Source of the DNA: Flavobacteriaceae bacterium
GTDB lineage: Bacteria > Bacteroidota > Bacteroidia > Flavobacteriales > Flavobacteriaceae
Reading direction: 5' to 3'
Assembly: GCA_947483075.1 (NCBI GenBank)
Contig: CANKLE010000002.1
Span: 124,001 to 188,000, forward strand
Length of the DNA stretch: 64,000 bases
The notes under the pieces are model-generated. The model saw nothing but the letters and a program-made list of their open reading frames with translations, made no database searches and was not told where the DNA came from. The position numbers were made by a program, and so were the translations under genes. Position 1 is the first letter of the stretch. Each line of letters starts with the position of its first letter. Positions 1-64,000 of this stretch are shown here, piece by piece.

Positions 1-35
1 CCATGGAAGTCGATTATATTAGAGTTTATCAATAA
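1..35 (+). CDS. C-terminal end of a GH16 family glucanase (partial)
   Basis: Only the last ten codons lie in the window, reading MEVDYIRVYQ then TAA. The complete GH16 enzyme at 2377-3147 ends YLDYIKVYQ, the closing beta-strand of GH16 laminarinases, so the fragment is probably the end of a second GH16 or another beta-jelly-roll glucanase. Its stop lies 50 nt before the GH3 gene, in the same direction, which fits one beta-glucan utilization operon. The assignment rests on a short motif only. Confidence 0.55.
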   Translation, partial: MEVDYIRVYQ

Positions 36-85
36 ATAAAAACAAGCTAGAGTAACAAATTGATGTTGTAACCACCAGTATAGGG

Positions 86-2377
86 ATGATTCAAAAATTG
101 TTTAGTATAATGTCGTTCGTGCTTGTCGTGCTTTGCAGTTGCAGTGCGCCTAAACCAGTAGCGCAAAGTAAACCTAAATCGACTATTGATGTTAAAGTAG
201 ATTCTATTTTACATCTCATGACATTAGAAGAAAAAGTAGGTCAACTGAACCAATACAATGGATTTTGGGATCTTACCGGACCTTCTCCTCTTGAAGGTCA
301 AGCCGCATTAAAATATGAGCATTTACGCAAAGGTTGGGTGGGTTCTATGCTCAACATCAAAGGTGCCGAAAATGTGCGTAAAATACAAAAATTGGCCGTC
401 GAGGGTTCTCGACTTCATATTCCTTTATTATTTGGATTTGATGTAATACATGGCTACAAAACCATTAGCCCAATTCCGCTGGCAGAAGCGGCGAGTTGGG
501 ATATGGAGGCCATCCAAAAATCAGCGGCAATTGCTGCCGAAGAATCGGCTGCTGTGGGAATCAACTGGACATTCGCCCCTATGGTCGATGTGTCGCGTGA
601 TCCCAGATGGGGAAGAGTAATGGAAGGTGCAGGAGAAGATCCGTACTTGGGCAGTAAAATTGCCGAAGCACGTGTACACGGATTTCAAGGCGCCAATTTT
701 GATTCTAATAAAACCATTTTAGCCTGTGCCAAACATTTTGCAGGCTATGCATTTGCCGAAGCAGGACGTGATTACAATACGGTAGATGTTTCGGAAACGG
801 TATTGCAAAATGTGATTTTCCCACCATTTAAAGCTGCAGTCAATGCGGGTGTTCGCACTTTCATGAATTCATTTAATGAGTTGAATGGAGTTCCAGCTAC
901 AGCCAGTAGCTATTTGCAGCGCAACCTTTTAAAAGGCGATTGGAATTTCAAAGGCTTTGTGGTTTCAGACTGGGGATCTGTGCGTGAAATGATCACACAT
1001 GGGTATGTAGCTGACGAAAAAGCAGCGGCCTTAGCGGCCATTCAAGGCGGTTCAGACATGGACATGGAATCCTATATTTATGTTGCCCAATTGGCTCAAC
1101 TGGTGCGCGAAGGCAAAGTGCAAGAATCGCTCATTGACGATGCAGCAGCTCGTATCCTTCGAATCAAATTTGAAATGGGACTATTTGATAATCCCTACAA
1201 ATATTGTGACGAAGCCTACGAAAAAGCCACAGTAGGCAAACCCGCGTTTCAAGAAGGCGTGTTGGATGTAGCCAAAAAATCTATAGTATTGTTAAAAAAC
1301 GACAAGGAGTTGTTGCCTTTGCCCAAGACAGGCAAGCGTATTGCAGTTATTGGCTCCTTGGCCAACGACAAAACAAGTCCATTAGGCAGCTGGCGAATTG
1401 CAGCAGATGAAAACACTGCCATTTCTGTATTAGAAGGATTAAAAGCCTATCCAGGGAATCAAATCGCCTATGCCAAAGGAGCAGAGGTTGCGTATGGTAA
1501 AATAGAATTTGGTTCAGAAACCAAGATCAACGAAACCGACAAATCTGGATTTTCCGAAGCCATTCTTTTGGCAAAGCAGTCGGATATTGTAATCATGGTG
1601 CTTGGCGAACACGGTTTGCAAACGGGTGAAGGTCGTTCGCGAGCCAATTTGGATTTGCCTGGAGTGCAACAAGAATTGTTGGAATCCGTATATCAAGTGA
1701 ACCCCAATATTGTATTGGTGTTGCAAAATGGTCGTCCCTTAGTAATTCCATGGGCCGTCGAAAATATTCCGGCTATAGTTGAAGCCTGGCAATTGGGAAC
1801 CCAAAGTGGCAATGCCCTTGCACAGGTGTTGTATGGCGATTACAATCCGAGTGGAAAACTGCCAATGACTTTCCCCAGAAGTATTGGTCAAATCCCAATG
1901 TATTATTACCGCAAAAATACCGGAAGACCTTCTACCGGCGATCCAAACAGTGTATTTTGGTCGCATTATATGGACGAGAAAAACACACCACAATTTCCTT
2001 TTGGTTTTGGGTTGAGTTATGCCAAATTTGAATACACGGCTGTCGCTGTAAATCAAAAATCGTTTACTAAAAACGGTTCAATTACGGCTTCTGTTACTGT
2101 AAAGAATATTAGTAATCGAGTAGGAAAAGAAGTAGTACAGCTCTATATACAAGATCTTGTAGGAAGCACCACCCGTCCTATAAAAGAACTAAAAGGTTTT
2201 GAACTCCTAGAATTGCAACCCAATGAGAGCAAACAAGTAACTTTTACCATTGATGAAAAAATGTTGGAGTTCTTTACTGCAAATAGAAAATGGGAAGCAG
2301 AATCGGGTGAATTTAAAGTCTATATAGGCACAAATTCAGCCGATACCCAAGATACATCCTTTCAGTATACAAACTAA
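86..2377 (+). CDS. bglX: GH3 family beta-glucosidase, lipoprotein (BglX-like)
   Basis: A 763-aa glycoside hydrolase of family 3 that would release glucose from the non-reducing ends of beta-glucan oligosaccharides in the periplasm or at the outer membrane. The N-terminus is a lipoprotein signal with a lipobox-like LCSC (Cys19). The GH3 N-terminal barrel follows, with the nucleophile Asp295 in KGFVVSDWGS and the substrate-binding KHFAGY near 216-221. Then come the alpha/beta sandwich and a C-terminal fibronectin III-like domain (about 660-755). The length is normal for BglX. It overlaps the following GH16 gene by one base (TAATG), so the two are probably translated together. Linked GH16 and GH3 enzymes suggest laminarin or mixed-linkage glucan as substrate, which is inference. 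Confidence 0.92.
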   Translation: MIQKLFSIMSFVLVVLCSCSAPKPVAQSKPKSTIDVKVDSILHLMTLEEKVGQLNQYNGFWDLTGPSPLEGQAALKYEHLRKGWVGSMLNIKGAENVRKIQKLAVEGSRLHIPLLFGFDVIHGYKTISPIPLAEAASWDMEAIQKSAAIAAEESAAVGINWTFAPMVDVSRDPRWGRVMEGAGEDPYLGSKIAEARVHGFQGANFDSNKTILACAKHFAGYAFAEAGRDYNTVDVSETVLQNVIFPPFKAAVNAGVRTFMNSFNELNGVPATASSYLQRNLLKGDWNFKGFVVSDWGSVREMITHGYVADEKAAALAAIQGGSDMDMESYIYVAQLAQLVREGKVQESLIDDAAARILRIKFEMGLFDNPYKYCDEAYEKATVGKPAFQEGVLDVAKKSIVLLKNDKELLPLPKTGKRIAVIGSLANDKTSPLGSWRIAADENTAISVLEGLKAYPGNQIAYAKGAEVAYGKIEFGSETKINETDKSGFSEAILLAKQSDIVIMVLGEHGLQTGEGRSRANLDLPGVQQELLESVYQVNPNIVLVLQNGRPLVIPWAVENIPAIVEAWQLGTQSGNALAQVLYGDYNPSGKLPMTFPRSIGQIPMYYYRKNTGRPSTGDPNSVFWSHYMDEKNTPQFPFGFGLSYAKFEYTAVAVNQKSFTKNGSITASVTVKNISNRVGKEVVQLYIQDLVGSTTRPIKELKGFELLELQPNESKQVTFTIDEKMLEFFTANRKWEAESGEFKVYIGTNSADTQDTSFQYTN

Positions 2378-3147
2378 TGAGAATTCAATTTTACAGTTTA
2401 ACCCTAGTTTTATTAGTTGGTATTGGCTCATTGGCCCAAACGACCAAACGAGAATTGGTATGGGAAGAGAACTTTTCAAAACCAAGTTTAAATTCTTCGG
2501 TTTGGAACTTTGAATTGGGGAACGGTTGCCCAAATTTATGCGGATGGGGCAACGAAGAGCGACAAGAATACACCAGCACAAACCATGAGCTAATCGACGG
2601 AAAACTGGTTATTCATGCACAAAAAGAAGGCGATCGGTATACTTCTACTCGAATTACAACAGCCGGAAAAAAGGAGTTTCAGTACGGTCGCATCGAAGCC
2701 CGTGCCAAACTGCCCGTTGGTCAAGGAATTTGGCCTGCTTTTTGGATGCTGGGATCAAATATCAAACAAGTGGGTTGGCCTAAATGTGGAGAAATTGATA
2801 TTTTAGAATACATCGGGAAATCCCCACAACAGCTTTACACCTCTCTACACACCCAAGAAAGTCACGGAGAGACCATCAATACCAAAAAGACTACAATTCC
2901 AAAATTAGAAGAGGGGTATCATGAATATGCCATGGAGTGGGATGCACAAAAAATCGCTTTTTATATAGACAATTTACAAGTCTATGTTTACCAACCGGCC
3001 GTTCAAAATGAAAACAATTGGCCATTTGCACAGCCATTTTATATTATTGTAAACCTGGCTATTGGCGGAAAATTTGGCGGTCCTGAAGTGGACGATACGA
3101 TATTCCCTCAAAATTTCTACCTAGACTACATCAAAGTTTACCAATAA
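2377..3147 (+). CDS. GH16 family endo-beta-glucanase (laminarinase-like)
   Basis: A 256-aa secreted endo-glucanase. A signal peptide (MRIQFYSLTLVLLVGIGSLA) leads into one GH16 beta-jelly-roll domain. The catalytic motif GEIDILEYIG supplies nucleophile Glu139 and acid/base Glu144, and the inserted Ile between D and L-E is the beta-bulge form typical of laminarinases rather than lichenases. The domain closes with YLDYIKVYQ. There is no T9SS sorting domain, so the enzyme is expected to be periplasmic. The start overlaps the GH3 stop by one base. Endo-cleavage here and exo-cleavage by the GH3 enzyme would act in sequence on beta-1,3-glucan. Confidence 0.9.
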   Translation: MRIQFYSLTLVLLVGIGSLAQTTKRELVWEENFSKPSLNSSVWNFELGNGCPNLCGWGNEERQEYTSTNHELIDGKLVIHAQKEGDRYTSTRITTAGKKEFQYGRIEARAKLPVGQGIWPAFWMLGSNIKQVGWPKCGEIDILEYIGKSPQQLYTSLHTQESHGETINTKKTTIPKLEEGYHEYAMEWDAQKIAFYIDNLQVYVYQPAVQNENNWPFAQPFYIIVNLAIGGKFGGPEVDDTIFPQNFYLDYIKVYQ

Positions 3148-3277
3148 TCAGAACTCTACTGCAGGTGCAACACCCTGTTTCTGTTTGGTGATTACGCAAC
3201 AAAAAACTTAAATAAATAGGAATATATATTGTATTAGTGTTAAAAAAATAAATTATCTTTAAATTTTCAATAAATAG

Positions 3278-3309
3278 TTGGATAATCCTATTTTAATATG
3301 CTATTTTTG
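3278..3309 (+). promoter_or_regulatory. Flavobacterial promoter for the sigma factor gene
   Basis: TTG at 3278-3280 and TATTTTTG at 3302-3309 are separated by 21 nt, matching the Bacteroidetes consensus TTG-N17-23-TAnnTTTG. This predicts a leader of about 85 nt before the ATG at 3402. It is one of the best promoter matches in the window. The surrounding gap 3148-3401 is AT-rich and shows no further gene. Confidence 0.6.
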
Positions 3310-3401
3310 AATCAATAATTCTAAACACACATTTGCCTATACCCGAAAATTACTTTTACACCGATTTGATTCGTATTTAATTCAACTTAAAAAGTAATTT
3401 T

Positions 3402-3986
3402 ATGGCTAATGTTCACACCTCCGATGCATTATTGGTTAAAAATTATATAGCAGGCGACGAGAACGCCTTGACTGTATTAATTAACCGTCACCAGTCCAAA
3501 TTATTTGGGTTTATTTACTCAAAAGTGTCCGATCGAGATATCGCCAACGATATTTTTCAAGATACCTTTATCAAAGTAATTAAAACGCTTAAATCTAATT
3601 CGTACAACGAAGAAGGTAAATTTTTGCCTTGGGTGATGCGAATTGCACACAATTTGATTATCGATCACTTTAGACGAAATAAAAAGATGCCACTTTTTCG
3701 TGAAACCGAGGAGTTTTCTATTTTTTCGATCATGTCTGATCAATCGTTGACAATCGAAAATCAGCTCATTACAGAACAAGTAGAAAAAGACTTGAAACGA
3801 ATTATAGAAGAATTGCCAGAGGACCAACGCGAAGTAGTCATGATGCGCATGTACCAAGACTTAAGCTTCAAGGAAATAGCTGAATTAACCGGCGTAAGCA
3901 TCAATACTGCCTTAGGAAGAATGCGTTATGCCTTGTTAAATATGCGTAAAGTAATCGATAAGCATAAAATTATTTTAACCAATTGA
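3402..3986 (+). CDS. RNA polymerase sigma-70 family (ECF-type) sigma factor
   Basis: A 194-aa sigma factor with region 2 (about 25-95, including NDIFQDTFIKV and the -10 recognition part WVMRIAHNLIIDHFRR) and region 4 (about 130-185, helix-turn-helix LSFKEIAELTGVSINTALGRMRYAL). It would direct core RNA polymerase to a specific promoter set. No anti-sigma gene lies beside it, unlike the second ECF gene at 57368. It has its own promoter and is followed by a 47-aa ORF and a strong terminator, so the two form one short transcript. The target genes cannot be told from the sequence. Confidence 0.9.
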   Translation: MANVHTSDALLVKNYIAGDENALTVLINRHQSKLFGFIYSKVSDRDIANDIFQDTFIKVIKTLKSNSYNEEGKFLPWVMRIAHNLIIDHFRRNKKMPLFRETEEFSIFSIMSDQSLTIENQLITEQVEKDLKRIIEELPEDQREVVMMRMYQDLSFKEIAELTGVSINTALGRMRYALLNMRKVIDKHKIILTN

Positions 3987-4039
3987 TACTTTACTGTAAA
4001 ATTTGTCGTTGTACTACTATATCAAATTAATTGTAGTCT

Positions 4040-4183
4040 ATGGCAAAAATTTACTCTAAAAAAATGCGTGCAGCAATCCCTATGAAACCCAAAAAAGAAA
4101 CAATTTCTTTTTTATTGAACTACTCCAAAGCACTGAGCTTTATGCAGGTAGGAAAACAAAGCTTCGAATTGATTGCCAATTAA
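4040..4183 (+). CDS. Small basic conserved-looking protein (47 aa) behind the sigma factor
   Basis: An ORF too short for the track: ATG at 4040, TAA at 4181-4183, beginning MAKIYSKKMRAAIPMKPKKE and ending KQSFELIAN. It is rich in Lys/Arg in its first half and has a hydrophobic stretch (TISFLLNYSKALSFM). It starts 54 nt after the sigma factor stop and ends just before a rho-independent terminator, so it is placed as the last gene of that transcript. I believe similar short ORFs follow this sigma factor in other flavobacteria but cannot verify this. No function is recognised. Confidence 0.6.
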   Translation: MAKIYSKKMRAAIPMKPKKETISFLLNYSKALSFMQVGKQSFELIAN

Positions 4184-4189
4184 CGCCAC

Positions 4190-4219
4190 ACATCCCGGTA
4201 TTTATCGGGATGTTTTTTT
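4190..4219 (+). terminator. Rho-independent terminator of the sigma factor transcript
   Basis: The stem ACATCCCG / CGGGATGT encloses an 8-nt loop and is followed by seven T on the plus strand. The right arm lies inside the last codons and stop of the converging nth gene (stop at 4202-4204). No T-run follows on the minus strand, so it probably works only for the plus-strand transcript. Confidence 0.75.
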
Positions 4220-4861
4220 ATGATACGTATCCAAAACCGATTTTCTCCCTACCGTCTGGGTGATCAGGTCTTTATTTAAATCCCAGCCTCTTGCTTGACA
4301 ATATTCTCGCCCGTACCAGATAATTTGCAAATGCAATTCGTTCCAAAGCGCTTTTGGAAACAAGCGTTTGGCGTCTTTCTCGGTTTGTACCACATTACTT
4401 CCGTCAGAAAGGTTCCAGCGGTACAATAACCGATGTATGTGCGTATCAACTGGAAAAGCGGGAACACCAAAAGCCTGTGAAATTACCACACTTGCCGTTT
4501 TATGTCCTACGGCTGGTAAGGCTTCTAAGTCTTCAAAATTGGCGGGTACTTGGCCTTGGTGTTTGTCAATTAGGATGTGTGATAAACCATAAATTCCTTT
4601 TGATTTCATAGGAGATAATCCACAGGGCCGAATGATTTGTTGAATTTCTTCGACACTCAATTTAATCATAGCATAAGGATTATCGGCTTTGGCAAACAGC
4701 AGGGGAGTTATTTTATTCACTCGAACATCAGTGCATTGTGCCGACAATAAAACCGCGATCAATAAGGTGTAAGGGTCTTTGTGATCTAACGGAATCGGGA
4801 TGGTGGGGTAGTATTCTTTTAACGTATTTATAACAAATGTTACCCGTTCGGCTTTGGTCAT
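4202..4861 (-). CDS. nth: Endonuclease III-like DNA glycosylase lacking the Fe-S cluster
   Basis: A 219-aa helix-hairpin-helix DNA glycosylase/AP lyase for base excision repair of oxidised pyrimidines. The HhH motif is LEALPAVGHKTASVV, with the catalytic Lys in GHKTA, and the catalytic Asp is in FPVDTHIHR. LLSAQCTD near the N-terminus is the classical Nth helix. Canonical Nth ends in C-x6-C-x2-C-x5-C binding a 4Fe-4S cluster. Here the region reads GREYCQARGWDLNKDLITQT and only one cysteine remains, so no cluster can form in the usual way. Activity is still plausible, since both catalytic residues are present. The gene is divergent from bcp, and its tail overlaps a terminator belonging to the opposite strand. 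Confidence 0.88.
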   Translation of the reverse strand: MTKAERVTFVINTLKEYYPTIPIPLDHKDPYTLLIAVLLSAQCTDVRVNKITPLLFAKADNPYAMIKLSVEEIQQIIRPCGLSPMKSKGIYGLSHILIDKHQGQVPANFEDLEALPAVGHKTASVVISQAFGVPAFPVDTHIHRLLYRWNLSDGSNVVQTEKDAKRLFPKALWNELHLQIIWYGREYCQARGWDLNKDLITQTVGRKSVLDTYHKKTSR

Positions 4862-4942
4862 TTTTGTATTTTTAGTTGCGTAAAATTAACGTATTTGCAA
4901 AGTGTGACGAAGTATTAATTTATCAAATTTATAAATCATAGT

Positions 4943-5395
4943 ATGACAACATTACAAAAAGGAGATCAGGCTCCTTCATTTTCAGGATTAGATCAAGACG
5001 GAAACGCACATCGTTTGTCTGATTATGCAGGACAAAAATTGATTGTATTTTTCTACCCAAAAGCCAATACGCCGGGTTGCACTGCCGAAGCTTGTGACCT
5101 GCGGGACCACTACGAAACATTTAAGGCCCAAAATTATGCTTTATTGGGCGTAAGCGCCGATAATGCAAAAGCCCAGTCTAGTTTTAGAAACAAATTTCAG
5201 TTTCCGTTTCCCTTATTGGCTGATGAGGATAAATCTGTGATTCAGGCATTTGGAGTTTGGGGTCCCAAAAAATTCATGGGGAAAGAATACGATGGCATTC
5301 ACAGAACCACTTTTGTGATTGACGAACACGGAATTATAGCAGAGGTGATCACCGAGGTAAAAACCAAAGAACACGCCAATCAACTCTTAAAATAA
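4943..5395 (+). CDS. bcp: Thioredoxin-dependent thiol peroxidase (Bcp/PrxQ)
   Basis: A 150-aa cytoplasmic peroxiredoxin that reduces H2O2 and organic hydroperoxides with thioredoxin. The thioredoxin fold begins GDQAPSFSGLDQDG. The peroxidatic and resolving cysteines are in PGCTAEACDLRD (CTxxxC spacing, as in PrxQ). The FFYPKANTPGCT block is the family signature and the length is usual. It is divergent from nth, with about 80 nt between the two starts, and ends at a bidirectional terminator. Confidence 0.94.
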   Translation: MTTLQKGDQAPSFSGLDQDGNAHRLSDYAGQKLIVFFYPKANTPGCTAEACDLRDHYETFKAQNYALLGVSADNAKAQSSFRNKFQFPFPLLADEDKSVIQAFGVWGPKKFMGKEYDGIHRTTFVIDEHGIIAEVITEVKTKEHANQLLK

Positions 5396-5396
5396 T

Positions 5397-5427
5397 AAAA
5401 AAGCCAAGCATTAACTTGGCTTTTTTT
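5397..5427. terminator. Bidirectional rho-independent terminator between convergent genes
   Basis: The stem AAGCCAAG / CTTGGCTT has a 6-nt loop (CATTAA), with an A-run before and a T-run after it. It lies just after the bcp stop and 12 nt from the minus-strand stop at 5439, so it can end both transcripts. Confidence 0.8.
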
Positions 5428-5438
5428 AGTGTTTATTT

Positions 5439-6902
5439 TTAGTTTTTTTCGTGTGCAAAATGGGTGGGATTATACCCAAACAAATGGTCTTTTTTGATTA
5501 ATTCGGCAATTCCTTTGGGCAGCATGCTCTCCCAACCACTTTCTCCTTTGCCAATCATTTTTAATACTTCACGAGATACAATTTTTAAATTGTCCTTGTC
5601 AAAATCTTCAATATCAACTACTTTGCCATTAAACTTGAAGAATTTATACAACTCTTTCATACGAGGATGCACCTTTAGGTTTTCAGAGTTAATGATAGTA
5701 GTACCATCTTCATCGAGCATAGGGTATAAAAATACTTTCAAATCGCGGTAGAATAATTTACCAAACGCTTCAAGTATTCCACCACTTAAATGACGGTAGT
5801 ATTTTTCGTCAAAAATATCAACTAAGTTGTTCACGCCCATCGCCAATCCCATGCGCGCTTTGGTGTAATTAGAGAAATATTCAACTACTTTGTAATACTC
5901 TTGAAAATTAGAAATCATTACCGTTTGTCCTAACGAGCACAATAATTCGGCACGGTCCATAAAGTCACGTTCATCAATTTCGCCTTCTGAGCGCAAGTTA
6001 GATAAGGTAATTTCAAATACCACTAAGGTATTCTCTTCGTCTACTTTGTTTTCTTGCAAAAACATTTTAAAAGAGTTGTTGTACATGTCCATGTTTACCG
6101 AAGTAACAGGGCGGAAACTTCCGCGCAAAGCCAGGATATTTTTCTTGTACAAGATAGAAGCGGGTAAAATATTATTGCCTTCGGGATTAAACATCACCGC
6201 ATCAGTCATTCCATTTTTTACCAACTGCAAACTGATTAATCGGTTGTCTACCTCGGCAAAACGCGGACCAGAAAAATTTATCGTATCGATCTCCAATTGG
6301 TCTTTGTCGAGGTGATCGTATAAATAACGCAACAATTTTTTAGGATCATTGTATTTGTAATAGGCCCCGTAAATTAAATTTACGCCTAAGATGCCTAAGG
6401 TTTCTTGTTGCAGTTTTGCATCTGTTTCTTTAAATCGGATGTGTAAAATAATTTCGTTATAGCCTTCGTCTGGTTCGATTTGGTATTTAATTCCTACCCA
6501 ACCGTGGCCTTTAAATTGCTTGGCAAAGTCTATAGTAGCAACTGTATTAGCGTAACTGAAAAACATTTTATTCGGATGTTTTTCTCGGCTCAATCTACTT
6601 TCTATCAAATCAACTTCGTGGGTAAGCATTTTTTTAAGTCGACTTTCGGTTACATACCGGCCATCACTTTCTATGCCGTAAATGGCATCACTAAAGTCTT
6701 TGTCATAAGCAGACATGGCTTTGGCAATAGTGCCCGAAGATCCACCTGATCTAAAAAAGTGCCGAACCGTTTCTTGTCCTGCGCCAATTTCTGCAAATGT
6801 GCCGTAAATGTTTTCGTTGAGATTAATGCGAAGCGCCTTGTCCTTAATCGAGGGAATTTGTTCGATTTCTTTGTCGCCTTTTAATTTTATTTCGGTGCTC
6901 AT
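5439..6902 (-). CDS. Conserved cytosolic protein of unknown function (487 aa)
   Basis: There is no signal peptide or membrane segment. The protein begins MSTEIKLKGDKEIEQIPSIK and contains a glycine/serine-rich stretch, HFFRSGGSSGTIAKAMSAYD, near residue 50. The rest looks like mixed alpha/beta with many charged residues. I recognise it as a protein widely conserved in Bacteroidetes. Database labels such as nicotinate-nucleotide adenylyltransferase or TonB-dependent receptor have, as I recall, been attached to it, but I see neither the adenylyltransferase GxFDPxHxGH motif nor any TonB-receptor feature. It is monocistronic, ending at a shared terminator and divergent from the MBL-fold gene. Function unknown. 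Confidence 0.75.
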   Translation of the reverse strand: MSTEIKLKGDKEIEQIPSIKDKALRINLNENIYGTFAEIGAGQETVRHFFRSGGSSGTIAKAMSAYDKDFSDAIYGIESDGRYVTESRLKKMLTHEVDLIESRLSREKHPNKMFFSYANTVATIDFAKQFKGHGWVGIKYQIEPDEGYNEIILHIRFKETDAKLQQETLGILGVNLIYGAYYKYNDPKKLLRYLYDHLDKDQLEIDTINFSGPRFAEVDNRLISLQLVKNGMTDAVMFNPEGNNILPASILYKKNILALRGSFRPVTSVNMDMYNNSFKMFLQENKVDEENTLVVFEITLSNLRSEGEIDERDFMDRAELLCSLGQTVMISNFQEYYKVVEYFSNYTKARMGLAMGVNNLVDIFDEKYYRHLSGGILEAFGKLFYRDLKVFLYPMLDEDGTTIINSENLKVHPRMKELYKFFKFNGKVVDIEDFDKDNLKIVSREVLKMIGKGESGWESMLPKGIAELIKKDHLFGYNPTHFAHEKN

Positions 6903-6946
6903 TGTTGCTTTTGATAAATCTGCCGCAAAGTTAACAAAATAGCGAG

Positions 6947-6976
6947 TTGGTAAAAGCGAATTAATACTATTTTTGT
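6947..6976 (+). promoter_or_regulatory. Flavobacterial promoter for the MBL-fold gene
   Basis: TTGG at 6947-6950 and TATTTTTG at 6969-6976 are separated by 18 nt. The inferred start of transcription falls only about 8 nt before the TTG start codon at 6991, so the mRNA leader would be very short. On the other strand CAAAGTTA at 6926-6933 (TAACTTTG in reverse) is a candidate -7 box for the divergent gene. Confidence 0.5.
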
Positions 6977-6990
6977 GAAAAGTTTCTCTG

Positions 6991-7755
6991 TTGAAAGTCT
7001 ATTTTTTAGGTACCGGTACTTCTCAAGGAATCCCCGTAATTGGGAGCAATCATCCAGTGTGCTTAAGTGCCGATCCAAAAGACAAGCGTTTGCGTGTCTC
7101 GGTTTGGATTCATTGGGAATCCTATTCGTATGTCATTGATTGCGGACCCGATTTTCGGCAACAAATGTTGGTTTCCAATTGCCCCAAACTCGACGGAATT
7201 GTATATACCCACGAACATTCCGATCATACAGCGGGCCTAGATGACATTCGGCCTTTCAGTTTCAAAACAAATGGAGTTTCAATCTATGCACATCCGCGCG
7301 TATTAGACAACCTGGCCAAACGCTTTGACTACATATTTGCCACCGATGACAAATACCCCGGAGCTCCCTCGGTTATTCCACATCCCATACATCCCAATAC
7401 GGCATTTATGCTGGGCAACAAACAAGTTATACCGATCAATGCCTACCATGCCGGACTACAAGTGTATGGTTTTCGAATAGATCATTTTGCTTACCTCACC
7501 GATGTTAAAACAATAGATCAACAGGAAATAGAAAAATTAAGAGGTCTGCAGGTATTGGTCGTAAATTGTTTGCGGGAAGAATCGCATCATTCGCATTTTA
7601 ATTTGAGCGAGGCTTTACAATTCATCGCCATTGTACAGCCAGAAAAAACTTATTTCACCCACATTAGCCATACATTTGGTTTTCACGAGGCGATACAACA
7701 AAAGTTACCAAAAAACGTTTATGTTGCATACGATAATTTAGAAATCACAATTTAA
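6991..7755 (+). CDS. MBL-fold metallo-hydrolase (PhnP-like)
   Basis: A 254-aa beta-lactamase-fold hydrolase. It opens KVYFLGTGTSQGIPVIG and carries the zinc motif THEHSDHTAGLDDIRP (HxHxDH), a further ligand Asp in YLTDVK, and ITYFTHISHTFG-type histidines at the C-terminus. This is the PhnP/RNase Z-like subfamily of phosphodiesterases. No phn genes are nearby, so the cellular substrate is unknown. The start codon is TTG; no in-frame ATG precedes it and the family N-terminus KVxFLGTG begins right there. It is followed 5 nt later by a membrane protein gene. Confidence 0.88.
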   Translation: MKVYFLGTGTSQGIPVIGSNHPVCLSADPKDKRLRVSVWIHWESYSYVIDCGPDFRQQMLVSNCPKLDGIVYTHEHSDHTAGLDDIRPFSFKTNGVSIYAHPRVLDNLAKRFDYIFATDDKYPGAPSVIPHPIHPNTAFMLGNKQVIPINAYHAGLQVYGFRIDHFAYLTDVKTIDQQEIEKLRGLQVLVVNCLREESHHSHFNLSEALQFIAIVQPEKTYFTHISHTFGFHEAIQQKLPKNVYVAYDNLEITI

Positions 7756-7760
7756 CTCCT

Positions 7761-8261
7761 ATGAAAAAATCCTTCCTTTTGTACGTCACTATTTTTTCGG
7801 TATTAATTACATTGCTTACCTACATGTATTATTCAAAACAGTTAAAAGCATGCCAGGATCAATTGGATAAAGCTTCCAACAGCAGTAAAAAAAGCCTCAG
7901 TGACCTACAAACAGAACTCGCTGACGCCAACTATTTTTCATTAGCCCACGACGACAACGCCCAAAATTATTTTGAAACTACCCAAAACGGCAAGTTTATT
8001 GCCTACGAAAAATTGATTCCTTACGTCACCGAAAAATTACTAGATTACAACCAAGACCCCAAAGGAAATCCCTACACGGGCCAAGACCAAATAGGTGCCC
8101 AAAAATTCATTATCAATAAGGTGAAAATTTTGAACCACCGCTGGATTATTGCCGATTACAACGATGGCGAATATTGGGGAGAAGTATTACTCAAGTATTT
8201 TGTGAATGAAGACCAAAGTATTTCATTCGAGATTATTCAGTCGGTTATATACCAGAAATAA
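7761..8261 (+). CDS. Membrane-anchored protein of unknown function (166 aa)
   Basis: An N-terminal membrane anchor (about residues 5-25, FLLYVTIFSVLITLLTYMYY) is followed by a short charged coiled-coil-like stretch (30-55) and a compact C-terminal domain with many aromatic residues (HRWIIADYNDGEYWGEVLLKYF). It is probably bound to the inner membrane with the domain in the periplasm. It starts 5 nt after the MBL gene and is one base from the next lipoprotein gene, so the three form a transcription unit. I recognise it only as flavobacterial in style. Confidence 0.7.
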   Translation: MKKSFLLYVTIFSVLITLLTYMYYSKQLKACQDQLDKASNSSKKSLSDLQTELADANYFSLAHDDNAQNYFETTQNGKFIAYEKLIPYVTEKLLDYNQDPKGNPYTGQDQIGAQKFIINKVKILNHRWIIADYNDGEYWGEVLLKYFVNEDQSISFEIIQSVIYQK

Positions 8262-8262
8262 G

Positions 8263-8691
8263 ATGAAAAGAGTTGTATGTATATTGCTGATTGCGGCCTT
8301 TTTTTCGTGTAATCAAAAAAACGAAACTACAACAGTTGCTCCAAAAGTTACACCAACTGCAGCGCCAAAAACTGTTGGATCAGATCTTGATACCCACGGA
8401 TGTAAAACTTCGGCTGGCTATACTTGGTCTTCGTTGCGCAACGACTGTGTGCGCATTTTTGAGGTGGGAACGCGATTGGATCCTGTTGAACCCAACGGCA
8501 TGAGTGCATTTGTTATTTTGGATGCAAAAGTCAACAAAGCAGAAGTATTTACCTTGCTCGAAAAACAACCCGTCATTTTAACTCAAGTTGGTAAAGGAAC
8601 CTATACCAATGGGAATTGGGAATTGATCACGCATTCTAAATTAGCAAAGCTACTATACAAAGGAAAAGTTACTTTTATCCAACCCGAGTAG
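8263..8691 (+). CDS. Small lipoprotein of unknown function (142 aa)
   Basis: The track ORF begins at 8206, but the in-frame ATG at 8263 gives a proper lipoprotein signal, MKRVVCILLIAAFFSCNQKN, directly after the upstream stop (TAAGATG). A Thr/Ala/Pro linker (TTTVAPKVTPTAAPKT) leads to a small domain containing CKTSAGYTWSSLRNDCVR with two cysteines that could pair. Its last 17 nt overlap the convergent esterase gene. Function unknown. Confidence 0.75.
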   Translation: MKRVVCILLIAAFFSCNQKNETTTVAPKVTPTAAPKTVGSDLDTHGCKTSAGYTWSSLRNDCVRIFEVGTRLDPVEPNGMSAFVILDAKVNKAEVFTLLEKQPVILTQVGKGTYTNGNWELITHSKLAKLLYKGKVTFIQPE

Positions 8692-9331
8692 TGATCAACC
8701 ACTGATTTAAATCATAAAAATTTTGTGGCGAAACTCCGTGACCTATGGGGTATTCCTGGTATTGAACTTGCACACCCAAATTCGTTAAACTTTCTGGGGC
8801 CTTGCGTGCCCATTCTACTGGAATTACTTGGTCAACGGTGCCGTGAGAGGTGTATATTTGTAGCCTAGACAAGTTATTTTTTTCAAAACCCGCTACTGCT
8901 ATTTCGTCATTCAAATAGCCGCTCAAAGCCGCTACACGCTGAATGCGTTCTGGGTAGGACAAAGCAACAGCATAGCTCAAAATAGCGCCTTGACTAAAGC
9001 CAATTAAAGTTACAGATTGGGCATCAAGAGGATAGGCTTGTTGCAATTCGTTCAGAGTTGTCAAAATTAAATCTCGGGAACTCCGCGCTTGCTCTAAATC
9101 TGAGAATTTACTGGCATCTGCATCAAAATTAATCGCATACCACGCATAACTCCCATACTGTAAATCATGGGGCGCTTGCAAGGAAATTACAAAATATTCT
9201 TCGGGTAGTTCTGATGCAAACGAAAACAAATCGGCTTCGTTACTGCCATACCCGTGCAACAACAAGAGCAACGGATTTTTATCCAACATTACTTTGGGTG
9301 GACGAACTAAATAGGTTGAAATTCCCGCCAT
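8675..9331 (-). CDS. Alpha/beta hydrolase, phospholipase/carboxylesterase family
   Basis: A 218-aa serine esterase. The nucleophile elbow GFSQGA, the acid Asp in TSHGTVDQVIP and the His in YPIGHGVSP form the triad of the acyl-protein-thioesterase/carboxylesterase group. LLLLHGYGSNEADLF is the oxyanion-hole region. No signal peptide is present, so it is cytoplasmic. It is the last gene of a minus-strand operon; its start overlaps the upstream stop by one base (TAATG). It ends inside the convergent lipoprotein gene. Confidence 0.88.
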   Translation of the reverse strand: MAGISTYLVRPPKVMLDKNPLLLLLHGYGSNEADLFSFASELPEEYFVISLQAPHDLQYGSYAWYAINFDADASKFSDLEQARSSRDLILTTLNELQQAYPLDAQSVTLIGFSQGAILSYAVALSYPERIQRVAALSGYLNDEIAVAGFEKNNLSRLQIYTSHGTVDQVIPVEWARKAPESLTNLGVQVQYQEYPIGHGVSPQNFYDLNQWLITTRVG

Positions 9332-9657
9332 TAGTCGATCGATTTAAAAGCAGATTGAAATAAGTTGCCCAACAAAGGAATTGGTTTGCTCTCGCCTTTG
9401 ATGGCGCTAAAAATACCATATCCCCACAAAACGGAAACAAAAAGCCACATGGCCGAACTGATCATGTAATTATCAAAATTACTCACCAATAAACCCAGCG
9501 AAACAAAAGTTACCGATAAGCCCAAAGCTTGTCGAATATGAAAAGAGGCAAAGGGATTTTTGGGTTCCGAATTCATCGAAAGAGCGATGAGTACACCAAC
9601 GATTAATATATAGCTGGTTATGGCAGTCGATTTGCCGGCTTCGATTGAGTTTTTCAT
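9331..9657 (-). CDS. Small multi-pass membrane protein (DUF4870-like)
   Basis: A 108-aa protein with three predicted membrane helices (about 13-28, 44-60 and 66-85). The segment PFASFHIRQALGL resembles the FH-x-RQ signature of the DUF4870/Tic20-like group. Its start overlaps the upstream dihydroorotase-like gene by 4 nt (ATGA) and its stop overlaps the esterase start by one base, so it is translationally coupled to both. Role unknown. Confidence 0.75.
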   Translation of the reverse strand: MKNSIEAGKSTAITSYILIVGVLIALSMNSEPKNPFASFHIRQALGLSVTFVSLGLLVSNFDNYMISSAMWLFVSVLWGYGIFSAIKGESKPIPLLGNLFQSAFKSID

Positions 9658-10907
9658 GCAAGTTGGAGGATTCCTTGGTTGTAAATTCCGTACGCAACCC
9701 CTTTCATTTTATGCCCAAGTAAGGCGGCGTTTTTTGATTTTGATAAAATATGTGGGGCTTCAAATACCCAATCCACAGCAGGATTAAATAAGGTTAGTTC
9801 GGCCGTTGCACCTACTTCTATAGCTGAGGCTGCGATGCCAAATATTTTTTTTCCTGCGGTTAGTTTATCCAAAATTACGTCGAGAGGCAACACGGTTTGC
9901 AAAGCGCCAAATGCACTTTCAAGGCCAATTGTTCCGTCTTTGGCCAAATCAAATTCTAGGTTTTTGTGTTCGATGTCAATGGGGTTGTGGTCTGTGGTTA
10001 TGCAATCGATGCTGCCGTTTAACACGCCTTCTATCAAGGCCAAACGATCTGCTTCGGCACGCAGGGGAGGGCTCACTTTGTATCGGCTATCAAAATTCGT
10101 CAAACAACTGTCGTTCAACACCAAATGATGCACAGAGACACTACAACTTACCCGAATTCCTTTGGCTTTGGCCTCTTGTATTAATTGCACTGATTTTGCA
10201 GTCGAAATGGTGGGCAGGTGTATTTTTCCGTCGCAGTATTCGGCTAGAAATAAGGCACGTGCCACTTGAATTTCTTCGGCTAAATTTGGGATACCTTTTA
10301 GTCCCAATCGGGTAGCCTGAATTCCTTCGTTGGCAATACCTTGTCCTTTTAGGTTGTTGTCTTGGCAAAACAACAACAGTAAACCGTTAAAATCGTGGAG
10401 GTATTGCATCCCAATTTTAAGGATGTTGGCGTTGTCTATGTTCTTGGAATAATCCCCAAATGCAATGGCTCCGGCATTTTTCATGTCAAATAATTCGGCC
10501 ATGTCTTTGCCGGCACTTTCTTTGGTAAATGCCCCAATGGGATGCAAAGTAGTGGCAAACCCTTTGGCTTTATTTTGTACAAATTGTATTTGGGATTGGT
10601 TGTCGAGAACCGGTGTTGAATTGGGTTGAAGGGCAATCGCGGTAAACCCACTTTTGGCGGCTAGCTGCAGACCATTGGCTATGGTTTCTCGCTCTTCGTA
10701 TCCGGGCTCTCCCAACGAAACACTGCTGTCAAACCAACCGGGTGAAAGGTGCAAATTTGTGAGCTCTACAACAGTACAAGTTCCATCAGCAGAAAGTGAT
10801 GGGCCAATTTGTGCAATCTTGCCATCGGCAATCAAAACATCAACCTCTTGCAGGTGAAAGGCGCTGCTTGGATCTACAATCGTGGCATTTTTGAGAAGGG
10901 TTTTCAT
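9654..10907 (-). CDS. pyrC: Dihydroorotase homologue lacking metal-binding histidines
   Basis: A 417-aa amidohydrolase of the type of dihydroorotase called multifunctional complex type. The family scaffold is clear: an N-terminal beta-sandwich, SPGWFD, GFTAIALQPNSTPV, the substrate loop NFDSRYKVSPPLR (271-283) and TTDHNP (Asp306). The binuclear zinc site is lost: DxHxH is DSSVS (60-64), the usual VHAED region reads LLLFCQD (177-183), and HVSTA reads LPTISTA (231-237). It should therefore be inactive as a dihydroorotase, like the non-catalytic pseudo-DHOases known to support aspartate transcarbamoylase in some bacteria. A separate active PyrC would be needed elsewhere in the genome. The start overlaps the BatA gene by 4 nt. 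Confidence 0.85.
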   Translation of the reverse strand: MKTLLKNATIVDPSSAFHLQEVDVLIADGKIAQIGPSLSADGTCTVVELTNLHLSPGWFDSSVSLGEPGYEERETIANGLQLAAKSGFTAIALQPNSTPVLDNQSQIQFVQNKAKGFATTLHPIGAFTKESAGKDMAELFDMKNAGAIAFGDYSKNIDNANILKIGMQYLHDFNGLLLLFCQDNNLKGQGIANEGIQATRLGLKGIPNLAEEIQVARALFLAEYCDGKIHLPTISTAKSVQLIQEAKAKGIRVSCSVSVHHLVLNDSCLTNFDSRYKVSPPLRAEADRLALIEGVLNGSIDCITTDHNPIDIEHKNLEFDLAKDGTIGLESAFGALQTVLPLDVILDKLTAGKKIFGIAASAIEVGATAELTLFNPAVDWVFEAPHILSKSKNAALLGHKMKGVAYGIYNQGILQLA

Positions 10908-12826
10908 GAGACAAATTTTTGAATGAGCACTTCAAGGATTACAAATAATAGGGATAAAAGTACAAACCATTTCCAAATATCCGAATCGGTTTGGTTGGAT
11001 TTCCATGTATCAATTACAGATTCTATCGAGCTGGCCTGTTTACAATCGCCCAATTGCAATAGGTTTGCATCCAAATCACTTTCGTTTCTGACGTAATTAA
11101 AACTCATGTTTTCTACTTTTTCGGATGCTTTATATATACCATAATTGCCTGCAGTTCCCGGATAATCACCACAATTTAGCTTTACTTTATTGCCGATTAG
11201 TTGTTGCATGGGAATAAATTGGTCACGCCCATTTTTGATCGTTAAAATCGCTTCTTTTTCTAAGGCCTTATCTATCAAAATATCTTTGGCTGAGCCAATG
11301 GTGTAAAAAGCTTGGTTGGTTTGCTGATTCAATTCTGCCATTGCATAAAAAGTGGGCACAATGAGTGGCGATTGTTGAAAATTCGAATTTGTTGTATTTA
11401 AAGCCGCTGTAAAGACATACACAGTAGAATTTCCGATTGGTGCCGCAACAAGAAAAGGGTTTTGATTGGCATAGCTCAACACTTTCGGAAAACGAGCCGT
11501 CAGGACATAATTTGATTTGGTCTTGGGGTAGTCAAAGTTGCTGATGGTTTTTTCGAATGCCGATTTATAAACGGGATGTGCAAAAGCAATTTGTGTAATC
11601 AATTGCTCCCCTTGTTGTAGCGTGCTAATTTTAAATTCGCCCAATTGTTGCAGGAATTGACTGTAATCAGAATCTACTTGGTCGGAAGGGATAATAATCA
11701 GGGTTCCTCCCGCTGAGGCAAAAGCTTTTAAACTGGTTTGAAGGGCTTGCGGTATTTTGGTCAATTCGTTGCAAATGATAACCTTATTCTTGTCTAGCTC
11801 GTTGTAATCTAATTGAGCCAAAGCCTGGTTGGTGTACCGAAATTCGTTGGCAGTATATATGCGCTTCAAAAACCCACATTTGGCGGGATCTCCAATACTT
11901 AACACGGGAATGGATTTGGTTTTAGCCAACGAAAAATAAAGGCTATTGTCGTAGGCTAACCCCTTGTCAGTGATACTTACATAGCCATTAAACTCTTTTT
12001 TTGGCAAGGTAAAAACCGCGCTTTTGGGAGTAGAATTCAATTGGATGATGGTTTTGGCTACTACTTTGTTTTCGTTGTATAAGGCAATCGGAATGGCCTT
12101 TTTATCGTTGCCAAATTGACGCAAACGCACCTCTATTTCGTAGAATTCATTCGACTGATTTTTAACAAATACCGTATCAATTGATGCGTTGTTCTTTTGT
12201 TCGGCCCGAGGAATTACTACGAACAGATTATTTTCTTTGTTGGTTTGTTCTAGCGATTTGCTTTGCACATTTACCCCATCGGTAACCAACAATATATTCT
12301 TTTTCTGCGCCGACGGCCTGGCGTTTATCTGCGCCAAAGCACGATCTAGCTCAAACGGAATTGCGCTATAGCTCAGGTGTTGCAATTCTTTACGAATAGA
12401 TTTGGTAGTGACATTCCAGTAGGTTTCTGTGGCAGTGATCAAGGAAAATTCTTGGGTATCGGGCAACTGCGCCAACACTTCTTCTACACTGCGTTTTAGC
12501 AATTCTCCTTGTTTTCCTTTGGCTTGCATGCTATAGGAATTGTCTAGGATAAGGTAGGTTTCGGCTTGTTTGGATGCAGACGACTCTGAAGGAAAAAAGG
12601 GTTGTGCAAAGGCCAAAATGAGGCAGGCCAAGATTAATAAACGGGCAGCCAATAGCAACCATTTTTTTAGGGTAGCACTTTTACGGGTTTGTGTACTGAT
12701 GTCTTTTAAGAACCGAACATTGGTGAAATAGGCCGTTTTAAATCGCCGTAACTGAAATAAATGCACCAAAATTGGCAAAACCAATGCGAATAAAAAGTAC
12801 AGAATTTCAGGCTGTTTAAATTGCAT
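10904..12826 (-). CDS. BatA/VWA-domain membrane protein
   Basis: A 640-aa membrane protein with the N-terminal double-transmembrane BatA region (helices about 7-24 and 56-77, with the LVHLFQLRRFKTAYFTNVRFL motif between). A von Willebrand A-like domain starts near 90 with a MIDAS-type motif DNSYS (Asp95), and a final membrane helix lies near 615-635. A second glutamine-amidotransferase-like alpha/beta segment around 300-400 (KVIICNELTKI, GGTLIIIPSDQV) is common in this group. Such proteins are scaffolds in the cell envelope whose partners are poorly known. It leads a coupled operon with the pseudo-dihydroorotase, the DUF4870-like protein and the esterase. Confidence 0.85.
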   Translation of the reverse strand: MQFKQPEILYFLFALVLPILVHLFQLRRFKTAYFTNVRFLKDISTQTRKSATLKKWLLLAARLLILACLILAFAQPFFPSESSASKQAETYLILDNSYSMQAKGKQGELLKRSVEEVLAQLPDTQEFSLITATETYWNVTTKSIRKELQHLSYSAIPFELDRALAQINARPSAQKKNILLVTDGVNVQSKSLEQTNKENNLFVVIPRAEQKNNASIDTVFVKNQSNEFYEIEVRLRQFGNDKKAIPIALYNENKVVAKTIIQLNSTPKSAVFTLPKKEFNGYVSITDKGLAYDNSLYFSLAKTKSIPVLSIGDPAKCGFLKRIYTANEFRYTNQALAQLDYNELDKNKVIICNELTKIPQALQTSLKAFASAGGTLIIIPSDQVDSDYSQFLQQLGEFKISTLQQGEQLITQIAFAHPVYKSAFEKTISNFDYPKTKSNYVLTARFPKVLSYANQNPFLVAAPIGNSTVYVFTAALNTTNSNFQQSPLIVPTFYAMAELNQQTNQAFYTIGSAKDILIDKALEKEAILTIKNGRDQFIPMQQLIGNKVKLNCGDYPGTAGNYGIYKASEKVENMSFNYVRNESDLDANLLQLGDCKQASSIESVIDTWKSNQTDSDIWKWFVLLSLLFVILEVLIQKFVS

Positions 12827-12913
12827 TTTTATAAGTATACCTGCTGTTTTTCAGGGTTTATTGTGCGTTTCAAAAGTACTAATCCACTGCAAATAAAGAG
12901 AATGATTTTTCAA

Positions 12914-14263
12914 TTATTTCTTCTTTTGTCTTTTTTGTGCTTGCGTTTTTAACAGATTCCGATTTACGGAACCCGACGTTTTCTTTTTGGTTTTAGAAGG
13001 CCCACCCAAATTGACTTTGGTGTTCTTTTTTACTTTTGCATGAAAGGCGCCGTCCCCGTCTAATTTCGCTTTTTTGAGCAAAAATTTAAACGCCTGTTTG
13101 TCTTTTTCCGGGCCAATCAATTTGGTCGAAATTTCGACAGTTTCAGGGAGTGTCAGCACATCAATTTCTCGTTCCATCAGGACTTCGATGCTAAATTTCA
13201 TCTCTTCTTCTCGCGGAGTAAAAAAGCTGATTGCGGTTCCTTTGGCATCGGCCCGACCGGTTCTTCCTATGCGGTGCATATAGAGTTCGGGCATTTCGGG
13301 CATCTCAAAATTGATCACGTGGGTAATGTCTGAGATGTCCAAACCACGGGCCATAATATCAGTGGTAATGATGCCTCTCAATTCGCCTCGCTGAAAGTTG
13401 GCCATTGTATTCAACCGGTAATTTTGTGATTTGTTCGAGTGAATAACCCCAAACTGATCGGGGAAATCGGTCTCGATATTTTCGTGCAGCATGTCGGCAA
13501 TTTTTTTGTTGTTGACAAACACGAGTACTCGAGACATCGATTCGTTGGCAACCAATTGCTGTTTAAATAAATTTATTTTCGTGTGAAAATTGGGCACTGC
13601 ATAACTCAATTGTTCAATATTTTCGAGTGGCGTACCTGATGCAGCCAAACTCACTTCTTCGGGAAAATCAAAATAGTCGTTCAAAATGGCATCCACTTCG
13701 TCGGTCATGGTGGCCGAAAACAAGATGTTTTGGCGTTTGATGCGCATCATGGCCAAGATGGCGGTGAGCTGGGTGCGGAATCCCAAGTTGAGCATTTCGT
13801 CAAATTCGTCGATAACCAATTTGCGGGTTTCGTCAAAACGAATCACATTGTCTAGCGCCAAATCCATGGTTCTTCCGGGCGTTCCTACTAGAATGTCTAT
13901 CCCTTGGTATACGGCTGTTTTTTGTGTATTTATGTTCACGCCGCCATAAATTCCAAGCGTACGTACCGACATGTATTGGGTGAGTTTTTCTACTTCTTCG
14001 ACTACCTGCACCACCAATTCACGCGTGGGAACTAGGATTACAATTTTTGGGGTATGAGTAGGTGTAAACGTATATAATTTGAGCAAGGGCAACAAATAGG
14101 CAAAAGTTTTCCCGGTTCCCGTTTGGGCAATTCCCATCATATCTCTGCCCGACATAATTACAGAAAAAGATTTTTCCTGAATGGGTGTAGGGGTGGTATA
14201 GCCCAGTTCGTCTAAGGCTTTTTGTACCGATTTGGGTAATTGAAATTGCTCAAAGGTGCGCAT
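12914..14263 (-). CDS. DEAD-box family RNA helicase with DEFD motif II
   Basis: A 449-aa ATP-dependent RNA helicase. Motifs in order: Q motif TPTPIQEKSF, motif I AQTGTGKT, Ia VPTREL, Ib GTPGR, II DEFD (152-155), III SATMT, IV VFVNNKK, V TTDIMARGLDI and VI HRIGRTGR. Motif II has Phe in place of the Ala of DEAD. Such changes leave the Walker B acids intact. The C-terminal tail is strongly basic (KKNTKVNLGGPSKTKKKT), probably for RNA binding in ribosome assembly or RNA decay. CAAAGGTA at 14279-14286 is a possible -7 box for this gene on the minus strand. Confidence 0.93.
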   Translation of the reverse strand: MRTFEQFQLPKSVQKALDELGYTTPTPIQEKSFSVIMSGRDMMGIAQTGTGKTFAYLLPLLKLYTFTPTHTPKIVILVPTRELVVQVVEEVEKLTQYMSVRTLGIYGGVNINTQKTAVYQGIDILVGTPGRTMDLALDNVIRFDETRKLVIDEFDEMLNLGFRTQLTAILAMMRIKRQNILFSATMTDEVDAILNDYFDFPEEVSLAASGTPLENIEQLSYAVPNFHTKINLFKQQLVANESMSRVLVFVNNKKIADMLHENIETDFPDQFGVIHSNKSQNYRLNTMANFQRGELRGIITTDIMARGLDISDITHVINFEMPEMPELYMHRIGRTGRADAKGTAISFFTPREEEMKFSIEVLMEREIDVLTLPETVEISTKLIGPEKDKQAFKFLLKKAKLDGDGAFHAKVKKNTKVNLGGPSKTKKKTSGSVNRNLLKTQAQKRQKKK

Positions 14264-14325
14264 GTACTAATTTTTGGGCAAAGGTAACCCATTCTTCTTG
14301 TTATTGCTACACTTATTTCGAATAG

Positions 14326-15090
14326 CTAAAAGCCCTCAAAAACGCCCAATCCAAACAAGGCAAAGTCATATTTTACGGGATCTTTAAGGTCTAATTTGCG
14401 CAGATTTTCGTCCAGTTCTTGCACTGCTTTAAAGTCATTTTGGGTGCGGGAAAGCAATCCTAATTTTCGCGCCACCCTGCCCGAATGCACGTCGAGCGGG
14501 CAGGAAAGCACGGCAGGCGAAATGCTTTTCCAGATACCCAAATCAACCCCTTTGTTGTCGTTGCGCACCATCCAACGCAAAAACAAGTGCAAGCGTTTGG
14601 CTGCCGAACCGGCCAAAGGGTCGGCTACGTGCTTGAGGCTTCGAGGCGCATGTGGGATTTCAAAAAGACGCTGTTTAAAGTGGTGAATGCTGTGGTGCAA
14701 ATAATTGTCCTGCTGATGTTGGGCAAAAATGGCTTCGAGACCACCACAGTTGCGGTAAATGTGCTGCAATCCTTTGATGAAGCTAATGAAATCCACCCCA
14801 TTAAAGGTGCGGTGCACAAAAAATTCCAGGGGTTTAAGGTCTTTTTCTTGATGAGATAGCACAAAATCATAGGGAGAATTGCCCATCAAATCCATCATGC
14901 GTTGGGCATTTTTGATGATCATTTTGCGGTTCCCCCAAGCAATTGTTGCACTCAATAAACCCGCAATTTCGATGTCTTCTTTCAAAGAAAATTGATGGGG
15001 TATTTGCAACGGATCAGATTCGATAAAATCCGGTTGGTTATACTGGGCGGCTTTTTCGTCGAGAAAGGATTGGAGATCAGCCCACTGCAT
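14326..15090 (-). CDS. TIGR02757 family protein (DUF2400)
   Basis: A 254-aa protein matching the TIGR02757 family, with IAGLLSATIAWGNRKMIIKNA near residues 40-60, RTFNGVDFISFI, and LRWMVRNDNKGVDLGIW near 180. Helix-rich with a C-terminal HhH-like segment (CPLDVHSGRVARKLGLL) resembling DNA glycosylase architecture, it may bind nucleic acid. Its biochemical role is not established. The start overlaps the stop of the upstream ABC ATPase gene by one base. Confidence 0.82.
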   Translation of the reverse strand: MQWADLQSFLDEKAAQYNQPDFIESDPLQIPHQFSLKEDIEIAGLLSATIAWGNRKMIIKNAQRMMDLMGNSPYDFVLSHQEKDLKPLEFFVHRTFNGVDFISFIKGLQHIYRNCGGLEAIFAQHQQDNYLHHSIHHFKQRLFEIPHAPRSLKHVADPLAGSAAKRLHLFLRWMVRNDNKGVDLGIWKSISPAVLSCPLDVHSGRVARKLGLLSRTQNDFKAVQELDENLRKLDLKDPVKYDFALFGLGVFEGF

Positions 15091-15752
15091 TAGTGACTTA
15101 TTTTTCCGTCTACCATTACCAATTTGCGATCGGCCATGTTGGCCAATTCTTCGTTGTGGGTTACGATCACAAAGGTTTGACCAAAATCGCCCCGCAACTG
15201 GAAAAACAATTGGTGTAAATTTTCGGCCGTGGCGGTATCTAAATTTCCTGAGGGTTCATCGGCAAAAATAATGGCCGGTTTATTAATCAAGGCACGCGCT
15301 ACTGCTACCCGTTGTTGTTCGCCGCCCGATAGTTCGCTGGGTTTGTGGTTCATGCGCTGCGAAAGACCAAGATAATCTAGTAATCGTTTGGCTTCGGCTT
15401 CGGTTTCTTTTTGTTTTTTGCCGCCAATATAGGCCGGAATACAGACATTTTCGAGCGCGGTAAACTCCGGTAATAATTGGTGAAATTGAAAAATAAATCC
15501 CAATTGTTGGTTGCGAAACACCGCCAATTTTTTGTCTGAAAGTTGCAATACAGCTTCTCCGTTTATGACCAATTGGGTTTCTGCTGATTCAGTTGGTTTG
15601 TCTAAGGTGCCTAATAGTTGCAACAAAGTGGTTTTCCCTGCTCCCGAAGCACCCACAATCGAAACAATTTCTCCTTTTTGAATATGGAGATCTACCCCTT
15701 TCAGCACATGGAGTTGGTCGTAATATTTATGGATGTTTTGGGCCTGAATCAT
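15090..15752 (-). CDS. lolD: ABC transporter ATP-binding protein, LolD/MacB type
   Basis: A 220-aa ATPase. The track begins at 15779, but the ATG at 15752 gives the normal start [20 protein letters not shown]. Walker A is GASGAGKTT, the signature is [15 protein letters not shown] and Walker B is [13 protein letters not shown], followed by the H-loop VTHNEEL. This subfamily works with LolC/E-like or MacB-like permeases in lipoprotein release or export. No permease gene is adjacent, so the partner must be elsewhere. It is coupled to the TIGR02757 gene. Confidence 0.88.
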
Positions 15753-15807
15753 GGGAGTTGAATTTGCACAAAGAAACAAACTTTTTCAATAGAAAAAAGG
15801 GGCTACT

Positions 15808-16119
15808 TTAGTGGGGTTCTTTGGGCAATAAAAACCCCAATTTCATTTTACGCAATAGTTTTTTTTCAAAATTCCAAAAGAAGGAAAATTGGCCAAACAA
15901 AAATCCAATCGCTACAAGTAAGATTTGGTAAATCGGAAAAATGAGCAGCAAACGAACAGGCGTGTACCAATGCGATAATAGTGCTTTCGAAATGCCCAAT
16001 TCTTCACACAAAGGTTTAGAAAGCCAAGCAGAAGCCGAGCCAGTTATGGCAAAAACGATAAAAATTACGGTGAGTTGAAAATTGGAATTTACATTCCAAC
16101 GTTGTTTGAGTTTTTTCAT
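15808..16119 (-). CDS. DUF6787 family small membrane protein
   Basis: A 103-aa protein with two strong membrane helices (about 15-33 and 53-76), beginning MKKLKQRWNVNSNFQLTVIFIVFAITGSASAW with a basic C-terminal tail after FFWNFEKKLLRKMKLGF. I recognise it as the flavobacterial family named DUF6787. It stands alone, between the serA terminator and the ABC ATPase. Role unknown. Confidence 0.75.
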   Translation of the reverse strand: MKKLKQRWNVNSNFQLTVIFIVFAITGSASAWLSKPLCEELGISKALLSHWYTPVRLLLIFPIYQILLVAIGFLFGQFSFFWNFEKKLLRKMKLGFLLPKEPH

Positions 16120-16171
16120 AACTTGAAAATGCTACACAAATATAATGAATATGCCTTTTCACTGCTTGAAT

Positions 16172-16204
16172 AAATAAAAAAAACCAACTTTTAGAGTTGG
16201 CTTT
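16172..16204 (-). terminator. Rho-independent terminator of serA
   Basis: The stem CCAACT / AGTTGG with a 5-nt loop is followed on the minus strand by a T-run (the A-run at 16174-16183 on the plus strand). It lies 22 nt beyond the serA stop. Confidence 0.7.
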
Positions 16205-16225
16205 TAGTTTGTGTATCAGTTATGT

Positions 16226-17176
16226 TTAACTCAGCAATTGTATGATTTGCTGGGCTAATTCAGTTCCAATTCGATCTTGGGCTTCTAAAGTGGCTGCTCC
16301 AATGTGCGGTGTTAAGGAGATTTTAGGATGCATCAACAATTGAATTTCGGGAGTAGGTTCGTTTTCAAACACATCCAATCCGGCAAACAATACTTTTCCG
16401 CTGTCTAATGCCGAAATCAAGGCTACTTCATCAATGATACCACCTCGCGAACAATTGATGATTCCCACACCTTCTTTCATGAGCTCGAATTCTGGGTTTC
16501 CAATAACATATTCTTTTTGCGCCGGAACGTGTAACGAAATAAAGTCAGCTTCTTTCAATAGGGCTTCTTTTTCTATGGTTTCAATCTCAAAAGCCAGTTG
16601 CTGCCCGTTGTAAAAATCGACTGTGATGCTGGCTTTGGGTACAAAACCATCGGCAGCAATTACGCGCATGCCCAATCCCAAAGCCATTTTGGCAGTCGCT
16701 TGTCCGATGCGTCCAAAACCGATGATCCCTAGCGTTTTGCCTCGCAATTCGATGCCGTTGGCGTAGGCCTTTTTCAAGCCGTCAAAATTTTGATCTCCTT
16801 CGAGTGGCATATTTCGGTTGGCATCGTGCAAAAAGCGTACACCTGAAAACAAGTGCGCAAAAACCAATTCGGCTACACTTTCTGAAGAAGAAGCGGGCGT
16901 ATTGATTACATGAAGTCCTTTTGATCGGGCGTAGTCTACATCAATATTATCCATACCCACACCGCCACGGCCGATGATTTTTAAACCCGGGCAGGCATCA
17001 ATAATGTCTTTTCTGATTTTAGTGGCCGAACGCACTAATACAACTGGAATTTGGTGTGTATTGATGTAATTGGCCACTTGTTCTTGTGCTACTTTGGTGG
17101 TAATTACCTCATATCCGCCTTTTTCTAAGGCAAGAATTCCACTGCTTGAAATTCCGTCATTGGCTAATACTTTCAT
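16226..17176 (-). CDS. serA: D-3-phosphoglycerate dehydrogenase, short form
   Basis: A 316-aa D-2-hydroxyacid dehydrogenase. It contains the NAD-binding GFGRIGQATA, the catalytic Arg in NCSRGGIIDE, Glu in FENEPTP and His in LTPHIGAAT. The C-terminal ACT and ASB domains of long SerA proteins are absent, so serine feedback through ACT is not expected. It oxidises 3-phosphoglycerate to phosphohydroxypyruvate, the substrate of the SerC enzyme encoded 26 nt upstream. The order serC-serA in one operon supports the serine-pathway assignment over a generic hydroxyacid dehydrogenase. Confidence 0.9.
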   Translation of the reverse strand: MKVLANDGISSSGILALEKGGYEVITTKVAQEQVANYINTHQIPVVLVRSATKIRKDIIDACPGLKIIGRGGVGMDNIDVDYARSKGLHVINTPASSSESVAELVFAHLFSGVRFLHDANRNMPLEGDQNFDGLKKAYANGIELRGKTLGIIGFGRIGQATAKMALGLGMRVIAADGFVPKASITVDFYNGQQLAFEIETIEKEALLKEADFISLHVPAQKEYVIGNPEFELMKEGVGIINCSRGGIIDEVALISALDSGKVLFAGLDVFENEPTPEIQLLMHPKISLTPHIGAATLEAQDRIGTELAQQIIQLLS

Positions 17177-17202
17177 AGGTATATCTGTTAAGAGGATCGT
17201 TA

Positions 17203-18276
17203 TTATTGTACTTTACGTTCTAATTCTTGCATGGCATCTACCAAAACTTGAACGCTTTCGAGTGGTAGGGCGTTGTACATAGAGGCCCGGTATCCTCCTA
17301 CCGAACGGTGTCCGGGTAAACCGGAAATTCCCGCTGCTTTCCAAAGCGAATCAAACATTTCTTGATGGGCTGAATCTACCAATAAAAATGTGGCATTCAT
17401 GTTGGAACGATCGGCTTTGTGCGCTGTTCCTACAAAGAGTGGGTTGCGGTCAATTTCATTGTATAAAAGTTGTGCTTTGGCTTCGTTTAGTTGCTCAATG
17501 GCTGCAATACCTCCAAGATTTTTTAACCATTGCAAGGTGAGCAAGGAAGAGTAAACTGGCAATACAGCGGGTGTGTTGTACATGCTATCGGCCTTGAGGT
17601 GTTTCTCATAATCTAACATGCTTGGAATTACTCGCCCTGATTTTCCTAAAATGGATTCCTTAATAACAATCAAGGTTGTGCCTGCGGGGCCCATGTTTTT
17701 CTGCGCACCGGCGTAGATGAGATCAAATTGACTGAAATCTAAACTGCGTGAAAATAAGTCTGAACTCATGTCACATACTATTGGCACTGCAGTTTTAGGA
17801 AAGGATTTTATTTGAGTTCCAAAAATGGTATTGTTGCTGGTGCAGTGAAAATAACTGGCCGTTTCTGGAATAGTATATTCGGTAGGAATGTGGTTGTAAT
17901 TGTCGTTTTTAGAAGAGGCAACTACTGCTGTTTCTCCAAAAAGTTTGGCTTCTTTGATGGCATTATTGGCCCAAGTTCCGGTGTCTAAGTAGGCGGCATG
18001 CCCGTCTTGCGGCAACAAGTTGTAGGGTACCCGTAAAAACTCCATGCTGGCTCCCCCTTGCAAAAACAACGCTTGGTATCCTTTGCCAGTGAGTCCTAAT
18101 AATTCTAATGCTAAAGCACGCGCTTCGTCCATTACCGCAATAAAATCTTTGCTGCGGTGCGAAATTTCTAAAATAGACAAGCCCGATTGGTTGAAATCTA
18201 AAATGGCCGCTGCCGATTTTTCAAAAACTTCTTGCGGTAAAATGCAAGGTCCGGCACTAAAATTATGTTTTTTCAT
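17203..18276 (-). CDS. serC: Phosphoserine aminotransferase
   Basis: A 357-aa PLP enzyme of class V that transaminates 3-phosphohydroxypyruvate with glutamate to phosphoserine, and probably also 4-phosphohydroxythreonine in vitamin B6 synthesis. It opens KKHNFSAGPCILPQ, carries LFLQGGASMEF, and has the Schiff-base Lys in YAGAQKNMGPAG. It closes with GHRSVGGYRASMYNALPLESV. Full length. It is followed by serA. The 135-nt gap upstream (18277-18411) has no gene I can support. Confidence 0.95.
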   Translation of the reverse strand: MKKHNFSAGPCILPQEVFEKSAAAILDFNQSGLSILEISHRSKDFIAVMDEARALALELLGLTGKGYQALFLQGGASMEFLRVPYNLLPQDGHAAYLDTGTWANNAIKEAKLFGETAVVASSKNDNYNHIPTEYTIPETASYFHCTSNNTIFGTQIKSFPKTAVPIVCDMSSDLFSRSLDFSQFDLIYAGAQKNMGPAGTTLIVIKESILGKSGRVIPSMLDYEKHLKADSMYNTPAVLPVYSSLLTLQWLKNLGGIAAIEQLNEAKAQLLYNEIDRNPLFVGTAHKADRSNMNATFLLVDSAHQEMFDSLWKAAGISGLPGHRSVGGYRASMYNALPLESVQVLVDAMQELERKVQ

Positions 18277-18411
18277 ACAGGGTTAATTTCAGATTCAAAA
18301 ATGAAGTTGCAAATTTCGCGAATAGGGTTGTATTTCTCTATTTTATTTATCAGAATTCGCAGGATGTTATCAACAAAAACGATATAGCCTGTCAAAAATG
18401 CAAAGAAATTC

Positions 18412-19470
18412 TTATAAAGCAAGTAAAAATTCAAGGGTGTCCACCTGATCGGCATACTCCCAAAGCGCAGGTTTTTGTGAACTTCCCAAGGGAATACTGC
18501 CCTCGATTTTTGCAGCCGAAACAATGCATTGCAATTGTTCCTGGTCACGTTCTAAGCGCTGTGCCAATTCTTCTAGGGATTCATAATATTCGTAAAACAC
18601 GCTCGAGATGGGAGAGGCGTAACTGGGGTCTTCTTTTAGTGTCAAAAAGCCGTTGTCTACTAATTTAAAATTACTCATCAAAAACACCGCTTTGTTGTAG
18701 TCGTAATTGTTGGCGTATTTTTCATAATGAATCACGTCTTGGTAGGCAAAAATGGCTTCAAAAAAGGCAGTAAAATCATAGCCTTTGGGTACAAATAGTT
18801 TTGAAACATTGCGGCAGCCCAACCCAAAATACCGAAAAATATCTTCGCCCAATGCATGCAAATCGGCCGAGGTTTCTTGTCCGGTTAATACTGCAATCGA
18901 ATTTCTGTTTTTGCGAATGATGGCCGGTTTATCTTTAAAATAGTATTCAAAATACCGAGCCGTATTGTTGCTGCCCGTGGCAATCACGGCGTCAAAATTT
19001 TCTAATTTGCCATCGGTAAATACAATGCGATTGTTGAACTCAGGATTCTGTTGTTGCAAATAATTCACCAGAAAGGGCAGCAGCTTTTGGTCGTTCGAGG
19101 AGGTTTTTACCAAGGCGTTGTGTCCGGCCAGTACTACCGAAAGCAAATCGTGAAAACCTACTAAGGGAATATTTCCGGCCAAGACCAACCCAATTGTTTT
19201 GGGTGCAGAAACGGGTAAATTATAGCGTGCAGTCCAGGTGTTTAAGTTGCTTTCTGTCAAGGCATCAGCCCAAGAAGCTAAGGAAAATCGCACTTGATCT
19301 GCCGTAAACCAACCGTTGTGCGATTGCGATAATTGGATCAATGACTCAAACGCATCAAAATACAAATCGTTATGTAAAACACCCTCGTTTTTATGGGGAT
19401 TAACTACTGTAAATTGGGCTAAAAATCTACCTAAACTTACAAAAGATTGAATTGTGTCTTTTGGAGCCAT
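18412..19470 (-). CDS. LuxC-like acyl-CoA reductase
   Basis: A 352-aa member of the LuxC fatty acyl-CoA reductase family (aldehyde dehydrogenase fold). It shows the nucleotide-binding region PKTIGLVLAGNIPLVGFHDLLSV, ALVKTSSND, the ATGSNNTARYFEYYF stretch and the likely catalytic Cys in YFGLGCRNVSKLFVPKG. LuxC enzymes reduce acyl-CoA or acyl-enzyme to aldehydes with NADPH. No luxD, luxE or luciferase genes are present, so bioluminescence is not implied. It is divergent from a ferredoxin gene and upstream of serC and serA. The physiological substrate is unknown. Confidence 0.85.
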   Translation of the reverse strand: MAPKDTIQSFVSLGRFLAQFTVVNPHKNEGVLHNDLYFDAFESLIQLSQSHNGWFTADQVRFSLASWADALTESNLNTWTARYNLPVSAPKTIGLVLAGNIPLVGFHDLLSVVLAGHNALVKTSSNDQKLLPFLVNYLQQQNPEFNNRIVFTDGKLENFDAVIATGSNNTARYFEYYFKDKPAIIRKNRNSIAVLTGQETSADLHALGEDIFRYFGLGCRNVSKLFVPKGYDFTAFFEAIFAYQDVIHYEKYANNYDYNKAVFLMSNFKLVDNGFLTLKEDPSYASPISSVFYEYYESLEELAQRLERDQEQLQCIVSAAKIEGSIPLGSSQKPALWEYADQVDTLEFLLAL

Positions 19471-19477
19471 TTCTTTG

Positions 19478-19508
19478 TTGTATATGAATTGTTTTGAATG
19501 TATTTTTG
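19478..19508 (+). promoter_or_regulatory. Promoter of the ferredoxin gene, paired with an opposing -7 box
   Basis: TTG at 19478-19480, a 20-nt spacer, and TATTTTTG at 19501-19508 match the flavobacterial consensus and drive the plus strand. Two bases later CAAAATTA (19511-19518) is TAATTTTG on the minus strand, a -7 box for the acyl-CoA reductase gene. The two boxes form a near-perfect inverted repeat facing each other. No good -33 element was seen for the minus-strand box. Confidence 0.55.
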
Positions 19509-19596
19509 CGCAAAATTAAGTTAATAACAGGAAGAAAATCGGAAGTCTTCAGGATAAATTGTTTTTCTGGTTTTTTCTCATTCAAATTTCAAGGAT

Positions 19597-19947
19597 ATGG
19601 CTATTGTGATTACCGACGAATGCATCAATTGTGGGGCCTGCGAACCCGAATGTCCAAATACTGCGATTTATGAAGGTGCCGATGATTGGCGTTACAAAGA
19701 CGGAACCAAACTCAAAGGCAAACTGGTGTTGCCTTCTGGAGAAGAAGTAGACGCCGATGCTGCGCAAACGCCATTCTCAGACGATATTTATTACATCGTA
19801 CCCAGCAAATGTACCGAATGCAAAGGGTTTCATGATGAGCCCCAATGCGCCGCGGTTTGCCCAGTAGATTGCTGTATTCCTGATGGAAATCACGTAGAAA
19901 GCGAAGAGACCCTCTTGAACAGACAGGCTTTTTTACACAACGACTAA
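19597..19947 (+). CDS. 2[4Fe-4S] ferredoxin
   Basis: A 116-aa bacterial-type ferredoxin. The first cluster motif is [12 protein letters not shown] (C-x2-C-x2-C-x3-CP). The second is [18 protein letters not shown], with C-x2-C-x8-C-x3-CP spacing as in the Chromatium-type/YfhL ferredoxins. A long insertion of about 45 residues, acidic and lysine-rich, separates the two motifs. It is a low-potential electron carrier in the cytoplasm. It is divergent from the LuxC-like gene with paired promoters, so the two may be expressed together. Confidence 0.93.
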
Positions 19948-20058
19948 TGCAATTTCTACTCCTTTGCAACTCAGAACGTACAGTTTTTTTGCCAATGAGG
20001 AGTTACGTTTGTATTAATTTAGAAAGAGATTGCAAATAAAGAAAACTAAAATATAAAG

Positions 20059-21153
20059 ATGAAAGCTGGAATTGTAGGATTACCCAATGTAGGAAAGTCA
20101 ACCTTATTTAATTGTTTATCCAATGCCAAAGCGCAAAGTGCCAACTTTCCGTTTTGTACCATTGAGCCCAATATCGGAGTCGTAAATGTTCCCGATCCGC
20201 GCATTGTTCGCTTGGAAGAATTGGTCAATCCGGAGCGCGTGCAAATGGCCACCGTAGATATTGTGGATATTGCGGGCTTGGTAAAAGGAGCAAGTAAAGG
20301 CGAAGGTCTCGGAAACCAATTTTTGGGCAATATCAGAGAATGCAATGCCATCATTCATGTGTTGCGTTGTTTTGACAACGATAATATTGTGCACGTAGAC
20401 GGCAATGTAAATCCGATTCGTGACAAAGAAACCATCGACATCGAGTTGCAGTTAAAGGACCTTGAAACCGTCGAAAAACGTTTAGAAAAAGTAAATCGAG
20501 CTGCCAAAACAGGCAACAAAGAAGCACAAGTAGAAAAAGCATTTTTAGATCGCATTCGCGAAGCCCTGTTGCAGGCCAAATCGGCGAGAACGGTGGTTCC
20601 TCAGAACAATGACGAAGTAGAATTGCTGGCAGATTTTCAGCTGATTACTTCCAAACCAGTATTGTATGTGTGCAACGTAGACGAAGCTTCAGCCGTAAAC
20701 GGAAATGCCTATGTAGACCAAGTTCGGGAATTAGTAAAAGACGAAGACGCCCAAGTAATTGTCTTGTCTGTAGGCGCCGAAGCCGACATTACCGAATTAG
20801 AAAGTTACGAAGAGCGACAAATATTTTTAGAAGACATGGGTTTATCAGAACCGGGATCGGCCGTTTTAATTCGCGCTGCTTATACCTTATTAAAATTACA
20901 GACCTATTTTACCGCTGGGGTAAAAGAAGTGAGAGCTTGGACCATAAATGTGGGCGATTCTGCGCCAAAAGCAGCGGGTGTTATACACACCGATTTCGAA
21001 AAAGGGTTTATACGCGCAGAGGTAATTGCCTTCGAAGATTTCTCGGCCTATGGCTCAGAATCTAAAGTAAAAGAAGCCGGAAAATTGCGGGTAGAAGGAA
21101 AAGAATACATTGTAAAAGACGGGGATGTGATGCATTTTCGATTTAATGTGTAA
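20059..21153 (+). CDS. ychF: Redox-regulated ATPase YchF (OLA1)
   Basis: A 364-aa member of the Obg-like P-loop NTPases. It has the P-loop GLPNVGKSTLF, the G3 region DIVDIAGLVKGASKGEGLGNQFL and the NxxE-type specificity region YVCNVDE that favours ATP. A coiled-coil arm spans about 130-190, and a C-terminal TGS domain (LLKLQTYFTAGVKEVRAWTI to VKDGDVMHFRFNV) completes it. It binds ribosomes and modulates translation and oxidative-stress responses. Monocistronic, with its own terminator. Confidence 0.96.
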   Translation: MKAGIVGLPNVGKSTLFNCLSNAKAQSANFPFCTIEPNIGVVNVPDPRIVRLEELVNPERVQMATVDIVDIAGLVKGASKGEGLGNQFLGNIRECNAIIHVLRCFDNDNIVHVDGNVNPIRDKETIDIELQLKDLETVEKRLEKVNRAAKTGNKEAQVEKAFLDRIREALLQAKSARTVVPQNNDEVELLADFQLITSKPVLYVCNVDEASAVNGNAYVDQVRELVKDEDAQVIVLSVGAEADITELESYEERQIFLEDMGLSEPGSAVLIRAAYTLLKLQTYFTAGVKEVRAWTINVGDSAPKAAGVIHTDFEKGFIRAEVIAFEDFSAYGSESKVKEAGKLRVEGKEYIVKDGDVMHFRFNV

Positions 21154-21183
21154 TAGTTTACGCATTACTTAGTAACCAATTAA

Positions 21184-21218
21184 ATTGCCTTATTGTCATC
21201 AATAAGGTAATTTTTTTT
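21184..21218 (+). terminator. Rho-independent terminator of ychF
   Basis: A 12-bp stem ATTGCCTTATTG / CAATAAGGTAAT (one G-T pair) with a TCAT loop is followed by eight T. The adjacent TACATTTA at 21218-21225 could serve as the -7 box of the FIST gene, with TTG 22 nt upstream inside the terminator. Confidence 0.8.
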
Positions 21219-21256
21219 ACATTTAGGACATATTAATCCGGGTAAACGTATTTCAG

Positions 21257-22399
21257 ATGAAACAATGTCAATACATTATAGATCTTTATTCGGCGAAAGA
21301 AGATCTTTTTTCGAGCACTGATTTTCAGGCAGACCAAGCGAATTTAGTATTGGCCTTTGCCGAGCGAACTACATTGGATACCTTGAAACCCTATGCAGAA
21401 CTGAAACAAAGATTTCCCAATGCTTCAATTGTAATTTCCTCAGCATCGGGTCAGATATCCAACTGCAAACTAGTTGAAGAGAAAATGGTGGTTACCGCTA
21501 TTCAATTTGAACACACACCTCTAAAAGCGATCGAAATTCAGGTAGATCCCACCCACACAAAATCCTATTTGGGTGAACGAGTAAAAAACGAATTAGTTAC
21601 AACCGAACTCACTGCTTTATTTGTTCTTTCTGAAGGTAGTTTTGTGAACGGAACCGATCTTATTGAAGAATTGAGAGCCGAAACCAATCACCAAACACCC
21701 ATTTTTGGTGGAATTGCCGGAGACGGGTATTTATTTGAAAAAACAATTGTAGGACTTAACCGCGATGCAGTGGCCAATACGATTGTCATTATTGGGTTTT
21801 ATGGAAACCGTTTGCAATTTGGATTTGGTTCTGAAGGCGGTTGGAGTGATTTTGGTCCCGAACGTGAAGTTACGATGTCCGCCAAGAACAAAGTATTTAA
21901 AATTGGCGATCGCTATGCCTTAGATATTTATAAAGAGTATTTGGGTAAATACGCCGAGGAACTTCCCGGATCATCCTTGTACTTTCCGCTTTCAATGAAA
22001 GAATTTCCCGAATCTGAGCCCGTGGTTCGTACCATTTTGTCTATCGACGAAGTAGAAAAATCCATGACATTTGCCGGAAATCTCCCCGAAGGCGCTTTAG
22101 TAAAGTTTATGAAAGCCAACTCTGATAAATTAATTGATGCTTCCTATAAAGCTGCGACCAGTTCAGAATTAGTCTCAAAAGAAACCAACAAAATGGCCCT
22201 TCTCATTAGTTGTGTGGGTAGAAAAATTGTATTAGGCGACCGGGTAGAAGAAGAAATCGAAGCCGTGCGGGAAGTATTAGGAAAAGATGTACTGTTGTTT
22301 GGGTTTTATTCCTACGGTGAAATCACGCCAAATACCAAGAAAGTGGGCTGCGATTTGCAAAACCAAACCATGACCATTACTACCTTATTTGAATCATAA
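21257..22399 (+). CDS. FIST domain sensory protein
   Basis: A 380-aa soluble protein with an N-terminal FIST domain (about 30-200, including TPIFGGIAGDGYLFEKT and VIIGFYGNRLQFGFGSEGGW) and a FIST_C domain (about 215-365, ending VLLFGFYSYGEITPN). FIST domains are proposed to bind small ligands such as amino acids. No membrane segment is seen. It ends 5 nt before a hybrid histidine kinase that lacks its own recognisable input domain, so it is likely the kinase's sensory partner. Confidence 0.9.
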   Translation: MKQCQYIIDLYSAKEDLFSSTDFQADQANLVLAFAERTTLDTLKPYAELKQRFPNASIVISSASGQISNCKLVEEKMVVTAIQFEHTPLKAIEIQVDPTHTKSYLGERVKNELVTTELTALFVLSEGSFVNGTDLIEELRAETNHQTPIFGGIAGDGYLFEKTIVGLNRDAVANTIVIIGFYGNRLQFGFGSEGGWSDFGPEREVTMSAKNKVFKIGDRYALDIYKEYLGKYAEELPGSSLYFPLSMKEFPESEPVVRTILSIDEVEKSMTFAGNLPEGALVKFMKANSDKLIDASYKAATSSELVSKETNKMALLISCVGRKIVLGDRVEEEIEAVREVLGKDVLLFGFYSYGEITPNTKKVGCDLQNQTMTITTLFES

Positions 22400-22404
22400 T
22401 TGCT

Positions 22405-23928
22405 ATGAAAACGCCTCCAATTCATCGCCATTTACTCCGCCAAATCACCAAATATTTGCCGCCAGATTTTATTGCGCAAAGTCCTGAAATGGAAGATTTT
22501 ATTGCGATTATAAACCAAACCTACATTAATTACGACAAAGATGCTGAGTTGTTTGAACAATCGGCCAAATTGAATGATCGCGAGTACACGGCCATCAATT
22601 TGCGGATAAAGCAAGAGCTCGAAAAAAAGCAATTTTTTCAAGAAAAATTATTCGAAGCCATCAAGCAACTCAGTGATAATGAGTCGGCTTTGGCCAACGA
22701 CGACGATGATTTACTTGGATTACTCACCATTCTTACCGAGGAAATTGAATTAAAAAAACAATACCAAACCCAATTAGTCGAAGCCAAATCGCATGCCGAA
22801 TCGGCCAACGAAGCCAAATCTGATTTCTTGTCTTTGATGAGTCATGAATTGCGCACGCCCTTGAATGCAATAATTGGGCTCACCTACATCATGGAACAGG
22901 AGAATACGCTCGAGAGTTTGCAAGAAAATTTAAGCACGCTTAAGCATTCGGCCCACAATTTATTTTTACTCATCAACGACATCTTGGATTTTAATAAAAT
23001 TGAAGCGGGTAAAATAGAATTAGAGAAAATCAGCTTTAATTTTAAAGATTTGGTATTGCAAATCGCCAAATCGTTTGAGGTGCGCGCCAACGAAAACTTG
23101 AATCAATTAGAAGTCTTGATTGACGATAATTTCTTGCCCAATCTAATCAGTGATCCTTTGCGAATTAGTCAGATCTTGAATAATTTGGTATCGAATGCCT
23201 TAAAATTTACCAGCAACGGCAAAGTACAAATTAAGATATCACAAGAATCCTTCGTGAATAAAGTGTCTACATTCAAGGTTGAGGTAATTGACACCGGAAT
23301 AGGAATAGAAAAAGAAAATTTCAAAAAAATATTTCAAAAATTCTCCCAAGCTGATTCAAAAATATCCCGTAAATACGGAGGAACAGGCCTAGGACTCATT
23401 ATCACACAACGCTTGTTGCATTTGATGAGTTCAGACATTGCCTTTGTCTCTGAAGTAGGAAAAGGCTCTACTTTTTATTTCAGTTTGAGTTTGCCAATTT
23501 TGTCGCATTCGCAAACCATCGACACCCATGCCATCCAAGAAGGATACGAAGAAATCAACCTGAGCGGATTGAAAGTATTGTTGGTCGAAGACAACCTAAT
23601 AAACAGCAAGATTGCCCAAAAAATTATGCAAAAATGGGATGTCGAAGTCGATTTTGCGGAGAATGGATTGGTCGCCATAGAGAAGTTCAATTCAAACAAG
23701 TACCACATCATTTTAATGGACTTATCGATGCCCGTCATGGATGGGTATGAAGCCACTACCGAAATTAGAAAAACCGATAAATTGATTCCAATTATTGCCT
23801 TGTCGGCTTCGGCTTCTTTTGGGTATTTAGATCGGGCATTGCAAATTGGAATAAACGAATACATCATCAAACCATTCAATCCCAAAGAGCTCAATATGAA
23901 GCTCCAAAAGTATTCGGATTTCTTGTAA
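22405..23928 (+). CDS. Cytosolic hybrid histidine kinase with receiver domain
   Basis: A 507-aa protein without transmembrane segments. An N-terminal helical/coiled-coil part (1-135) precedes the H box SHELRTPLNAIIG (His147), the N box NNLVSNALKF, G1 DTGIGI and G2 GGTGLGL. A C-terminal receiver domain from about residue 383 has the acidic LLVEDN, phospho-acceptor Asp in IILMDLSMPVMDGYEA and Lys in YIIKPFNP. There is no HPt domain or DNA-binding output, so the phosphoryl group must go to another protein or the receiver acts as an internal switch. It is co-transcribed with the FIST gene. Confidence 0.94.
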   Translation: MKTPPIHRHLLRQITKYLPPDFIAQSPEMEDFIAIINQTYINYDKDAELFEQSAKLNDREYTAINLRIKQELEKKQFFQEKLFEAIKQLSDNESALANDDDDLLGLLTILTEEIELKKQYQTQLVEAKSHAESANEAKSDFLSLMSHELRTPLNAIIGLTYIMEQENTLESLQENLSTLKHSAHNLFLLINDILDFNKIEAGKIELEKISFNFKDLVLQIAKSFEVRANENLNQLEVLIDDNFLPNLISDPLRISQILNNLVSNALKFTSNGKVQIKISQESFVNKVSTFKVEVIDTGIGIEKENFKKIFQKFSQADSKISRKYGGTGLGLIITQRLLHLMSSDIAFVSEVGKGSTFYFSLSLPILSHSQTIDTHAIQEGYEEINLSGLKVLLVEDNLINSKIAQKIMQKWDVEVDFAENGLVAIEKFNSNKYHIILMDLSMPVMDGYEATTEIRKTDKLIPIIALSASASFGYLDRALQIGINEYIIKPFNPKELNMKLQKYSDFL

Positions 23929-23991
23929 TTAAAGCTTCTTTTTGGTCTAAAAATTGTCAATATCATTATTGATAACTTATGTTTGCGCTGC

Positions 23992-24022
23992 TTTGAATTT
24001 GCGGCTCATTCCTTTATATTAG
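23992..24022 (+). promoter_or_regulatory. Possible promoter of parE-parC
   Basis: TTTG at 23992-23995, 19 nt, then TATATTAG at 24015-24022 (six of eight positions fit the -7 box). It would give a short leader before the ATG at 24045. Confidence 0.35.
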
Positions 24023-24044
24023 CACAAATTCGTTAGTGCTTATC

Positions 24045-25907
24045 ATGCTTGAACAAAATCAATATACCGAAGACAATATACGCTCCCTCGACTGGAAAGA
24101 ACACATCCGCATGCGTCCCGGAATGTACATTGGGAAACTGGGCGATGGCTCCTCTCCCGATGATGGAATTTACATCCTGCTCAAAGAAGTAATCGATAAC
24201 TGTATCGATGAATTTGTAATGGGGGCCGGAAAAACCATTGAAGTGACCATCAAAGATAAAATGGTCTCTGTACGCGATTTTGGCCGTGGTATTCCCTTAG
24301 GCAAAGTAGTCGACGTAGTTTCTAAAATGAATACGGGAGGGAAGTATGATTCCTTGGCGTTCAAAAAATCGGTGGGATTGAATGGAGTGGGAACCAAGGC
24401 GGTAAATGCGCTTTCGAACTATTTTCGAGTAGAATCGGTGCGCGATGACAAGCAAAAAGCGGCCGAGTTTAATGCAGGAAATTTAGTACTAGAAGAAGAC
24501 ATCATCGAAACCACCAAACGCAAAGGAACCAAAGTAACTTTTGTGCCTGATGAACTTATCTTTAAGAACTACAAATACCGAAACGAGTACGTCATTAAAA
24601 TGCTCAAAAACTATTGTTACCTCAACAATGGATTGACCATCATTTACAACGGCGAAAAGTATTTTTCAGAAAACGGCTTAAAAGATTTACTCGAAGAAAC
24701 CATTCACGCCGATGATTTAGAATACCCAATCATCCACCTGAAAGGCGAGGACATCGAAATAGCCTTAACCCACAGTAAAACCCAATACAGCGAAGAATAC
24801 CATTCGTTTGTGAATGGCCAAAACACTACCCAAGGAGGAACGCATTTGGCGGCCTTTCGCGAAGCGGTGGTCAAAACGATACGCGAATATTACAACAAAG
24901 GTTTCGAAGCTTCAGATGTGCGCAAATCGATTGTGAGCGCCATCAGCATCAAAGTGATGGAGCCGGTTTTTGAGTCGCAAACCAAAACCAAATTGGGCTC
25001 TACCGAAATGGGTTCCGAACCAGGTATGCAATCGGTTCGGACTTTTGTGAATGACTTCGTTAAAAACAAACTCGACAATTTTTTACACAAAAATCCAGAA
25101 ACCGCCGATGCTTTGTTGCGCAAGATCCTCCAGGCCGAACGCGAGCGCAAGGAATTGTCGGGCATCCGTAAATTAGCCAAAGACCGCGCCAAGAAATCGA
25201 GTTTGCACAATAAAAAACTACGCGATTGTCGCGTACACCTCATGGATACTAAAAATCCGCGGTGTTTAGAAAGCACTTTGTTTATCACGGAGGGAGATTC
25301 GGCTTCGGGATCGATTACCAAATCGCGCGATGTGAATACCCAAGCGGTGTTTAGTTTGCGTGGAAAGCCCTTGAATTCGTATGGCATGACCAAGAAAATC
25401 GTCTACGAAAATGAAGAATTCAATTTACTGCAAGCAGCTTTAGACATTGAAGACGACATGGAAAATTTGCGGTACAACAACATTGTCATCGCCACCGATG
25501 CCGACGTGGATGGCATGCACATTCGCTTGTTGTTGATTACCTTTTTCTTGCAGTTTTTCCCCGAACTCATTAAAGATGGGCACTTGTATATTTTACAAAC
25601 CCCTTTGTTTCGGGTGCGCAACAAAAAAGAAACCATTTATTGCTATTCTGACGAAGAGCGCAGAGCCGCCATCGAAAAATTAAAACCCAAACCCGAAATC
25701 ACCCGATTTAAAGGATTGGGGGAAATCTCTCCCAATGAATTTCAATTTTTTATTGGCGAAGACATTCGATTGGATCCCATTATGCTCGACAAAAACACCT
25801 CAATTGAGCAGTTGTTGTCGTTCTACATGGGCAAAAACACCCCCGATAGACAAGAATTTATCATCAACAATTTGAAAGTAGAATTAGATGCCTTAGCCGA
25901 GGCCTAA
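24045..25907 (+). CDS. parE: DNA topoisomerase IV subunit B
   Basis: A 620-aa type IIA topoisomerase ATPase subunit. The track begins at a GTG (24036), but ATG at 24045 gives the usual [22 protein letters not shown]. It has the GHKL ATP site ([15 protein letters not shown] and [14 protein letters not shown]) and the TOPRIM motif EGDSASGSI with [12 protein letters not shown] for magnesium. It works with ParC, encoded 28 nt downstream, to decatenate daughter chromosomes. Length and order fit Bacteroidetes ParE rather than GyrB. Confidence 0.95.
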
Positions 25908-25935
25908 ACCGAATAGCGAGTAAACGCCAACTAAT

Positions 25936-28590
25936 ATGGACGAAGAAGAAATTTTAGAACCCTTAGACGAAGGACAAGCAACTTCTAGTACTCATTTTTA
26001 TGAGCACACCGAAGACGGGCATGACACCATAACCAAGGTAACCGGTATGTACAAAGACTGGTTCTTGGATTATGCCTCCTACGTGATTTTGGAGCGTGCG
26101 GTTCCGGCTATCGAAGACGGATTTAAACCGGTACAGCGTCGCATCATGCATTCCTTAAAGGAATTGGACGATGGCCGTTACAACAAAGTAGCCAATGTGG
26201 TAGGACACACCATGCAATACCATCCGCACGGCGATGCCAGTATTGGCGATGCGATGGTGCAAATTGGCCAAAAAGAATTGCTCATCGATTGCCAAGGAAA
26301 CTGGGGAAATATCCTCACCGGTGATGGTGCGGCGGCTTCGCGTTATATCGAAGCGCGCTTGTCCAAATTTGCCTTAGAAGTTTTATACAGTCCTAAGATT
26401 ACCGATTGGGGAGTTTCTTATGACGGACGTCGTGCCGAGCCCAATAATTTACCGGTTAAATTTCCGTTGCTTTTGGCCCAAGGCGCCGAAGGAATTGCGG
26501 TAGGACTTTCGACGAAAATTTTGCCCCACAATTTTAATGAGCTCATTGAGGCATCCATTAAAATTTTAAAAGGCAAACCATTCCAGTTGTTCCCTGATTT
26601 TCAAACAGCCGGTATTGCCGATATGACCAACTACAACGACGGGCTGCGTGGAGGTAGAGTGCGGGTTCGGGCCAAAATTGCCCAATTGGATAAAAACACC
26701 TTGGTAATTACCCAAATTCCTTTTTCGACCAACACCACTACCTTGATTGACAGTATTTTGAAAGCCAATGAAAAAGGCAAAATCAAAATCAAAAAGATCG
26801 AAGACAATACGGCCGCTGAGGTAGAAATTCTTATTCATTTGTATCCCGGTGTTTCGCCCGATAAAACGATAGATGCACTCTTTGCTTTTACCGCTTGCGA
26901 AACCTCGGTAGCACCATTGGGTTGTGTGATTCAAGACAACAAGCCTTTGTTTATTGGGGTTTCGGATATGCTGCGCATGTCAACCGCACGCACGGTACAA
27001 TTGCTGAAAAGTGAATTGGAAATCCAGTTGGATGAACTCGACGAACAATGGCACTTTTTGTCGCTCGAACGCATTTTTATCGAGAACAGAATTTACCGAT
27101 TAATCGAGGAGGAAACCACCAAAGAAGGCGTTATTTCGGCCATTGATATCGGATTGAAACCCTTTATCAAACCGCTCAAACGAGCGATTACCGAAGACGA
27201 TATTATTCGCCTCACCGAAATCCGAATCATGCGTATTTCGAAGTTTGACAGCAACAAAGCCCAAGATAAAATCGACGCTTTAGAAGGCGATATCGAACAA
27301 GTGAAACACGACTTGGCTAATCTTACCGATTTTGCCATTGCCTATTTTACTAAACTCAGAGAAAAGTATGGCAAAGGGCGCGACCGCCAAACCGAGTTGC
27401 GCATTTTTGATGACATCGAAGCCACTAAAGTAGTATTGCGCAACACCAAACTCTATGTGAACCGCGAAGAAGGATTTATTGGCACCGGGCTTAAAAAAGA
27501 CGAATACGTGACCGATTGTTCGGATATTGACGATGTGATTGTCTTTTTGCGCGACGGAAACATGATGATTTGCAAAGTCGACGACAAGAAGTTTGTGGGC
27601 AAAGACATCATACACGTGGCTATTTTTGACAAAAGTGACAAACGAACCATTTACAACCTCATTTACCGCGACGGAAAATCGGGTCCTTCGTACATCAAAC
27701 GTTTCAATGTGTCGGGCGTCACGCGAGATAAATTGTATGATTTAACCAATTCAAATGCGGGATCACAAGTATTGTATTTTACTTGCAATCCCAATGGGGA
27801 AGCCGAAGTGATTACCATTTTATTGCGTCAATTGGGCAGCATCAAAAAACTAAAATGGGATCTCGATTTTGCGGCAATTGCCATAAAAGGCCGCGCTTCA
27901 AAAGGGAATTTGGTTACCAAATACCCAATCAAGAAAATCGAAATCAAGGAGAAAGGAATTTCTACTCTTTTGCCTCGAAAAATTTGGTTTGACGAGACCG
28001 TTCAAAAATTAAATACCGAAGCCCGTGGGGAATTATTGGGCGAATTTAAACCCAGCGATAAAATTTTAATTATCTCGCAAACGGGCAAACTTAAAGTAAT
28101 CATCCCAGAACTCACTACCCATTTTGACGAAGACATGGTCGTGCTCGAAAAATGGATCCCAAATAAACCCATCTCGGCTATTTATTATGATGGCGAAAAA
28201 GAACGTTATTACATCAAGCGCTTTTTGATCGAAAATGAAACCAAAGAAGACGTTTTTATTTCTGAGCATGCGCACTCGCAACTGGAAGTCGTTTCTACCG
28301 ATTACCGACCGCAAGCCGAGGTAATTTTTACCAAAGTAAAAGGTGTTCAAAAAGATAATTTGTTGGTGGATGTTGAAAGTTTTATTGCAGTAAAAGGCTT
28401 CAAAGCACAAGGCAATCAACTCACCGCTGATAAAATAAAACAAGTAAATTTACTAGAGCCTTTGCCATATGAAATCCCGGTAGAGGAAGAACCAGAACCC
28501 ATAGAAACAGAATCAGTTGATGAAACAGAACAGGAGGAATCTGTAGAGGATATTCAACTCGACGAAGACGGTCAGATCACCTTGTTTTAA
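25936..28590 (+). CDS. parC: DNA topoisomerase IV subunit A
   Basis: An 884-aa DNA breakage-reunion subunit. The catalytic Tyr is 137 in AASRYIEARLSKFA. The quinolone-region motif reads HPHGDASIGDAM, so the position equal to E. coli ParC Ser80 is Ala101 and Glu84 is Asp105. The C-terminal beta-pinwheel covers about 480-840, and the tail is very acidic (VEEEPEPIETESVDETEQEE). It is co-transcribed with parE and ends at a strong terminator. Confidence 0.95.
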   Translation: MDEEEILEPLDEGQATSSTHFYEHTEDGHDTITKVTGMYKDWFLDYASYVILERAVPAIEDGFKPVQRRIMHSLKELDDGRYNKVANVVGHTMQYHPHGDASIGDAMVQIGQKELLIDCQGNWGNILTGDGAAASRYIEARLSKFALEVLYSPKITDWGVSYDGRRAEPNNLPVKFPLLLAQGAEGIAVGLSTKILPHNFNELIEASIKILKGKPFQLFPDFQTAGIADMTNYNDGLRGGRVRVRAKIAQLDKNTLVITQIPFSTNTTTLIDSILKANEKGKIKIKKIEDNTAAEVEILIHLYPGVSPDKTIDALFAFTACETSVAPLGCVIQDNKPLFIGVSDMLRMSTARTVQLLKSELEIQLDELDEQWHFLSLERIFIENRIYRLIEEETTKEGVISAIDIGLKPFIKPLKRAITEDDIIRLTEIRIMRISKFDSNKAQDKIDALEGDIEQVKHDLANLTDFAIAYFTKLREKYGKGRDRQTELRIFDDIEATKVVLRNTKLYVNREEGFIGTGLKKDEYVTDCSDIDDVIVFLRDGNMMICKVDDKKFVGKDIIHVAIFDKSDKRTIYNLIYRDGKSGPSYIKRFNVSGVTRDKLYDLTNSNAGSQVLYFTCNPNGEAEVITILLRQLGSIKKLKWDLDFAAIAIKGRASKGNLVTKYPIKKIEIKEKGISTLLPRKIWFDETVQKLNTEARGELLGEFKPSDKILIISQTGKLKVIIPELTTHFDEDMVVLEKWIPNKPISAIYYDGEKERYYIKRFLIENETKEDVFISEHAHSQLEVVSTDYRPQAEVIFTKVKGVQKDNLLVDVESFIAVKGFKAQGNQLTADKIKQVNLLEPLPYEIPVEEEPEPIETESVDETEQEESVEDIQLDEDGQITLF

Positions 28591-28595
28591 GTAAT

Positions 28596-28628
28596 AAAAA
28601 TGGCGCTAATCTACTAGCGCCATTTTTT
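28596..28628. terminator. Bidirectional terminator after parC and terC
   Basis: The stem TGGCGCTA / TAGCGCCA with a 6-nt loop is flanked by A5 and T6. It lies between the convergent parC and TerC-family genes. Confidence 0.85.
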
Positions 28629-28635
28629 ATTTACC

Positions 28636-29415
28636 TTATTTTTTATTCTTTTTTGACATTTTCATGTTCAGTAATTCTACGAGTAGTGAGAAGGCAATGG
28701 CAAAATACAAATAGCCTTTGGGCACTACATCTACATGATTACCAAAGAAAGAGGCATTGGCTAGATGGGCACTTTCTAGTACCAGCATAAAACCGATAAG
28801 TATTAAAAAGGCCAATCCTAAAATTTGAATAGAGGGGTTTTTGTTTACAAATGTGCCAACAGGTACGGCAAACTGCATCATAATCAAGACCGAGATTACA
28901 ACGGCTGTGATCATGATGTATAAGGCGCCTTCCACCCCATTTGTCATCCCTACAGCCGTTAGAATGCTGTCAAAGGAAAACACCAAATCGATGAGAATAA
29001 TTTGTAGAATTACATTGCTAAAATTCTTTCCGGCTGCCGTTTTGAGTTCTTTTTCTTCTTGCCCTTTTTCGTCGACTTTCTCGTGAATTTCTTTGGTGCT
29101 TTTGTAAATAAGGAACAATCCTCCGAGTAACAATATTAAACTCTGCCCCGAAATATCGGCATTGATCCAATCGCTGTGCACCGAAATCCAAGGTTCTTTC
29201 ATGGCAATCAGTAGCGTGATGCCAAACAGCAAGGCGATGCGCATAAACATGGCTAGAAACATCCCAATTTTTGTCGCTCTTTTTCTTTTCTCTACAGGCA
29301 ATTGACCCGTAACAATCGAAATAAAGATAATGTTATCAATTCCCAATACAATTTCTAAAAAAGTTAGGGTAAATAAGGCGATCCAAGCATTTGGATTTGA
29401 AAGTAGTTCGATCAT
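28636..29415 (-). CDS. TerC family integral membrane protein
   Basis: A 259-aa protein with about seven membrane helices. The conserved acidic motifs LEIVLGIDNIIFISI (near 20-35) and LIDLVFSFDSILTAVGM (near 140) are the signature of the TerC family, now linked to metal-ion export, chiefly manganese, during exoenzyme metallation. A short basic loop, KRKRATKIG, follows helix 2. It is the last gene of a minus-strand operon that also encodes a ZIP-type metal transporter. Confidence 0.9.
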   Translation of the reverse strand: MIELLSNPNAWIALFTLTFLEIVLGIDNIIFISIVTGQLPVEKRKRATKIGMFLAMFMRIALLFGITLLIAMKEPWISVHSDWINADISGQSLILLLGGLFLIYKSTKEIHEKVDEKGQEEKELKTAAGKNFSNVILQIILIDLVFSFDSILTAVGMTNGVEGALYIMITAVVISVLIMMQFAVPVGTFVNKNPSIQILGLAFLILIGFMLVLESAHLANASFFGNHVDVVPKGYLYFAIAFSLLVELLNMKMSKKNKK

Positions 29416-29421
29416 AGTGTG

Positions 29422-29799
29422 TTAATTTGAAAGTTTAGTGGCTACTCCACGCGCACGCTGCGGATTGCCTACAATTCCAAAATCAAATGTATACGATTTT
29501 TTGGAAGTAGATAGTATGCGAATAGAAACCGCATTGTGTTCGGCCATGGTTTTGGGGTGCAATTTGGTTAGAATAAACTCGCAGTCGTTCACCCATCGAA
29601 TGCTAGCCGTATCGGTTTTGCCTTTGTAGGTTTCAATTACATAGTTATCCGATCGAACGGAAGTGGTTTGTTGTTGTTTGCCATTTAATGTAATTTCAGA
29701 CACATAGGTACCCGTTTTGAATGCGGTGCAATCTAAGTTGGCCTCATAACAACTGCTTACCAAAACAACTAAACAACAAAAAAATAGATGTGATTTCAT
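29422..29799 (-). CDS. Small lipoprotein of unknown function (125 aa)
   Basis: The ATG at 29799 gives a lipoprotein signal MKSHLFFCCLVVLVSSCYEAN; the track start at 29823 would add residues in front. The mature part (about 105 aa) has one more cysteine pair candidate (LDCTAF and NDCEFI) and looks like an all-beta fold. As I recall, similar proteins carry a mistaken DNA topoisomerase IV label in flavobacterial genomes; nothing here supports that. It sits one base after the pentapeptide gene and 6 nt before the TerC gene. Confidence 0.7.
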   Translation of the reverse strand: MKSHLFFCCLVVLVSSCYEANLDCTAFKTGTYVSEITLNGKQQQTTSVRSDNYVIETYKGKTDTASIRWVNDCEFILTKLHPKTMAEHNAVSIRILSTSKKSYTFDFGIVGNPQRARGVATKLSN

Positions 29800-29800
29800 A

Positions 29801-30376
29801 TTATGGGATAATGGTAAGGTCATATTTTGCTAATAATCCGGCCAAGGCAGAAGCCGCGAATTGGGCATCCTTCAAGCTATTGTACTCAGGGTCTATCGTA
29901 AAATTTTGAGCGTTCGTAAAATCAGCGCCACTTAAATTGGTTTCATTAAACAAGGTTAAGTGCAAATTACAGCCATCAAATACGGCTTTTTGCAATTGTG
30001 TTCCCTGAAAACTCACTTCTTTTAAGCTCGAATTTAGAAAATTTGTTTTGGGCATTTTTTTATAGGAAAACGAGGCAAAATCGAGGGTGCAATCGGTAAA
30101 TTGAACTTGAAATAAAAAATCATCTGCCTCATGAAAGGCAAGCCCCATGAGTTTACAATTGGTAAAATGCACATTTTTAAGACCTGTATTTTTAAGTTGC
30201 ACCAGCGACAAATTACAATCTGTAAAGTGGCAATCGGTAAAACTGGTACCCGAAAAATTAGCATTCGAAAAATCACAGTGGTCAAAGCTGCAATCGTCAA
30301 ATTCTTTAGCCGTAATGCTCTGCTGTATTGCAACCACTTTGGCAAAGGTTTCTTGGTAGTAATAGGTTTCTTGCAT
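29801..30376 (-). CDS. Pentapeptide-repeat protein, Qnr-like
   Basis: The track ORF starts at 30550, but the ATG at 30376 (MQETYYYQETFAKV) coincides with the upstream stop and begins the real protein of 191 aa. Almost the whole chain is built of A/C-D/N-L/F repeats such as CSFDHCDFSNANFSGTSF, forming a right-handed quadrilateral beta-helix. The end, DPEYNSLKDAQFAASALAGLLAKYDL, resembles the C-terminal capping helix of Qnr and related proteins that mimic DNA and bind type II topoisomerases. It is encoded 1.2 kb from parC, but that gene belongs to the convergent operon. Whether it protects topoisomerases is inference. Confidence 0.85.
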   Translation of the reverse strand: MQETYYYQETFAKVVAIQQSITAKEFDDCSFDHCDFSNANFSGTSFTDCHFTDCNLSLVQLKNTGLKNVHFTNCKLMGLAFHEADDFLFQVQFTDCTLDFASFSYKKMPKTNFLNSSLKEVSFQGTQLQKAVFDGCNLHLTLFNETNLSGADFTNAQNFTIDPEYNSLKDAQFAASALAGLLAKYDLTIIP

Positions 30377-30597
30377 CAATGTCCAAATAAACTTTTCATG
30401 ATGGTGTTTAGCCCTTTGAATGCCAAGTAAACTGCCCCAATGCAACATGCAATGCCTATCGCTAAAACAAGGTAATGCCAGGCGTTTTGCTTGTTGATAA
30501 AGGCATTGTAAATCACAGTGGGTCCTACAAATAGTAAGGGTAAGGCCCAAGCCATGTATTTAATTCCTTGTGCTAAAACTTCCCGGTTGGTTTTCAT
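30376..30597 (-). CDS. DUF6095 family membrane protein (73 aa)
   Basis: It has two membrane helices (about 13-33 and 40-62) with the LPLLFVGPTVIYNAF motif I associate with DUF6095. Overlaps: 4 nt with murQ upstream (ATGA) and 1 nt with the pentapeptide gene downstream. Role unknown. Confidence 0.75.
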   Translation of the reverse strand: MKTNREVLAQGIKYMAWALPLLFVGPTVIYNAFINKQNAWHYLVLAIGIACCIGAVYLAFKGLNTIMKSLFGH

Positions 30598-31418
30598 GCT
30601 TTTTCTTGGTTTTGGAAAAAAATTACTGCTTTTCGCACGCTGCCGTGAGTGAGAAGTAATTGTTCGGCGGTTTCATAATTTACATTGGTTTCATCCATAA
30701 TCATTTTGGTACCACGATCGACGAGTTTGGCATTACTCAATTGCATATCGACCATTTTATTGCCTTTCACTTTTCCCAACTGAATCATAGTAGCAGTAGA
30801 CAGCATATTGAGCACTAACTTTTGGGCAGTACCTGCTTTCATGCGGGAACTTCCGGTCACGAATTCAGGACCCACTACCACTTCAATAGGATATTTTGCG
30901 GTGAGCGCCAATGGGCTTCCGGCATTGCAAGTAATGCAACCGGTTGCAATTCCCTGTTCGTTGCAGGCTTGTAAGCCGCCAATTACATAGGGGGTTGTAC
31001 CTGAGGCCGCTATGCCAATTACTACGTCATTTGGTGTTAAAGTATAGGCGTTCAAATCGATCCAGGCTTGGTTTGGATTATCCTCGGCATTTTCTACTGC
31101 TTTACGAATGGCAGCATCACCACCGGCTATGATGCCAATGACTAAATCAAAAGGCACACCAAAAGTAGGCGGACATTCAGACGCGTCTACTATGCCTAAA
31201 CGGCCAGAGGTGCCCGCACCAATATAAAACAATCGACCGCCCATCTTCATTTTGGCCACAATTTCTTGCACCAAAGCTTCAATTTGAGGTAGCGCCTTCT
31301 CTACAGCTAGCGGCACGGTTTTGTCTTCGTTGTTGATGTGAAGCAATAAATCGCTTACCGGCATTTGTTCTAAATGTTGGTAGTGAGAGGCTTGTTCGGT
31401 GGTTTTCGTAAATGACAT
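30594..31418 (-). CDS. murQ: N-acetylmuramic acid 6-phosphate etherase
   Basis: A 274-aa SIS-domain lyase that cleaves the D-lactyl ether of MurNAc-6-phosphate during peptidoglycan recycling. It has RLFYIGAGTSGRLGIVDASECPPTFG (with the catalytic Glu), GIAASGTTPYVIGGL and TGSSRMKAGTAQKLVLNM. It is somewhat shorter than the 298-aa E. coli enzyme, lacking part of the C-terminal helical region. It lies in a coupled operon between the ZIP transporter and DUF6095. Confidence 0.94.
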   Translation of the reverse strand: MSFTKTTEQASHYQHLEQMPVSDLLLHINNEDKTVPLAVEKALPQIEALVQEIVAKMKMGGRLFYIGAGTSGRLGIVDASECPPTFGVPFDLVIGIIAGGDAAIRKAVENAEDNPNQAWIDLNAYTLTPNDVVIGIAASGTTPYVIGGLQACNEQGIATGCITCNAGSPLALTAKYPIEVVVGPEFVTGSSRMKAGTAQKLVLNMLSTATMIQLGKVKGNKMVDMQLSNAKLVDRGTKMIMDETNVNYETAEQLLLTHGSVRKAVIFFQNQEKA

Positions 31419-31431
31419 AATTACAAGTAAT

Positions 31432-32100
31432 TTAGAGCAAGTAGGCCAATGCTATTCCCAGTACAATCATACTGATCTTGGCGATGTTAAATTTATGTCC
31501 TTCACTGCTTTCAAAAATAATGGTAGAGGAAATATGAAATAATATCCCAATGACCACGGCTGTAATCTGAGCGGAATATTGGGTAATAAATGGTGCTGAA
31601 CCTCCTAGGAAGGTTCCCAAAGGAGTCATGAGTGCAAAGCCCATCATAAAAACAAATAAGGCCGTTTGGTTTAAATTTCCTTTTCTAAAAAAGGTAGCTA
31701 AAATGATGGCGATTGGCAAATGATGTATAGCAATTCCCAAGGCCAAAGTAGGGTGCTGACTTACAGGAACGCCTTCTAATAGCGCGTGAATACATAAACT
31801 TAAAAACAGCAACCAAGGAATTTGTGAGATGGAATCGTGCCCGTGAACGTGTCCGTGTTCGGCCCCTTTTGAGGCAACTTCTAATACAATCTGAATCAAT
31901 ATGCCCAGCATGATAAAAAGTCCGATCGAAGGATTGGCTGCAGCATAAGCAGCTGGCAACAAATGAAAAACAGTGAGCGCCAATAAAAACGCACCGCTAA
32001 AGGCCAATAGTAATTTTAAATTTTTCTTGTTGTCGGGGGCAACAAAAAGGGCAATGCCATAACCCAAAAGCACCGATAAAAAAGGCAAGAGGTAATTCAT
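31432..32100 (-). CDS. ZIP family metal transporter
   Basis: A 222-aa membrane protein with about eight helices. Metal-site motifs are a His-rich loop (HGHVHGHDS) after the third or fourth helix, HALLEGVPV and AIHHLPIAI with HxxxE/HHxP characters of ZIP helices 4 and 5. It would import Zn, Fe or Mn into the cytoplasm. Its start overlaps the stop of the methyltransferase gene by one base. TerC in the same operon suggests linked metal handling. Confidence 0.88.
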   Translation of the reverse strand: MNYLLPFLSVLLGYGIALFVAPDNKKNLKLLLAFSGAFLLALTVFHLLPAAYAAANPSIGLFIMLGILIQIVLEVASKGAEHGHVHGHDSISQIPWLLFLSLCIHALLEGVPVSQHPTLALGIAIHHLPIAIILATFFRKGNLNQTALFVFMMGFALMTPLGTFLGGSAPFITQYSAQITAVVIGILFHISSTIIFESSEGHKFNIAKISMIVLGIALAYLL

Positions 32101-32864
32101 TATTTAAAAATCAAAATGAGCCGTTCGCTCTCGTTTTTATGAAATTTTTTCAGTTTGTAATCGCCAAAGACATCCAGCAAATAAATGCCCGCTTTGTCCA
32201 TCATTTCCTGAAAATCAGCCAATGTAAAGGCCCGAACTTTCTCGGTAAAATGATAGGAATTCCCTTGGTCTTCAAAGTCAATTTCTTTGCAAATAAAACC
32301 GTCTTTGAGGTAACGTTTTAATGTAAAGCAAATGCCGTCGATGGTTTTTTCTTCTTCGGCCACCAACTGATTGAGCACGTAGGTCACGTTCATAAAATCA
32401 ATCACACCAAATCCGTATTCGCTTAAATTATTTTTGATATTGATTAGCGTTTGCAAATGGTCCTCGTCGTTATCAAAATACCCAAAACTGGTAAACAAAT
32501 TGAAGATCGCATCATACGCTTGGCCAAAATCATGTCGCATGTCGTGCACCCGAAAATCCAAATTGGCATTGGCATTGCGCTGGGCAGTAGCAATACTGTT
32601 GGCTGATAAATCGATGCCGGTTACCTTAAACCCCAATTGATTCAAGTAGATCGCATGTCTGCCTGCACCACAGGCCAAATCGAGCACCGTAGCTTTTTCG
32701 GGTAAATTGAGGTAATGCGTGAGCGTATCCATAAACAGTTGCGCCTCGCGGTAGTTGCGGTCTTTGTATAAAATAGGATAATAAGGAGTGTCAAACCAAG
32801 AAGCAAACCAAGAAGTGGCGGTGTTGGCAGGTTGGATTGACTCCGGTTGTTGAGATTGTGACAT
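32100..32864 (-). CDS. Class I SAM-dependent methyltransferase
   Basis: The track ORF runs from 33083, but the leading 73 residues are antisense to the THUMP gene. The ATG at 32864 (MSQSQQPESIQ) is the plausible start, giving 254 aa. SAM motif I is VLDLACGAGRHAIYL, followed by VTGIDLSANSI and the post-motif FNLFTSFGYF. The substrate is unknown. It heads a seven-gene minus-strand operon and is divergent from the THUMP methyltransferase gene across a shared promoter. Confidence 0.88.
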   Translation of the reverse strand: MSQSQQPESIQPANTATSWFASWFDTPYYPILYKDRNYREAQLFMDTLTHYLNLPEKATVLDLACGAGRHAIYLNQLGFKVTGIDLSANSIATAQRNANANLDFRVHDMRHDFGQAYDAIFNLFTSFGYFDNDEDHLQTLINIKNNLSEYGFGVIDFMNVTYVLNQLVAEEEKTIDGICFTLKRYLKDGFICKEIDFEDQGNSYHFTEKVRAFTLADFQEMMDKAGIYLLDVFGDYKLKKFHKNESERLILIFK

Positions 32865-32890
32865 TTGTGCGACTACAGTATTTTGAACCC

Positions 32891-32909
32891 CAAAAATACT
32901 GTATTTTTG
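32891..32909. promoter_or_regulatory. Divergent promoter with back-to-back -7 boxes
   Basis: CAAAAATA (32891-32898; TATTTTTG on the minus strand) and TATTTTTG (32902-32909) sit three bases apart in a near-perfect palindrome. Candidate -33 elements are TTTG at 32882-32885 for the plus strand (16-nt spacer) and CAA at 32921-32923 for the minus strand (22-nt spacer). The element serves the methyltransferase genes on both sides. Confidence 0.55.
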
Positions 32910-32982
32910 CCAAGCATTTTCAATAAAAAAAAATTGTTGCCAACTGAAAATGCATTTTACAAGCAGGCAATAACTCGGTGCG

Positions 32983-34149
32983 ATGGAAAATTTTAAAATG
33001 GTGGCCAAGACTTTTTTTGGCTTCGAAGAACTATTGGCAAAAGAACTGCAACAATTGGGTGCCCAAGAAGTTGAACCAGGCATTCGGATGGTTGCTTTTA
33101 AGGGCGATCAGGGGTTTATGTACAAAGCCAATTTGGCCCTGCGTACCGCCCTAAAAATACTGAAACCCATCTTTTATTTTAAAGCGACCAACGAAACGAA
33201 CTTGTATACTGGCATAGCCAAAATAAAATGGAACAATTACCTCCAGCCGCACCAAACCTTTGTGATCGACACCACGGTGCATTCCGATTACTTTAAGCAT
33301 TCGCAATTTGTATCCCAAAAATGCAAGGACGCGATAGTCGATCAGTTTCGAAACGAAACCGGCCAACGGCCCAGTATAGATAAAGATTATCCCGATGTAC
33401 GCATCAACATTCACATTGCCAAAGACCAAGTTTCGGTAGCTTTGGATACTTCGGGAGCTTCGCTGCATCACCGCGGCTACCGCACAGCTACCAATATTGC
33501 CCCAATAAATGAAGTGTTGGCTGCCGGCATGTTGTTGCTTTCGGGTTGGGACGGACAAGGCGATTTTATGGACCCCATGTGCGGCAGCGGAACTATTCTA
33601 GCCGAAGCTGCTATGATTGCTTGTCAGATACCAGCCAACATCAACCGCAAGGAGTTTGCGTTCGAGAAATGGTCAGATTGGGATCCCGATTTGTTTGCGA
33701 CCATCGAAACGGCTTTGCTTAATAAAGTGCGCGAATTTCATTACACCATTACCGGTTATGACAAAGCACCTAGTGCGGTATTGAAAGCCAAAGACAACAT
33801 CAAAAACGCCAATTTACAGGATTACATTACGATCCAAGAATGCAATTTTTTTGATACCGAAAAAACCACCAAAGGGCCGTTGCACATGCTGTTTAATCCG
33901 CCCTACGGCGAACGATTGGACATCCAGATGGAACGATTTTATGCTGAGATAGGCGATACCTTAAAGAAAAGTTACCCGGGGACTAATGCTTGGTTCATTA
34001 CAGGCAATTTAGAAGCCTTGAAATTTGTGGGATTAAAACCTTCCCGAAAAATTAAATTATTTAACGGAAGTTTGGAAGCCCGTTTGGTGAAATACGAAAT
34101 GTACGAAGGCAGCAAACGAACCAAATTTCAACAATCCGAACAAGACTAA
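32983..34149 (+). CDS. THUMP-domain class I RNA methyltransferase (RlmL-like)
   Basis: A 388-aa enzyme that likely methylates a guanine N2 of 23S rRNA. An N-terminal ferredoxin-like/THUMP region (1-150) is followed by the Rossmann methyltransferase with MDPMCGSGTILAEAAMIA and the catalytic NPPY motif in LFNPPYGERLD. The C-terminal RlmK part of E. coli RlmL is absent, as is usual in this phylum. It is followed 3 nt later by a small membrane protein gene. Confidence 0.92.
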   Translation: MENFKMVAKTFFGFEELLAKELQQLGAQEVEPGIRMVAFKGDQGFMYKANLALRTALKILKPIFYFKATNETNLYTGIAKIKWNNYLQPHQTFVIDTTVHSDYFKHSQFVSQKCKDAIVDQFRNETGQRPSIDKDYPDVRINIHIAKDQVSVALDTSGASLHHRGYRTATNIAPINEVLAAGMLLLSGWDGQGDFMDPMCGSGTILAEAAMIACQIPANINRKEFAFEKWSDWDPDLFATIETALLNKVREFHYTITGYDKAPSAVLKAKDNIKNANLQDYITIQECNFFDTEKTTKGPLHMLFNPPYGERLDIQMERFYAEIGDTLKKSYPGTNAWFITGNLEALKFVGLKPSRKIKLFNGSLEARLVKYEMYEGSKRTKFQQSEQD

Positions 34150-34152
34150 ACC

Positions 34153-34386
34153 ATGACTAAACTTAAACTCCGCGCGTTTTTATACCAATTGGGCAGTTTT
34201 GCTTTGTTGTTTATCCTATTTCGTTTTTTGCTTGCAGAATACAGTAATCTTTCCGGTTTTTGGATTCCCTTTACTGCTTTTGTAATCGGAACGCTCTTGA
34301 GTCCCAAATTTCAAGCGGTCAAGACCAATAACGGCGAACGTTTGTTTATGAGCTGGATTTTTGTAAAAGGGGTGAAGGAGATTTAG
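34153..34386 (+). CDS. Small membrane protein of unknown function (77 aa)
   Basis: It has two hydrophobic helices (about 9-27 and 35-50) and a basic C-terminal tail ending WIFVKGVKEI. It starts 3 nt after the methyltransferase gene. The family is not recognised beyond being flavobacterial in style. Confidence 0.7.
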   Translation: MTKLKLRAFLYQLGSFALLFILFRFLLAEYSNLSGFWIPFTAFVIGTLLSPKFQAVKTNNGERLFMSWIFVKGVKEI

Positions 34387-34390
34387 TTTT

Positions 34391-34439
34391 GTTTCAAGTT
34401 TCAAGTTTCAAGTTTCAAGTTTCAGGTTTCAAGTTTCAC
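34391..34439. repeat. Tandem heptamer repeat GTTTCAA x7
   Basis: Seven uninterrupted 7-nt units run from 34391 to 34439: GTTTCAA four times, GTTTCAG, GTTTCAA and GTTTCAC. The stretch AAACCTGAAACTTGGAAC at 34516-34533 is the reverse complement of 34412-34429 with one mismatch, so a long hairpin can form between the convergent genes. There is no spacer-repeat order as in CRISPR. Confidence 0.9.
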
Positions 34440-34532
34440 GAAATGTGTAGTTCCGCTGCGCTATAATCCTTTTTAAATAATACCTCTTAGTATAATTATC
34501 ACAACCTTAAACCTTAAACCTGAAACTTGGAA

Positions 34533-35435
34533 CTATTCTATTTTCACAAACTTTCTTGTCGTATTTCCAATTTTTATCAAATACACGCCTGCAGCTAAAT
34601 TAACCACATTAAGGCTAGTTTGATTGGAATTAAGCATTCCAGTTTGACAAATCTGCCCCGCCTGGTTTACAATTTGGTAAGTGTTTTGGGCAGGCAAATT
34701 CGATGTCCATTGCACATTCATCTCATGAGATACTAAGGTAGGAGAAATGGTAAACTTTTGGTTGTCAAAGGGTGTAGTTTGCAACAATGATCCGGTGCGT
34801 ACATCATCAATCACCAATCGCGAACCATATTGAGGAGCAAAACCTTCCTTGGCCATGCTAAATTCTACATACATATGGGTGGGAGTACCCGTTTCGGTAT
34901 ACACAAGTGGCACTGTAACAAAATGAAAGTTTTCATCTGTCGCCACTAGATCATATAATCCGCTGGCCATTTCAATGCCATTTTCGTTCAGGATGATCAA
35001 TTTCGCTTCGGCAATTTCGGAGCCTATCGGAATGAATTTATATTGAAAACTATACCAATCAATCGTTTCATTTCCGGTTAAGGGAACGCCAGGATTCCAA
35101 CCCGGACTGTCTTGGGTGCTGTCCCAAAACAACTGGGCACCACCTTTTATTACGGAGTTTTGTGATTCATTAAATGCATTTGAGATTTCAAGACCAAAAC
35201 TGCCTTCAGACGCATCGGTGGTAGCGTTGCACAAACTCGGAATACAACTGCTAAACCAAATATTATCCATTGTGGCTTCGCCCGTTTCTACACTAATACT
35301 CACCGGAACAGAAAAATTAATCCCCCAGTTGGAAGCCAATAAATTGGGCTTTACATCCTCAAAATTGCCGTTTAGGAGTTGTCCGAAACCTGCTATTTGT
35401 GATAAAAGTGCGCTTAAGAATAAAATCTTTTTCAT
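34533..35435 (-). CDS. Secreted protein with T9SS type A sorting domain
   Basis: A 300-aa protein with a signal peptide (MKKILFLSALLSQIAGFGQ), a carbohydrate-binding-like beta-sandwich (about 20-210, LLNGNFEDVKPN at the start and SRLVIDDVRTGS at its end) and a C-terminal type IX sorting domain (about 225-300, AAGVYLIKIGNTTRKFVKIE). It is exported by the Bacteroidetes T9SS and attached at the surface or released. The specific role is not recognised. It precedes no obvious partner; the DUF6048 gene lies 4 nt upstream. Confidence 0.87.
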   Translation of the reverse strand: MKKILFLSALLSQIAGFGQLLNGNFEDVKPNLLASNWGINFSVPVSISVETGEATMDNIWFSSCIPSLCNATTDASEGSFGLEISNAFNESQNSVIKGGAQLFWDSTQDSPGWNPGVPLTGNETIDWYSFQYKFIPIGSEIAEAKLIILNENGIEMASGLYDLVATDENFHFVTVPLVYTETGTPTHMYVEFSMAKEGFAPQYGSRLVIDDVRTGSLLQTTPFDNQKFTISPTLVSHEMNVQWTSNLPAQNTYQIVNQAGQICQTGMLNSNQTSLNVVNLAAGVYLIKIGNTTRKFVKIE

Positions 35436-35439
35436 TTTT

Positions 35440-36162
35440 TTATTTTTTTAGGGGTATCAGCTCTTTCTTTTTGTACAAAGGAACCAGATAGGACAGGGTG
35501 TAATTAAATCCGGCGCCAAATGTGCCGCCATAGGTTCTGTTAAAACCGGGGATATATAAGTTGTCAAAGTTAGCCGGATATTTGTTAGTAACTAATTTAT
35601 TCATCCTAAAACTAAATCCCAAGTAAAAGTTTTGAATTACTTTGGCTTTCATGCCCACCACCACTTCTAGCCATTGTGCCGATAACCCATTGGTGGTAGT
35701 GCCTGGAGCATATAGTGGGTTTTCGTCAAAGTAATGATTGGTGCTGTATATTTTGTACGAATTTAAGGTTTGTGAAAAAGAACTTGCGCTGTAGCGGAGC
35801 CCTACCGTAATTACATTTTCCATGTCGAGCCAATTTTCGTAAAAATTGTAGTCAAAACCAGCTTTTAGGTAGGTTCCTTTGGCCGTATAATTGATCAAAT
35901 AATCGTTCTCGGTGGTATTTTCGTTGCCAATTTCTCCGGCGAGGTAGTAGTTTTTTGTCAATCGGTAATCGCCAGTAAACTCAATTCCTTTGTAGTTGTT
36001 GTTTCGAAAAGACTGCCCTAATTTATAGAGATCTACACCCAATCGCAGTCCGTACCGATTGGTTTTGGGCGCTATGCTGTCTTTCCTGGCATCTTGTGCA
36101 ACAGCACTGAGTGCAACACCAAGGAGGCAAAGACTAAAAAAATACTTTAAAGTGCGTCTCAT
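35440..36162 (-). CDS. DUF6048 family outer-membrane-like beta-barrel protein
   Basis: A 240-aa protein with a signal peptide (MRRTLKYFFSLCLLGVALSAVAQ), then alternating aromatic/polar strands (YYLAGEIGNENTTENDY, YLKAGFDYNFYENW) ending in a barrel-like strand. It matches what I recall as DUF6048, encoded next to DUF6452 and rlmD in flavobacteria. Its start lies inside the end of the DUF6452 gene (29-nt overlap), so expression is linked. Confidence 0.75.
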   Translation of the reverse strand: MRRTLKYFFSLCLLGVALSAVAQDARKDSIAPKTNRYGLRLGVDLYKLGQSFRNNNYKGIEFTGDYRLTKNYYLAGEIGNENTTENDYLINYTAKGTYLKAGFDYNFYENWLDMENVITVGLRYSASSFSQTLNSYKIYSTNHYFDENPLYAPGTTTNGLSAQWLEVVVGMKAKVIQNFYLGFSFRMNKLVTNKYPANFDNLYIPGFNRTYGGTFGAGFNYTLSYLVPLYKKKELIPLKK

Positions 36163-36655
36163 TTTCGTTGGTGATTTGGTACTGGTTTACAATGATGTTT
36201 TTAATCCAAGCTGAACCAGAAGGGGCTATTTCGCTCAAGGCATAGGGATTGGTGTCGTCTAAGGTAAATAGGGTTTTGTAGCCGCAGGCTCTCGAAACAT
36301 AGATATTGTTGCGGGTGTAATTAAATTGCAATATATCCGAATTGACTAAAGATGGTGTGACGGTATTTCCGTAGTTTAAGATGAACTGAAATTGGGTAAG
36401 ATCAGCTGTGAGTTTAAGAGGAATCTTTATTGTACTTACGGCATTAAAAGCAAGTCCAGTATCCATTCCTTCGCCCACCACCAATAAATTGGTTACATTT
36501 TTTTTGAGAGTAGGGTTGGTAATGTCATAGAAATCAAGTACCACTTGTGGAGTAGTAGCTGTTGCCGGGTCACAGATGTCGTCTTTTTCGCAGCCGGAGG
36601 AAATCCAAACCAAGGCGAGGATAAGTAAAATGGATATTTTTTGGAGTGAATTCAT
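36134..36655 (-). CDS. DUF6452 family lipoprotein
   Basis: A 173-aa protein from the ATG at 36655; the track start at 36661 is a GTG two codons earlier. A lipoprotein signal (MNSLQKISILLILALVWISSGCEKDD) precedes a beta-rich domain with CDP and SRACGYKTLF cysteines. It is placed with DUF6048 downstream and rlmD upstream, an arrangement I recall as conserved in flavobacteria. Possibly the two proteins form an envelope pair; function unknown. Confidence 0.75.
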   Translation of the reverse strand: MNSLQKISILLILALVWISSGCEKDDICDPATATTPQVVLDFYDITNPTLKKNVTNLLVVGEGMDTGLAFNAVSTIKIPLKLTADLTQFQFILNYGNTVTPSLVNSDILQFNYTRNNIYVSRACGYKTLFTLDDTNPYALSEIAPSGSAWIKNIIVNQYQITNENETHFKVFF

Positions 36656-36664
36656 TTGCACCGC

Positions 36665-38077
36665 TTAACGTTTTTCCAAAAGTACAATATTTTCTACGTG
36701 ATGTGTTTGCGGAAACATATCTACCGGTCGAACGCGTGTTACCGTGTAGGCTTCGTCTAGTAAGGCCAAATCTCGTGCTTGAGTAGCCGAGTTGCAACTC
36801 ACATAGACAATGCGCTGCGGTGCAATCTTGAGCAATTGAGCCACTACTTCTTTGTGCATGCCGTCTCGCGGTGGATCTGTAATGACCACATCGGGCTGAC
36901 CGTGTTGCGCAATGAAGGCGTCATTAAACACCACTTTCATGTCGCCTACAAAAAAGTGACAGTTCTCGATGTTGTTGCGTTTGGCGTTGGCTTTGGCGTC
37001 CAAGATGGCTTCAGGTACGCTTTCAACTCCAATTACTTTTAAGGCTTGTTTGGATACAAATTGCGCAATGGTGCCTGTCCCGGTATATAAATCATAGACT
37101 ATTTCCTTGCCGGTGAGTCCTGCAAATTCGCGGGTGAGTTTATATAATTCGTAGGCTTGCGCCGAATTGGTTTGGTAAAATGATTTGGCGTTAATGCTAA
37201 ACTGCAAGCCTTCCATTTCTTCCAAAATATAATCGCGGCCTTTGAAGCATACAATTTCCTGATCGTAAATGGTGTCGTTGGGTTTGGTATTGATTACGTA
37301 TTGCAACGAAGTAATCATTGGGAAGGTTTCGGCCAAATGATTCAAAAGCAATTCTCTTGCCGCTTTGTCATTTTCAAAAAACTGAATCAACACCATGATT
37401 TCGCCAGTTGACGAAGTTCGGATCATGAGTGTACGCAATAATCCTTCGTGATTTCGGGGGTTAAAAAAGCTGAGGTCGTTGGCGTTGGCAAATTCACGAA
37501 TGCTATTGCGAATGGCATTCGAAGGGTCAGCTTGCAAATGACAATGGGTGATGTCTAATATTTTATCCCACATTTTGGGAATGTGAAAGCCTAAAGCATT
37601 TTTGTTTTCTATGGTGTCCAATTGATCAATTTCATTTTCCGTGAGCCAACGCGAATTTGAGAAGCCGAACTCCATTTTGTTGCGGTAAAAAAATTGGTTT
37701 TCAGCGCCCAGGATAGCATCCATTTCGGGGATTTCAATCTTTCCGATGCGTTGCAGGTGGTTTTTCACCTCATTTTGTTTGTAAACCAATTGCTGCGGGT
37801 AGTTCATGTTTTGCCATTTGCATCCGCCACACACCCCAAAATGAATGCACACCGGATCTACACGCTGAGGTGAATAGGTGTGGAATCGTATAGCTTTGCC
37901 TTCGTAGTAGGCTTTTCTTTTCTTAAAGGTTTGCACGTCAACCACATCGCCGGGCACTACATTGGGGAGAAATATTACTTTGCCGTCTGGCGCTTTTGCA
38001 ACACAAACTCCTTTGGCGCCTGCGTCGAGGATCTCGATGTGATCAAATACAATTTTGTCGGTTTTTTTCTTTGCCAT
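36665..38077 (-). CDS. rlmD: 23S rRNA (uracil-5-)-methyltransferase RlmD family
   Basis: A 470-aa enzyme with an N-terminal TRAM domain (1-60), a Fe-S cluster site (CIHFGVCGGCKW plus the later Cys in THCHLQAD) and the Rossmann domain (VYDLYTGTGTIAQF, ITDPPRDGMH). The catalytic Cys is in IVYVSCNSATQARDL. It forms m5U in 23S rRNA or tRNA using SAM. The exact position (1939 or another) cannot be fixed from sequence alone. CAAAAATA at 38082-38089 is a candidate minus-strand -7 box, only a few bases before the start. Confidence 0.92.
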   Translation of the reverse strand: MAKKKTDKIVFDHIEILDAGAKGVCVAKAPDGKVIFLPNVVPGDVVDVQTFKKRKAYYEGKAIRFHTYSPQRVDPVCIHFGVCGGCKWQNMNYPQQLVYKQNEVKNHLQRIGKIEIPEMDAILGAENQFFYRNKMEFGFSNSRWLTENEIDQLDTIENKNALGFHIPKMWDKILDITHCHLQADPSNAIRNSIREFANANDLSFFNPRNHEGLLRTLMIRTSSTGEIMVLIQFFENDKAARELLLNHLAETFPMITSLQYVINTKPNDTIYDQEIVCFKGRDYILEEMEGLQFSINAKSFYQTNSAQAYELYKLTREFAGLTGKEIVYDLYTGTGTIAQFVSKQALKVIGVESVPEAILDAKANAKRNNIENCHFFVGDMKVVFNDAFIAQHGQPDVVITDPPRDGMHKEVVAQLLKIAPQRIVYVSCNSATQARDLALLDEAYTVTRVRPVDMFPQTHHVENIVLLEKR

Positions 38078-38267
38078 GGCGCAAAAATAAGCGAATGACT
38101 AACTAGTTGTTTTTAAAAAATAAAAATTTTGTGAATTAATTTACAAACCCACAAAATGCAAAGGGTATTTTATTATTTCCGCAATAAAATATGTAGTTTT
38201 GTGCCAGTTCTGGATGATTTCTCTCCACAAGTAGGAATACTAAATTACCAAATTAAACTACTTTTTC

Positions 38268-39548
38268 ATGGCCACAGCTTCAGCCAAAACCCCCGATCAC
38301 TTCATCAACTTAGAACAACAGTATGGCGCGCACAATTACCATCCTTTGCCCGTCGTTTTGCAGCGCGGAGAAGGCGTTTATGTGTGGGATGTAGAAGGAA
38401 AGCAGTATTATGATTTTTTATCGGCCTATTCGGCGGTAAATCAAGGCCATTGCCACCCTAAAATTATTCAAGCGATGGTAAATCAGGCGCAAACCCTCAC
38501 ACTTACTTCTCGTGCTTTTTACAATGATCAATTGGGTCCTTATGAGCAATTTCTTACTTCCTATTTTGGATTTGACAAGGTGTTGCCCATGAATACCGGT
38601 GCTGAGGCGGTAGAAACTGCTTTGAAAATATGCCGAAAGTGGGCCTACGAAGTAAAAGGCATTGCCGAACAACAAGCCCAGATTGTGGTTTGTGACGGAA
38701 ACTTTCACGGACGAACTACGACCATCATTTCCTTTTCGAATGATACCAATGCCCGAACAAATTTTGGCCCCTACACCCAAGGATTTATAGCGATTCCCTA
38801 TGATGATGTTGATGCTTTGGAGCATGTATTCAAAAGCAATCCAAATATAGCCGGGTTTTTAGTAGAACCTATACAAGGGGAAGCGGGTGTATATACCCCT
38901 GCAGAAGACTATATGCTGCGTGTTAAGGAACTTTGTACAAAATATAACGTCTTGTTTATCGCCGACGAAATTCAAACGGGAATTGCCCGCACCGGATCTT
39001 TGTTGGCTGTCTGTGGAAATTGCAGCTGTGAAAATGCCTGCGAACGCCAAGCGACATACGCCCGACCAGACCTGTTGATTTTAGGAAAAGCCTTATCTGG
39101 CGGAGTTTATCCCGTTTCGGCTGTCTTGGCTGATGAGGCAGTAATGCAGGTTATTCATCCCGGTCAACATGGGTCAACCTTTGGCGGAAATCCTATAGCA
39201 GCAGCTGTTGCCGTAGCCTCGCTCGAAGTGGTACAAGACGAAAACTTGGCTCAAAATGCCCGAAAATTAGGTAAATTGTTTCGAGAGAAAATGAATGAAT
39301 ACCTTCAAGGCAGTTCTATCGTGCGATTGGTGCGCGGCAAAGGTTTGTTGAATGCCATTGTGATCAATGACACCGAAGAAAGTGATACGGCTTGGAATAT
39401 ATGCGTTGCCTTAAAAGACAACGGACTATTGGCTAAGCCCACCCACGGCAACATCATTCGATTTGCGCCGCCTTTGGTCATGACCGAAGCCCAGTTGCTG
39501 GATTGTGTTGCTATTATTTGCAAAACGCTACAACACTTTGAAAACTAA
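38268..39548 (+). CDS. rocD: Ornithine-oxoacid aminotransferase
   Basis: A 426-aa PLP class III aminotransferase converting ornithine to glutamate semialdehyde. It has [42 protein letters not shown] and the Schiff-base Lys in [17 protein letters not shown]. An insertion around 250-265 carries four cysteines ([10 protein letters not shown]), as in other Bacteroidetes forms. TAGTTTTG at 38194-38201 is a possible -7 box. Confidence 0.94.
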
Positions 39549-39550
39549 CA

Positions 39551-39578
39551 AAAAAGGAGCCAATTGGCTCCTTTTTTT
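39551..39578. terminator. Bidirectional terminator after rocD
   Basis: AAAAAGGAGCCAATTGGCTCCTTTTTTT is a perfect palindromic stem between the convergent rocD and CCC-motif genes, and works in both directions. Confidence 0.85.
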
Positions 39579-39918
39579 ATTGATTCAGTTCTTCTTGGTA
39601 GCGCGCTTTTTCGATTAGGTTTTGTTGGAATGCTGCCATGCCTTCTTCGCCAATGACAATCCACAAATACAGCGTGAAGATTAAATAAATGGTGCTTAGA
39701 ATTAGGCCTATTACGGCAATAACTCGTGCAGCATTTACAGTTCCTAAACTGGCGTACTGCTCTGGATTTTCCCAATAGAGTTGCTCTTCTTTTTTGGCTT
39801 TTTGAATGGCAACTACAGCCAATACAATTCCTACAACACCATACAGACAGCAGGTGATTACCGATAAAATACTCAAGATTAAAATGGTGTTTGCGTTGGG
39901 TAATTTTTGTTTTTCCAT
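39577..39918 (-). CDS. CCC-motif membrane protein
   Basis: A 113-aa protein with two long membrane helices (about 10-36 and 63-92) and the motif VITCCLYG after the first half-helix, typical of the flavobacterial family named for its Cys-Cys motif. Its C-terminus is charged (NLIEKARYQEELNQ). It is followed upstream by a DUF2752 gene at 8 nt, an arrangement common in this family. Role unknown. Confidence 0.8.
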   Translation of the reverse strand: MEKQKLPNANTILILSILSVITCCLYGVVGIVLAVVAIQKAKKEEQLYWENPEQYASLGTVNAARVIAVIGLILSTIYLIFTLYLWIVIGEEGMAAFQQNLIEKARYQEELNQ

Positions 39919-39925
39919 AGTTACT

Positions 39926-40210
39926 TTAGCTAATTACAATTTTATAAAAGTAGGCGCCAATCATAAAAACCGCATTCAATACAGCAGATCCTATTAGTGC
40001 TTTGCTGTAGTTTCGGGATTGATCGGCGAAATGAAGAGCAACAACAAGTGTAAATAAAAGGCTAGAATACACAGCAGGAAATTGAATGAAAGCCATTTTA
40101 AAATTTCCTTCAACTAGATCAATTAAAGAGCGTTGCAATCCACAGCCTAAACAATCAATTCCGAATAATCTTTTATTCATACAAGGCAATAAAAACCGAT
40201 TTACATCCAT
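39926..40210 (-). CDS. DUF2752 family membrane protein
   Basis: A 94-aa protein whose GIDCLGCGLQRSLIDLVEGNF segment is the DUF2752 signature (CxxCG-x-x-R). Two helices follow (about 42-60 and 72-90). It is encoded just ahead of the CCC-motif gene and likely co-transcribed with it. Function unknown. Confidence 0.85.
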   Translation of the reverse strand: MDVNRFLLPCMNKRLFGIDCLGCGLQRSLIDLVEGNFKMAFIQFPAVYSSLLFTLVVALHFADQSRNYSKALIGSAVLNAVFMIGAYFYKIVIS

Positions 40211-40288
40211 GATCTGATTGGTTTACTCTCGTTTCTGCTTGAAAGTTTAGTACTTTTGAAGCGGGTACAAATTAAATCAATTAAATGC

Positions 40289-40474
40289 ATGAAAACAATA
40301 CGATTTATAATGGTTTTAGCGGCTGCTGCAGGTTTATTGTTTTACGAGCCATCAAAAGACGCAAGTTCTATATTGATAGAATGCTTGCTTGTTCTAGTGT
40401 TTATGTTTGGAATGATGAAATTGAGCGCCAAAACCCCGAGCAAGGAAACCGAAAAACCAGAAGATCATGTTTAA
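40289..40474 (+). CDS. Small membrane protein (61 aa)
   Basis: The in-frame ATG at 40289 is preferred over 40256, because TACTTTTG at 40251-40258, a -7 box, overlaps the earlier start. The protein has two hydrophobic helices (MKTIRFIMVLAAAAGLLFY and SSILIECLLVLVFMFGMM) and a charged tail. It overlaps the Smr gene start by 8 nt. No family recognised. Confidence 0.6.
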   Translation: MKTIRFIMVLAAAAGLLFYEPSKDASSILIECLLVLVFMFGMMKLSAKTPSKETEKPEDHV

Positions 40475-41021
40475 GTCAGGCGATCGAGTAGCGGTGTTGG
40501 ATGACGCCTATGAAGGGGTGGTTGTGCGTTGTGAAAACGACAAAGTTGTAGTAGAAACTACTGACGGATTTGTAATGACATATTTTGTCAAAGAGTTGAT
40601 TAAAATAAACATTTCCAATGATTTAGATAACAAAATGAAAAGCTTTAATTCAAATTTAGTTAAGGCAGAAAAAGAACCTGTAAAACGCAAGAAAAATCCG
40701 GTTGCATTCAAGACGGCTGCTGTGATTCCGGCACCCGAATTCGATTTACACATCGAAAAATTAGTCCCGCGTTGGCGTCATTTGAGCAATTATGAAATCT
40801 TGAATTTGCAAATGGAAGCAGCCAAGCGACACATAGATTTTGCCATTCGAAACCGAATTCCTAAAATTGTATTCATTCACGGTGTTGGCGAAGGAGTATT
40901 AAAATCCGAATTGGATTTTATGTTAGGCCGATACGAGGAAGTTTATTTTCAAGATGCCAACTACCAAAAATATGGCCAGGGCGCTACAGAGGTTGGTTTT
41001 AAGCAGAAAAAATCAAATTGA
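40467..41021 (+). CDS. Smr/MutS2-type domain protein
   Basis: A 184-aa protein. An N-terminal SH3-like beta-barrel (1-50, FKSGDRVAVLDDAYEGVVVR), a lysine-rich linker and a C-terminal Smr domain (from about 92) are seen. The Smr motifs are FDLHIEKLV, where LDLHG is usual, and FIHGVGEGVLKSELDFML (HGxGxGxLK). Smr domains bind or nick nucleic acids and act in ribosome-associated quality control or repair. Co-expressed with the small membrane protein upstream. Confidence 0.85.
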   Translation: MFKSGDRVAVLDDAYEGVVVRCENDKVVVETTDGFVMTYFVKELIKINISNDLDNKMKSFNSNLVKAEKEPVKRKKNPVAFKTAAVIPAPEFDLHIEKLVPRWRHLSNYEILNLQMEAAKRHIDFAIRNRIPKIVFIHGVGEGVLKSELDFMLGRYEEVYFQDANYQKYGQGATEVGFKQKKSN

Positions 41022-41022
41022 G

Positions 41023-42003
41023 TTAGTTGGCAGTTAATAATGTGCCGATAAGGATGTCATCGCCATAATAAAAAGTGCTTCCTGTGAGTAGATTCGAAAA
41101 GGTTACGGCTTTAAGATGAATGCTGTGCGAAAAGCCGCTGCCGTTTGTGCTTGTGGTTACCTCTATGATTCCGCTGGTATTGGTCACGCCAGCTTGACCG
41201 AGCCACTCTTCGTTTACTGTTGGGCTATCAGGCAAAGTACTGGCACAAAAATAAGTTGAATTTCCTCCTAAAGTCAGGGCTAAGCTGAATAAACGGTAGC
41301 TCAATAGGTTTTCATTATTGGTATTGATCAAAGCTGTTTTGGGAGTTCCCAACACAGAACTATCCAATAAATTATTCGATAAATTCTGAATAAATAATCC
41401 TTCAATTCCTCCGTTTTGCGCATTATACAAGGTGTTGCTCGTACTGCATAGTTGAATGGAGTCGGGGTTGAAATTCATGGGTAGCGTAGTGGCATTGGTG
41501 TCAAAATCGCCAAATACAAAGGTTTCGTATACTTGATTTCCGTTTGGTTTGGCAAAGGTGATGTTGTTGAAGCTGATCGCGTGTCGGTACTTGCTTATTT
41601 TAATGGCGCCAGTTTGGGTATTGGGTGCGCTATAAATTGCAGTAGTGTGAATGGAAATGGTTCCTGCTACGGCATTCCATTCTTCTGTTACAGAAGGGCT
41701 TGCGGGCGGAATTGTAGAGCAAATGCTCGCCGAACTTACGGTGTTGTTGTAGCTGCGATAAATAACTTTGTTTGTGGTATTTATGGTAAAGGATTTGTCG
41801 CCAACTTTGTTTTCGTAGGCCAAACTGTTTTCTGGAATCTCGATGAGCAACAATTGACTTCCATTTATCTTGTACACCACATTATTCAAACTACATTCTT
41901 GAGCGCTAACCGCATCAAAATTGATGTTTTCGATGTTTAAATTGCCATCATCACAGCTGTTTAATAGCGCTATCGAAACCAAAGAAAGTAGTAATTTTTT
42001 CAT
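41023..42003 (-). CDS. Lipoprotein with duplicated domain (326 aa)
   Basis: The ATG at 42003 gives MKKLLLSLVSIALLNSCDDG, a clear lipoprotein signal. The mature protein contains two copies of a beta-rich unit: ICSTIPPASPSVTEEWNAVAGTISI near 97-121 and FCASTLPDSPTVNEEWLGQAG near 253-273, each followed by a string of Thr/Ser-rich strands and a HxISFNNITF/HSIHLKAVTF-like segment. The origin is probably an internal duplication. No family is recognised. It is divergent from the cysteine desulfurase gene and its last base is next to the Smr stop. Confidence 0.75.
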   Translation of the reverse strand: MKKLLLSLVSIALLNSCDDGNLNIENINFDAVSAQECSLNNVVYKINGSQLLLIEIPENSLAYENKVGDKSFTINTTNKVIYRSYNNTVSSASICSTIPPASPSVTEEWNAVAGTISIHTTAIYSAPNTQTGAIKISKYRHAISFNNITFAKPNGNQVYETFVFGDFDTNATTLPMNFNPDSIQLCSTSNTLYNAQNGGIEGLFIQNLSNNLLDSSVLGTPKTALINTNNENLLSYRLFSLALTLGGNSTYFCASTLPDSPTVNEEWLGQAGVTNTSGIIEVTTSTNGSGFSHSIHLKAVTFSNLLTGSTFYYGDDILIGTLLTAN

Positions 42004-42066
42004 ATTCAAAGTGGGTATTGCTGGTTTTGGGTACAAAATTTAGCAGTTAATTCGTACTTTAGCCCA

Positions 42067-42097
42067 CAAAAATAGTATAATAATTTGCAACTAGCAA
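42067..42097 (-). promoter_or_regulatory. Promoter of the duplicated-domain lipoprotein gene
   Basis: On the minus strand TTG (CAA at 42095-42097), 20 nt, and TATTTTTG (CAAAAATA at 42067-42074) match the flavobacterial consensus. The leader to the ATG at 42003 would be about 58 nt. Confidence 0.5.
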
Positions 42098-42144
42098 TCA
42101 AATTCCGAACACATTAATGTTTCGAAAATTGAGCTTTTGATGGT

Positions 42145-43278
42145 ATGAAAAAAGTGTATTTTGACAATGCGGCAACTTCTCCAATTGATCCTCGTGTTAT
42201 TCAGGAGGTGAATTTGGCAATGGCCGATGATTTTGGAAACCCTTCGTCTTTGCATGCATTTGGGAGACAAGCCAAAAGCAGGTTGGAGTTGGCTCGCAAA
42301 ACCATTGCCAAATATTGCAAGGCATCGGCGGCTGAAATTGTCTTTACCTCTGGCGGAACAGAAGGAAATAATTGGGTGCTGCTAGCGGCGATCCGCGATT
42401 TAGGAATTAAAAGAATTATTTCAAGTAAAATAGAACATCATGCTGTAATTCATGTACTTGAAAATTTAAAAAAAGAATACAATATTCAATTAGATTTTGT
42501 AAAAATTCTTTCTGATGGCTCGGTAGATCATACCGATTTGGTTCGTCTTCTGGCTCAAGATATTCCCACTTTGGTTTCGTTTATGCACGTAAATAATGAA
42601 ATCGGTACGGTACTCGATTTGGCCAAAACCAGCCGAATTTGCCAACAGCACCAAGCCTATTTTCATTCTGATATGGTGCAGTCTGTGGGTAAATTGCCTA
42701 TTGATTTTTCGGCAATTGCTGTTGATTTTGCAGTTGCAAGTGCACACAAATTTCATGGTCCTAAAGGGGTAGGATTTGTTTATATCAAAAAAGGAATAGC
42801 TCTTAAATCGATGTTGTATGGGGGAGAGCAGGAAAAAGGTTTGCGTCCCGGCACCGAAGCTGTACCTTCTGTTGTTGGAATGGCCAAGGCTTTTGAATTG
42901 GCCAACACCGAATTGAACGAGCATACCCAACAAATCAGCGAATTAAAAGCGTACACAATCGCCAACTTGACAAAGCACTTTCCGGCTTGTAAAGTAAACG
43001 GAAGTCCAGCTGGCATTCACACAATTCTAAATGTGCAAATTCCTTGTGCCACTCACAAACAAGATATGTTGTTGTTTGCTTTAGATATGCAAGGAATTGC
43101 TGTTTCTAGAGGTAGCGCCTGTCAATCGGGTAGTCCTAAACCCTCCCATGTATTGGCCGAAATCCTATCTGACGAGGAGAAACTTCAGCCTTCCTTGCGC
43201 ATATCGTTTAGTCATTTCAATACCAAAGAAGAAGTGGATTACTTTGTAGAAAAATTAGATAAAATTCTAAGCGATTAA
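42145..43278 (+). CDS. Cysteine desulfurase (NifS/IscS type)
   Basis: A 377-aa PLP class V enzyme releasing sulfur from cysteine as an enzyme persulfide. It begins KKVYFDNAATSPIDPRV, has IVFTSGGTEGNNW, the Schiff-base Lys in ASAHKFHGPKGVGFVY and the persulfide Cys in SRGSACQSGSPKPSHVL, with the extended group I loop. It is monocistronic with no isc or suf genes next to it, so it may serve tRNA thiolation or be a general sulfur donor. Confidence 0.93.
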   Translation: MKKVYFDNAATSPIDPRVIQEVNLAMADDFGNPSSLHAFGRQAKSRLELARKTIAKYCKASAAEIVFTSGGTEGNNWVLLAAIRDLGIKRIISSKIEHHAVIHVLENLKKEYNIQLDFVKILSDGSVDHTDLVRLLAQDIPTLVSFMHVNNEIGTVLDLAKTSRICQQHQAYFHSDMVQSVGKLPIDFSAIAVDFAVASAHKFHGPKGVGFVYIKKGIALKSMLYGGEQEKGLRPGTEAVPSVVGMAKAFELANTELNEHTQQISELKAYTIANLTKHFPACKVNGSPAGIHTILNVQIPCATHKQDMLLFALDMQGIAVSRGSACQSGSPKPSHVLAEILSDEEKLQPSLRISFSHFNTKEEVDYFVEKLDKILSD

Positions 43279-43323
43279 ATTTCAATTCAATTAGAACGGA
43301 GTTTTTTTTTATCATGTAATGTA

Positions 43324-44712
43324 TTACAAGTGAATCACTTCGCCATAGGCATCGGCCACGGCTTCCATTACGGCTTCGCTCATGGTCGGGTGCGGGTGAA
43401 TGGCTTTCAGGATTTCATGTCCTGTAGTTTCTAACTTACGAGCCACCACTGCTTCGGCAATCATATCGGTTACGCCTGCGCCAATCATGTGACAGCCCAA
43501 CCATTCGCCGTATTTGGCATCAAAAATCACTTTTACAAAACCGTCTGCTGCACCTGAAGCTTTCGCTTTACCGGATGCTGAGAACGGGAATTTACCAATT
43601 TTCAATTCGTATCCTTTTTCTTTGGCTTGTTTTTCGGTCAATCCTACCGAAGCAATCTCTGGTGTAGCATAAGTACAACCGGGAATGTTGCCATAATCAA
43701 TCGGATCTACATGCAGTCCGGCAATTTTTTCTACGCAATTAATTCCTTCGGCTGAAGCTACGTGAGCCAAGGCTTGTCCAGGAGTTACGTCGCCAATGGC
43801 ATAATAACCCGGTACATTGGTTTGGTTGTAGGCGTTTACCAAAATTTTGTCTTTATCAGTCGCAATGCCAACTGCTTCTAGTCCAATATTTTCGATATTC
43901 GTTTTGATCCCCACGGCCGATAATAAGATCTCTGCTTCTAGTACTTCTTCGCCTTTGGCTGTTTTTACATACGCTTTTACACCTGATCCGCTGGTATCAA
44001 TGCGCTCTACGCTAGAGCTGGTCATGATTTTTACGCCGGCTTTTTTCATCGAGCGCTCCATTTGTTTAGAGATGTCTTCGTCTTCTACCGGAACAATATT
44101 AGGCATGAACTCTACAATGGTTACCTCAGTTCCCATGGAGTTGTAAAAATGGGCAAACTCAACGCCAATCGCTCCTGATCCTACGATAATCATCGATTTG
44201 GGTTGAGTTGGCAAGGTCATGGCTTGGCGATACCCAATTACTTTTTTGCCATCTTGCGGCAAATTCGGCAATTCCCGTGAACGAGCTCCTGTTGCGATAA
44301 TAATATGATCGGCGCTGTATTCGGTGGTTTTTCCGTCGGCGGCTTTTACGTCTACTTTTTTGCCCGCTTTCAAGGTTCCGAAACCTTCAATTACGTCAAT
44401 TTTATTTTTTTTCATCAAAAACTGCACGCCTTTGCTCATGCCATCGGCAACATTTCGGCTGCGCGCCACTACTGCATTAAAGTCTTTGTCAAAAGAAGAT
44501 ACCGTGAGTCCGTAATCAGAAGCGTGTTTTAAATAATCAAATACTTGTGCCGATTTTAACAAGGCTTTGGTTGGAATACAGCCCCAGTTGAGGCAAACAC
44601 CTCCCAAGTTTTCTTTTTCGATTACAGCTACTTTAAAGCCCAATTGAGAGGCACGAATGGCGGTAACATATCCACCAGGTCCGCTTCCTAAAACGATGAT
44701 ATCGTATTTCAT
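43324..44712 (-). CDS. lpdA: Dihydrolipoyl dehydrogenase
   Basis: A 462-aa flavoprotein disulfide reductase. It has the FAD site VLGSGPGGYVTAIRASQLG, the redox pair GGVCLNWGCIPTKALL, the NAD site IIVGSGAIGVEFA, and the C-terminal His-Glu in AIHPHPTMSEAVMEA. It re-oxidises dihydrolipoamide in pyruvate, 2-oxoglutarate, branched-chain oxo-acid dehydrogenases and glycine cleavage. It stands alone rather than in a dehydrogenase operon. CAAAAATA at 44754-44761 is a possible minus-strand -7 box. Confidence 0.96.
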   Translation of the reverse strand: MKYDIIVLGSGPGGYVTAIRASQLGFKVAVIEKENLGGVCLNWGCIPTKALLKSAQVFDYLKHASDYGLTVSSFDKDFNAVVARSRNVADGMSKGVQFLMKKNKIDVIEGFGTLKAGKKVDVKAADGKTTEYSADHIIIATGARSRELPNLPQDGKKVIGYRQAMTLPTQPKSMIIVGSGAIGVEFAHFYNSMGTEVTIVEFMPNIVPVEDEDISKQMERSMKKAGVKIMTSSSVERIDTSGSGVKAYVKTAKGEEVLEAEILLSAVGIKTNIENIGLEAVGIATDKDKILVNAYNQTNVPGYYAIGDVTPGQALAHVASAEGINCVEKIAGLHVDPIDYGNIPGCTYATPEIASVGLTEKQAKEKGYELKIGKFPFSASGKAKASGAADGFVKVIFDAKYGEWLGCHMIGAGVTDMIAEAVVARKLETTGHEILKAIHPHPTMSEAVMEAVADAYGEVIHL

Positions 44713-44808
44713 ATGAATGTATTATTAATTTACTAAATGTAGTTTTGGCAGCCCAAAAATAAGGATAAATTCTAAAACAAGGCCGAAAATTAGCGCGCTA
44801 TTTTGTGA

Positions 44809-45360
44809 TTAATAGGAGTAAGTAAGTCCGAAGGTATAGGTGTTTATTTCTTTGTCAAATAACAAGCCCACTTTTGATTCGTGGTAAGGTTTGGCAAAAA
44901 TATAGGCCGAGGCAATCCCAATAGTGGCGCCGCCCAACACATCCCAGGTATCGTGAAATTTTCCTTGCACGCGGGAATACCCTACAAAGGAGGCCATCGC
45001 ATAGCAAGGAAGTCCATACGACCAGCCGTATTTGCGTTGAATGAAAGCAGCACCGGCAAAGGCACTGGTAGTATGACCAGAAGGAAATGAATAGTTATCA
45101 TGAATAGGGCCTTCTGATGGTCTTGGTTTTAATACTATGTGCTTTAAGGACTGCGCTAATATCAAACTTGATCCATAGGTTTTTATGAATTGCCAAGTTG
45201 GTTTTTCTTGGTCTTCTTTGCAAAATAAAGTTGCAGTTAATGCAGCAGCTGGAATTGCAAATTGCAAAATATCGCCCGCCGAAGTAACCGAACTGTTTTG
45301 CGCAGTACTTTTTGAAATAAAGGCTAGGAGTAGGAACAAACTAAACAAGGATTTTTTCAT
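44809..45360 (-). CDS. PAP2 family phosphatase (first of a pair)
   Basis: ATG at 45360 (track start at 45369 is a TTG) gives 183 aa with a signal peptide MKKSLFSLFLLLAFISKSTAQ. The acid phosphatase motifs are KHIVLKPRPSEG, SFPSGHTTSAFAG and YSRVQGKFHDTWDVLGG, all three intact. It probably dephosphorylates lipid or prenyl phosphates in the periplasm. It directly follows a larger PAP2 gene, with 5 nt between them. Confidence 0.88.
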   Translation of the reverse strand: MKKSLFSLFLLLAFISKSTAQNSSVTSAGDILQFAIPAAALTATLFCKEDQEKPTWQFIKTYGSSLILAQSLKHIVLKPRPSEGPIHDNYSFPSGHTTSAFAGAAFIQRKYGWSYGLPCYAMASFVGYSRVQGKFHDTWDVLGGATIGIASAYIFAKPYHESKVGLLFDKEINTYTFGLTYSY

Positions 45361-45365
45361 GAGAA

Positions 45366-46355
45366 TCAAAAGGTTATGGTGGCACCCACCACATTGGTAT
45401 TGTAAATTCGGTTGAAGTTGTATTGGGTATTAAACGTTGTTTTTTTCTCTTTTGCCCCCGGTAAAGCTGTCGATGTTTTTACAATTCTACGTTCGGCAAT
45501 GTTTTTACCTATTACGCAACCAATTAACACCGCCAAGGGATAGTCGGAAGCCCAATGCACTTTGCCACTCATCATGTTGAAGGCAAGTGCACCTCCGAGC
45601 GTATATCCCACCGGTTTGATCCATTTGTATTCGGAGTAGTTTGTTGCAATAACCATAAGGGTGGCAAAATAGGTAGCCATATGACCCGAGGGCATTGCAT
45701 CAAAATTTGGAGTGGTGCTCTGATAGGCGGCAAAACTGGGAAACGGATGCCAAGCTCCTCCGTCATTTCCATCTCTTATGGCCACCAAAGGACTTTGTCT
45801 TCCCGACATGCGTTTAATGGTTTGTGTAGTAATGCCCACAGAAACCAATACTTCGACCAATTCGTTGGCGGTAGTTAAAGCGCGGTAATCATCGGGGCCA
45901 ATTTTTCCAACCGCATAGAAAAATCCACTCAATAATAAAGTAGTATTGCCATTGCCGATGTAATAAAATGCCGATGAAATACTGGTTGGAATTACTTCTA
46001 ATCCCAAAATTCGTTTGTAATGGGAAGGTTTGTCCCAGCCACCCAATCGCTCGCCTAATTTACCCGAATCTTCAATCAATTTCTGATCATAAGGCAGAAT
46101 AACCAGGGTTGATCCGAGTGCCAATCCATCCCATTTGAGGTTCTCTTTTTGTACAGTAAATTTTCCTAAATCATATAAATCTTGCGGGATAAACCGAAAC
46201 ATGTCCCAGGTTTTTGGGGCTTTGTAGCTGTAGGTAAGTTCGGGTGTAATTTGAAACACTTGCCGGTCAACCGCAACACTGTCCTGTTGTTGGGCAGCTC
46301 CGATTTGCATCGCAAAACAAAAAAAGAAAAGGACAACAATTTTAGAAAAGCGCAT
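45366..46355 (-). CDS. PAP2 family phosphatase (second of a pair)
   Basis: A 329-aa protein with a signal peptide (MRFSKIVVLFFFCFAMQIGAA) and a C-terminal PAP2 domain from about 175. Motifs are KRMSGRQSP in place of KxxxxxxRP, PSGHMATYFATL and SGKVHWASDYPLAV, where the Arg of SRxxxxxH is not evident. These changes could reduce or alter activity. It is co-transcribed with the smaller PAP2 gene downstream; the pair looks like a diverged duplication. Confidence 0.82.
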   Translation of the reverse strand: MRFSKIVVLFFFCFAMQIGAAQQQDSVAVDRQVFQITPELTYSYKAPKTWDMFRFIPQDLYDLGKFTVQKENLKWDGLALGSTLVILPYDQKLIEDSGKLGERLGGWDKPSHYKRILGLEVIPTSISSAFYYIGNGNTTLLLSGFFYAVGKIGPDDYRALTTANELVEVLVSVGITTQTIKRMSGRQSPLVAIRDGNDGGAWHPFPSFAAYQSTTPNFDAMPSGHMATYFATLMVIATNYSEYKWIKPVGYTLGGALAFNMMSGKVHWASDYPLAVLIGCVIGKNIAERRIVKTSTALPGAKEKKTTFNTQYNFNRIYNTNVVGATITF

Positions 46356-46392
46356 AAGTTGAATTTAAAAAAAAATAAAAATAGGTTTTATT

Positions 46393-48168
46393 TTAGTTGG
46401 GGACAATAGATTCGTTTACATCCGAAGCGAATTGGGAATCGTACAGTTTTTTATAAAAACCAGCTTCGTTTTTCAATAAGTCGGTATGGCTGCCTTTTTC
46501 GACAATTAATCCTTTGTCCATTACAATAATGGTATCCGCATTCATGATCGTCGCCAAACGGTGTGCAATGATTATTGATGTTCTGCCTTGGGTAATTTTG
46601 GCTGTGGCAGTTTGAATGAGTTCTTCAGAATACGAGTCAATAGAGGAGGTAGCTTCGTCTAAAATTAAAATGCTAGGCGCACTCACGTAGGCGCGTAAAA
46701 AGGCAATCAATTGGCGTTGACCGGAAGATAGCATCACGCCGCGCTCCTTTACATTGTAGTGATAGCCGCCAGGCAAGCTCATGATAAAGTCATGCAGGCC
46801 TATGTTTTTGGCCGCTTCGTCAACTTGTTCTTGGGAGATGTTTGGGTTATTTAAGGTAATGTTATTCAGAATGGTATCGGCAAACAAAAAAACATCTTGC
46901 AAAACCACGGCAATTTGCTTGCGAATAGAACCCAATTGAAATTCATTAACATTGATGCCGTCAATGTAAATGGCACCTTTGTCTATTTCGTAAAACCGAT
47001 TCAATAAATTGATAATGGTTGATTTTCCGGCTCCAGTAGCGCCTACAATAGCAACTGTTTGTCCTGCTTTCACCTCAAAACTGATGCCTTTGATGACTTC
47101 TTCGCCGGGTACGTAACCAAAATGAACCTGATCAAATAGAATATTTCCATCAAATTTTGGTGCGACAAGGGTACCCGATACTTGTAATTCTTCTTGGGTA
47201 TCCAAAATATCAAATACGCGATTGGCCGCAATCATGCCCATTTGCATCTCGTTAAATTTATCGGCAATTTGGCGCAACGGATTGAATAACATGCCGATAA
47301 ACATGGTATAGGAAAACAAATCACCAAAGGTGGTAAACTGATCGCCGTTTAGAATATTAATTCCGCCATACAGCACCACAAATCCTAATGAAAGCGAGGA
47401 AATGATATCGGCAATGGGGAAAAAGATGGAGTTGTATAAGATGGTTTTAATCCAGGCCTTGCGGTGTTTGTCGTTGATGGCTGCAAATTTTTCGGCTTCA
47501 ATGGTTTCTCGATGAAACAACTGTACAATTTTCATGCCCGTAACGCGCTCTTGCACAAAGGTGTTCATGTGGGCTATTTGGTTGCGCACATCCTCAAAGG
47601 CCAATTGCATTTTTCGTTGAAAGATGCGGGTAATAAATACCAAAACCGGCATGGCTGCTACCACAATCCAGGTGAGTTTCCAGTTCATGTAGAACATAAA
47701 AGCCAAGATGACAAGCATTTTGAGTAAATCACTGATGATCATGAATAAGCCTTGGCTGAAAATTTTAGCAATTTGTTCGATATCTGAAACCGAACGCGTA
47801 ACCAATTGGCCTACCGGTGCGGTATCAAAATATTTCATCCGAAATTGCAACAAATGCTGGAACAATTTTACGCGAATGTCTTTTACAATGTCTTGGCCTA
47901 ACCAGTTGGCCCAATACACAAAATAGTATTGAGAAAAGGCCTCTGCCAACAATACGATCCCCATTAAACTCACATAAAATAGCAAGCCTTGTGCATCGTG
48001 TGTTTTGATGTATAAATCGACCGTTTGTTTAAGTAAATACGGACGTAAAGCTGCAAAAACAGAAAGAAATACCGCAAAGGCTACTACACCATAATACCGA
48101 AACGTATAGGGCTTGGTATAGGTGATGATGCGTTTAAAGACTTGGGTGTCAAAGGCGGTAGCTTTCAT
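46393..48168 (-). CDS. ABC exporter, fused permease and ATPase (MsbA-like)
   Basis: A 591-aa half-transporter with six membrane helices (1-310) and a nucleotide-binding domain (340-575): Walker A GATGAGKST, signature LSSGQRQLIAFLRA (LSSGQ rather than LSGGQ), Walker B ILILDEATSSID and the H-loop IIAHRLAT. It functions as a dimer exporting lipids, drugs or peptides; substrate not predictable. It ends with a short tail DVNESIVPN. It is preceded 5 nt upstream by truA. Confidence 0.93.
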   Translation of the reverse strand: MKATAFDTQVFKRIITYTKPYTFRYYGVVAFAVFLSVFAALRPYLLKQTVDLYIKTHDAQGLLFYVSLMGIVLLAEAFSQYYFVYWANWLGQDIVKDIRVKLFQHLLQFRMKYFDTAPVGQLVTRSVSDIEQIAKIFSQGLFMIISDLLKMLVILAFMFYMNWKLTWIVVAAMPVLVFITRIFQRKMQLAFEDVRNQIAHMNTFVQERVTGMKIVQLFHRETIEAEKFAAINDKHRKAWIKTILYNSIFFPIADIISSLSLGFVVLYGGINILNGDQFTTFGDLFSYTMFIGMLFNPLRQIADKFNEMQMGMIAANRVFDILDTQEELQVSGTLVAPKFDGNILFDQVHFGYVPGEEVIKGISFEVKAGQTVAIVGATGAGKSTIINLLNRFYEIDKGAIYIDGINVNEFQLGSIRKQIAVVLQDVFLFADTILNNITLNNPNISQEQVDEAAKNIGLHDFIMSLPGGYHYNVKERGVMLSSGQRQLIAFLRAYVSAPSILILDEATSSIDSYSEELIQTATAKITQGRTSIIIAHRLATIMNADTIIVMDKGLIVEKGSHTDLLKNEAGFYKKLYDSQFASDVNESIVPN

Positions 48169-48173
48169 TGTGC

Positions 48174-48923
48174 TTAATGGTCTAGATTAGGGAGGTAAGG
48201 GTATTCGATGGCGGTTAAATACAAACCATGAGCAGGTACCGAAAAACCGGCATCCGAACGATTTTTACCCAATATAATTTGTTCAAATTCGGCCAAGCTT
48301 GTTTTGCCTAAGCCTACATTTAGTAGCGTGCCTACAATGGCACGAACCATATTGCGTAAGAACCGATCGGCCGAAATCGTGAAGATTAATAGGTGCTGAT
48401 CAGCGGTCCAAAAGGCTTCGTGAATTTTGCAATCAAAGGTTGCTACATCGGTATTAACTTTAGAAAAACATTGAAAATCGGTGTGCTGCAGCAATTGCTG
48501 TGCGGCTTCGTTCATGAGCGTCACGTCTAACCCTTGCTGATAATACCAGCTGAGTTCATTCAAAAACGGATTTTTGTGTGTGTGAATGTGGTATTCGTAG
48601 GTGCGTTTGGTAGCGTCAAAGCGCGCATGAGCTGTTGCTGAAACCGGAATTAGTTTTGCTACGGCAATGTCTTTGGGCAGCAACGCGTTGAGTTTGTAAC
48701 ACAACTTCTCTGAATCTAATTCTTGGGATACCTCAAAATGAGCATACATGATTTTGGCATGCACACCTGTATCGGTTCGACCTGCTGCTGTAAGCTCTAA
48801 GGAAACTCCCAAAATAGTTTGCAGGGCTTGCGTGAGCACTTCTTGCACCGACAAGGCATTCGGCTGAATTTGCCAACCGTGATATCCCGAGCCGTGGTAT
48901 GAAAATTGAATGAAATAACGCAA
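48174..48923 (-). CDS. truA: tRNA pseudouridine synthase A
   Basis: A 249-aa enzyme forming pseudouridine 38-40 in the tRNA anticodon arm. It has RYFIQFSYHGSGYHGWQIQP, the catalytic Asp in AAGRTDTGVHA, and FLRNMVRAIVGTLLNVG. The start codon is TTG; no in-frame ATG lies within the preceding 40 nt and the family N-terminus begins there. It is followed by the ABC exporter gene. Confidence 0.94.
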   Translation of the reverse strand: MRYFIQFSYHGSGYHGWQIQPNALSVQEVLTQALQTILGVSLELTAAGRTDTGVHAKIMYAHFEVSQELDSEKLCYKLNALLPKDIAVAKLIPVSATAHARFDATKRTYEYHIHTHKNPFLNELSWYYQQGLDVTLMNEAAQQLLQHTDFQCFSKVNTDVATFDCKIHEAFWTADQHLLIFTISADRFLRNMVRAIVGTLLNVGLGKTSLAEFEQIILGKNRSDAGFSVPAHGLYLTAIEYPYLPNLDH

Positions 48924-49064
48924 GTCGAAAAGCTTAAATTTACTGCCCGTAAATGTACAAAGGATTTTAAAAGCGAAGGGCAGATGCCTGGTAAAGTTTT
49001 CACAAATTTGCCCTCACATTTTGTCTAAATTAAAACCTATTTTTGTGTTCAAAATAAGCAATTT

Positions 49065-49559
49065 GTGAAAAAAATACTGCTGTTGTCAGACACCCACAGC
49101 CACCTCGATGAGGTGATGCTCAAATACGTGCGTCTGGCTGATGAGGTATGGCATGCCGGCGACATTGGCAGTTTGGAAGTGACTGACGCCATAAAAACAC
49201 TAAAACCACTGCGTGCCGTATATGGCAACATTGACAACGACAAAGCCCGGATGGAATTTCCGCTGCACAACCAATTTTTATGCGAGGAAGTGCAGGTCTG
49301 GATTACCCATATAGGGGGGTATCCGGGCAAATACAATCCGGCGATTCGAGCTGCATTAGCGGCTAATCCTCCTCAGTTGTTTATCTGTGGTCATTCGCAT
49401 ATTCTGAAAGTACAGTTTGACAAAACATTAAATTTATTACACATGAATCCCGGTGCAGCAGGCAAAAGTGGGTTTCATCAGCTGCGCACCATGCTGCGAT
49501 TTGTGATCGAGGGCGCGCAAATTAAAGAGTTAGAAATCATAGAATTGGGCGCCAAATAG
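49065..49559 (+). CDS. Metallophosphoesterase, YfcE/MJ0936 type
   Basis: A 164-aa phosphodiesterase with a GTG start. Metal motifs are LLSDTHSH, HAGDIG, GNID, ITHIGG and CGHSH, then NPGAAG. These are cytoplasmic Mn-dependent phosphodiesterases of uncertain natural substrate. TATTTTTG at 49038-49045 is a good -7 box about 20 nt upstream of the start. It is followed by a terminator. Confidence 0.92.
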   Translation: MKKILLLSDTHSHLDEVMLKYVRLADEVWHAGDIGSLEVTDAIKTLKPLRAVYGNIDNDKARMEFPLHNQFLCEEVQVWITHIGGYPGKYNPAIRAALAANPPQLFICGHSHILKVQFDKTLNLLHMNPGAAGKSGFHQLRTMLRFVIEGAQIKELEIIELGAK

Positions 49560-49561
49560 AC

Positions 49562-49596
49562 ACAAAAAAAACCCGTCACAAGGACAGGTTTTTCTT
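49562..49596. terminator. Terminator between phosphoesterase and DUF4293 genes
   Basis: A stem AAACCCGTC / GACAGGTTT with one mismatch and the loop ACAAG, preceded by an A-run and followed by TTTTTC. It lies just past the phosphoesterase stop. Confidence 0.6.
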
Positions 49597-49622
49597 CGCA
49601 CTAATAAACTAAGTTTATAGGT

Positions 49623-50033
49623 TTATCTCAATCGATCCACAGATTTTACGAGCTCTTCGTCCTTTTTAATGGCTTTATTGGCCAGAGCCAACAAAACGAT
49701 AGAAATAATAGGAAGATAGATCCCAATACCTTTCTCCGAAACTTCAACAGTCCCTCCAGATAGATTTAGTGATCGATAAACAAATAATCCTAATAAAATT
49801 AACGTTATTATCATGTTCAATCTGCCTAATACAAATTGATGTTGTCTTTTTTTGTAAAATAATATACTCACCAACGACAAGGATACGCTAAGTCCAATTA
49901 AGGTAATATAGGTTTTGTCTTGCATAAAATAAAACGCACCTGCTGCGGTATTCCATAAAGGAATGTAAAAGGGCAAAACGCCAATTACAAGGATGGCGAG
50001 CAGCAAATAAAGGGTTTGTATGCGTTGAATCAT
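49623..50033 (-). CDS. DUF4293 family membrane protein
   Basis: ATG at 50033 (MIQRIQTLYLLLAILVIGVLPF) replaces the GTG at 50051 in the track, giving 136 aa. It has four membrane helices (about 5-25, 40-60, 70-90 and 100-120) and a charged tail. The start MIQRIQTLYL is the DUF4293 signature. It is divergent from rho, as I recall from other flavobacteria. CAAAAATA at 50051-50058 is a possible -7 box. Function unknown. Confidence 0.85.
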   Translation of the reverse strand: MIQRIQTLYLLLAILVIGVLPFYIPLWNTAAGAFYFMQDKTYITLIGLSVSLSLVSILFYKKRQHQFVLGRLNMIITLILLGLFVYRSLNLSGGTVEVSEKGIGIYLPIISIVLLALANKAIKKDEELVKSVDRLR

Positions 50034-50082
50034 GTGCGATGAATGTGTCACAAAAATATAGTTTCTTTTTAAATAAATACTA

Positions 50083-50112
50083 TTGTGTGCTTAATATTTA
50101 TTCGTATTATTG
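50083..50112 (+). promoter_or_regulatory. Promoter of rho
   Basis: TTG at 50083-50085, 19 nt, TATTATTG at 50105-50112 (one mismatch in the -7 box). The leader of about 100 nt before the rho start is long enough for regulation; rho autoregulates by its own termination in other bacteria, but nothing specific is visible here. Confidence 0.45.
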
Positions 50113-50219
50113 CATCACAATTAGTAAGTAACTCAAACTTACGATTCGATTCATAAGAAAAAACCACACCTCTTATTCCTTTACTATTCCCATTCTAATT
50201 TAATTTAAAGAACATATTC

Positions 50220-51911
50220 ATGTTTGACATTTCTGCGTTAAAAGAAATGAAGCTTACTGAGCTTCAGGACATTGCCAAAACGTCCAAAACCATAAAATAT
50301 GCCGGCGTAAAAAAAGAAGCCTTGATTGCCGAAATTTTAGCCTTGCAAAATAAAACCACTTCGGTTGAACCCGGCTCAGCAGAAGACAAACCAAAAAGAG
50401 CCCGTATTGCCCCCGATAAACCATCGCCAGCTATCGCGCCGTCTACTTTGTTTACAGTTGTAGAAGCAGCTGAAGGTATTTCTGATAAGGAACCCACAAG
50501 TGAACAAGCGGTGAAAAGAGAGCCCAAAGTAAAATTTAACAAATCGGCCTACGAAAAAAAACAGGCGTTAAAAGCACAAACGGTGCAAGCAGATGAGGAT
50601 ACTCAAGCTGTTTCAAATGAAATACAAAATCCGGATTCGGAAGTTGCAGCAGAATCAGTTTCAGAAATAAAGCCCCAACACAAGACGCATCAGCCCAAAC
50701 AAAATCAACAAAATCAACAAAATATTCCCAACGGAAATCAAAATCCGAATTTCAAAAACAAAAAAAATCCAAATTTCAGAGATGCCGATTTTGAATTTGA
50801 TGGGATCATCGAAAGCGAAGGTGTATTAGAAATGATGCCCGATGGCTACGGATTTTTGCGTTCGTCTGATTACAACTATTTGGCTTCGCCCGACGATATT
50901 TATTTATCCACTTCGCAAATTCGTTTATTCGGATTAAAAACAGGTGATACAGTAAAGGGAGTAGTCCGTCCACCCAAAGAAGGCGAAAAGTTTTTCCCTT
51001 TGGTTCGTGTACTCAAAATAAATGGTCACGACCCTCAAGTGGTGCGCGATCGTGTTTCATTTGAGCATTTAACGCCGGTATTTCCGACAGAAAAATTTAG
51101 AATTGCCGACAAAGGAAGTTCAATATCTACCCGCATCATTGATTTGTTTTCTCCTATCGGAAAAGGCCAGCGTGGTATGATTGTGGCCCAGCCCAAAACG
51201 GGTAAAACCATGTTGTTAAAAGACATAGCCAACGCCATTGCGGCCAATCATCCCGAAGTATATTTGTTGGTATTATTGATTGACGAACGTCCAGAAGAGG
51301 TAACCGACATGCAACGTTCGGTACGTGGCGAAGTAATCGCTTCTACTTTTGATAGAGAACCGCAAGAACACGTGAAAATTGCCAACATTGTACTCGAAAA
51401 AGCCAAGCGTTTGGTAGAATGCGGACACGATGTGGTCATTTTATTGGATTCGATAACCCGTTTGGCACGCGCCTACAATACCGTACAACCGGCTTCGGGT
51501 AAAGTATTGAGTGGAGGAGTTGATGCCAATGCCTTGCAAAAACCCAAACGTTTCTTTGGGGCTGCCCGTAATGTAGAAAACGGCGGTTCGTTGAGCATCA
51601 TTGCTACAGCTTTAACCGAAACAGGCTCTAAAATGGATGAGGTGATTTTTGAGGAATTTAAAGGTACCGGAAACATGGAATTGCAGTTGGATCGTAAGAT
51701 TGCCAACAAACGTATTTTCCCGGCTATTGATTTGACTTCTTCGAGTACCCGTCGCGATGATTTGTTACTAGATGAAAAAACCTTGCAACGCATGTGGATC
51801 ATGCGCAAGTATTTGGCCGACATGAACCCAGTGGAAGCAATGGATTTCATCAACGATCGATTCAAGAAAACCCGCAACAACGAAGAGTTTTTGATTTCGA
51901 TGAATGACTAA
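50220..51911 (+). CDS. rho: Transcription termination factor Rho
   Basis: A 563-aa hexameric helicase that ends transcription. A Rho_N helical domain ([23 protein letters not shown] to about 45) is separated from the RNA-binding cold-shock-like domain (about 200-270, [20 protein letters not shown]) by a 150-residue disordered insert rich in Gln, Asn, Lys and Pro. The ATPase follows with Walker [25 protein letters not shown] and the R-finger/Q-loop region. The insert makes it about 140 residues longer than the 419-aa E. coli Rho, a known trait of Bacteroidetes. Confidence 0.95.
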
Positions 51912-51948
51912 TAAATCAATTTATAATTAAAAAATACTAGTTAAAAAT

Positions 51949-51979
51949 TAAAATCCTCCAGTTGGAGGATTTTTTTTGT
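51949..51979. terminator. Terminator after rho
   Basis: The stem AAATCCTCCA / TGGAGGATTT with a 2-nt loop is followed by a run of eight T. It lies between the convergent rho and nuclease genes. Confidence 0.85.
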
Positions 51980-51998
51980 TTTCTAGAAGCCTTAGGAT

Positions 51999-53081
51999 TT
52001 AATAAACGTAAATTTTCTTTGTGATTTCGCTTTCATCTGATTTAAATTTAATAAAATAAAAACCAGTCGGAATGTCTGATAAGGTGATTTTTGATTCAGA
52101 TAGCACAGGATTTTCAAGGTGCTGAATGCGTTGGCCGTTTATTGTAATTAAATCAATTGCAGACATCTGTTCAGTACTTTCTATGGTGATGCTGTGCGTG
52201 TTGGATGGGTTTGGGTAAACGAGCACCTGATTGGCCAAGTTAAACTGAGCACTTGCCAACGGCAGTCCCCAAATGGCTGTCACATAATCCCAATTGTCAA
52301 TGTAGGGATTTCGGTTGCCTTGGCGGGCATAAATGGCGTTATTTCGATCGGTTTCCCGCTGACTCACGGGATCTAGTTGATTCCAGGTGAGTAAAATATT
52401 TAGAAAAGGCTGTGCAAAAACTTGGTCGGAGGTGTTATTAAACATCACGTAATTGTAACCGGCAACTATATTTTCGTAGCGGGTGGCAAAATACAAAAGG
52501 TTTCGAGCAATATCGCCTTTAAATTCGTCGATGGGTTCAAATACAATTCCCGAATAACCCGCTGCATAATCGGCATTTAGATTACCCCCGCGCAGGCTGC
52601 CATTGAGCGAAGTCCAATTGGCATTGCCTACTTTTCCAAAAGGCAAATCGCCACGCTGGGCATTTACTTTTTTGTCTGCCGGCACTACAAAATGGGCGTC
52701 CGAATACATCGGTGTTGTTGCATTAAAAACCGATTGGGGTATCAGGTGCTCTCGGTTGTATCGTTCGCCTTCGTTATTGCCCAACGTTCCATCATCTTGG
52801 TTGATGCCGTAAGTAAATGAATACGCGTCAGGGCCAGTTGGATTTTCGGAATAATTGTCCAACATCGTTCCGTCGTTTTCGTAATAAAAATCTTTATCCG
52901 AAGTGAGGTAGGTGGTATACAAACCAGAATAGCCCCGGTCGTTGTGGTTTTTGATGATGTTGTACAGTTGGGTTTTAAGTACGTAGCCTGCGCCTGTTGC
53001 GGTGCTGTAGTAACCGGCTGGCGGTTGGGCGTTGACAAAAAAACCACACAATATACTAGTTAAAAAAAGGGTGTTTTTCAT
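51999..53081 (-). CDS. Secreted endonuclease I with T9SS sorting domain
   Basis: A 360-aa nuclease with a signal peptide (MKNTLFLTSILCGFFVNAQ). The EndA/Vvn-type domain (about 25-265) has the metal-His motif YNREHLIPQSVF and NAQRGDLPFGKVG. A C-terminal type A sorting domain (about 280-360, VYPNPSNTHSI to TGFYFIKFKSDES) directs export by the type IX system. It would degrade extracellular DNA for phosphate or nutrients. Its start is 8 nt from the upstream methyltransferase stop. Confidence 0.92.
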   Translation of the reverse strand: MKNTLFLTSILCGFFVNAQPPAGYYSTATGAGYVLKTQLYNIIKNHNDRGYSGLYTTYLTSDKDFYYENDGTMLDNYSENPTGPDAYSFTYGINQDDGTLGNNEGERYNREHLIPQSVFNATTPMYSDAHFVVPADKKVNAQRGDLPFGKVGNANWTSLNGSLRGGNLNADYAAGYSGIVFEPIDEFKGDIARNLLYFATRYENIVAGYNYVMFNNTSDQVFAQPFLNILLTWNQLDPVSQRETDRNNAIYARQGNRNPYIDNWDYVTAIWGLPLASAQFNLANQVLVYPNPSNTHSITIESTEQMSAIDLITINGQRIQHLENPVLSESKITLSDIPTGFYFIKFKSDESEITKKIYVY

Positions 53082-53089
53082 ATTGAAAA

Positions 53090-54328
53090 TTAGGCGTTTA
53101 GTGCATTCGTACTACTTTCTTTGCGCTCAAGTAAAGCCATGTAAAACCCATCAAATCCCGTTTCTGAAGCGAGAATTTTCACATCTTTTACAAAGTTAAA
53201 TTGTTGCCCGATTTCTGTTTTCAAGAAATTTTTAATTTGATTCTCATTCTCAGAAGGCAAAATAGAGCAGGTGGCATACACCAATTTTCCGCCCGGTTTT
53301 ACAATTTTGGAATAGTTTTCTAATACTTCGGCTTGTACTTTTTTGATGTTATCAATAAATTCGGGTTGTAGTTTCCATTTGGCATCCGGGTTTCGTTTTA
53401 ATACACCCAATCCGCTGCAAGGGGCGTCAATCAGAACGCGATCGGCTTTTTCGTGTAGTTTTTTGATCACCTTGGTTGACTCAATGATGCGGTATTCTAT
53501 ATTGAATGCGCCGTTGCGTTTGGCGCGTAACTTGAGTTGTTTGAGTTTGCTTTCATACAAATCCATGGCGATCAATTGGCCTTTGTTTTCCATGAGCGAA
53601 GCCATATGCAAGGTTTTACCGCCAGCACCTGCACAGGTGTCTACCACGCGCATGCCAGGAGCTACATCTAGAAAAGCAGCGACCAATTGCGAACTGGCAT
53701 CTTGCACTTCAAAAAAACCATCTTTAAAAGCATCGGTCAAAAACACGTTGGCGCGCTCTTTGAGTACTAAGGCATCGGGTTGATCGGGCAAATACTCGGT
53801 TTCTATGTTGAGATCCATGAGTAGAGCACGCAATTTTTCTTTGGTGGTTTTGAGCGTATTGGTGCGCAAAATTACTTTTGCGGGTTGGTTTTGTGCGGCA
53901 ATTTCAGTAGCCCATTTTTTTTCACCCAATTCGGCAACACCCAAGGCATCCATCCAATCGGGAATCGATTCTTTGAATACCCGCACTCTGGATAATTCGT
54001 CAAAACGGCCTTTAATTTTTCGTTCGGGCGTACCTTCCAACTGACGCCAGTCGGGAATAGGATACCCACGCAATACGGCCCAAACGGCAAAAATTCGCCA
54101 TAAATTATCGCGGTCAAAGGGTTCTTTTACTTCGGCAATTTCGGCATACAAGCGTTTCCAACGCACAATTTCATAAATGGTTTCGGCTACAAACTTCCGA
54201 TCTGAACTGCCCCAGCGTTTGTCTTTTTTGAGTGCGCGAGCCACTACTTTGTCGGCATATTCGCCTTCGTTAAAAATCGCGTTCAGGGAATCTATGGTGG
54301 TGTAAACTAAATTTCTATGTAATCTCAT
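53090..54328 (-). CDS. RsmB/NOP2-family RNA m5C methyltransferase
   Basis: A 412-aa enzyme: an N-terminal NusB-like region (1-120) and a Rossmann domain with VVDTCAGAGGKTLHM, DAPCSGLGVLKRNPDAKW (first catalytic Cys) and YATCSILPSEN (nucleophile Cys). It methylates cytosine C5 in rRNA, likely at the site of RsmB (967), though this is by family. It lies upstream of the nuclease gene. Confidence 0.92.
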   Translation of the reverse strand: MRLHRNLVYTTIDSLNAIFNEGEYADKVVARALKKDKRWGSSDRKFVAETIYEIVRWKRLYAEIAEVKEPFDRDNLWRIFAVWAVLRGYPIPDWRQLEGTPERKIKGRFDELSRVRVFKESIPDWMDALGVAELGEKKWATEIAAQNQPAKVILRTNTLKTTKEKLRALLMDLNIETEYLPDQPDALVLKERANVFLTDAFKDGFFEVQDASSQLVAAFLDVAPGMRVVDTCAGAGGKTLHMASLMENKGQLIAMDLYESKLKQLKLRAKRNGAFNIEYRIIESTKVIKKLHEKADRVLIDAPCSGLGVLKRNPDAKWKLQPEFIDNIKKVQAEVLENYSKIVKPGGKLVYATCSILPSENENQIKNFLKTEIGQQFNFVKDVKILASETGFDGFYMALLERKESSTNALNA

Positions 54329-54402
54329 GGGTTGTTGAATTGGGGGCTAAAGATAGGTAAATCGCCCGTATTATCTAGGTTTGCTTGGACGTATTCCTTC
54401 GC

Positions 54403-54432
54403 CAAAAAAAACACTGCCGAAACAGTGTTGCT
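54403..54432 (-). terminator. Terminator of kup
   Basis: The stem AACACTG / CAGTGTT with a 6-nt loop is followed on the minus strand by a T-run (A-run at 54404-54410). It is just past the kup stop. Confidence 0.75.
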
Positions 54433-54436
54433 ATTT

Positions 54437-56419
54437 TTATTTGATGCGCACCAAGCCTATTTTTTCGGGTGGATGCAGCACCATGGGGAACTTTTCAATT
54501 TTTACCGAGCTGCTGTCTAGTCCAAAGCCACGTTCTTCTGACAAACTGAATTTCTTAATTAAGAAATAGGTATTCATGATGATTTTTTCGTGCCACAACA
54601 GGTCGCTGTCATTCGATAAAAATTTCTCGGACAAGACAAACTTAAAGTCGCCAATGATGTTGTTTTTACTCAAGGATTCGTAGCGACTGGTTACATCTAC
54701 TTCGCCTTTGTTTACCATATCAATCAATACTTCTTTAAACATTAAATTGATTTTGGTGGCTTCGCGGAAACCCAAATTGAAGTCTATTCGAAACAAATCG
54801 TCTTTGATGATTTCGGTTACTTTGTATTCGCGGTTGTAGGGTTCGTTCAAAATATTAACATGCACAAACCAATAAATGTCGGCACGTTTGGGACGTTTTT
54901 GTAAAATAGAATACATTACTTTTTCTTCGATCTCGTCGGTTCGACTGGCATTGGTCATGTACACCAAGTGCGTGGCGTATTTGGGAATGGATAAATCGAC
55001 ACTCAGTTCGGCCAATACTTTTTTGTAATCTTCTATTTTTACGAACTTGGTGTAATTCTTGCTGATTTGCTTGGCCAAATACCAGGTAGTCATGATTGAT
55101 ATTAGGGCAATTGCAATGATCAAAGTAACATAGCCACCATCGGCAAATTTGGTGATGTTTGCATACAAGAAACTGAATTCGATAATCAGGTAAATGGCGA
55201 TTAAAGGAATGATGATAAATAAACTCACTCGTTTCATGATGAGGAAAAAATTCAACAACACGGTGGTCATAATCATACACAATATAATGGCCAAGCCATA
55301 GGCGTGCTCCATGTTGCTCGATTCTTCAAAATGCAACACGATCCCGATACAGCCCAATAATAACAACCAGTTTATCGAAGGGATGTACAATTGTCCTTTG
55401 AGTTCGGTGGGGTATTTGATTTTTACCTTTGGCCAAAAATTTAATCGCATGGCTTCATTTATTAAGGTAAATGATCCACTAATTAAGGCTTGTGAAGCGA
55501 TAACGGCTGCTAAGGTAGCAATGACAATTCCGATGGGTTGAAACCAGCTTGCCATCGACAAATAAAAGGGATTGGCGTTGCTTCCTCCCAAACTTTGCAA
55601 GCTAACTCCTTCGTGACTAATTAGGTAAGCAGCTTGTCCAAAGTAATTTAGGATCAGCATTACTTTTACAAAAATCCAACTGATTCGAATGTTTTTACGT
55701 CCGCAATGTCCCATATCCGAGTATAAGGCTTCGGCCCCTGTGGTACACAAAAATACAAACCCCAACACAAAGAAACCTTCGGGGTTAATTCCTTGATCGG
55801 CCATCAGTAGATGGTAGGCGTAATAGGGATTAATCGCTTTCAGTACTTCTAAATTTCCTGCAATTTGAATGATGCCAATCACACCCAACATCAAAAACCA
55901 AACGAGCATCACGGGGGCAAAAAATTTACCCACCAGTTTGGTGCCAAATTGTTGAATGGTAAACAGGATTACTAAGATGCCAATTACAATAGGCACCGTA
56001 TTTAGATCAGGATAAAAGGTGCGAATCCCTTCAACCGCAGATGAAACCGAAATAGGAGGGGTAATGATTCCATCAGCCAAGAGGGCACTTCCGCCTATAA
56101 TTGCTGGAATAATGAGCCATTTTATTTTGGTGCGTTTCACCAAGGCATACAAAGCAAAAATTCCGCCTTCGCCATTGTTGTCTGCACTCAAAGTGATAAT
56201 TACATATTTTAAGGTGGTTTGTAAGGTAAGTGTCCAAAAAACCAAGGAAACGCCGCCCAGCACTAAGTCTTTGTTGATGGCAAAATTCATTCCTAAGATG
56301 GCTTTCATTACATACAGCGGAGAAGTCCCGATGTCGCCATAAATAATTCCTAAGGTGATTAATAAGCCGGCAGCAGATAATTTGCTGTGTAAATTGTGAT
56401 TCGCAGAAGTAGTACTCAT
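54437..56419 (-). CDS. kup: KUP family potassium uptake protein
   Basis: ATG at 56419 gives 660 aa; the track start at 56440 adds seven residues. Twelve membrane helices occupy about 15-440, with the signature LGIIYGDIGTSPLYV near the N-terminus, and a long cytoplasmic C-terminal domain (450-660, ATHLVYMTNASRTDEIEEKVMYS). It is a proton-coupled K+ importer. CAAATTTA at 56438-56445 is a possible -7 box on the minus strand. Confidence 0.95.
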   Translation of the reverse strand: MSTTSANHNLHSKLSAAGLLITLGIIYGDIGTSPLYVMKAILGMNFAINKDLVLGGVSLVFWTLTLQTTLKYVIITLSADNNGEGGIFALYALVKRTKIKWLIIPAIIGGSALLADGIITPPISVSSAVEGIRTFYPDLNTVPIVIGILVILFTIQQFGTKLVGKFFAPVMLVWFLMLGVIGIIQIAGNLEVLKAINPYYAYHLLMADQGINPEGFFVLGFVFLCTTGAEALYSDMGHCGRKNIRISWIFVKVMLILNYFGQAAYLISHEGVSLQSLGGSNANPFYLSMASWFQPIGIVIATLAAVIASQALISGSFTLINEAMRLNFWPKVKIKYPTELKGQLYIPSINWLLLLGCIGIVLHFEESSNMEHAYGLAIILCMIMTTVLLNFFLIMKRVSLFIIIPLIAIYLIIEFSFLYANITKFADGGYVTLIIAIALISIMTTWYLAKQISKNYTKFVKIEDYKKVLAELSVDLSIPKYATHLVYMTNASRTDEIEEKVMYSILQKRPKRADIYWFVHVNILNEPYNREYKVTEIIKDDLFRIDFNLGFREATKINLMFKEVLIDMVNKGEVDVTSRYESLSKNNIIGDFKFVLSEKFLSNDSDLLWHEKIIMNTYFLIKKFSLSEERGFGLDSSSVKIEKFPMVLHPPEKIGLVRIK

Positions 56420-56496
56420 GTGTGTTAAAAAAGTGCACAAATTTACTATATTTCAGTACACCATAATTTTTTTAGGTTTTATTTTTCAGTTCAACC

Positions 56497-56524
56497 CAAA
56501 AAAAAACGGCCGAAGCTGTTTTTT
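56497..56524 (-). terminator. Terminator of the ECF sigma operon
   Basis: On the minus strand AACAGC / GCCGTT (one G-T pair) with a UUCG loop is followed by a run of T. It ends the transcript of 57910-56561 before kup. Confidence 0.7.
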
Positions 56525-56560
56525 TAAATTTAAGGTATATGTAGGAAATGATTTTAATAG

Positions 56561-57007
56561 TTAATGTTCTTTTTTATTTCGAAATTGTTGCAACAACTTC
56601 TGGTTAAATTGGTCTTCTGCTTTTTTAAGTTTTAAAATTTTAATGGCCGGTAAAAATTCTTTCAAACTTTGAATAAATTTTTTGCGATTTTGGTACATTA
56701 GGTCTTCGTCCATTTCCATTTTTGTGAGCAAAGCAGTTGCTTCTTTGGTATTTAATTCGTCGAGATTACCTTCAGTATTATCGATATATCGCTTCCATTT
56801 GTCGAGCTTGATATCGCGTTGTTTATCTTCGAAGGCGTTGTATAAGGGCCAAAATTTTACCGATTCTTCTGTAGTTAAAGAAAGTGCTGTTGAAATGTAG
56901 GCAGTTTTTAAAGCCCTAATTTGTTCTTTTTTCTCTTTAAATCTGGCCGGTTGAGCTTGAACTGTTATAGCAATTAATAAAAATAAAAGACAGTGTATAT
57001 TTTTCAT
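56561..57007 (-). CDS. Spy/LTxxQ-like periplasmic protein of the ECF operon
   Basis: A 148-aa protein with a signal peptide (MKNIHCLLFLLIAITVQAQ), then a helix-rich, highly charged chain (RFKEKKEQIRALKTAYISTALSLTTEESVKFW). This resembles CpxP/Spy-type sensors with LTxxQ-like repeats; flavobacterial databases often call it sensor of ECF-type sigma factor. It is the third gene of the sigma operon, 11 nt after the anti-sigma-like gene, and could feed envelope stress to the membrane protein. Confidence 0.75.
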   Translation of the reverse strand: MKNIHCLLFLLIAITVQAQPARFKEKKEQIRALKTAYISTALSLTTEESVKFWPLYNAFEDKQRDIKLDKWKRYIDNTEGNLDELNTKEATALLTKMEMDEDLMYQNRKKFIQSLKEFLPAIKILKLKKAEDQFNQKLLQQFRNKKEH

Positions 57008-57018
57008 CTCGAATCAAT

Positions 57019-57366
57019 TTATTTAGAAGGTTGTTTGTAGATACTAATGTTATTTAATTCTGTTTCATTTAGGTATTCAGCGAGTTCATAACTGCTTAAA
57101 TCGGTTTCGTATACTAAGTAATTTTCTGCTATTTGAACATCAATTTCGTTGGAGTCGGTTGTTGAAATAGTAAAATAAGTAAATGACAAGCCAATGACCA
57201 AAACGGCGGCTGCAGCCCAAATCCATTTATTTTTCATTGGATGCAACCGAACTAATTTTGGCGCTCGACTGCTAAATTCCAATTGCTGAAAATGCTCAAA
57301 ATAATTTTCGGGCACAGCAAAGCCAGGTTTTATTTTATTGTTTTCGTTTAGTTTAATAGGTTCCAT
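57019..57366 (-). CDS. Membrane anti-sigma-like protein
   Basis: From ATG at 57366, 115 aa. A cytoplasmic N-terminal part (MEPIKLNENNKIKPGFAVPENYFEHF) is joined by one membrane helix (about 48-64, WIWAAAAVLVIGLSFTYF) to a periplasmic tail. It follows the sigma gene by one base. The architecture matches small anti-sigma factors that bind ECF sigma factors at the membrane. No zinc-binding motif (HxxxCxxC) is seen, so it would be a non-ZAS type. Confidence 0.7.
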   Translation of the reverse strand: MEPIKLNENNKIKPGFAVPENYFEHFQQLEFSSRAPKLVRLHPMKNKWIWAAAAVLVIGLSFTYFTISTTDSNEIDVQIAENYLVYETDLSSYELAEYLNETELNNISIYKQPSK

Positions 57367-57367
57367 A

Positions 57368-57910
57368 TCAGTTAGTTTGTAATAAATGTGCTTCAATTTT
57401 TTTTACGGCATGGTGATAGGATGCTTTTAAGGCGCCCACCGAAGTACCCAATATTTCAGATAATTCTTCGTATTTCAATTCGTTAAAATACCGCATTTTA
57501 AAAACCAATTGTTGTTTTTCGGGCAACAGGAGTATGGCTTTTTGTAACTTAAGTTGAATGTCGTCGCCTTCAAAATATACATCCGCTTTCAAATTGTCGA
57601 TTACAAAGGCTTGGTGTTCCAAACTCGTACGGCCATTCTTTTTAGCTTTTTGACTCAGGTGAGTTAAGGCTTCATTGGTAGCAATCCGGAACATCCACGT
57701 ATATAATTTGCTTTCTTGTTTAAAATTTTTTAGGTGCTGAAACACTTTTACAAAGGTGTTTTGCAACACGTCGTCGGCATCATCATGCAGCAATACAATC
57801 GAACGAATGTGATAGTATAAAGGTTTTTGGAATTGGCTCACCAATTTTTCAAACGCCTTGTTTTGCGTTTGGGGATCCAGAAGCTCTTGTATGAATTCGT
57901 GCTCGTTCAA
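57368..57910 (-). CDS. ECF-type RNA polymerase sigma factor
   Basis: A 180-aa sigma factor. Region 2 carries DDADDVLQNTFVKVFQHLKNF and LYTWMFRIATNEALTHL; region 4 carries LKYEELSEILGTSVGALKASYHHAVKKIE. The start codon is TTG (57908-57910); no in-frame ATG is near upstream and MNEHEFIQELLDP is a natural N-terminus. The operon order sigma, anti-sigma-like, Spy-like protein indicates an envelope-stress regulon. Unlike the sigma factor at 3402 it has a membrane partner. Confidence 0.9.
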   Translation of the reverse strand: MNEHEFIQELLDPQTQNKAFEKLVSQFQKPLYYHIRSIVLLHDDADDVLQNTFVKVFQHLKNFKQESKLYTWMFRIATNEALTHLSQKAKKNGRTSLEHQAFVIDNLKADVYFEGDDIQLKLQKAILLLPEKQQLVFKMRYFNELKYEELSEILGTSVGALKASYHHAVKKIEAHLLQTN

Positions 57911-57984
57911 AATTCGGTCAAAATTTGGTCTTAAGAGCAGATTAGTTACAAATGGTTTAAAAGGCCACAGTATTTGTTAGTAAA

Positions 57985-59055
57985 TTAAGGCAATGTAGCC
58001 GTAGAATCTTGCGCGATAACAGGAGAAAGCACTGTCGCGACAGGTTTTACAGGAAAATACAATTCGGTCATCCATTGAGACGGATTGGCGATTTGGGTAC
58101 TGCTTTTGGTATAGACTTCTAGCATTGGTACTGCTGTATTTTCGGAGATGTGATTTTTGTCAAAATAGCTGCGGGTCTTTTTTCGAGCATCAGACAAGTG
58201 AGAATAATCGCCCTTTAAGTTGGTTTTATAGCAGGTAAAGGATTCCAAAACACCCGAGGTAATTTGACTGCCTGGACTGGTGAAAATAGAATCTTTGATG
58301 GGCAAACAAACCGAGATTTTACTGAATCCTTTGGGGTAATCATAAGCGTGATAGATCACAAAAGGAGCACCTGTAGCGCGGAGCTTATTTTTTTGAAAAA
58401 AACGAAGCATACGCGGAACCAAAATGCGAATGTTTTTTTGCACTTGTATAGTTTTGCAATTGATCAATTCCCGCAAGTAAAAACAGCCTTTCTTTTTGGT
58501 AATCCCTTTTAGGGTTACCGAATAGGTTTGCAATTCTTTACGAATGGTTTGACTTAAATTGAGTAATGTTTTTTGCATGGCCATAGAAATACTTTGCTGT
58601 ACTCCGCCATGCAAGGCATAGGTTACTTTGGTGTTGAAACTCACCGCACCAATATAATGCCAAGTAAGTACGGTTCCTTTTAGACTGTCTTTGAGCGTCC
58701 AGCTGAATTCGGCCGCTTTTTCATTGATTTGCAATTTTTGAACAATCGTTTTATTTTCAATGCTTTTGGTAGTTAATAGTTTACCTGATTCTGAACTCCC
58801 TTCCCACATGCAATAGCCGGAAACTCCTATGGTATTGCTGGGAAATGAATAGACTAAACTAGGATCGGCTTGTTTCCAATAGGAAAAAGTTTGCCAATTT
58901 CGGCAATCGTTCAAGTATTTGTATACCTGCGATTTTGGCGCATTAATAAACTGAGATTGGCGAACATCAAATTCGTTTTTTTGTGTACTCACGTGCACAG
59001 AAAATGCAATAAATCCCAACAGGGCCAACAAAAAAAGGTACTTGATGATCTTCAT
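57985..59055 (-). CDS. SRPBCC plus GyrI-like effector-binding domain protein
   Basis: A 356-aa protein with an N-terminal membrane anchor or signal (MKIIKYLFLLALLGFIAFSVHV). An SRPBCC/polyketide-cyclase-like domain (about 28-180, VRQSQFINAPKSQVYKYLNDCRNW) is followed by a GyrI-like effector-binding domain (about 195-340, APFVIYHAYDYPKGFSKISVCLPI). Both folds bind hydrophobic small molecules, so this may be a periplasmic or membrane-bound ligand sensor. No DNA-binding domain is present. Function not established. Confidence 0.82.
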   Translation of the reverse strand: MKIIKYLFLLALLGFIAFSVHVSTQKNEFDVRQSQFINAPKSQVYKYLNDCRNWQTFSYWKQADPSLVYSFPSNTIGVSGYCMWEGSSESGKLLTTKSIENKTIVQKLQINEKAAEFSWTLKDSLKGTVLTWHYIGAVSFNTKVTYALHGGVQQSISMAMQKTLLNLSQTIRKELQTYSVTLKGITKKKGCFYLRELINCKTIQVQKNIRILVPRMLRFFQKNKLRATGAPFVIYHAYDYPKGFSKISVCLPIKDSIFTSPGSQITSGVLESFTCYKTNLKGDYSHLSDARKKTRSYFDKNHISENTAVPMLEVYTKSSTQIANPSQWMTELYFPVKPVATVLSPVIAQDSTATLP

Positions 59056-59082
59056 AGGTTTACTCGAATTACCAATTTAGAA

Positions 59083-59271
59083 TTAGCGTTTAAATACGAT
59101 TTTTATCACAAACAGCAGCAGTATAAAAACCAAAAAGGCAATCAATACTTTAAAATTTCCTTTGTAATATTTCTCGTGAATTTTAAAATCTTTACGGTAG
59201 GAAATGACCATCGCTACGACAAAGCTTATAAAAAATAACAGCGCAAAAACAAGTTGGCCTTTACTAAACAT
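59083..59271 (-). CDS. Small membrane protein (62 aa)
   Basis: ATG at 59271 (MFSKGQLVFALLFFISFVVAM) replaces the earlier track start at 59292. Two hydrophobic helices (about 7-24 and 41-58) are separated by a basic loop RKDFKIHEKYYKGN. It precedes the SRPBCC gene by 27 nt on the same strand. No function known. Confidence 0.7.
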   Translation of the reverse strand: MFSKGQLVFALLFFISFVVAMVISYRKDFKIHEKYYKGNFKVLIAFLVFILLLFVIKIVFKR

Positions 59272-59349
59272 AATTTGAAAATTTTCAAGCAAATTTAGGT
59301 AAATGTTCCCGAATGTTTTTATTTTGGTTGATCAATTAAAACAAGCAAT

Positions 59350-59739
59350 ATGCAAAAACAACTCAAAGCCGTTCAAGAATTCCATACCGCTTTTGCCATC
59401 GGGCATAGCGAGGTGCCTAGAGCCGATTTAGGAACCACCAAAAATATCCTGCGCTACGAATTAATGCGCGAAGAAAACGAGGAATATTTTGAAGCCGTTC
59501 AAAACCATGATTTGATCGAAATTGCCGATGCCTTGGGCGATATGCTCTATATTTTATGCGGCACCATCATCGAACATGGCTTGCAGCATAAGATCGAGGA
59601 AGTATTTGACGAGATTCAACGCAGCAACATGAGCAAATTGGGTGCCGACGGAAAACCCATATACCGGGAAGACGGCAAAGTGATGAAGGGTCCCAACTAT
59701 TTTAAGCCCGACTTTAGTTCGATATTAACTCAGGAATAA
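59350..59739 (+). CDS. MazG-like nucleoside triphosphate pyrophosphohydrolase
   Basis: A 129-aa all-alpha NTP pyrophosphohydrolase. The metal-binding helices are LMREENEEYFEAV (ExxxE) and IADALGDMLYIL (ExAD-like DxxxD). A tail KPIYREDGKVMKGPNYFKPD matches the phosphoribosyl-ATP diphosphohydrolase-like subgroup. It likely hydrolyses non-canonical nucleotides as house-cleaning. Monocistronic, ending at a bidirectional terminator. Confidence 0.9.
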   Translation: MQKQLKAVQEFHTAFAIGHSEVPRADLGTTKNILRYELMREENEEYFEAVQNHDLIEIADALGDMLYILCGTIIEHGLQHKIEEVFDEIQRSNMSKLGADGKPIYREDGKVMKGPNYFKPDFSSILTQE

Positions 59740-59766
59740 AAAAAGCGACTAGATAGTCGCTTTTTG
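59740..59766. terminator. Bidirectional terminator between MazG-like gene and ilvE
   Basis: The stem AAAAGCGACTA / TAGTCGCTTTTT with a 2-nt loop sits between the two convergent stops. Confidence 0.85.
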
Positions 59767-59770
59767 TTTT

Positions 59771-60838
59771 TTATACTTTAACCGTCCAGTCAAAGGGGTC
59801 TTCGGCTTGATTGTATTGAATATGTACTAATTTTTCTTTGAGCAACAAGGCCATCGAATTTTCTATTTTGGGCAATTCATAATAGTCGTCTTGGTAGGAA
59901 AATCCGATGATGGGATTCACCACGGCTGCAGTGCCCGAACCAAATACTTCTTTCAAGCTTCCGTTTTTGGCGGCTTCAATCAATTCGCTCACCAATACCG
60001 GTTGAATGTTTACTTCAATACCCATTTTTTCGGCCAGGGCAATCAAACTTTTTCGGGTAACTCCATCCAAGATGCGTTCGCTGGTTGGCGCGGTATAGAG
60101 TGCGTCGTTGATTCTAAAAAACACATTCATGGTTCCGGCTTCTTCGAGTTTGGTGTGCGTGGCATCGTCGGTCCAAATGATTTGTTGGAAGCCTTTTTCG
60201 TTGGCCAATTTGGTGGGATAAAATTGAGCCGAATAGTTACCCGCGGCTTTGGCAGCTCCAATACCTCCATTGGCAGCACGGCTGTAATGCTCGGCGATAA
60301 TCACCTTTACTTCACCCGAATAATAGGATTTGGCCGGCGAAAGGATAATCATAAAACGGTATTGACTTGAGGGCGCAGCAATTACGCCACTTCCTACGGC
60401 TATCATAAACGGACGTACATATAAGGAATTTCCGAGGCCTTTTTTTACCCAATCGCGTTCTAAATTTACGAGCTGTTTCAAGCCTCCCATAAAAATCTCT
60501 TCGGGAACTTCGGGCATTGCCATGCGCACCGCCGAATGATTGAAACGCTCAAAATTCTGATCCGGACGAAACAACCAAACATCGTCTTGCTCGTCTTTGT
60601 AGGCTTTCATGCCTTCAAAAATAGCTTGTCCGTAGTGAAAAACTTTGGCCGAAGGGTCTAACAAAAATGGCTCATAGGGTTTAATCACCGGTTCTTGCCA
60701 TTTTCCTTCTTTAAAGTCACACCACAACATGTAGTCAGTAAAAGTAGAACCGAAGGCTAAATTGTTAAAATCAACCGAATCTATATTGGACTGGGGAACC
60801 GGTACGATAGTAATTTTTTGAGTAGTACTCTCACTCAT
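59771..60838 (-). CDS. ilvE: Branched-chain amino acid aminotransferase
   Basis: A 355-aa class IV PLP enzyme transaminating Val, Leu and Ile. It has FHYGQAIFEGMKAYKDEQDD, LYVRPFMIAVG, the Schiff-base Lys in GAAKAAGNYSAQ, and a catalytic region EVFGSGTAAVVNPI. The length fits the eukaryote-like group II BCAT common in this phylum. It faces the accessory segment at 60840-62939 with its 5' end. Confidence 0.95.
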   Translation of the reverse strand: MSESTTQKITIVPVPQSNIDSVDFNNLAFGSTFTDYMLWCDFKEGKWQEPVIKPYEPFLLDPSAKVFHYGQAIFEGMKAYKDEQDDVWLFRPDQNFERFNHSAVRMAMPEVPEEIFMGGLKQLVNLERDWVKKGLGNSLYVRPFMIAVGSGVIAAPSSQYRFMIILSPAKSYYSGEVKVIIAEHYSRAANGGIGAAKAAGNYSAQFYPTKLANEKGFQQIIWTDDATHTKLEEAGTMNVFFRINDALYTAPTSERILDGVTRKSLIALAEKMGIEVNIQPVLVSELIEAAKNGSLKEVFGSGTAAVVNPIIGFSYQDDYYELPKIENSMALLLKEKLVHIQYNQAEDPFDWTVKV

Positions 60839-61193
60839 TTAGAAAATGTATTGGAATGAATTATATCGTAAAGCACTGAATATAAAGGACTAATGATCTA
60901 AATTCAAACTAAAATTAGTAATTAATTTAAAATTTCGGCTAAAATAATAAATTAGAAGTTGTATTGATGCGGTTGGGGTGAAAATGTTGATAATTAGCTG
61001 TTAGCTTTTAGCCACGAATGCACGAATGGATAAAGTCGAAAGTCATAAAGTCGTAAAGTCGAATGTCACATGGATAATAAAGCAATTTTGTTTTCTAACC
61101 TCAAACTTAACCTTTAAACCCTAAACCCTAAACTCTAACCAAAAACACAAACAGACAAAAAAACAAGAGCCTGTCCTTAGAACGCAACCTAAA

Positions 61194-61221
61194 ACCTACC
61201 ACCCAATACCTACCACCCAAT
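61194..61221. repeat. Perfect 14-nt tandem duplication
   Basis: ACCTACCACCCAAT occurs twice in a row, followed by ACT. It lies in the repeat-filled gap upstream of the FISUMP gene. Confidence 0.9.
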
Positions 61222-61256
61222 ACTGACAACCGACAACAAAATAAACACACCCCCAG

Positions 61257-61272
61257 CCCCTCTCAAGAGGGG
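61257..61272. repeat. Inverted repeat CCCCTCT / AGAGGGG
   Basis: A 7-bp stem with a 2-nt loop in the context CCCCCAGCCCCTCTCAAGAGGGGAG, a form that recurs in intergenic DNA of Bacteroidetes as far as I recall. Confidence 0.8.
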
Positions 61273-61324
61273 AGTATTTGAAGTATACTAAGAACTAATT
61301 CGATTAACGATTTTTGATTGGTAA

Positions 61325-61345
61325 TTTTTGATTTTTGATTTTTGA
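61325..61345. repeat. Tandem TTTTTGA x3
   Basis: Three exact 7-nt units in tandem, preceded by a fourth copy at about 61311-61317. It looks like replication slippage in an unconstrained gap. Confidence 0.85.
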
Positions 61346-61365
61346 TTTCAAAAGTTTACTAAGAA

Positions 61366-61396
61366 CGTCATTGCGAGGAGGTACGACGAAGCAATC
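61366..61396. repeat. REP-like element CGTCATTGCGAGGAGG...GAAGCAATC
   Basis: ATTGC and GCAAT form short inverted ends of a 31-nt element. I recognise the core CGTCATTGCGAGG...CGAAGCAATC as a motif repeated across intergenic regions in many Bacteroidetes genomes. Only one copy lies in this window. Confidence 0.6.
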
Positions 61397-61490
61397 ATAT
61401 TTCGCAACACAGATTTTTATAATTCGAGAAATAATTAAAATTTTTCAGATTGTTTGGATTTCTTTAATCTGTGTTCCAAAAATCTTTGCG

Positions 61491-61506
61491 TCCCGAGACC
61501 TCGGGA
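61491..61506. repeat. Palindrome TCCCGAG-AC-CTCGGGA
   Basis: A perfect 7-bp inverted repeat with a 2-nt loop, flanked on both sides by CTTTGCG (CTTTGCG before and GTCTTTGCG after). The nested order suggests a small mobile or REP-type unit. Confidence 0.75.
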
Positions 61507-61645
61507 TTGCGTCTTTGCGAGAGAAAAATACCGCATAATTGTTTCTCGCCAAGGCGCCAAGCCACAAAGAAAAAACAAACTGAATTGCAGTTGCAGTAAA
61601 TAGTTGTAAACTTGTGTTGTATTTTTTAATTAAAATTTTAAAGAA

Positions 61646-62374
61646 ATGAAAAATAGATTTCTACAATTTTGCATATCCATTTTGGTGGTTTTATTTTTTG
61701 GTTGCTCCACGAGTTCAGATGGTAATGGGAATTCTACAACTGATGTTGATGGAAATGTTTACCAATATGTAACCATCTGCAGTCAAACATGGCTACAAAG
61801 TAACTTGAACGTTTCCAAATACAGTGATGGTACACCCATTACTCAAGTAACAAGTCCAACAGATTGGGAGAACCTAACCACTGGAGCTTGGTGTTACTAT
61901 GAAAACAATACAGCGAACGGCCCCGTTTATGGCAAGTTGTACAATTGGTATGCTGTAGCTGGTATTTACGATGTGGCATCACTAGGCAATTCAGCATTGC
62001 GCAAAAAACTGGCTCCCATGGGTTGGCATGTTCCGAGTGATGGGGAATGGACACAACTCACAGATTGTTTAGGAGGCGAAAGTGTAGCAGGTGGCAAAAT
62101 GAAGGCAACAGGAACCATCCAAGCAGGTAATGGACTATGGCAAGACCCAAACACAGCTGCCACTAATGAATCAGGATTTACAGGACTTCCGGGAGGTTAT
62201 CGCAGCGGCATTGGGATGTTCAACTACGTTAGCAACGACGGCAACTGGTGGAGTTCGTCAGAGAACTCTACTACAAATGCCTGGGTCCATGGCCTGGGTC
62301 ACTATGATAGTTATGCGTACAGAGGCAACAGCAATAAGGACTACGGTTTTTCAGTAAGATGCGTTAGAGATTAG
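61646..62374 (+). CDS. FISUMP-domain lipoprotein
   Basis: A 242-aa protein with a lipoprotein signal (MKNRFLQFCISILVVLFFGCSTSS) and one FISUMP domain (Fibrobacter major paralogous domain, TIGR02145). It has DVDGNVYQYVTICSQTWLQSNLNVSKY, GKLYNWYAVAG, GWHVPSDGEWTQLT, the GLPGGYRS segment and the end DYGFSVRCVRD. Such domains occur in surface proteins of Bacteroidetes and Fibrobacteres; the function is unknown, possibly adhesion. It follows the repeat gap and precedes the HEPN-like gene by 9 nt. Confidence 0.88.
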   Translation: MKNRFLQFCISILVVLFFGCSTSSDGNGNSTTDVDGNVYQYVTICSQTWLQSNLNVSKYSDGTPITQVTSPTDWENLTTGAWCYYENNTANGPVYGKLYNWYAVAGIYDVASLGNSALRKKLAPMGWHVPSDGEWTQLTDCLGGESVAGGKMKATGTIQAGNGLWQDPNTAATNESGFTGLPGGYRSGIGMFNYVSNDGNWWSSSENSTTNAWVHGLGHYDSYAYRGNSNKDYGFSVRCVRD

Positions 62375-62383
62375 TTTTGAAAA

Positions 62384-62860
62384 ATGCAAAAAACATTAAA
62401 TAAAAAGAATTACTACAAGCTTTACAGTTATCGATTTGCTTTTTCGCAAATGAATAAAGCAATAGACGGAAAATTCTATCTTGAAGCTATCACCATTCAG
62501 GAAAGCATAATTACCGATAGAATATTGAATTTTGTAATTAATAAGAATATTAAAATTATCAAGGAAGATGAACTATATAGGACATTAGTAAACTTAAACA
62601 AGTTAATAGAATACTCTAAAAGCTATTTTGATGATGAAAATTTATATGATGATTTGAATAATTTTAGAAAAGATAGAAATAAATGCATACATGCAATTGT
62701 AAAATCATATCCCGGCAATCCAACAATAAAAGTCAATGATTTTCAGAAATTGGCTAAAGAAACAAGTTTAAATGGAAGAATATTAACCAGAAAGGTTGAT
62801 GCTTGGCATAGGAGAATGAAGAAAAAATCTTTAGTTAATGCAATTGATTTAGTTTTATAG
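62384..62860 (+). CDS. Putative HEPN-domain protein (158 aa)
   Basis: An all-helical, AT-rich-coded protein without relatives I can name. It contains FRKDRNKCIHAIVKS (94-108), which includes R98-N-x-x-x-H103, the R-x4-6-H active site of HEPN ribonucleases. The helix arrangement (EAITIQESIITDRILNFVI, then a long charged helix, then the motif) also fits HEPN folds. Its codon use is poorer in G/C than that of neighbours. No MNT nucleotidyltransferase gene is adjacent, though HEPN toxins often pair with one. Alternatives: a DUF4145-type or abortive-infection protein, or an unrelated helical protein. Confidence 0.5.
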   Translation: MQKTLNKKNYYKLYSYRFAFSQMNKAIDGKFYLEAITIQESIITDRILNFVINKNIKIIKEDELYRTLVNLNKLIEYSKSYFDDENLYDDLNNFRKDRNKCIHAIVKSYPGNPTIKVNDFQKLAKETSLNGRILTRKVDAWHRRMKKKSLVNAIDLVL

Positions 62861-62878
62861 CAAAGCGGAAATTCTTCA

Positions 62879-62906
62879 CCTGAAACTTGAAACCTAAAAC
62901 CCGAAA
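62879..62906. repeat. Degenerate heptamer string (TGAAACTTGAAAC type)
   Basis: CCTGAAACTTGAAACCTAAAACCCGAAAC resembles the complement of the GTTTCAA heptamers at 34391 and the CCCTAAA string at 61097-61140. It directly precedes the DUF4920 gene and closes the accessory segment. Confidence 0.65.
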
Positions 62907-62939
62907 CAATTATCTTTACCCCACAAAAAACCATCTCCC

Positions 62940-63428
62940 ATGAAAAAATATATTATTCTAGCCGGCCTTTGTTTAGCCTTTGTAAGTTGTAAAAAAGAAG
63001 CTGTAGCCCCTGTGGCTCCAGAAGTAAAATACGTGTCGTTTGGCGATTCGATATCCCAAGATGGCGCGATATCCAAAGCCGATATGTTTGCCAAATACCA
63101 AACTTTAAAAGAAGGCGATACCCTGCAAGTAGCGTTTACTTCGAAGATCAATGACGTATGTCAGAAAAAAGGCTGTTGGATGAACTTGGCCTTGACCGAC
63201 AAAGAAGCGGCTTTTGTGAAATTTAAAGATTACGGGTTTTTCATGCCGTTGAACTCAAAAGGAGCCGAAGTAATTGTACACGGAAAAGCTTTTGTGAGCG
63301 TAGAATCTATCGAAGAATTAAAGCATTATGCCAAAGATGCCGGCAAGTCACAAGCGGCCATTGACAGCATTGTGGCGCCAGAAGTGACCTATTCATTTGA
63401 GGCCAATGGCGTATTACTGAAACAATAA
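62940..63428 (+). CDS. DUF4920 domain lipoprotein
   Basis: A 162-aa protein with a lipoprotein signal (MKKYIILAGLCLAFVSCKKEA). The DUF4920 domain carries FTSKINDVCQKKGCWMNLAL, with cysteines likely to bind a metal or form a disulfide, and GYGFFMPLNSKGAEVIVHGKAF-like strands. The following gene starts at its stop (TAATG), so it belongs to an operon leading to mnmD. In other flavobacteria this gene stands near ilvE and mnmD, as I recall. Confidence 0.85.
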   Translation: MKKYIILAGLCLAFVSCKKEAVAPVAPEVKYVSFGDSISQDGAISKADMFAKYQTLKEGDTLQVAFTSKINDVCQKKGCWMNLALTDKEAAFVKFKDYGFFMPLNSKGAEVIVHGKAFVSVESIEELKHYAKDAGKSQAAIDSIVAPEVTYSFEANGVLLKQ

Positions 63429-63865
63429 TGAAATACGCCGTACTAGTTGCCTTGATGTTGTTGCTGGGTTGCACAAAAAAAGAAACAAAACCCAAAGAAG
63501 CTTGTGCAAATTCGCCGGCTAAAACGCTCAAAATGTACAAGATGTCCGAAATGTCGGCCTTGATGGAGCAGATGTATGCCGAAAACCAACAGCTCAAATT
63601 GCGCATCCAAAAAGGCGAGAAAATTGGCGCTTTTCCCAATCATTTCTTGAAAATTCACCAAGCGGTGATGACCGACAGCACTGAGAATGATGCGTTTTTT
63701 AAAGAACAAGCCCACAACTTCATTTCTGCCCAAGAACAAATTTACCATGACCCCAAAAACGCCGAAGCCCATTTTAATGCAGGCGTAGATGCCTGTATAC
63801 AATGTCACCAGGTGAAATGTGCAGGCCCGATTGCCCGAATCAAAAAATTATACATCAAACCCTAA
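63428..63865 (+). CDS. Mono-haem c-type lipoprotein
   Basis: A 145-aa protein with a lipoprotein signal (MKYAVLVALMLLLGCTKKE) and a single haem-binding motif CIQCHQ near residues 127-132 (CxxCH), followed by VKCAGPIARIKKL. The middle is helical and Met-rich (KMYKMSEMSALMEQMY). It looks like a small class II-like cytochrome c or haem-binding envelope protein. It overlaps DUF4920 by one base and abuts mnmD. Function unknown. Confidence 0.7.
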   Translation: MKYAVLVALMLLLGCTKKETKPKEACANSPAKTLKMYKMSEMSALMEQMYAENQQLKLRIQKGEKIGAFPNHFLKIHQAVMTDSTENDAFFKEQAHNFISAQEQIYHDPKNAEAHFNAGVDACIQCHQVKCAGPIARIKKLYIKP

Positions 63866-64000
63866 ATGAAACGGGTAGTGGTGCACACCGCCGATGGATC
63901 TACTTCGATCCATTTGCCCGATTGGAACGAAAGTTACCATTCCAAACACGGCGCCATTCAGGAAGCCCAGCATGTATTCATTAAAAATGGATTGGATTTA
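63866..64000 (+). CDS. mnmD: tRNA U34 methyltransferase MnmD (partial, 5' end)
   Basis: ATG at 63866 directly after the upstream stop. The 45 codons inside the window include TSIHLPDWNESYHSKHGAIQ, the characteristic N-terminus of MnmD, which methylates 5-aminomethyl-2-thiouridine at the tRNA wobble position with SAM. The gene continues beyond the window. Confidence 0.85.
   Translation, partial: MKRVVVHTADGSTSIHLPDWNESYHSKHGAIQEAQHVFIKNGLDL

Follow-up and report, generated by a model that had tools for sequence, protein, structure and literature searches.

The window, a 64,000-nucleotide stretch of a Flavobacteriaceae genome, contains a minus-strand operon in which the gene for a dihydroorotase (DHOase) homologue, the pseudo-dihydroorotase (pDHO), overlaps both of its neighbors (Table 1). 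Upstream, the gene for a membrane protein with BatA-N and VWA regions shares 4 nt with the pDHO gene (10904-10907), an overlap that the initial annotation had recorded and that is real. Downstream, the pDHO gene shares 4 nt (9654-9657) with an ORF encoding a membrane-protein-like product, which is kept in near relatives only. A single-protein scan gave seven named near relatives. By name, the nearest belong to Flavobacterium, with identities of 78% to a Flavobacterium MAG and 59% to Flavobacterium covae. The BatA gene that precedes pDHO in F. covae seems to be divided between two ORFs (L256 2384-4001).

Table 1. Features of the pDHO operon and other pyrimidine genes of the same genome. Plain coordinates are positions in the window; those with a contig label (C) refer to the window's genome (G000).
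Feature	Coordinates	Strand	Basis or remark
Alpha/beta hydrolase, downstream operon member	8675-9331	-	PF02230
Membrane-protein-like ORF, 108 aa, downstream in operon	9331-9657	-	no Pfam or NCBIfam family found
pDHO gene	9654-10907	-	intact ORF, 417 aa, ATG start
Retained catalytic-site Asp (Aquifex D305) in pDHO	9990-9992	-	Aquifex alignment
Conserved segment GIANEGIQATRLGLKGIPNLAE after the catalytic-loop start	10275-10340	-	kept as in active ATCase-associated DHOs
DSSVS replacing DxHxH of active DHOases (H61 and H63 to Ser)	10716-10730	-	alignment
BatA-N and VWA membrane protein, 640 aa	10904-12826	-	PF07584, 74.5 bits; TIGR02226; PF13519 just under cut-off
Second DHOase (PyrC)	G000:C9:25213-26442 (L001 1447-2859)		profile and alignment evidence
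pyrB	G000:C11:21790-22680		contig other than that of pDHO
pyrD-type gene	C2:87330-88190		window's genome

Metal site and predicted fold of pDHO

pDHO is a type I DHOase homologue, with NF006558 as its top NCBIfam match (5e-99) and the PDB entries 3mpg and 3d6n as its best phmmer matches (~1e-69). Its score against TIGR00857 (pyrC_multi) is 278.0 bits, just below the cut-off of 279.05, and the protein has neither of the two marks of an active dihydroorotase, a score above this cut-off and the metal ligands. The pDHO protein yields no Pfam match at 0.001. PF12890, applied as a DHOase probe to the window's own genome, gave no matches, and TIGR00857 was used instead.

An alignment with the Aquifex DHO, whose metal-site residues have assigned roles (PMC3880350), shows that five of the six metal-site residues are changed in pDHO (H61S, H63S, D153Y, H180F and H232T; Aquifex numbering). 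The initial annotation had correctly read the DSSVS sequence in place of DxHxH, as well as the loss of the other histidines and the retention of one aspartate, which corresponds to D305. Its statement that the substrate loop is kept applies to the NEG..LGLKGIP..AEE segment and the PPLR motif, both of which are retained, but not to the catalytic-face residues R65, A307 and H309. The substrate-binding R65 is replaced by glycine, and N95 is retained. Loop A of the Aquifex DHO, which precedes the conserved segments, becomes ordered when the protein enters the complex with ATC (PMC3880350). The AlphaFold model of pDHO has high confidence (pLDDT 95, pTM 0.92), and its top Foldseek matches are DHOases. 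The ATC-bound Aquifex DHO (3d6n) matches the model with a TM score of 0.93 at 32% identity, and the isolated, latent Aquifex DHO (1xrf), which also lacks disordered loops, with a TM score of 0.78.

The window's genome encodes a second DHOase of the PyrC type, in which the usual histidine, aspartate and substrate residues are present except that glutamine replaces the first histidine of HxH (DDQVHFREPG). A second pyrC gene, whose presence the initial annotation had proposed to check, is thus found, with a QxH rather than the HxH motif that it had specified; the lack of a second PyrC, which it had named as refuting its reading, does not apply. The same QxH occurs in the solved Porphyromonas gingivalis protein 2gwn. 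Because glutamine and histidine both occur at this position within that PyrC type, including in related genomes, QxH is probably tolerated. This catalytic-looking PyrC is presumed to be the sole active DHOase of the genome. Judged from sequence, pDHO can hardly be an enzyme; the non-catalytic reading already put forward in the initial annotation is supported by the ligand loss and by the second PyrC.

Ligand loss and selection across the class

The ligand residues were read in about 90 homologues from the class, and most ligands are gone in all but one of them, with replacement residues that vary by family. Members that bear HxH, such as those at L044 and L058, lack other ligands. The exception (G071) is an active-type DHO encoded directly behind pyrB, which groups with the DHO of Hymenobacter canadensis. 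On a 378-kb plasmid of H. canadensis (L292 2920-7118), pyrB, the gene for the active-type DHO, purE and purK lie in a row. The pDHOs of the class form a single clade (SH-aLRT 99; 100/100 in a second tree), and one ancestral loss of the ligands would therefore be enough to account for them; repeated independent losses within the class are rejected on the same ground.

The former ligand positions have become highly variable in pDHOs, and much of the remaining sequence is conserved. The ligand columns are invariant in 18 active DHOs and have entropies of 1.5-3.3 bits in 87 pDHOs, lowest at D305; at H61 and H63, in the DSSVS region, the entropy rises from 0 bits to 2.6-3.3 bits. Except at D305, the residues in the former ligand columns range over S, Q, N, R, K, F, G and further ones within the pDHO family. 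In the same 87 proteins, the G/E/P/A positions of the GIANEGIQATRLGLKGIPNLAE segment are 80-100% conserved, and the G/P/E positions 189, 193, 201, 206 and 210 and the PPLR motif 87-100%. The retained barrel and the D305, DH.P and PPLR motifs could suit an active amidohydrolase that has a different substrate, an altered metal site or a mechanism that needs no metal. A new site should bring new invariant polar residues, however, and the ligand columns other than D305 vary widely, which makes such an enzyme very unlikely; a new metal site in particular is rejected, as no new invariant residues appear in these columns.

Most homologue pairs with usable dS give a dN/dS ratio of 0.06-0.10, and the window's pDHO compared with its nearest relative gives 0.10; two distant pairs give about 0.2 with saturated dS. 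The loss of the metal site is thus clade-wide and accompanied by purifying selection, the two properties for which the initial annotation had suggested aligning the subfamily. Since catalytic residues are gone and some families are very divergent, pDHO could be viewed as a decaying pseudogene kept in the operon by chance. This view is untenable, because the matches are free of stop codons in nearly all listed genomes (two have one in-frame TAA), the fold is predicted with high confidence and the selection data refute it; the pseudogene reading is rejected on dN/dS. The intact ORF also speaks against chance decay. The two in-frame TAA codons are found in the matches at G184:C8:145078-146331 and G148:C69:55126-56379, one in each. 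In one family (f66; L122, L123, L272, L276 and L278), pDHO is extremely degenerate, with about 25% identity. An assignment of the genomes of this family as pDHO-less was rejected, as a very degenerate copy is present.

Distribution of pDHO, PyrB, PyrI and BatA

The presence of pDHO, pyrB, pyrI and long BatA was compared in 197 genomes of the class, with exceptions rechecked using profiles; many of these genomes are fragmented, and absences can be assembly gaps. About 180 of the 197 genomes contain pDHO by score; in roughly half of them, the ligand residues themselves were read and are lost. PyrI was found in nine genomes, none of which contains pDHO; these nine possess the other PyrC type only. 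The mutual exclusion of PyrI and pDHO has a Fisher p value of 2e-11, which is uncorrected for phylogeny and overstates the independent evidence, since the PyrI genomes are few and related and may represent one or two events. One of the pDHO-less genomes (G220) has a PyrI-type PyrB, and members of its family retain pDHO. The PyrBs of three other pDHO-less genomes (G012, G094 and G195) form very long branches, and four further such genomes (G177, G207, G282 and G310) have no pyrB over the cut-off. G282, whose assembly has no pyrB over the cut-off, belongs to the same genus as G071.

In the PyrB tree, the PyrBs of pDHO genomes cluster with PyrBs whose genes adjoin that of an active DHO, and the PyrI-type PyrBs are set apart on a 100/100 branch. 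The PyrB of the window's genome belongs to the lineage that pairs with DHO, and the G071 pyrB branches separately. In the outgroup classes, the gene for an active DHO lies directly 3' of pyrB at all of the loci L003-L025, with gaps of -3 to 41 nt. The PyrBs of the f66 genomes, in which pDHO is very degenerate, lie on a long branch. Rate covariation between PyrB and pDHO, compared in nine genomes, is only suggestive, since BatA gives a similar pairwise correlation.

At 73 of the 92 loci sampled throughout the class, a BatA gene lies directly upstream of pDHO, mostly with gaps of less than 50 nt, and the presence of pDHO and long BatA is correlated overall (p 9e-8), partly since the families f58, f76 and f85 lack both. 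One genome (G162) has both pDHO and BatA and no pyrB that was found. These observations would suit a pDHO unrelated to pyrimidines that acts in a membrane complex with BatA/VWA, as its scaffold or its cytoplasmic subunit; the initial annotation had suggested a scaffold tied to BatA/VWA. Co-occurrence is not obligate, however, with six exceptions on one side and eight on the other. Six pDHO genomes (G002, G007, G032, G075, G090 and G110) lack long BatA; they come from three families (f3, f4 and f8) in which the other members retain BatA, and all six contain pyrB without pyrI. Conversely, long BatA occurs without pDHO in eight genomes (G071, G177, G207, G220, G252, G273, G282 and G310), and the ATCase is changed or missing in each. 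The presence of pDHO follows the ATCase type and not BatA. With both sets of exceptions tracking the ATCase type, a scaffold tied to BatA/VWA is unsupported as the main function of pDHO and is improbable; the BatA neighbor is probably a conserved genomic address rather than a functional partner. In G162 (L116 217-1446, family f48), the pDHO is degenerate and its gene overlaps that of BatA, in a 2-Mb assembly in which pyrD is present. No pyrB was found in G162 or in a further pDHO-keeping genome, G260, both of which are multi-contig assemblies.

Relation to known complexes and proposed role in aspartate transcarbamoylase

In the class A2 ATCase of Pseudomonas (PyrC'/PyrX; Schurr 1995, Patel 2020 PMC7053772), an inactive type I DHOase homologue is likewise combined with PyrB and a separate PyrC. 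In Pseudomonas aeruginosa, PyrB is otherwise monomeric and inactive and requires the inactive pDHO chain to form an active dodecamer (PMC7053772). The window's genome shares these gene features, a likeness drawn from the described features of PyrC', and in addition has no PyrI: pyrB was found in the genome and pyrI was not, as expected for a class A2 system. In contrast to class A2 of Pseudomonas, pDHO is encoded away from pyrB, on a separate contig, and is paired with a BatA/VWA gene. A pDHO gene beside pyrB is usual in Pseudomonas but not defining. pDHO was located near pyrB at only two sampled loci (L138 and L174), 3-4 kb apart and on the opposite strand.

Other DHO-ATC systems resemble pDHO in part. 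The DHO of the Aquifex aeolicus complex (class A1; 3d6n and 4bjh) has the same fold and the same conserved segments after loop A but, unlike pDHO, retains the zinc ligands and stays active when bound to ATC; in that complex, two ATC trimers are held together by three dimers of DHO (PMC7053772). The alphaproteobacterial proteins annotated as dihydroorotase near pyrB (Sinorhizobium meliloti pSymB and Azospirillum) likewise lack HxH, with RxF or RxL, and other ligands. Unlike that of the window, their genes lie directly or closely behind pyrB, with a 4-nt overlap in S. meliloti. A tree that places the class and alphaproteobacterial proteins in a single pseudo-DHO clade is not rejected, nor is it favored (AU p 0.31). 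The pseudo-DHO domain of fungal URA2, as in C. thermophilum, also has a DHO fold without zinc ligands and is tied to ATCase (PMC7053772) but differs in being part of one polypeptide with CPSase and ATCase.

The exclusion of PyrI, the co-distribution with one PyrB lineage and the loss of pDHO where pyrB is replaced or missing argue that pDHO is a structural, and possibly regulatory, subunit of a class A2-like ATCase, as in Pseudomonas, a reading to which we assign a probability of roughly 0.8. By analogy with the known complexes, pDHO dimers would hold a pair of PyrB trimers together in a 6:6 dodecamer, and dodecamer formation may stabilize or activate the PyrB trimer; the complex, its stoichiometry and the dependence of PyrB on pDHO are all modeled on these relatives. 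DHOase activity would be supplied by the separate PyrC. Consistent with the subunit reading, pDHO is absent wherever PyrB has been exchanged (G071, G220, G012/G094 and G195), is akin to DHOs encoded beside pyrB and, in its AlphaFold model, matches the ATC-bound Aquifex form, and the degenerate pDHO of f66 occurs together with a long-branch PyrB. The precedent that the initial annotation had cited, pseudo-DHOases as structural partners of ATCase, is thereby backed by comparative data. The separation of the pDHO gene from pyrB and the two pDHO genomes without a pyrB found (G162 and G260) count against the subunit reading, as does the BatA-pDHO gene pair, which is real across the class and left unexplained by an ATCase role.

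An ATCase subunit that also anchors the enzyme to the membrane via BatA would account both for the co-distribution of pDHO with ATCase and for its conserved pairing with BatA. Each gene persists without the other, however, so that any link between them is dispensable, and such a dual use is quite improbable. A class-wide link from ATCase through pDHO to membrane BatA/VWA, with pyrimidine synthesis membrane-anchored or envelope-coupled where both genes are kept, is similarly improbable. A literature search, mostly without subscription papers, returned nothing on a Bacteroidota pseudo-DHO or its link to BatA.

If pDHO is an ATCase subunit, most of the class (about 180 of the 197 sampled genomes) would make pyrimidines with an ATCase built on a dead-enzyme scaffold, and the class A2 design would extend from Pseudomonas to this class. 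The natural replacements, PyrI or an active DHO-PyrB pair, would then show which partner a PyrB needs, and the question would arise of why a scaffold gene split from pyrB is paired with a BatA/VWA gene class-wide. Annotations of pDHO as dihydroorotase, for example in Rufibacter, would be misleading. In Rufibacter tibetensis, a BatA-like gene and pDHO are found on a 12.5-kb circular record named 'plasmid 2' (L289 3338-9479), which also contains two DUF4199 genes and two glycosyltransferase genes.
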